From the IMG/VR virus record IMGVR_UViG_3300006805_000205, positions 1 to 20,716 of that record: a stretch of 20,716 nt of DNA. One strand, given 5' to 3'. Made by a program: the position numbers and the translations under genes. Source of the DNA: a virus. Positions 1 through 20,716 of this stretch are shown piece after piece. The notes below the pieces were generated by a model. It was not told where the DNA came from, searched no databases, and was given only the letters and a program-made list of their open reading frames with translations. Position 1 is the stretch's first letter; each line of letters begins with the position of its first letter.

Positions 1-1
1 T

Positions 2-178
2 AACAATTACGAAAATTATTCCACTATCTGTTTGCGAGTAAAAAAAGCTATTAGACAAGACCAAATCGAGGGGGGTATGGCTGGGGTTTATAATCCAAGT
101 ATAACACAAAGATTAAACAGCTTGGTTGAGAAAGTTCAAACGGATGTAAGCGTTACTAAATTTGAATTTGATGAGTAG
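2..178 (+). CDS. Terminase small subunit, C-terminal part
   Basis: This is an open frame entering from the left edge and ending at TAG 176-178, giving the last 58 residues of a protein. The phrase AGVYNPSITQRLNSL followed by an acidic tail ending FEFDE is typical of small terminase (DNA-packaging) subunits from Bacteroidota phages, which recognise the packaging site and load the large subunit. The next gene, a clear large terminase, starts 8 nt before this one stops, the usual small-large coupling. The N-terminal DNA-binding part is outside the window, so the identification rests on this tail sequence and the neighbour. Confidence 0.8.
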   Translation, partial: NNYENYSTICLRVKKAIRQDQIEGGMAGVYNPSITQRLNSLVEKVQTDVSVTKFEFDE

Positions 179-1364
179 TGTAAAAGGATATAAACCGCAT
201 ATAAATCAAAAAGTAATACACGATAGTATAAACAACGACCCATATAAATATTATATCTTAAACATAGGTAGACAGTTCGGAAAAACTATGTTAGGAATTA
301 ACCAAATGTTATATTGGGTAATCAATAATAAAGGTTGTAATATAGCGTGGGTAACACCAGTTTATAAGCAAGGAAAAAAAGTATTTGCGGAATTAGAAAA
401 GGCTACTCGATTGAGTGGTCTTTTTGAGTTTAATCAAAGCGAACTAACTGTTAAAGGTTTTGGAAGTACTATATCTTTTTTTTCAGGTGAGAGACCCGAT
501 AATATTCGTGGTAATACATTTGACTATTTAATAATAGATGAGACCGCATTTACACGTGAGGAACTTTGGAGCGAGGTACTTTCTGCAACTGTATTAGTAA
601 AAGGTAAAAAGGTTTTATTTATTAGCACCCCAAAAGGTAAGAACCATTTTTATAAATTATCATTACAACCTAATTACGACGAGAGATATAAGTACTTTCA
701 TTTTACAAGTTATGATACACCATTTATTAATTCATTAGATTTAGAAGAGCGTAAAAGAAGTTTACCAAGTCATATATTCAAACAGGAATATTTAGCTGAA
801 TTTTTAGATAATGCAAGTGGTTTATTTTCTAATGTTAGAGAGTGTATTAAAGAGCCTACAGACTCAACTAAATATCACGGTGGATTAGATATTGGTAGGG
901 CAGACGATTACACTGTATTGACTATTATAAACGAACATAAACAAATAGTATTTATAGAGCGTTGGAGACAAGATGAGTGGACTAGCATTATAAATAAAGT
1001 AGCAGCTAAAATAAACGAATATAATGCGAGGGTATTTGTAGAGGTAAACAATCAGGGTGATGTATTTTATGAAATGTTAAAAAAGTTATGTGGACAAAAA
1101 GTATATCCTTTTGTAACTTCAAGTAAAAGTAAACCAATAATGATTGAAGAGTTAGCAGTTTGCTTTGAGCAAAAAGATATAAGTATATTGGATATAAATT
1201 GGCTTATAGATGAGTTAGAAGCATTTACTTACATATACAACCCCAATACAAGGAACGTTCAATACAGCGCACCTACAGGCGTACACGACGATAGTGTTAT
1301 AAGTTTAGCATTAAGTATTCAGGCACATAAGCAATTAAGAGCAAGAGAAGTTCGGATAACATAA
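171..1364 (+). CDS. terL: Terminase large subunit (packaging ATPase and nuclease)
   Basis: This 397-residue motor protein pumps phage DNA into the prohead and cuts concatemers. It shows a Walker A motif GRQFGKT (about residues 33-39), a Walker B motif LIIDE (120-124) and the coupling motif STPKG (152-156). The RNase H-like nuclease follows, with an Asp in LDIGRADDY (about 240), an acidic second motif VEVNNQGD (about 291-297) and the terminal HDD (372-374). All catalytic elements are intact. I chose ATG 171; an in-frame TTG at 162 would add three residues and is less likely. It overlaps the small subunit by 8 nt. A T8 run near 476-483 is read as ordinary codons. Confidence 0.97.
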   Translation: MSSVKGYKPHINQKVIHDSINNDPYKYYILNIGRQFGKTMLGINQMLYWVINNKGCNIAWVTPVYKQGKKVFAELEKATRLSGLFEFNQSELTVKGFGSTISFFSGERPDNIRGNTFDYLIIDETAFTREELWSEVLSATVLVKGKKVLFISTPKGKNHFYKLSLQPNYDERYKYFHFTSYDTPFINSLDLEERKRSLPSHIFKQEYLAEFLDNASGLFSNVRECIKEPTDSTKYHGGLDIGRADDYTVLTIINEHKQIVFIERWRQDEWTSIINKVAAKINEYNARVFVEVNNQGDVFYEMLKKLCGQKVYPFVTSSKSKPIMIEELAVCFEQKDISILDINWLIDELEAFTYIYNPNTRNVQYSAPTGVHDDSVISLALSIQAHKQLRAREVRIT

Positions 1365-1377
1365 ACAAACATAAATT

Positions 1378-1396
1378 AAAACGTTATAAAGATATG
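1378..1396 (+). promoter_or_regulatory. ACGTT leader motif before ATG 1394
   Basis: AAAACGTTA lies here, with ACGTT beginning 13 nt before the start codon. The same ACGTT element recurs 12-13 nt before ATG 8874 and ATG 11637, each time after a non-coding gap. It may be a translation-initiation or transcription signal; the sequence alone does not say which. Confidence 0.3.
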
Positions 1397-2068
1397 AAGA
1401 TAATAATTCCAACAGAGTTAAAAGATATAAGATTGTCACAATACTTGAGATATGTTCAAGTAGTAAAAGACAATCCAGACGATGAAACATTTGTTTGTAT
1501 TCAAATGGTATCTATATTCTGTAATTTAGATGTAAAGGAAGTAATGAAAATACCAGTCAATGACTTTGCTGAAATAGTAAAAACAATTGAAAAGGTATTA
1601 GATAGCAAACCTAAATTAGTTCACACGTTCAAACTTAATAAAATCGAATATGGTTTTATTCCAAACTTTGATAAAATTAGTTTAGGTGAACACGCTACAA
1701 TTGATACTTTGTTAGGTAATACAGATAATTTAGCATTATTAATGTCAGTTTTATACAGACCAATTACAAAGAAAGCATTACCGTTTTATTCAATTGAAAC
1801 ATACGACGGAGACGAAACAAAAGGCAAACTATTTAAAGAAGTTACAATGGATGTTGTTAACGGTTCGTTACTTTTTTTTTGGACTTTAAGCAAAGAATTA
1901 TTGAGCAATATACTCTTGCATTTGGAGAGCAAAGCCAAGATGGAGGGCGTGAATTTGGAGGAAATTTTGGCGAAAGGTGGGGCTGGTATTGGGCATTTGT
2001 TAGACTTGCGAGAGAGCTTAGAATCAATGTACGAGAAGTTGGAAAAGAGCCTTTACACGAATCACTAA
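1394..2068 (+). CDS. Tail assembly chaperone, zero-frame product
   Basis: This 224-residue protein follows the terminase and opens the tail module. Its position upstream of the tape measure gene and its two-frame organisation match the tail assembly chaperone pair (lambda gpG/gpGT type), which coats the tape measure protein during tail assembly. The zero frame reads through a T9 run at 1872-1880 and continues for about 62 more codons with a helical, charged C-terminus. No enzymatic motif is visible. A second open frame (-1) overlaps the last 190 nt and also looks like real protein, so both termini may be made. The function is inferred from context and from the frameshift layout. Confidence 0.7.
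   Translation: MKIIIPTELKDIRLSQYLRYVQVVKDNPDDETFVCIQMVSIFCNLDVKEVMKIPVNDFAEIVKTIEKVLDSKPKLVHTFKLNKIEYGFIPNFDKISLGEHATIDTLLGNTDNLALLMSVLYRPITKKALPFYSIETYDGDETKGKLFKEVTMDVVNGSLLFFWTLSKELLSNILLHLESKAKMEGVNLEEILAKGGAGIGHLLDLRESLESMYEKLEKSLYTNH
1872..1880 (+). promoter_or_regulatory. Slippery T9 run, programmed -1 frameshift site
   Basis: A run of nine T follows C1871. Zero-frame codons are CTT (1871), TTT (1874), TTT (1877) and TGG (1880). The heptamer T-TTT-TTT at 1873-1879 is an ideal X-XXY-YYZ site: both tRNAs can re-pair after slipping back one base, giving TTT-TTT-TTG. The -1 frame has a stop at 1858-1860 and is then open to 2136. RNA polymerase slippage on the same run could give the same product. 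I did not find a convincing stimulatory stem downstream. Confidence 0.72.
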
Positions 2069-2136
2069 CGTTATTATCATTCTTAACAGACGAAAGCAAC
2101 GAGGAACAAAAAAATATTAAAAAACACATCAAATGA
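1879..2136 (+). CDS. Tail assembly chaperone, -1 frameshift extension
   Basis: This is an 85-codon frame that has no ATG and no ribosome site of its own; its only possible initiator is TTG 1879 inside the T9 run. It is best read as the C-terminal extension made by -1 slippage at 1873-1879, giving a 247-residue fusion (162 residues from frame 0 plus 85). The extension contains GERWGWYWAFVRLA followed by KEPLHESLT, which looks like a genuine conserved tail chaperone segment and not a shadow. Its stop overlaps the next ATG as ATGA (2133-2136), the same junction used by several neighbouring genes. That suggests ribosomes reach this stop. Reading it as an independent gene is less plausible. Confidence 0.7.
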   Translation: MDFKQRIIEQYTLAFGEQSQDGGREFGGNFGERWGWYWAFVRLARELRINVREVGKEPLHESLTLLSFLTDESNEEQKNIKKHIK

Positions 2137-2594
2137 AAGCATTCTATAATTCAATAGATTACATCAAAAGCACACTTGAAAAAGCACCGCTTTTAAATAC
2201 AATCACACACGGTACAGATATAATCGATAATACTAAAAAGAGTATTTTCCCACTTGCACATATAAATATTTTAAGTTCAAGCATTGGAGCAGGAGAGGTT
2301 AAATTCACTTTTGAAGTTGCAGTAGTAGATATAAGAAACATATCTAAAATAAAAGTAAAAGATAAATTTTTAGGCAACGATAATGAATTAGATAATTTAA
2401 ACACGTGCCACGCAATATTGAATTTTATGATTACTAATATGCGTTTGCAAAGAAATGATTATGATATTGAATTATTAAACGACCCGAATTTACAACCTAT
2501 ATTAATGGCATTTACAAACGCATTAGACGGATGGAAATGTGAGATTGAATTAAGTGTACAAAATAACGAAATTGAAGTATGTAATGGATGCTAA
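2133..2594 (+). CDS. Tail completion/terminator-like protein (putative)
   Basis: This 153-residue protein starts in an ATGA overlap with the frameshifted chaperone frame. It carries KSTLEKAPLLNTITHG near the N-terminus and DKFLGNDNELDNLN in the middle, phrases I recognise from conserved structural proteins of flavobacterial siphoviruses. Its size, mixed alpha/beta look and place between the chaperone and an HK97 gp10-like protein fit a tail terminator or head-tail completion protein. No catalytic motif is visible. The specific role is an inference from synteny; a minor capsid role cannot be excluded. Confidence 0.5.
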   Translation: MKAFYNSIDYIKSTLEKAPLLNTITHGTDIIDNTKKSIFPLAHINILSSSIGAGEVKFTFEVAVVDIRNISKIKVKDKFLGNDNELDNLNTCHAILNFMITNMRLQRNDYDIELLNDPNLQPILMAFTNALDGWKCEIELSVQNNEIEVCNGC

Positions 2595-3129
2595 TTTAAC
2601 CCAACAAGCCTTAAACGAGTTCGGTGCTTATGTAATTGAACGAGCAAGGGAAAATTTAAAGACAGGCGGGAAATATGGAACACACAATACAAGTGGTAAC
2701 CTATCTAAATCTTTAAATTTCAAATCAAAAGTGAGTAAAAATTCAATTGCTTTTGATTTCTTTGCAGATGAACATTGGAAGTATTTAGATTACGGTGTAC
2801 AAGGTAAAATAAGCGGTTCTAAAGCACCAAATAGCCCTTTCAAATTCGGCAGTGGTACAGGTAAAAAAGGTGGCTTAACAAGAGCTATTGATAGTTGGGT
2901 AGTTCGTAAAGGGCTAAGTGGTACAAGGAATGCAAAGGGTCAATTCACTTCAAGGAAATCATTAGTAATGGCAATCGTTAGGAGCATTTATTTAAAGGGA
3001 ACGCCTGAAACAAAATTCTTTAGAAATGCTTTTGATTTAGAATATAAAAAGTTTGATGAAACAATTGCAGAAAAATACGGTTTAGATTTAGAAACATTCT
3101 TAAAATTTACATTAAAAGATATAAAATGA
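2584..3129 (+). CDS. HK97 gp10-like head-tail connector protein
   Basis: The protein has 181 residues from ATG 2584. A GTG at 2554 would add ten residues but would lie deeper inside the previous gene, so I prefer the ATG with its 11-nt overlap. It has an N-terminal helix with AYVIERARENLKTGG, then TSGNLSKSL, a WKYLDYGVQGK segment and KGTPETKFFRNAF near the C-terminus. This helix, 'L..S', 'D.G' and 'P..F' arrangement is typical of HK97 gp10-like head closure or tail completion proteins, which join head and tail. It ends in an ATGA overlap with the next gene. Confidence 0.65.
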   Translation: MDANLTQQALNEFGAYVIERARENLKTGGKYGTHNTSGNLSKSLNFKSKVSKNSIAFDFFADEHWKYLDYGVQGKISGSKAPNSPFKFGSGTGKKGGLTRAIDSWVVRKGLSGTRNAKGQFTSRKSLVMAIVRSIYLKGTPETKFFRNAFDLEYKKFDETIAEKYGLDLETFLKFTLKDIK

Positions 3130-4190
3130 AAGTAGTACAAGTAAATAGCCCGTTTATAATATCAATCGACGAGGTTGGACAATTAGCAACACAATTAAAG
3201 TTATACATCTGGAATAAAGGAGATGCGGAACCTACCGAGCCAAATTATATTTTATCAAAAGCGGTACCGAGTTTAATAAATAGAAAATGCGACTATAATA
3301 TATCTAATTATTTGCAAGAGTTTATAGAGCCTATTAGTGCAGTTAGAACTGATATAATAGAAGAAGAAAATGTAAAGTGTTGGTGTTTTTTTAAAGTTGA
3401 AACATTTACTGGAGCGAGTATAAAAGATTTAACATTAATAAGTACTGAAAATTATGTAGGTTTAAATGGGTGGACTGATTATATGGTCGGTCAACAAATT
3501 GCAAATGATACAAAATTAAGTTTAGCGACTTATAACCATTGTAAAAATTTATTTATTCCTTCAAATTATGGTTACTTCAATTTATTATTAGATACCACTG
3601 TTACTCAATTTTTAATTCATTATGAAAATATTAATGGAGAATATAATGAAACATATGTTGATAATGGAATTATATTTTTAAAAATACCATATTCAAATGT
3701 AAATTTATCAAATCCTGAATTACCTTGTTTAATTGCTATTTATAATCAAACAGAAGACTATATCGATAGCACATTACAATCTATTCCCATTGAAGAATGT
3801 AAATACCAACCAATCGAATGCGCCTTTCAAAACGCACGTGGTGGGTGGCAGTTTTTAACGTTCTTTAAGGCATCAACTAATAGTATAAGTGTTAAGGGTT
3901 CAGAATTTAATTTACTACCAAATGAAACTAATTATAATCCGTTAAGAGGGCAAAGCAAAGTGTTTAATTTAAACGGTAATCAAACTATAAAATGTAATAC
4001 TGGTTGGGTTGATGAAAATTATAGTATTTTGATGCAGGATTTATTATTAAGTGAAACTGTTTTAATAGATGATAAACCCGCAAAAGTTAAAACAAATTCT
4101 TTGACTTTTAAAACAAGTTTAAAAGATAAGATGATTAATTACGAAATAGATTTCGAGTATAGTTATGACTTAAAAAATAATGTAGTATGA
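3126..4190 (+). CDS. Tail protein, probable distal tail/tip component
   Basis: This is a 354-residue, Asn-, Ile- and Tyr-rich protein predicted to be mostly beta strand, with no signal peptide or membrane segment. Around residues 222-250 it has paired Cys residues and the phrase FQNARGGWQFLTFFKAS, resembling a 'C....V.F.N..G..Q.L.FF' signature I associate with tail proteins of Bacteroidota phages. ATGA overlaps join it to both neighbours, so it is probably made in step with the large 849-residue tail protein that follows. A role at the tail tip is inferred from this position; no precise function can be read from the sequence. Confidence 0.5.
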   Translation: MKVVQVNSPFIISIDEVGQLATQLKLYIWNKGDAEPTEPNYILSKAVPSLINRKCDYNISNYLQEFIEPISAVRTDIIEEENVKCWCFFKVETFTGASIKDLTLISTENYVGLNGWTDYMVGQQIANDTKLSLATYNHCKNLFIPSNYGYFNLLLDTTVTQFLIHYENINGEYNETYVDNGIIFLKIPYSNVNLSNPELPCLIAIYNQTEDYIDSTLQSIPIEECKYQPIECAFQNARGGWQFLTFFKASTNSISVKGSEFNLLPNETNYNPLRGQSKVFNLNGNQTIKCNTGWVDENYSILMQDLLLSETVLIDDKPAKVKTNSLTFKTSLKDKMINYEIDFEYSYDLKNNVV

Positions 4191-6736
4191 TAAATGTAGG
4201 GTTATTTATAAAAAAAGATGAAGTTTTTGATGGTGGTATTAATGAAGAAAGTATTAATACTAAAATTTTAGATACTACAAAAACTTGGGTAACTAATCAA
4301 TGGAAAGATTATACTATTCGAATTATTGAAGGTACTGGACAAGGTTATTATTTTAAATGTACGAATAGCGGAAGCAGTAATTTAAATTTCGATGCGTTAA
4401 CATTTAATTTAGATACCACTTCCGTATATGAAATTTACACACAAACAAGTAACCGTGTTGAATTATTCCACGATGAAAAAATAAGCATTACAAGTTCAAT
4501 CCAAAACTCAAATGATATCGGTAAATTATTTACTGATTACTCGCAAAGTTTCACTATTCCTGCATCAAAACATAACAATGCTATTTTCTCACATTGGTAT
4601 GAAAGTGATGTAGACAATGGTTACGACCACCGTAAAAGATATGATGCTTATATTGAATTAGATACGATGACTTTTAAAGTTGGGAATGTGCAACTTGAAA
4701 AAGCTAATAAGAAAAACGGATATATCGAAAGTTATAGCGTTACTTTTTACGGAAATTTAACACAATTAAAAGATAAATTTAAAGATATAAAACTAAGAGA
4801 CTTAGTAAGCTCAAATGGTGTAAATTGGTGGAGCATTTTAAACCATAATTATAGCTCAAGTGAAGTTATAGATAGGATAACATCAAATGTAAATAATAAT
4901 CAAGTGTGCTATCCTTTAATTGGCTCACAAAAGAAGTACTACTATAAAAATGGAATTGCAAATCAAGATATTACATTAGATAGTTCGCCTATTATATGGA
5001 ATGAATTGTTTCCTGCTGTACCGATGTCGTTAGCTTTAGGATTTGTAGAACAATGTTTTGGGTTAAAATTTATAGGTACATTTTTTAGCCTTGACCAATG
5101 GACAAAATTATATTTGTATTTGAAAAATGCGGAGGTATTCAAACCATCAACACCTCCAAGTGTAATGACTTATGATGTAGATGATTATGGTAATTTTACA
5201 CAATTAAATTTAAGTACAGGAATTGTAACTTTAGATTATTCCGTGCCTAATAATTATAGACATATTACGATGGATGTATATGTCAATCCAATTGGATATG
5301 AAACGATACCATATACAGTTACAGTTTATCGAAATAATGTAGAAATTAGAAGTTTTAATGGACTTGGAAGTGGTGGTTTTCAATTAGACGATATTAACGT
5401 GGTTGATTATAATAGTACTATTCAGAAATATTATTGTACAATTTCAGCTACTTCTTATTTTGAATATTTAAGTGCCTTAGAAATGCAAATTGCTACAACT
5501 TCATTTGGAGAAATAAATTATCGAGCACACGCAAATTTAAAAACAATTACGTCAACACTTCACATACAAAATTATGTGCCTGATATAAAAATAAGTGATT
5601 TTGTTACAGGAATTATAAAAGCGTTTAATTTAATAGTAATTCCTACCGATATTGACACTTTTGAATTTATACCATTAGAGCAGTATTATAACAGCGGTAA
5701 AATTACTGATATTACTAAATATTGTAATTCAAATGATGCTGATATTGAACGACCAAAGCTTTATAAGTCTATAAATTTCCAATATGAAAAGAGTACAAAC
5801 ATACTTAATAATGCTTATTTTGGATTGTATGGTAAAGAATATGGAGACCTTATTTATAGTGCCTTAAACTCAAATGAAAGTAGTAACTACGATATAAAAC
5901 TACCATTTGAGAATGTATTATTTGAGCGAACAGTTGACGAGAACTTTGAAACAGCGAGTATAATTGACAAAGATTTAAAACCATATACTCCAAAACCTAT
6001 GTTAATTTATTTAAATGATTTACAATTAGTTGACGGTTCAAATCCAATAAAAATTACAACTGAAACAAGCATCAATGCGTTTTCTTTTTACAATAGATTT
6101 TCAAATGAATATAATTCTTTACCTACTGATACAAGTTTGTCGGCTTTAATGACTATGAATTTTAATAACGAGCAGTCACCTTGGTATAATGTAATAGCAC
6201 CTAAAGGATTGTATTATAGACACTATTCAAATTACATAAATAATATTTATAATATTAAATCAAGAAATATAAAAATTAAGGCGATTTTGCCACCTAGTTT
6301 ATTATCAAAAGAGTATGGAATTTTATTGAATGACAGATTAATAATTAGCGGTAAAAGGTATCTTATAAATTCATTTACAACCGATTTAACAACTGGAGAA
6401 ACAAATTTCGATTTATTAACTGATTACAGAAATATAGATGCACGTTCTACAGTAGGTTATAGGTTTGCAAATTATAGCCAAGTTCAAACTGATAAAACAG
6501 CACAAACTATTAAAGTTATAATTTATAAAAATGATTATGATAGTTTTGGAATAAAAGGAGCAGAAAACTATTTAGATTATACAACGAGCATAAATAACGA
6601 TACAGATTTAGAATTGATAGTTAATATTCCATATAATAGTGGAGCTGATAGAACCGACAAAATAGGAATTGAATATATAAGAAATGGAATTATAGAAGTA
6701 ATGGAATACATAACTTTTTTACAAACAGCAATATGA
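4187..6736 (+). CDS. Large tail tip/baseplate protein with BACON-like C-terminus
   Basis: This 849-residue protein has at least three regions. Residues 29-85 (DTTKTWVTNQWKDY through GTGQGYYF to SVYEIY) resemble a short beta module often seen in phage fiber proteins. From about residue 91 (ELFHDEKISI, then FTDYSQSFTIPASKHNNAIF) it matches the core I recall from large structural proteins of flavobacterial phages, where that core usually starts near the N-terminus. The last 80 or so residues, with DRTDKIGIEYIRNG and a terminal FLQTA, look like a BACON/Ig-type domain that could bind carbohydrate or mucin. The protein probably forms the tail tip or baseplate hub. Confidence 0.6.
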   Translation: MINVGLFIKKDEVFDGGINEESINTKILDTTKTWVTNQWKDYTIRIIEGTGQGYYFKCTNSGSSNLNFDALTFNLDTTSVYEIYTQTSNRVELFHDEKISITSSIQNSNDIGKLFTDYSQSFTIPASKHNNAIFSHWYESDVDNGYDHRKRYDAYIELDTMTFKVGNVQLEKANKKNGYIESYSVTFYGNLTQLKDKFKDIKLRDLVSSNGVNWWSILNHNYSSSEVIDRITSNVNNNQVCYPLIGSQKKYYYKNGIANQDITLDSSPIIWNELFPAVPMSLALGFVEQCFGLKFIGTFFSLDQWTKLYLYLKNAEVFKPSTPPSVMTYDVDDYGNFTQLNLSTGIVTLDYSVPNNYRHITMDVYVNPIGYETIPYTVTVYRNNVEIRSFNGLGSGGFQLDDINVVDYNSTIQKYYCTISATSYFEYLSALEMQIATTSFGEINYRAHANLKTITSTLHIQNYVPDIKISDFVTGIIKAFNLIVIPTDIDTFEFIPLEQYYNSGKITDITKYCNSNDADIERPKLYKSINFQYEKSTNILNNAYFGLYGKEYGDLIYSALNSNESSNYDIKLPFENVLFERTVDENFETASIIDKDLKPYTPKPMLIYLNDLQLVDGSNPIKITTETSINAFSFYNRFSNEYNSLPTDTSLSALMTMNFNNEQSPWYNVIAPKGLYYRHYSNYINNIYNIKSRNIKIKAILPPSLLSKEYGILLNDRLIISGKRYLINSFTTDLTTGETNFDLLTDYRNIDARSTVGYRFANYSQVQTDKTAQTIKVIIYKNDYDSFGIKGAENYLDYTTSINNDTDLELIVNIPYNSGADRTDKIGIEYIRNGIIEVMEYITFLQTAI

Positions 6737-6882
6737 TACAGCACATAATGGAAATGCTAAAATTAGCAGAGAAATACGATGATAACGAAATAATTTCAAT
6801 AGCAAAAGGGAAATTTGAATATCCTAAATCTAACTATCAACTTTTTAAAAAAATGTTAAAATTAAAATTTAAAAATACATAA
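6733..6882 (+). CDS. Small protein upstream of the tape measure gene
   Basis: This 49-residue ORF starts in an ATGA overlap with the large tail gene and ends one base before the tape measure ATG, filling the gap exactly. It is helical and basic, with an N-terminal segment MIQHIMEMLKLAEKYD and a Lys-rich C-terminus. I do not recognise the family. The tight junctions on both sides and complete use of the gap argue for a real gene, perhaps a tail assembly accessory. Confidence 0.6.
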   Translation: MIQHIMEMLKLAEKYDDNEIISIAKGKFEYPKSNYQLFKKMLKLKFKNT

Positions 6883-6883
6883 A

Positions 6884-8836
6884 ATGGCAATTGAAAAAGT
6901 AATAAATATAGAAGTTAAAAGCAATATTGAAAATGCTAATAATGGAATTAATAAACTTAAATCAGGTTTAAAAGAAACTACAAAAGAATCAACTGCATTA
7001 GGAGAAACAATGCAAGGTTCTAAGCAATCCGAATTTATCAATCAATTAGGCGATGGAGTAAGTAAACTTAATCCCGCTTTTGGTAGTGCTGTAAAAGGTG
7101 CAAATGGATTGATTTTGAAAATGTGGGAAATGGTAGCAAATCCAGTTGGTGCAATACTTGCTGGTATAGTTGTTACTGCTAAATTTTTATACGAAGCTTT
7201 TCAAAGTTCAGTGGCTGGTGGAAAAGAATTGAAAACAATATTTGCGGGAATTGAAGCAGTTGGAACACAAGTAAAAGATGCAATTTTTGGACTTGGACGA
7301 GCTTTAATCGACGTAACTACAGCAGCTTATAAATTCATTACTTTGGATTTTGCTGGAGCAGCTGACGATATGAAAAAAGCAAATAACGAAGCTTCAAATT
7401 CATATAAACAATTAGGAAATGCAGTTGACGGAACTACTTATAAAATAGTTAAAAATTTAGAAACACAACAGCAAGTAAATGACAAAGCTCGTAAAATGCA
7501 AGCGGTTGTACAATCTGAAACTAATAAATTATTAGTACAATCACGTGAAATTTTAACAGATGAAACCGCAAGCATTAAAGATAAAAAAAAGGCATTAGAT
7601 GAAGTTACAAAAGCTGAAATTGCATCAAGTAAAGAAAAAGAAAGAATTGCTTTAAAAGATTTGCAAATTGCAAAAGTAAGAGCTAAAGCAATGGGTGGGG
7701 AGGAAGAAAAAAAGGCAAAAGCTGAATTAAGAGAATTAGAAATTGCATATAATGAAGCGCAAACTGAAAACGCAATGACTGGAATAAAACTTAATAAGCA
7801 AAGAAAAATGTTATTAAGACAAGAAACAGCAGATGCAAAAGAAGCTTCCGATGCTCAAAAAGAAATATTAAAATCAAAAACAGAAGCTGAAAAAGAAGCG
7901 TTAAAAGTAAAAACTCAAAAGCAAAAAGAAAGTTTTGATTTAGAAAAAGCAAGCGTAGATGAACAATTGAAAAACAATAAAATATCTATTGATGAAAAAC
8001 GAAATATTGTTTTAAATGATAATAAATTATTAAAAAAAGATAGGGAAAAGTTTTTAATTGATTTGCAAAATCAGGAAATACAATTAGAGGATGCCCATAA
8101 TAAAGCAATAGCAGATTTAAATAAAAGATACGATGACGAAAAGGCTAATCGTTTAGCAGATACAGCAGTTAAAAAAGAAGAATTAGCATATCAAAAAAGC
8201 GTTACTGAAATTGAAAATTTAGCAAATACAGAACTTGAAAAACAAACTTTAATTGAAAAATTAAATGGAGAGCATAAAGAAAGAATGCAAATTGCAAATA
8301 AAGCAGATGCAAAAACACAAGCAGATATTGAGCAAGCTAAATTTGATTTAAAAATAAATCTTTGGAATCAAACAGCTAGCGCATTAGGTGGATTAAGTGC
8401 TTTATTTAAAAAGGGAACAGCAGCTGCAAAAGTAGCAGCATTAGCAGAAATAGCAATTGGTTCCGCTACAGGTTTAATAAATGGTTTAGATATAGCACAA
8501 AAATCCGCAAAAGGAACGGGACCAGCAGCAGCCTTTGCATTTCCTTTATTTTATGCAACACAAGTAGCGGCAGTTTTTGGAGCAGTTGGAAGAGCTAAAT
8601 CCATTTTAGGAAGTGGAGAAAGTGATGGAGGTTCGGCACCAAGTGGAGGAGGTACAGCAGGAGCAGCACCAACAGCACCTCAATTCAACGTAGTCGGTGC
8701 AAGTGGCACAAACCAAATAGCTCAAGCAATAGGAGGGCAACAACAGCAACCAATACAAGCTTATGTAGTTGCAGGAGCAGTTACAACGGGGCAAAGTTTA
8801 AATAGAAATATTATTGCTAATGCTTCGATGGGGTAA
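6884..8836 (+). CDS. Tape measure protein
   Basis: This 650-residue protein sets tail length and is ejected with the DNA. Residues 1-60 are helical. A hydrophobic stretch covers about 72-108, a long Lys/Glu/Ala-rich coiled coil fills about 190-490, and a second hydrophobic Ala/Gly region covers about 508-572. The end is Gly/Gln-rich, finishing with QAYVVAGAVTTGQSLNRNI, a terminal motif seen in Bacteroidota tape measure proteins. At about 0.15 nm per residue this predicts a tail near 100 nm. It is the longest coiled-coil protein of the module and lies downstream of the chaperone, as expected. Confidence 0.88.
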   Translation: MAIEKVINIEVKSNIENANNGINKLKSGLKETTKESTALGETMQGSKQSEFINQLGDGVSKLNPAFGSAVKGANGLILKMWEMVANPVGAILAGIVVTAKFLYEAFQSSVAGGKELKTIFAGIEAVGTQVKDAIFGLGRALIDVTTAAYKFITLDFAGAADDMKKANNEASNSYKQLGNAVDGTTYKIVKNLETQQQVNDKARKMQAVVQSETNKLLVQSREILTDETASIKDKKKALDEVTKAEIASSKEKERIALKDLQIAKVRAKAMGGEEEKKAKAELRELEIAYNEAQTENAMTGIKLNKQRKMLLRQETADAKEASDAQKEILKSKTEAEKEALKVKTQKQKESFDLEKASVDEQLKNNKISIDEKRNIVLNDNKLLKKDREKFLIDLQNQEIQLEDAHNKAIADLNKRYDDEKANRLADTAVKKEELAYQKSVTEIENLANTELEKQTLIEKLNGEHKERMQIANKADAKTQADIEQAKFDLKINLWNQTASALGGLSALFKKGTAAAKVAALAEIAIGSATGLINGLDIAQKSAKGTGPAAAFAFPLFYATQVAAVFGAVGRAKSILGSGESDGGSAPSGGGTAGAAPTAPQFNVVGASGTNQIAQAIGGQQQQPIQAYVVAGAVTTGQSLNRNIIANASMG

Positions 8837-8854
8837 AGTTTATAACAACTAATT

Positions 8855-8876
8855 TAATAAACGTTTAACAATTATG
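8855..8876 (+). promoter_or_regulatory. ACGTT leader motif before ATG 8874
   Basis: The segment AACGTTTAACAATTATG closely matches the leader of ATG 11637 (AACGTTAACAATTATG). ACGTT starts 13 nt before the start codon. The match covers both the ACGTT element and the AACAATTATG start context, so it may mark a translation start or the beginning of a transcription unit for the capsid genes. Confidence 0.35.
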
Positions 8877-9941
8877 GAAACTTATACAGTGCTTTTTAAC
8901 GAACAAGACAATCAGGGGGTTTACGCTATTTCATTAGTAAACAACCCCGCTATTGGCGTTAATTTCATTACACTATCAAATCAAAAGGAGCTTAAATTAG
9001 CTACTGTAAATGAAGAGCAACGTATTTTAATGGGTGCTATTTTAATTCCTGAACAGCCTATTTATAGAAACCAAGACGGAAAAGAATTTAATATAGTTTT
9101 CCCAAAAGAAACAATAAAACAAGTTCAACAAAATTTTGCTTTAAAAGGCTATCAAAATAATTCAACACTTGAGCATAGTGGCGAACAAATTGAAAATGTA
9201 ACATTTGTTGAAAGTTGGATAAAAGAGGATGAAGTACACGATAAATCAGTACACTATGGTTTCAATGAACCCGTAGGTAGTTGGTTCGGATTAATGAAAA
9301 TAAATAACGATGTTATTTGGAATGAATATGTTAAAACAGGAAAAGTAAAAGGCTTTAGTATTGATGGAGTCTTTGATATGCAGAAAATTAATTTAAACAA
9401 TGAAACTATGAATTTAGAAACAATCGTAAATGCGATTAAGGAAGGGTTTGCTTCGGTAAAATTATCGGAACAAGTAGCAACTATTGAACTTGCTACAATG
9501 AAGTTAAAAGACGGAATTACAGTCTTAGAAGCCGAAAGCTTTGAAGTTGGAAAACCAGTCTTTATAGTAGCTGAAAATGGCGATAAAACACCATTAGAAG
9601 CAGGAGACTATGATTTAGAATACGGAACAGTTTTAACAGTAGATGACTTAGGAGTTATTGTTGAAATTGCAACGGCTAAAGAAGAAGTTATTGAAGAAGC
9701 ACCTATGGCAATGACAAACGCTGACCAATTTGCTGAATTAGTAAAATCAATTGTAACTTCTATGTCGGTCGAGGTTGCTAAACAAATTGAAACAGTAAGA
9801 ACTGAATTATCGGCTAAAATTGCAGAAATAAAAAACGTTGAGGTAAAAGCTTCGACAAAATCAAAGCCGAATACTTTTGTCGAAAAAAGTTATTCAGAAA
9901 TGACAAATTTAGAAAAATTAAAATTTAACAGAAACAATTAA
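8874..9941 (+). CDS. XkdF-like capsid maturation protease with scaffold domain
   Basis: The protein has 355 residues. The N-terminal half resembles the XkdF/prohead serine protease family that trims scaffold and capsid during head maturation. It shows VSLVNNP-like ISLVNNPAIG (about 19-29), His101 in LEHSGE, ESWIKED (113-120) and Ser162 in KGFSIDG, the likely catalytic His and Ser. The C-terminal part (about 270-355) is acidic, then helical and Lys-rich, as expected for a fused scaffolding domain. The next gene, 11 nt downstream, is the major capsid protein, the usual protease-scaffold-capsid order. No separate scaffold gene is seen, which supports the fusion. Confidence 0.82.
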   Translation: METYTVLFNEQDNQGVYAISLVNNPAIGVNFITLSNQKELKLATVNEEQRILMGAILIPEQPIYRNQDGKEFNIVFPKETIKQVQQNFALKGYQNNSTLEHSGEQIENVTFVESWIKEDEVHDKSVHYGFNEPVGSWFGLMKINNDVIWNEYVKTGKVKGFSIDGVFDMQKINLNNETMNLETIVNAIKEGFASVKLSEQVATIELATMKLKDGITVLEAESFEVGKPVFIVAENGDKTPLEAGDYDLEYGTVLTVDDLGVIVEIATAKEEVIEEAPMAMTNADQFAELVKSIVTSMSVEVAKQIETVRTELSAKIAEIKNVEVKASTKSKPNTFVEKSYSEMTNLEKLKFNRNN

Positions 9942-9952
9942 ACAAAAAAACA

Positions 9953-10987
9953 ATGGCAGTATCATTTACAGGTGTCAAAACGGCACAATCAGAGTACCCA
10001 GAAATTATCCAAGAAATCTATGCAGATTCGCCAACTTTTAGAGGCGAAACAATCGAACTTGTTGAGGGGCACAAATCAGGAATGGACATTTATGAAAGTT
10101 CAGCAGATGTTACATTTTCAGCAGCTAATTATGGTCCAGTAACAGCGGATAATGTATCGTTAAAATCACAAAAATCAACAGTAAACCTTAAGACTTTCAA
10201 TGTTGAAGGAATTATTGACGAAAGTTCTTTGATGGGTACACGTTTTCAAAAATCAATGAAAGCAGGAGCTTTTGAAGTTGTTTCTGATGAATATGACCAA
10301 AAGGTATTAATTCAAGTACAACCAGCAACAAGTGCAAAATTAGAAAGCGGAGTTTGGAATGGCGCAACTACAGCTACTAAAGCATTGATTGCAGGTTTAA
10401 CCCCAGGAGCAGGACAAGGTTCAATTAGTGCAGGTGCTCAAACTTTAGTTGCAGCAATGCCAACTACTTTGTTTGATTCAGTACCAGCTACAATGTTGTA
10501 CAATGATTCACAATCAAAAGCAACCCCTGGAGCAGGTTTAGGAGACTACAAAAAAGTATTGACAATTGCAGCGGTAACAAGTGCTACAATCGTTGCAGAA
10601 TATGTAAAAATATACAATGTAATTCCTGATGAAGTTTTAGTATTAACAGGAGATGATGCACCCGTAATTTTTGCACCAAAAGGAGACTATAAATTAATCA
10701 AAGCAGCAAACAGAGTACAAGGTGCAGCGTTGCAAGAAAACTTCGTAGGAAGTTCATTTAATGATATGTATTTTAACGATGTGAAAATTGTATTTGTTGA
10801 CTTAGTAGGTTTCAGAATTGCAGCACAAAAATTCAACTTAAAATTAGTTATGGATTTATTGTCAGATAGTTCACAATTGATTATCGAAAAAGAAGCTAAT
10901 GCATCTACAAGACGTATCATTAAAATTATCAACACAATGACTACTTGGGTTGTTAAACAAAAATTTAACGTTTTATATGCAGGATAA
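9953..10987 (+). CDS. Major capsid protein
   Basis: This 344-residue protein follows the protease-scaffold gene directly and is followed by a strong intrinsic terminator, as for a highly expressed structural gene. It is rich in Ala, Thr, Val and Ser, has no membrane segment, and has an N-terminal YPEIIQEIYADSPTFRG and a long beta-rich middle with two Ala/Gly-rich loops. Capsid identity comes mainly from position, size and composition; an HK97-type fold is assumed for phages with this protease, but no short motif proves it. Codon use is somewhat less AT-biased than in the tail genes, consistent with high expression. Confidence 0.82.
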   Translation: MAVSFTGVKTAQSEYPEIIQEIYADSPTFRGETIELVEGHKSGMDIYESSADVTFSAANYGPVTADNVSLKSQKSTVNLKTFNVEGIIDESSLMGTRFQKSMKAGAFEVVSDEYDQKVLIQVQPATSAKLESGVWNGATTATKALIAGLTPGAGQGSISAGAQTLVAAMPTTLFDSVPATMLYNDSQSKATPGAGLGDYKKVLTIAAVTSATIVAEYVKIYNVIPDEVLVLTGDDAPVIFAPKGDYKLIKAANRVQGAALQENFVGSSFNDMYFNDVKIVFVDLVGFRIAAQKFNLKLVMDLLSDSSQLIIEKEANASTRRIIKIINTMTTWVVKQKFNVLYAG

Positions 10988-10995
10988 TATTAATC

Positions 10996-11027
10996 AAAAC
11001 CGCTTATTAATTTAGGCGGTTTTTAAT
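10996..11027 (+). terminator. Intrinsic terminator after the major capsid gene
   Basis: The inverted repeat AAAACCGC (10996-11003) and GCGGTTTT (11016-11023) is perfect over 8 bp, can extend inward by three weaker pairs, and is followed by a short T-rich stretch. It lies 8 nt after the capsid stop codon. The A-run on the left arm makes it partly symmetrical. Confidence 0.8.
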
Positions 11028-11040
11028 AAAAAAATAAAAA

Positions 11041-11559
11041 ATGTGTTTAATAGCAAAGGGGAAATTACTTGGTTGTAAAGACCAACGAGGGGGAATTAAG
11101 AATATATATTTTGCAAACTATCAAGACTATTCTTTTGTAATTGCTGCACACGCTGTTACAAGTTTAGGTTCTTTGGATGAAGTTTTTAAATATGAAGTTA
11201 AGGCAACTACAAATGCTTTGACTGAAACAGGAACAAGTAACGAAAATGGTACTTTTTTAAATGCACAATCTTTAGCAGTTACTTTGCCAAAATTGGGTAC
11301 GGATTTACAGGCACAAGTGCAATTGATTTGTATGGGTCGCCCTTATGTGTTTATTGAAGACTATAATGGAAACGTTTTATTAGTTGGAGCAACGAACGGA
11401 ACAATGGCAAACTGTACTAAAGCATCAGGTGGTGCAGGTGGTGATTTAAGCGGTTATACACTAACAATTACAGCGGAAGAGGGTAATTTGTCACCGTTCT
11501 TAGATACTACTGCTAAAACAGCGTTACAAGCGTTGGTTTCAGAAGTTGTAGTTTCTTAA
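11041..11559 (+). CDS. Probable major tail (tube) protein
   Basis: This 172-residue protein sits alone between two intrinsic terminators, as expected for an abundant structural protein. It starts MCLIAKGKLLGCKDQRGGIK, and contains SNENGTFLNAQSL, RPYVFIEDYNGN and GGDLSGYTLTITAEE. This pattern matches a conserved protein of Bacteroidota siphoviruses that I remember as the tail tube candidate. The size and beta-rich composition also fit a tube subunit, and no other tail tube candidate is visible in the window. A capsid decoration role is the main alternative. An ATG directly after a poly-A stretch at 11028-11040 serves as the start. Confidence 0.6.
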   Translation: MCLIAKGKLLGCKDQRGGIKNIYFANYQDYSFVIAAHAVTSLGSLDEVFKYEVKATTNALTETGTSNENGTFLNAQSLAVTLPKLGTDLQAQVQLICMGRPYVFIEDYNGNVLLVGATNGTMANCTKASGGAGGDLSGYTLTITAEEGNLSPFLDTTAKTALQALVSEVVVS

Positions 11560-11578
11560 ATTACAATAGATTAAAATT

Positions 11579-11605
11579 AAAAAGCTACTTCGGTGGCTTT
11601 TTTTT
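11579..11605 (+). terminator. Intrinsic terminator with UUCG tetraloop
   Basis: The stem AAAAAGCTAC (11579-11588) pairs with GTGGCTTTTT (11593-11602) around the extra-stable loop TTCG (11589-11592), closed by a C-G pair. A T run follows through 11605. It lies 20 nt after the stop codon of the major tail protein gene and is among the strongest terminator signals in the window. Confidence 0.9.
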
Positions 11606-11619
11606 GTTACAATAATTAA

Positions 11620-11639
11620 GTAAAACGTTAACAATTATG
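11620..11639 (+). promoter_or_regulatory. ACGTT leader motif before ATG 11637
   Basis: The segment AAAACGTTAACAATTATG follows the UUCG terminator. It shares AACGTT(T)AACAATTATG with the leader of ATG 8874 and AAAACGTTA with the leader of ATG 1394. ACGTT begins 12 nt before the start codon. Confidence 0.35.
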
Positions 11640-11945
11640 AACATATTTAATTTAACAACACCGTACAAGCTAAATTGCATACCAAGAGCGTATAATGATG
11701 GCGTTATTATATTGCTTTTAAGGGACGAATTAAAGGATTTAACGCACACAATTAGCGTAGATAGTATATACTACCAAAACAGCGTTTTAATGCTTGAATT
11801 TAGCGATATAACACTAAAAGAGGGGCAATCATTTGAGGTAATAATCAATGAAAACGACCAATTAATATACCGTGGTAAAGCATACGCAACAGCTCAAACA
11901 GATTTTGAGAATTTTGAATTAAATAAAGGGGTTTTAAAAGCCTAA
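11637..11945 (+). CDS. Small phage protein upstream of the portal gene
   Basis: This 102-residue, beta-rich protein has no membrane segment or catalytic motif. Its C-terminal phrase LIYRGKAYATAQTDFENF, followed by a short charged tail, looks like a conserved small protein of flavobacterial phages of unknown function. It is the first gene after the terminator at 11579-11605 and lies 5 nt before the portal gene, so it probably shares the portal transcript. A head or connector accessory role is possible but is only an inference from position. Confidence 0.6.
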   Translation: MNIFNLTTPYKLNCIPRAYNDGVIILLLRDELKDLTHTISVDSIYYQNSVLMLEFSDITLKEGQSFEVIINENDQLIYRGKAYATAQTDFENFELNKGVLKA

Positions 11946-11950
11946 AAAAT

Positions 11951-13675
11951 ATGGAAACAACAATAGAAAATATAAATAAATTACAGGTTTTAAGCCTATC
12001 GAACTATATTCGCCCTGAAATTAAAGAGGTTCAGGGTAAAAAATGGGTATTAAATGGCGATAAAAATTCATTTTATAAGACTATTATAGATGCATATAAT
12101 GGTTCGCCTACAAATTCTGCTATTATAGATAGTTATTCGCAGTTTATTTATGGTAAAGGTTTAACTTCAAATGATAAAACTACACAACCAGAACAATTTG
12201 CGTTAATTTATACCTTAATAACTAAAAAAGACTTAAGAAAAATTTGCAAGGATTTTGAAATGTTTGGGGAAGCTTCAATTGAAGTAAATTACAAAAATAA
12301 TAAAATACAAAAGTGTTTTCACGTAGCCAAACAAAAGATTGCACCAGAAGTAGCTAATGAAGATGGAGATATTGAAGCATATTATTATTCTTATGATTTT
12401 TCAAACGTACAAAAATATAAACCTACTAGATTTAATGCTTTTGGTTTTGGAGTTGGTGGTGGAGAACGTCAAGAAATTTATATAATTTCAGATTATCAGG
12501 TCGGACAATTTTACTATAAAAATCCTTCTTATGTTTCGGGTTTACCATTTGCACAAATGGAAAATGAACTTTCAAATTACTTTATAAATCATATCCAAAA
12601 TGGTTTGTCTTTTGGGCATATAATTAATATGAATAGCGGGGTTCAACAGTCGGAAGAAACAATAATGGAAAACACCCGACAAATTCGTGATAAACTTACA
12701 GGATCAAGTAATGCGGGAAAATTCTTTTTAAATTGGAATGATAATAAAGATAGTGAAATTACAATTAGTGCTTTGGAGGTTTCGGATGCACATCAACAGT
12801 ATTCTTATTTATGTGATGAGTCAAGACAACAACTATGTACGTCTCATAAACTTACTTCGCCAATGTTAGTTGGAATAAAAGATAAATCAGGTTTTAGTTC
12901 AAATGCTGATGAAATTAAAGTTGGATTTGAAGAACTAATGATAAATGTTATTAAACCAAAACAAGAAATTATTTTAGATGGATTAATGGAAATTTTTGCA
13001 GTAAATTCAATTAGTTTGGATTTGCAGTTTGAAAGTTTAAGAAGTGAAGAACCTATTGCACAAATTCTAACAGTCGCACCTATTACACAATTATCAATAG
13101 ATGATTTATTGGAAGAAATAGATTTAAACGAATGGGAATTGATAAGTTCAGAACCCGTAAATTATGATACTGAAACCGAGCTAGATGCTGAAATTGAACG
13201 ATTAAATAAATCGAGTGTTAGTTTAATGAAAGTAGCTTTAGAAAGTGTTTCAACAGGTATAGCAAGAACTAAAAGTGTTTCTAGACAGGATACTAAATTA
13301 TATATAACACGTTATAGATATGGTGGCAATGCAAATCCTGAAAGAGACTTTTGTAAAAAAATGATTTCTGCTAATAAATTATATCGTAAAGAGGATATTG
13401 AATTGATGAGTAAAAATAATGTAAATCCTGGTTTTGGAATGTCGCCAACCCCAAATAAACCGTATGATATATTTTTATGGAAAGGGGGAGGTAAACTTTC
13501 TGACGATTTTTCCTCAGGAACTTGTCGCCATTTTTGGTTACGAGAAATGTATAGAAAAGTAGGAAATACAGGAAATACAACAGCACAACCATCAACACCA
13601 GCAGATGTAAGAAAAGCAGGAGAAATAGCACCTACTAATGATAACAGAGCTTATAAAGCTCCACACGATATGTAA
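11951..13675 (+). CDS. Portal protein with C-terminal MuF-like extension
   Basis: This 574-residue protein is the only portal candidate in the window. Residues 1-400 have portal-like features: an N-terminal NSAIIDSYSQFIYGKG segment, a wing region, and helical KLTSPMLVGIKDKSGFSSNADE with a following long helix, as in portals where bound host-type names vary but 'SP.L.G....G.......E' is common. From about residue 440 a second domain shows RYRYGGNANPERDFCKKM, NVNPGFG, YDIFLWKGGG and SGTCRHFWLREMY. This resembles the Cys/His-containing MuF-type minor head domains often fused to or encoded beside portals. A low-complexity Ala/Pro tail ends the protein. It forms the DNA channel at one capsid vertex. 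Confidence 0.78.
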   Translation: METTIENINKLQVLSLSNYIRPEIKEVQGKKWVLNGDKNSFYKTIIDAYNGSPTNSAIIDSYSQFIYGKGLTSNDKTTQPEQFALIYTLITKKDLRKICKDFEMFGEASIEVNYKNNKIQKCFHVAKQKIAPEVANEDGDIEAYYYSYDFSNVQKYKPTRFNAFGFGVGGGERQEIYIISDYQVGQFYYKNPSYVSGLPFAQMENELSNYFINHIQNGLSFGHIINMNSGVQQSEETIMENTRQIRDKLTGSSNAGKFFLNWNDNKDSEITISALEVSDAHQQYSYLCDESRQQLCTSHKLTSPMLVGIKDKSGFSSNADEIKVGFEELMINVIKPKQEIILDGLMEIFAVNSISLDLQFESLRSEEPIAQILTVAPITQLSIDDLLEEIDLNEWELISSEPVNYDTETELDAEIERLNKSSVSLMKVALESVSTGIARTKSVSRQDTKLYITRYRYGGNANPERDFCKKMISANKLYRKEDIELMSKNNVNPGFGMSPTPNKPYDIFLWKGGGKLSDDFSSGTCRHFWLREMYRKVGNTGNTTAQPSTPADVRKAGEIAPTNDNRAYKAPHDM

Positions 13676-13677
13676 TT

Positions 13678-14190
13678 ATGGAAACAATACCTTTATTAAG
13701 AGAAAATGATTTAACGAAAAATTCGTTATTAGGTGGGAATATTGATATTGACCTTTATATTCCTTGTATAAAAGATGCTCAAATTATTAGACTTGAAGAA
13801 ATTTTAGGAGAAACATTATATGACAAAATTTGTTTAGACTTTGAAAACGACGATTTAAGCGGTTTATATTTGACTTTGCACGAAAAGTATATAGTACCTT
13901 TTTTAGTTGCAGCAGCATCAGTAGAATACCTTTTAATAGGCGCTTATAAAGTTAGTAACAACGGAATATATAAATCACAGCCAGAAAATTCAGTTGCAAT
14001 TGAAAAAACCGAAGTAGATTATTTAGTAAATAATATGCGTTTAAAAAGCGAAATGTATCAGGATAGAATGACACGTTGGTTATATTTGCATCAATTGCCT
14101 GAATGGCAACCAAATGCTACAAACGTAGTCAATCCTTTAGCGAGTCATCTTATGTTTGGAAAATGGTTTATTGGTGCAGATAAAATTTAA
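13678..14190 (+). CDS. Head-tail adaptor (DUF6712-like)
   Basis: This 170-residue helical protein begins METIPLLRENDLTKNSLLGGNIDIDLYIPCIKDAQ, split here by meaning: the LLGGNID and IKDAQIIRLEEILG phrases match a DUF6712-type family of Bacteroidota phages. Such proteins sit directly after the portal gene and resemble the gp6/gp15 class of head-tail adaptors that bind the portal. The start codon lies 2 nt after the portal stop. Tryptophan-containing WLYLHQLPEW near the C-terminus may be part of the interface. The family assignment is from memory; the adaptor role comes from position and helical content. Confidence 0.62.
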   Translation: METIPLLRENDLTKNSLLGGNIDIDLYIPCIKDAQIIRLEEILGETLYDKICLDFENDDLSGLYLTLHEKYIVPFLVAAASVEYLLIGAYKVSNNGIYKSQPENSVAIEKTEVDYLVNNMRLKSEMYQDRMTRWLYLHQLPEWQPNATNVVNPLASHLMFGKWFIGADKI

Positions 14191-14195
14191 AGATT

Positions 14196-14330
14196 ATGAG
14201 AAAAACAGATAAAAGAACAATTGAAAATATAAAAAAACTAAAACAATTTATAAAAGATGAAAACATTAAATTTAACAGCCAAACGAGGAGACACATTTTG
14301 GGCAGTTCAGTTTCAAATAGTAATCAATAG
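14196..14330 (+). CDS. Possible small ORF, uncertain
   Basis: This 44-codon ORF starts 5 nt after the adaptor stop in a good A-rich context (AAAGATTATG). It fills the 66-nt gap with a basic helical N-terminus (MRKTDKRTIENIKKLKQ) but then overlaps the next gene by 74 nt. The second half has low-quality composition typical of out-of-frame reading. It may be a short real peptide or just the leader of the next gene. Confidence 0.25.
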   Translation: MRKTDKRTIENIKKLKQFIKDENIKFNSQTRRHILGSSVSNSNQ

Positions 14331-14580
14331 TTTACCGTTAGATTTAACGGATGCAATTATTAAAATGCAAGTTCGCAAAGATGCGGGAACACCTATTATT
14401 TTCGAGCCTACAATCACTATTACAAATGCTTCAACAGGTAGTTGTGAAATTGACGAACAAATTTTCAATGTTTGTGCGGGAGTTTATAAATATGATATTG
14501 AATTTCAATTACCAAGTGGCGAGGTTAAATCAGATTGGATTTATGGAATTTTTGAAATTACTAATGATATAACACGATAA
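14257..14580 (+). CDS. BppU-like baseplate protein
   Basis: This 107-residue beta-rich protein contains AKRGDTFWAVQFQI at the N-terminus, LDLTDAIIKMQVRK, a central TGSCEIDEQIF and a C-terminal KYDIEFQLPSGEVKSDWIYG. This run of motifs resembles the N-terminal domain of the BppU upper baseplate family, which links fibers to the tail tip. The downstream tail fiber gene starts 2 nt after its stop codon, supporting an attachment role. Confidence 0.62.
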   Translation: MKTLNLTAKRGDTFWAVQFQIVINSLPLDLTDAIIKMQVRKDAGTPIIFEPTITITNASTGSCEIDEQIFNVCAGVYKYDIEFQLPSGEVKSDWIYGIFEITNDITR

Positions 14581-14582
14581 TT

Positions 14583-16055
14583 ATGAGTGATATAATAGAC
14601 GTAAATGTAAGTCAAACAGTTGAAGAGGTTACTATAATTGCAACCCCTACAAACTATATTGTAAATATTAATAAAATAGAAGCTGGAAGCGCAGTTACTT
14701 CGGTAAATGGATTGACAGGCGATGTTTTATTAACTATTCCATCAATTAGTGGATTAGCAAGTACTACTTATGTAGATAGTCAAGATGCTTTAAAAGTTGA
14801 TAAAATTACAGGATATTCATTGACTAAAAACGATTTGACAAATGCTTTAAAAACTGCTTATGATAGTGTTGTTACTTGGGTTTTAACAAATGGAACTGCT
14901 TTAATTTCGCATTTAACAAATTATTTAAACCCGCATAATGTAACTGCTTCACAAGTTGGAGCCTATACAACTACTCAGGTAGATAATTTACTTGTAAATA
15001 CAAATGTTGACGCAGTTGATAAAATTTCAGTAAAATTAGGAGTTGCAATAAATAAAGGTCAAGCCGTTTATGTGAGTAATGCAACAGGCACTAATATGAT
15101 TGTTTCAAAGGCTTCAAATAGTGCTGAATCCACAAGTAGCAAAACGCTTGGTTTACTTGAAACTTCTGGAGCTATTAATGATTTTTCAAAAGTTATAACA
15201 CTTGGATTATTTTCAAATTTAGATACTTCAACAGCTACAATTGGCGACCCCGTTTGGCTTGGAACTAATGGGAATATTATTTTTGGATTAGCTAATAAAC
15301 CTGTTGCACCAGCACATTTAGTTTCAATTGGAATAGTAACGAGAGTAAGTGCAACTGTTGGGGAAATATTTGTAAAAGTTCAAAATGGCTTTGAGATTGA
15401 TGAGCTACACGATTTACTTATAACTTCAAAATCAAACGAAGATTTTTTGCAGTATGAAAGTTCAACTTCACTTTGGAAAAATATTCAAATTACAGCTTCT
15501 TGGTTACGTTCTAAATTGGGAATTACAACTTTATCAGGAAGTAATACAGGCGACCAAGATTTAACAAGTTTAGCTTTAAAAAGTATGAGTGCTTACTCAA
15601 TTCGAGTTAATAATACTAATGCTACCACAAATGCTACTGAAACTAATTTTAGACAAATAGGTAAAACCGCATATACGGGAACAATTACTTGGACTGGAGT
15701 AACTGCACCAAGTGGTTCAATAAATCACTCTTATAATTTTGTTCAAATTGGTAATTTAGTTACAGGAAATTTAATTTTAGTTTATGGAGTTGCTGGAACT
15801 TCAAATACTGCTGTTTCATTAACTTTCCCAACTGATTTACCAACACCAATTAAGCCTGATGGTTTAACTTCGGCTTCTAATGGTTTATATCCAATTTTAG
15901 GCAAATTTGAAAGTTCTGAAATATTATTTGCTACAGGTGGAGTTGATGCTTATATACGTTCAAATTTAGCAAATACAGGGTTTGAATTTGCAATTACACA
16001 AGTAGCAATAGGAGCAAAATTAGTAAGAATTTCATTTCAATATTTCACATCATAA
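14583..16055 (+). CDS. Tail fiber / receptor-binding protein
   Basis: This 490-residue protein has the modular make-up of tail fibers. Residues 38-51 (AVTSVNGLTGDVLL) are a common fiber neck motif, LTKNDLTNALKTAYD (80-94) and LNPHNVTASQVGAYTT (115-130) are typical fiber repeats, and 145-270 form a Gly/Thr/Val-rich domain with GDPVWLGTNGN. LSGSNTGDQDLTSL (317-330) precedes a C-terminal beta domain from about 335 that is the likely receptor-binding head. No enzymatic motif is apparent. It lies just after the BppU-like protein and before the lysis region, a frequent fiber position. Confidence 0.8.
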   Translation: MSDIIDVNVSQTVEEVTIIATPTNYIVNINKIEAGSAVTSVNGLTGDVLLTIPSISGLASTTYVDSQDALKVDKITGYSLTKNDLTNALKTAYDSVVTWVLTNGTALISHLTNYLNPHNVTASQVGAYTTTQVDNLLVNTNVDAVDKISVKLGVAINKGQAVYVSNATGTNMIVSKASNSAESTSSKTLGLLETSGAINDFSKVITLGLFSNLDTSTATIGDPVWLGTNGNIIFGLANKPVAPAHLVSIGIVTRVSATVGEIFVKVQNGFEIDELHDLLITSKSNEDFLQYESSTSLWKNIQITASWLRSKLGITTLSGSNTGDQDLTSLALKSMSAYSIRVNNTNATTNATETNFRQIGKTAYTGTITWTGVTAPSGSINHSYNFVQIGNLVTGNLILVYGVAGTSNTAVSLTFPTDLPTPIKPDGLTSASNGLYPILGKFESSEILFATGGVDAYIRSNLANTGFEFAITQVAIGAKLVRISFQYFTS

Positions 16056-16056
16056 T

Positions 16057-16206
16057 ATGGAGCATATAATACAAATATCAGAAGACTATATCGTAGTAAT
16101 AAAAAATTCAGAACAAGCATTAATTGACTATCCTGAATTTTTTAAAAAAGTAAATCAAGAAATACCAAATAATGCACAATTTTTAATTTATAATAATGAT
16201 AAATAG
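16057..16206 (+). CDS. Small unknown protein after the tail fiber gene
   Basis: This 49-residue ORF starts 1 nt after the fiber stop and overlaps the next gene by 11 nt. The sequence is soluble-looking, with MEHIIQISEDYIVVIKNS and a FFKKVNQEIPNN segment. It may be a fiber assembly accessory or a lysis-region protein; I do not recognise the family. The close fit with both neighbours is the main support. Confidence 0.55.
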   Translation: MEHIIQISEDYIVVIKNSEQALIDYPEFFKKVNQEIPNNAQFLIYNNDK

Positions 16207-16384
16207 AAACCACATTTTACCGTTTATTTTGGTAGTACTTGGAGTACTTGACCAATCGACAGACTTATTTTCAGACCTTTTAATCCAATTAAATGCACCT
16301 TTGTATGTTGGTACTGCTTTTAAGATTTTAGTTATTATTTTAGGAGCTGTTAAACTTTATTTTACAACACCGCCAAGAAAATGA
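16196..16384 (+). CDS. Holin-like membrane protein (putative)
   Basis: This 62-residue protein has a hydrophobic segment near the N-terminus (about residues 7-19, ILPFILVVLGVL), a polar turn with Asp residues, and a second clear membrane helix (about 38-56, VGTAFKILVIILGAVKLYF), then a short basic tail PPRK. Two membrane helices, small size and location directly upstream of a probable peptidoglycan-related protein fit a class II holin, which would permeabilise the inner membrane. No motif proves the function. It overlaps the next gene by ATGA. Confidence 0.55.
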   Translation: MINRNHILPFILVVLGVLDQSTDLFSDLLIQLNAPLYVGTAFKILVIILGAVKLYFTTPPRK

Positions 16385-16545
16385 AACAGACAATTATAGA
16401 TTTGAAATTAAGCCTACTAACGACTACTTATTTTGCTTTAACTTTTGCAAATACAGATTTTATTATGAAATTAGTAGTATTTTTGTTAACTGTCGGATAT
16501 ACTATTCGGCGGTGGTATTTATTGGAAAAAAATAAAAAAGAATAA
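16381..16545 (+). CDS. Second small membrane protein of the lysis region
   Basis: This 54-residue ORF begins in an ATGA overlap with the holin-like gene. It has two hydrophobic segments, about residues 10-24 and 30-44 (LVVFLLTVGYTI), followed by RRWYLLEKNKKE, so the C-terminus is probably cytoplasmic. It may be a second holin component, an antiholin or a small inner-membrane spanin. The gene pair of two short membrane proteins before a DUF5675-like protein supports a lysis cassette, but function is inferred. Confidence 0.55.
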   Translation: MKQTIIDLKLSLLTTTYFALTFANTDFIMKLVVFLLTVGYTIRRWYLLEKNKKE

Positions 16546-16547
16546 TT

Positions 16548-16931
16548 ATGAAATTATTATTAAAAAGATTACACAAAACAGAATTATCAACTATTGGAGA
16601 ATTATTTGTTGATGGAAAATTTGAATGCTATACTTTGGAGGACAAAGAGCGTGAAATTAAAATTAAAGGCGAAACAGCTATTCCAAAAGGTACTTATAAC
16701 GTATCTATTACTCAAAGCAATCGATTTAAGCGACTATTACCACTTTTAGCTAATGTTCCTAACTTTGATGGAGTTCGTATCCACAGCGGTAATTCTAATC
16801 ACGATACCGAGGGTTGTATATTAGTTGGAACTACACGTTCAAATGATTTTATTGGAAATAGTAGAATAGCTTTTGACAAATTATTTAAAAAAATGCAAGT
16901 AGCAAAAGAAATAACCTTAACAATTGAATAA
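16548..16931 (+). CDS. DUF5675-like protein, possible cell wall enzyme
   Basis: This 127-residue protein has LSTIGELFVDGKFECYTLEDK near the N-terminus in separate strands, a central AIPKGTY (45-50) and the signature RIHSGNSNHDTEGCILVG, with His79 and Cys90. The pattern matches DUF5675 proteins found beside holins in phages. The His-Gly...Gly-Cys arrangement is reminiscent of the YkuD L,D-transpeptidase catalytic site, so an action on peptidoglycan is possible but unproven. There is no signal peptide. It is the only lysin-like candidate in the window; no amidase, lysozyme or endopeptidase is visible. Confidence 0.7.
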   Translation: MKLLLKRLHKTELSTIGELFVDGKFECYTLEDKEREIKIKGETAIPKGTYNVSITQSNRFKRLLPLLANVPNFDGVRIHSGNSNHDTEGCILVGTTRSNDFIGNSRIAFDKLFKKMQVAKEITLTIE

Positions 16932-16932
16932 A

Positions 16933-17097
16933 ATGAGTGAAATTTCAACACAAATAGGAGTGGATGTTTTAGGATTTCCAATTTATAGAGTTTTAATACC
17001 CAAAAATGTCATAAAGGCACAATCAAAATTTAATAAAACTAACAAAAAGTTTGAAAATGAAACAATTTATCAAATTTCAACCGTAAAACAACGATAA
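16933..17097 (+). CDS. Small unknown protein, lysis region
   Basis: This 54-residue ORF begins 1 nt after the DUF5675-like gene. It contains TQIGVDVLGFPIYRVLIPKN and a basic Lys/Asn-rich second half. There is no membrane helix and I do not recognise the family. The close spacing to genes on both sides supports co-transcription. Confidence 0.5.
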   Translation: MSEISTQIGVDVLGFPIYRVLIPKNVIKAQSKFNKTNKKFENETIYQISTVKQR

Positions 17098-17098
17098 A

Positions 17099-17257
17099 AT
17101 GGAAAAATTAGAAGTAGAAAACTTATTAGATGCAGGAGCAAAAGCTTATACGGACAGCCCAAGTAAAACAAATGCGGGTTTTATCTTAAGATTATTTTGT
17201 AATATTTTTAAACCGAGTACAATTATTAAAATGTTTGCTCACAAACTGACTAAATAA
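17099..17257 (+). CDS. Small unknown protein, last gene before the terminator
   Basis: This 52-residue ORF begins 1 nt after the previous stop and ends 23 nt before a terminator hairpin, so it is the last gene of the late operon. The N-terminal half is acidic and soluble (EKLEVENLLDAGAKAY) and the C-terminal half is basic and amphipathic (ILRLFCNIFKPSTIIKMF), which could associate with membrane. I do not recognise a family. Confidence 0.5.
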   Translation: MEKLEVENLLDAGAKAYTDSPSKTNAGFILRLFCNIFKPSTIIKMFAHKLTK

Positions 17258-17280
17258 AAGCAACTTGACTGAATGTTTTT

Positions 17281-17312
17281 TTAACCTACAATTTATTTGT
17301 GGGTTTTTTTTT
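17281..17312 (+). terminator. Intrinsic terminator ending the late operon
   Basis: The stem AACCTACAA (17283-17291) pairs with TTGTGGGTT (17297-17305), 9 bp with one T-G wobble and a 5-nt loop, followed by an uninterrupted T run to 17312. It closes the structural and lysis operon. Confidence 0.9.
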
Positions 17313-17323
17313 GCTTTAAAGTA

Positions 17324-17353
17324 TTGTTTATCTAAATATTAGTTATATATTTG
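17324..17353 (+). promoter_or_regulatory. Bacteroidota-type promoter
   Basis: TATATTTG (17346-17353) fits the -7 consensus TAnnTTTG used by the Bacteroidota primary sigma factor, and a TTG (17324-17326) lies 19 nt upstream at the -33 position. It follows the late terminator by a few bases. Transcription would start near 17358-17362, at the left arm of the candidate RNA described next. Confidence 0.65.
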
Positions 17354-17359
17354 TAAAAT

Positions 17360-17454
17360 CAATTTGACTAGACACTTATTGATTTAAGAGGTCAAATTGT
17401 AAAAGCAAAATACACCCTTAGCAAAGTAGTCTAGTCCTTTGTTAAGGGTTTTTT
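17360..17454 (+). ncRNA. Candidate structured small RNA, about 95 nt
   Basis: A promoter box ends at 17353 and an intrinsic terminator ends near 17454, with no ORF between them. The predicted transcript opens with a perfect 9-bp stem, CAATTTGAC (17360-17368) with GTCAAATTG (17391-17399), whose 22-nt loop can form an inner CTTA/TAAG stem. The terminator hairpin follows. GACTAGAC (17366-17373) is exactly complementary to GTCTAGTC (17429-17436), which lies in the terminator loop, so the two hairpins could form a pseudoknot or kissing contact. It could be a trans-acting phage RNA, or a leader that attenuates early transcription. I know of no named family that matches. Confidence 0.5.
17415..17454 (+). 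terminator. Intrinsic terminator with 12-bp stem
   Basis: CCCTTAGCAAAG (17415-17426) pairs with CTTTGTTAAGGG (17437-17448) over 12 bp with one G-T wobble. The 10-nt loop is TAGTCTAGTC, and a T run follows at 17449-17454. It would end any transcript from the promoter at 17346, so the genes beginning at 17745 need either readthrough or another promoter. Confidence 0.9.
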
Positions 17455-17585
17455 GTTTCCTAAAAACAATCGTAATAAGAAATTAAGGGGAAAACTTCAA
17501 CAATTTGGCTTATTATTAAAGTACTAAAATGGGTTCAATGGTACAACTGTAAACGAAACTACGACGGGCTAACTAAGTAAATTTC

Positions 17586-17669
17586 AAACAGAGGAAAAAG
17601 GTATAAAATGAAAAATATTTATATCTGGATTAACGAGAAATCAGTTTTTCCCTTAGGCTTCCTCTGTTT
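17586..17669 (+). promoter_or_regulatory. Long-range inverted repeat over a ribosome binding site
   Basis: AAACAGAGGAA (17586-17596) and TTCCTCTGTTT (17659-17669) are perfect 11-bp complements; an inner AAGG/CCTT pair (17598-17601 with 17651-17654) can extend the stem. The left arm contains the purine-rich GAGG 15 nt before ATG 17608, and the right arm lies inside that ORF, so folding would hide the ribosome site. The flanking stretch 17455-17585 shows only weak repeats and no credible gene. Confidence 0.5.
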
Positions 17670-17712
17670 ACTCACCAACTTTAAACTTCAAAGTAATATA
17701 ATAATTAAATAA
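17608..17712 (+). CDS. Possible 34-residue leader peptide
   Basis: This short ORF follows GAGGAAAAAGG, an unusually clear Shine-Dalgarno-like stretch for this AT-rich genome. The peptide starts MKNIYIWINEKSVFPLG and has a short hydrophobic middle. Most of it lies inside the inverted repeat at 17586-17669, so it may serve as a regulatory peptide or be incidental to a structured RNA. No family is recognised. Confidence 0.3.
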   Translation: MKNIYIWINEKSVFPLGFLCLLTNFKLQSNIIIK

Positions 17713-17744
17713 ATAAGTATATAATAATTAATATATAATAGTAT

Positions 17745-17888
17745 ATGAAAAATAATAAATTAGAATTAAATTTAATAATTGAAATATTATATAAATTGAG
17801 TAAAGATGAATTTTACTTTAAAAGCTATGCAAAAGATATTTTGAAAAGTTATATAAAACAAGAAGTTAAAAAGTTAAATAAATGTTAA
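17745..17888 (+). CDS. Small unknown protein, first early-region gene
   Basis: This 47-residue ORF follows a very AT-rich stretch (17700-17744) that has several TATAAT-like strings but no clear TAnnTTTG promoter. The peptide is helical, charged and Lys-rich (KLELNLIIEILYKLSKDEF, then KQEVKKLNKC), and could be a small DNA-binding or regulatory protein. I do not recognise it. Confidence 0.5.
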   Translation: MKNNKLELNLIIEILYKLSKDEFYFKSYAKDILKSYIKQEVKKLNKC

Positions 17889-17925
17889 AGATTAATTAAG
17901 TACTATTATATTAATAAAGTAGTTG

Positions 17926-17933
17926 TATATTTG
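17926..17933 (+). promoter_or_regulatory. Probable promoter of the early gene cluster
   Basis: TATATTTG is identical to the -7 box at 17346-17353. The -33 region (17903-17907) lacks a clear TTG. It lies 24 nt before ATG 17957, giving a short leader, and is the best promoter candidate for the tightly spaced genes that follow. Confidence 0.5.
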
Positions 17934-17956
17934 TTGAAATTAAAACACTAAAAATT

Positions 17957-18133
17957 ATGAAAGTATTTGACAAGGTTAAACACATAAATACAGGAGACTA
18001 TATTTATACTATTAAAAAAATAAATGATACCGTTGCTGTTTTAGAAAAGCCAAAAGAATTGTGGACAATTATTAGCCCAAGATTAACAATAAAAGAATCA
18101 GTTTGTAGAATAGAAAATTTAATAAAAATATAA
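17957..18133 (+). CDS. Small unknown early protein
   Basis: This 58-residue ORF starts in a good context (AAAAATTATG) just downstream of the promoter box at 17926. It contains FDKVKHINTGDYIYTIKKIN and VAVLEKPKELWTIISP, suggesting a small beta-barrel-like fold such as an SH3-type or OB-like domain, though no family is identified. It ends 3 nt before the MazG-like gene. Confidence 0.55.
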   Translation: MKVFDKVKHINTGDYIYTIKKINDTVAVLEKPKELWTIISPRLTIKESVCRIENLIKI

Positions 18134-18136
18134 ATT

Positions 18137-18496
18137 ATGAAAATTAGCGAGTTACCGAAAGAGATTAGAGAAAAAGCGTTGGAGATTAGAGAAAAAGAAA
18201 CTGAACGTTATAATCGAGAATCTGATGATTTAATGATAGCATTTTGTTGGGAATCTACAAAAGAGGGTTATAATTACTGGAATGATTTAGACGACCAAGA
18301 GCCACCAAAAGAGCTAAAAGATACAATAGTTGAAAGTATTATAAATCAATTTAAACAACGTTCTGAAATAGGAATAAAAAAGTACGGTGTAACTTTAGAT
18401 AGAAATGATTTAAGCACGTTAGAATGGCTACAACACGCACAGGAAGAAGCAATGGATTTAATATTATATTTAGAAAAACTAAAAAATGAATTATAG
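18137..18496 (+). CDS. MazG-like nucleotide pyrophosphohydrolase
   Basis: This 119-residue protein ends with a segment characteristic of phage MazG-like dNTP pyrophosphohydrolases: RSEIGIKKYGVTLDRND (75-91), EWLQHAQEEAMDLILYL (96-112). Glu103, Glu104 and Asp107 would bind metal. The N-terminal half (ELPKEIREKALEIREK, then a WESTKEGYNYWND segment) is an extension often seen with such domains in Bacteroidota phages. The likely reaction is hydrolysis of a nucleoside triphosphate to the monophosphate and pyrophosphate, which would adjust nucleotide pools or signal nucleotides during infection. It overlaps the next gene by 11 nt. Confidence 0.78.
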   Translation: MKISELPKEIREKALEIREKETERYNRESDDLMIAFCWESTKEGYNYWNDLDDQEPPKELKDTIVESIINQFKQRSEIGIKKYGVTLDRNDLSTLEWLQHAQEEAMDLILYLEKLKNEL

Positions 18497-18743
18497 AGTT
18501 CAAGAATATCATAAATTATTTTATGTTCAAGTAGAGCAAAAAGAAGTAATAACAAGTGGTTATTTATGGTGGAGAAAATCTGAAATAATACCTAAATGGA
18601 CAAGAGTTGATAATCGTGGAATTGGTTTATTTTCAATGCGTTATTTGTCAAATTTAGATAGAGTTCTTTATGGATTTAAAACACTTGAAGAAGCACAAGA
18701 GCAAATAAAAATATTCAAATCAGAACCAAAATATTACTATTAA
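18486..18743 (+). CDS. Unknown small early protein
   Basis: This 85-residue protein overlaps the end of the MazG-like gene by 11 nt and ends right before the next start. It is basic and aromatic-rich, with a WWRKSE segment (28-33), RVDNRGIGLFSMRYLSN and FKTLEEAQEQIKIFKSE near the C-terminus. It looks like a compact alpha/beta domain. I do not recognise a family. Confidence 0.6.
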   Translation: MNYRVQEYHKLFYVQVEQKEVITSGYLWWRKSEIIPKWTRVDNRGIGLFSMRYLSNLDRVLYGFKTLEEAQEQIKIFKSEPKYYY

Positions 18744-18914
18744 ATGAAATTAAATAAACACATTAAAGAAATTATTATTAATGATACAGAAGAACTATTA
18801 CTACTTTATTCAAAGCGTAAAAAGCTATATTTAAAAGGTGGTAATGATGAGAAATTAAACGATAAAATTCGTGAGTTCCAAAAGAGTACTAATTATAAAA
18901 TTAAAGAGCAATGA
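18744..18914 (+). CDS. Small helical early protein
   Basis: This 56-residue ORF starts at the base after the previous stop and ends in an ATGA overlap with the next. It is predicted to be helical and highly charged, with NDTEELLLLYSKRKKLYLKG and NDKIREFQKSTN, perhaps a short coiled-coil pair. No family is recognised. Confidence 0.55.
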   Translation: MKLNKHIKEIIINDTEELLLLYSKRKKLYLKGGNDEKLNDKIREFQKSTNYKIKEQ

Positions 18915-19180
18915 ATCCTTACGAAATAATATTAAAAGAAGTAGCAACTGGACTTTTAGAAGTTGCAGAAATTAAACCTAACTTTTCAAATGATGCTTTA
19001 TTAGATGCTACTTTAATTTTTCAGACTATATTTATGGACAAGTTTTACGACAAATATAAAAACTATACTTTAGAAACTCAAGAACATTTTGCAATAAAAG
19101 CTGGAGAAAGATTAAGAGAATTAATTATAGATTTTACAGGATTAGATACGCACGAACTAACTAAAAACTATGGAAAATGA
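18911..19180 (+). CDS. Unknown early protein
   Basis: This 89-residue protein is joined by 4-nt ATGA overlaps to both neighbours. It is acidic and helical, with ILKEVATGLLEVAEIKPNFS, then FQTIFMDKFYDKYKN and AGERLRELIIDFTGLD. No membrane segment or catalytic motif is visible. The tight operon structure supports a real gene. Confidence 0.65.
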   Translation: MNPYEIILKEVATGLLEVAEIKPNFSNDALLDATLIFQTIFMDKFYDKYKNYTLETQEHFAIKAGERLRELIIDFTGLDTHELTKNYGK

Positions 19181-19332
19181 AAATTACAGTAACTAAAATA
19201 ATAATAGAATTAGAAAAAAATCACGGATGGAATTTAATTGATAATAAAAGAGAAATATTACTAATAAAAGATGTACGAACTATAATTGATAATGAGTTAT
19301 TAAAGCATAAAAACATAACTATAAAGAAATGA
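19177..19332 (+). CDS. Small unknown early protein
   Basis: This 51-residue ORF has ATGA overlaps at both ends. It contains TVTKIIIELEKNHGWNLID and a basic C-terminus (LLKHKNITIKK). The pattern resembles a small alpha/beta domain. No family is recognised. Confidence 0.55.
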   Translation: MKITVTKIIIELEKNHGWNLIDNKREILLIKDVRTIIDNELLKHKNITIKK

Positions 19333-19577
19333 GCAAAAAGAAAAATATCGAAATGACAAAACTATACTGCCTTAGTCAACTACTATTAGAATGCTTAGAC
19401 GAACTTAAACCTACAACAGCTAATATGGTTAAATATAAGACTGATTTAACGGCTCTTTGTGAAGAATTGAATAATGTTACTGCTAATAGTGAAACAGTGA
19501 TTAAAAGTACTTATTTTAGTTCTATTTCAAATAAAGTAAACACGATTTTAAGGAAACAATTTGAAGAAAATATGTAA
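19329..19577 (+). CDS. Unknown early protein before the methyltransferase
   Basis: This 82-residue helical protein starts in an ATGA overlap and stops at TAATG, sharing one base with the methyltransferase start. It contains KLYCLSQLLLECLDELK and LTALCEELNNV, an amphipathic helix pair. No known motif is visible. The direct coupling hints that it might work with the methyltransferase, but that is only positional. Confidence 0.6.
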   Translation: MSKKKNIEMTKLYCLSQLLLECLDELKPTTANMVKYKTDLTALCEELNNVTANSETVIKSTYFSSISNKVNTILRKQFEENM

Positions 19578-20233
19578 TGGAAAAATATAAAATATTAAAC
19601 TTATACGCTTGTCTTGGTGGGAATAGATATAAATGGGACGAAATAGCAAATATAGAAGTTACAGCAGTTGAACTTGACCCCGAAGCAGCGAGATTATATC
19701 AGGAACGTTTCCCAAATGATACAGTAATAGTTGCAGATGCGCATCAATATTTATTAGACCACTTTAAAGAGTTTGATTTTATTTGGAGTTCGCCACCTTG
19801 TCCGAGTCATACCCGATTAAATATTAGTCAAAAAAATAGGGAATGTTGGAAACCTAAATATCCATCAATGCTTTTATATGAAGAAATATTATTTTTACAA
19901 AATTTTTATAACGGAAAATATTGTATTGAAAATGTAATTCCATATTACGAACCATTAATACAGGCACAAAAAAGAGGTAGGCACTTATACTGGACAAATT
20001 TCACTTTGCCAAACGATTTAAAAGAGCGAAAAACAATTGGAATAGGTACGGCAAAAGAAGAAGTTAATAAACTTTGCGAATTTCACGATTATGATTTTAG
20101 AAAATATAAAGGAAAACAATCGGTTACTAAAATGGCACGTAATTTAGTAGATTATGAAGCTGGTAAAACTATTTTAGAAACTGCTTTAGGAATTATAGTT
20201 AAATCAAATACTAAACAAACTGAATTATTTTAA
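19577..20233 (+). CDS. Cytosine-5 DNA methyltransferase, solitary
   Basis: This 218-residue protein has the main motifs of a DNA cytosine-5 methyltransferase: motif I LNLYACLGGN (7-16) for S-adenosylmethionine, an acidic VELD (31-34), motif IV SSPPCPSHTR (71-80) with catalytic Cys75, motif VI IENV (117-120) and motif VIII QKRGRHLYW (131-139). A short C-terminal MARNLVDYEAGKTIL is the motif X region. It is shorter than typical members, so the target-recognition region between motifs VIII and X is very small. No restriction endonuclease gene is adjacent, so it is probably a protective phage methyltransferase that hides the genome from host restriction. Confidence 0.85.
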   Translation: MEKYKILNLYACLGGNRYKWDEIANIEVTAVELDPEAARLYQERFPNDTVIVADAHQYLLDHFKEFDFIWSSPPCPSHTRLNISQKNRECWKPKYPSMLLYEEILFLQNFYNGKYCIENVIPYYEPLIQAQKRGRHLYWTNFTLPNDLKERKTIGIGTAKEEVNKLCEFHDYDFRKYKGKQSVTKMARNLVDYEAGKTILETALGIIVKSNTKQTELF

Positions 20234-20234
20234 T

Positions 20235-20716
20235 ATGAAAGAAAAAAAATGTAAAGTTTGTCAAGAAAAATTTATTCCTAAACAATTTGCCCAGTGCATT
20301 TGTTCAATTCCTTGTGCAATTATACACGCTAAAAACTTAAAAGCCCAAAAAGAGCAAAGAGAATGGAGGGTGGAGAAAGCAGTTTTAAAAGAGAAATTAA
20401 AGACTTTGGGACAATATGAAGCAGAAGCTAAAACATCGTTTCAAAAGTGGATTAGAATGCGTGATGCTTCGCTTCCTTGCATTAGTTGTGGTAATTCAAA
20501 TACAAAAGATTGGGCTGGTGGTCATTTTTATTCTGCTGGAATGTATAGTGGATTAATGTTTGACGAAAGAAATGTACATAAACAATGTAATACGCACTGT
20601 AATAAATACCTTGCTGGTAATCTATTAGAATATAGAAAAGGATTGATTAAACGGTACGGTAATGCGTTTGTGGATGAATTAGACAGCATAAGCGACAGCA
20701 AAAGAAATTATAAATA
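20235..20716 (+). CDS. ninG: NinG-like recombination protein (3' end outside window)
   Basis: This open frame starts 1 nt after the methyltransferase stop and runs past the right edge, giving 160 residues here. The N-terminus has zinc-binding pairs CKVC (6-9) and CSIPC (23-27), then a charged helix. A second zinc/HNH-like domain shows CISCGN (82-87), AGGHFYSAGMYSGL (94-107), FDERNVHKQC (109-118) and HCNKYLAGNLLEYR (121-134). These are the signatures of lambda NinG (Rap), a structure-specific nuclease that helps resolve recombination intermediates. The methyltransferase-NinG pairing is consistent with an early or middle DNA-metabolism cluster. Confidence 0.88.
   Translation, partial: MKEKKCKVCQEKFIPKQFAQCICSIPCAIIHAKNLKAQKEQREWRVEKAVLKEKLKTLGQYEAEAKTSFQKWIRMRDASLPCISCGNSNTKDWAGGHFYSAGMYSGLMFDERNVHKQCNTHCNKYLAGNLLEYRKGLIKRYGNAFVDELDSISDSKRNYK

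Follow-up and report, generated by a model that had tools for sequence, protein, structure and literature searches.

A candidate family of small structured RNAs with a covarying long-range contact at the late/early gene junction of uncultured Bacteroidota phages

Between the late and early genes of an uncultured phage lies a stretch of about 130 nt without an open reading frame, which raises the question of whether it encodes an RNA and, if so, what this RNA does. The window, i.e., the whole IMG/VR virus record of 20,716 bases analysed here, carries phage terminase and portal genes. An original prediction made on this DNA had proposed a self-contained small RNA composed of a promoter box, a perfect 9-bp stem and a 12-bp terminator stem, in which eight nucleotides of the first hairpin are exactly complementary to the terminator loop. 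The putative RNA is called RNA1, its two complementary strands K5 and K3, and the structured region downstream RNA2 (Table 1).

Direct reading of the window bore out the promoter box and the perfect 9-bp stem, which forms the outer stem of hairpin 1, whereas the terminator stem comprises 13 pairs rather than 12, including one G-U, and is followed by the T run. The promoter is of the Bacteroidota type: the TAnnTTTG motif is the sigma-A -7 box, positioned at -12 to -5 in Flavobacterium (PMC9723704), which places the +1 of RNA1 near position 17358. This promoter is near-identical ahead of the RNA1 copies of five related phage contigs (L083, L191, L192, L193 and L230). The proposed lack of coding capacity also held, as reading frames from any start codon close after at most 7 codons; the longest closed frame in the window copy of RNA1 has 7 codons, frames differ among relatives, and no shared small-protein ORF was found in RNA1. 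RNA1 is predicted to fold with -27.2 kcal/mol (z = -3.9), a value that none of 200 shuffled sequences equalled. K5 and K3 are, as had been claimed, exact reverse complements, and they constitute the only two occurrences of that octamer in the window. Three nucleotides of K5 belong to the hairpin 1 stem and five to its loop; because of this overlap, the full 8-bp contact and the whole of hairpin 1 cannot coexist. The suggestion that TAGAC (17369-17373), in the hairpin 1 loop, could make a 5-bp contact with both stems intact remains possible, but the contact conserved among relatives usually extends over 7-8 bp and, being longer than the stem-sparing version, is in partial competition with the upper part of hairpin 1. 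Among dinucleotide shuffles, 0.16% contain eight nucleotides complementary to the terminator loop within the 60 upstream bases (p = 0.0016). Taken alone, this probability is modest after reading 20 kb, and it is the covariation among relatives that makes the predicted contact solid.

Table 1 Coordinates of the features at the late/early junction of the window.
Feature	Position	Strand	Description or basis
Intrinsic terminator ending the late (lysis) gene operon	17283..17312	+	9-pair stem and T run
Bacteroidota-type promoter of RNA1	17324..17353	+	TTG 17324-17326, 19-nt spacer, TATATTTG 17346-17353
Putative RNA1, ~96 nt, ends in an intrinsic terminator	17358..17454	+	Fold z, 25 distinct homologues, covariance model R1
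Hairpin 1	17360..17399	+	Outer stem CAATTTGAC 17360-17368 / GTCAAATTG 17391-17399; inner stem 17375-17378 / 17385-17388
K5 contact strand GACTAGAC	17366..17373	+	Covaries with K3 in relatives
RNA1 terminator hairpin and T run	17414..17455	+	Arms ACCCTTAGCAAAG 17414-17426 / CTTTGTTAAGGGT 17437-17449
K3 contact strand GTCTAGTC in the terminator loop	17429..17436	+	Covaries with K5
RNA2 (type A), structured non-coding region, ~230 nt	17455..17700	+	11-sequence alignment
Early gene operon promoter	17888..17933	+	TATATTTG at 17926-17933; pattern match, conserved with L083 and L086

Relatives were collected from phage contigs. The first ones, L082 and L083, came from protein-guided scans of IMG/VR and carry no covariation, because their RNA1 differs from that of the window at a single base. 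Using the early protein (18911-19177) as a query yielded the divergent relatives L191, L192, L193 and L195, in which the terminator loop and the hairpin 1 strand have both changed and still match. The set was enlarged with three further DNA patterns (promoter, RNA2 and inner hairpin), none of which contains contact bases; K5 and K3 were thus absent from the DNA patterns and protein queries that retrieved divergent members. The resulting family comprises at least 25 distinct complete RNA1 copies and two truncated ones. RNA1 measures ~83-113 nt as extracted, and a promoter and an intact terminator are present in 25/25 copies, in constant orientation. Several leads were discarded. In L086 the terminator loop has changed, but with a contig starting inside hairpin 1 the partner strand was not recoverable. 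A general scan of all loci for loop-complementary terminators returned many 7-nt, A+T-rich chance matches and was abandoned, and 16 of the 19 matches to a terminator-loop pattern were judged to be chance. The suspected tandem RNA1 of contig G015 proved to be coding or unrelated sequence, and an alternative for hairpin 1, a pseudoknot between AUCAAU at the 5' end and AUUGAU in the loop, varied too little to be judged.

K5 and K3 match over 7-9 consecutive bases in 24/25 RNAs, despite 16 different sequence pairs, among them GACTAGAC/GTCTAGTC (window), GGCTAGAT/ATCTAGCC, GGACTCAA/TTGAGTCC, GGCTAGAC/GTCTAGCC, GGATGGAA/TTCCATCC, GGCTGAAC/GTTCAGCC, GGGTTGCA/TGCAACCC, GGATGCAA/TTGCATCC, GGATGAGA/TCTCATCC and GGACTGAA/TTCAGTCC. 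The sole poor member, L298, retains only 5 consecutive contact pairs. The longest match averages 7.8 nt within an RNA versus 4.35 nt between RNAs, and when strands were re-paired, 0/20,000 permutations reached the observed sum (195; best permuted, 147). For pair counting, K5 and K3 were aligned and the spacer between them was replaced by one constant sequence, so that only the 16 K columns carry information. Under these conditions 94.9% of the K contact cells were paired versus 65.9% in shuffles, double-change cells numbered 40 versus 12.3, and the covariation score was 0.772 versus 0.209 (0/500 shuffles as good), with slid registers giving at most 0.118. Changes on both sides were found in 7 of the 8 base pairs. 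Position 1 is always G-C, and no sequence departs from Watson-Crick pairing at positions 3-6, where two to four pair types occur.

The stems behaved likewise. The outer stem of hairpin 1 is compensated in relatives, e.g., AAUCGG/CCGGUU in L331 and CAAUAUGGC/GCCAUUUUG in L193, and the terminator helices (alignment A2) are 95-100% paired, with double changes. In the terminator and the inner hairpin together, 95-100% of cells are paired, with fewer changes than in K. Within RNA1, the inner hairpin sequence varies least, partly by construction, since it was included in the search pattern for many members. Compensation of the stems and of the loop contact in related phages, which had been set beforehand as the test of the original prediction, was therefore observed. 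Comparison establishes that the sequence of the putative K helix changes freely while its complementarity is kept. We conclude that the existence of RNA1 and the K5-K3 pairing are well supported on comparative grounds, its expression and function being inferred in the absence of any observed transcript.

What surrounds RNA1? As proposed for the window, homologues always lie at the late/early gene junction. Wherever the flanks of a contig are long enough, the lysis genes, often ending with a phosphatase gene, are followed by the promoter, RNA1, 240-430 nt without clear ORF and the early genes. The terminator of the late operon was the only site reported by a terminator scan of 17200-18000 and is present in L083 too. 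The original prediction had left out the second structured RNA located directly downstream. In RNA2 type A, 17 of the 54 predicted pairs are kept through changes on both sides (11 sequences); the window copy has an 11-bp closing stem, AAACAGAGGAA/TTCCTCTGTTT, and does not differ from that of L082 in the first 225 nt. Types B (L086, L192, L230, L284, L337) and C (L267, L292, L318, L327) are unrelated to type A in sequence, yet occupy the same place downstream of RNA1, in a ~250-nt stretch. Examples of these two types (L192 1169-1480, L327 494-860) display repeated GAAA-type loops such as ATTCCGAAAGG. Searching for TAnnTTTG boxes between RNA1 and RNA2 revealed none except one at +26 in L267, other promoter types not being covered, and no terminator was found within 420 nt after RNA2. 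With no Bacteroidota -7 box in between, except in L267, transcription of RNA2 most likely requires read-through from RNA1.

Two side observations concern the same region. Several contigs break off within RNA1 or immediately downstream of it (L086 at position 1; L286, L302 and L365 at their ends), probably because RNA2, near-identical between different phages, splits assemblies. Furthermore, ~430 non-coding nucleotides are nearly identical between the window (17320-17755) and L083 (4709-5142), with one difference from 17324 on, while the flanking genes are 72-86% identical or unrelated, reflecting either recent exchange or very strong constraint.

The large terminase of the window belongs to phrog_2 (E 5.6e-46) and its portal to phrog_33693 (E 2.9e-104), the closest annotated portal being that of Nonlabens phage P12024L (34% identity). 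In support of the claim that the element is undescribed, Rfam 15 gave no match at the gathering threshold over the whole window and, at permissive E-values, nothing near a family cut-off for RNA1 or for RNA2 of type A, B or C. When RNA1 and RNA2 types A, B and C were compared with annotated phages and plasmids at the nucleotide level, only short, weak matches were returned, which were taken as chance. In bacterial genomes, the protein query found no relatives, the RNA1 DNA pattern gave a single chance match in 84,980 species genomes, and the covariance model did not find RNA1 in 395 Bacteroidota genomes, its two matches scoring 35-36 bits, versus ~90 for most true members, and lacking the K contact. 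This absence suggests lytic or rarely integrated phages, although a divergent copy could be missed. Searches of open-access papers turned up no description of an RNA of this kind from phages of Flavobacterium or Bacteroidota. RNA1 belongs to a family of small structured RNAs of uncultured Bacteroidota phages that is, to all appearances, undescribed.

Other units made of a promoter, a short RNA and a terminator, 62-97 nt long and unrelated to RNA1 in sequence, were noticed in related phages: L181 1607-1703 and 3338-3400 (Flavobacterium phage 11b), L182 9837-9898 (Nonlabens phage P12024L), L119 754-827, and L155 779-872, the latter with a GGCTCGAC/GTCGAGTC hairpin. A conserved, probably non-coding stretch (GCAAGTTAGTAAG...GGGAAAGGCTAACATTTTTT) ends another gene block in L084 (200-320), L097 (1080-1200) and L116 (640-780), and is possibly one more structured RNA.

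Which function might the K5-K3 pairing serve? The best overall explanation, which we consider probable, combines an undescribed RNA1 family and K5-K3 pairing with a preferred reading of RNA1 as a leader/attenuator. The leader/attenuator role taken by itself is inferred, and we accept it tentatively, at somewhat less than even confidence. No transcript has been seen, and all evidence comes from DNA. RNA1 would be transcribed from its own promoter at the late/early junction and would end at its intrinsic terminator. K5 would pair with K3 over 7-8 bp once K3 has emerged from the polymerase, at a time when the 3' arm of the terminator is not yet made; the resulting helix would compete with hairpin 1, and would delay or allow closure of the terminator, setting the amount of read-through into RNA2. 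In nested folding, the K helix is part of the minimum-energy fold of 21/25 RNAs when the transcript ends at K3, and hairpin 1 plus the terminator is the best nested fold of the full-length RNA in 24/25. About 5 of the 8 K pairs can persist as a kissing contact in the full RNA, a form that the nested folding behind this step cannot score. A device that forms before the terminator closes and competes with the adjacent hairpin is most readily understood as tuning termination, and hence RNA2 output. The locus also has the layout of an attenuator: promoter, leader and intrinsic terminator are followed by a product that lacks a TAnnTTTG box of its own, except in L267. It counts against this reading that the K contact, unlike a classical antiterminator, leaves the terminator stem itself undisrupted.

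Alternatively, RNA1 could be free-standing, acting in trans or binding a protein, with the K5-K3 pairing only folding or stabilising it and with RNA2 being separate, processed or separately expressed. We regard this as plausible without being convinced of it. The complete promoter and intact terminator of all 25 copies and the compact fold are what such an RNA would display, drifting of K with kept complementarity is the behaviour of an intramolecular structural helix, and the most constant inner hairpin resembles a binding site, though the search pattern selected for it. However, RNA1 is immediately followed by RNA2, or by another 240-430 nt without clear ORF, usually devoid of its own promoter box, and the exposed K3 loop has no conserved second target, K5 usually being its sole perfect complement in nine phage genomes. 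The pairing might also join different RNA1 molecules, as head-to-tail dimers or multimers, or through a terminated K3 binding a nascent K5, providing lineage-specific self-recognition for copy-number or superinfection control. The 16 different matched pairs fit such a code, as do K duplexes of ~-11 kcal/mol, and precedents exist in the phi29 pRNA loops (PMC7357161) and in the RNAI/RNAII loops that set ColE1 incompatibility (PMC9458437). In related pairs, K diverges more than the rest of RNA1 (identity 0.72 versus 0.85) and RNA1 more than RNA2 (0.70 versus 0.85), L253 and L254 sharing 99.6% of RNA2 but 63% of RNA1. Against this reading, covariation cannot separate contacts in cis from contacts in trans, and K shows only a modest excess of change, in which each event counts twice; we therefore do not take this excess to prove diversifying selection. 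We consider contact between molecules unlikely.

G-U pairs are nearly absent from the K helix (1 in 136 cells), while the terminator has several, which is slightly odd for drift at the RNA level. Together with adjacent bases that often differ jointly, e.g., GGATGGAA versus GGACTCAA, this could mean that the repeat pair acts as DNA, either as an inverted repeat to which a protein dimer binds or as one kept perfect by template switching during replication, with no RNA role. We find this very improbable: the offset between the arms varies (51-76 nt) and shows no helical phasing, the terminator loop always contains one arm and hairpin 1 the other, the stems covary separately, and the orientation relative to promoter and terminator is constant. 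Finally, an ordinary promoter-terminator stretch might contain such complementarity by chance, the probability of the match at this site not being negligible over a 20-kb reading. This possibility is refuted by the covariation in 25 distinct RNAs, which no permutation or shuffle reproduced, and can be practically set aside.

Several known systems resemble RNA1. The immunity RNAs CI of phage P4 and c4 of phage P1 are small phage RNAs that pair with a complement on their own leader, thereby terminating transcription; they belong to temperate phages of enterobacteria. RNA1 resembles them in layout, as a putative small phage RNA with a complementary stretch on what would be its own leader; it was found only in phage contigs. 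The phi29 pRNA is likewise a small phage RNA that carries, within a single molecule, two loops or strands that are complementary without being palindromic; its pairing joins separate molecules over 4 bp (PMC7357161). However, pRNA serves another packaging machine, whereas the window phage has an ordinary large terminase, so that the mark of phi29-type packaging, protein-primed with a gp16-type ATPase, is missing; RNA1, moreover, ends in a terminator, and the window lacks an Rfam match. In pT181-type attenuators and ColE1 RNAI/RNAII, loops kiss near or in a terminator, as in RNA1, and the loop sequence sets specificity (PMC3753616, PMC9458437). There, the partner is transcribed antisense from the same DNA, while RNA1 carries both strands on one transcript; minus-strand TAnnTTTG boxes, the only promoter type covered, are absent from 17200-17800 and present in only 2/25 relatives. 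The guanidine-II riboswitch also joins two hairpins by an intramolecular kissing contact, of two base pairs, ahead of an expression platform (PMC7357161), but the RNA1 contact spans 7-8 bp of free sequence, without an obviously controlled downstream coding gene. The kissing principle is shared with phi29 pRNA, ColE1/pT181 and kissing riboswitches, but none of the defining traits that were tested (packaging type, antisense promoter, Rfam score) applies to RNA1.

Taken together, RNA1 is real, conserved and seemingly undescribed, with existence and pairing secure by comparison and the transcript and its function only inferred. To our knowledge, few structured RNAs have been described from phages of Bacteroidota. 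At this locus, which has a fixed place where late and early transcription meet, a long-range contact covaries base pair by base pair across at least 25 distinct sequences, and three sequence types of a second, larger RNA lie beside RNA1. The family constitutes a natural collection of compensatory mutants, making the part played by the loop-terminator contact in termination, as opposed to RNA-RNA recognition, directly testable with reporters. A speculative extension, which we consider improbable, is that RNA1 recognises itself, K5 and K3 pairing between molecules of one phage lineage, such that RNA2 transcription and the early programme would respond only to RNA1 of the same type. If true, this would represent an RNA-only specificity code common to a large group of uncultured Bacteroidota phages.
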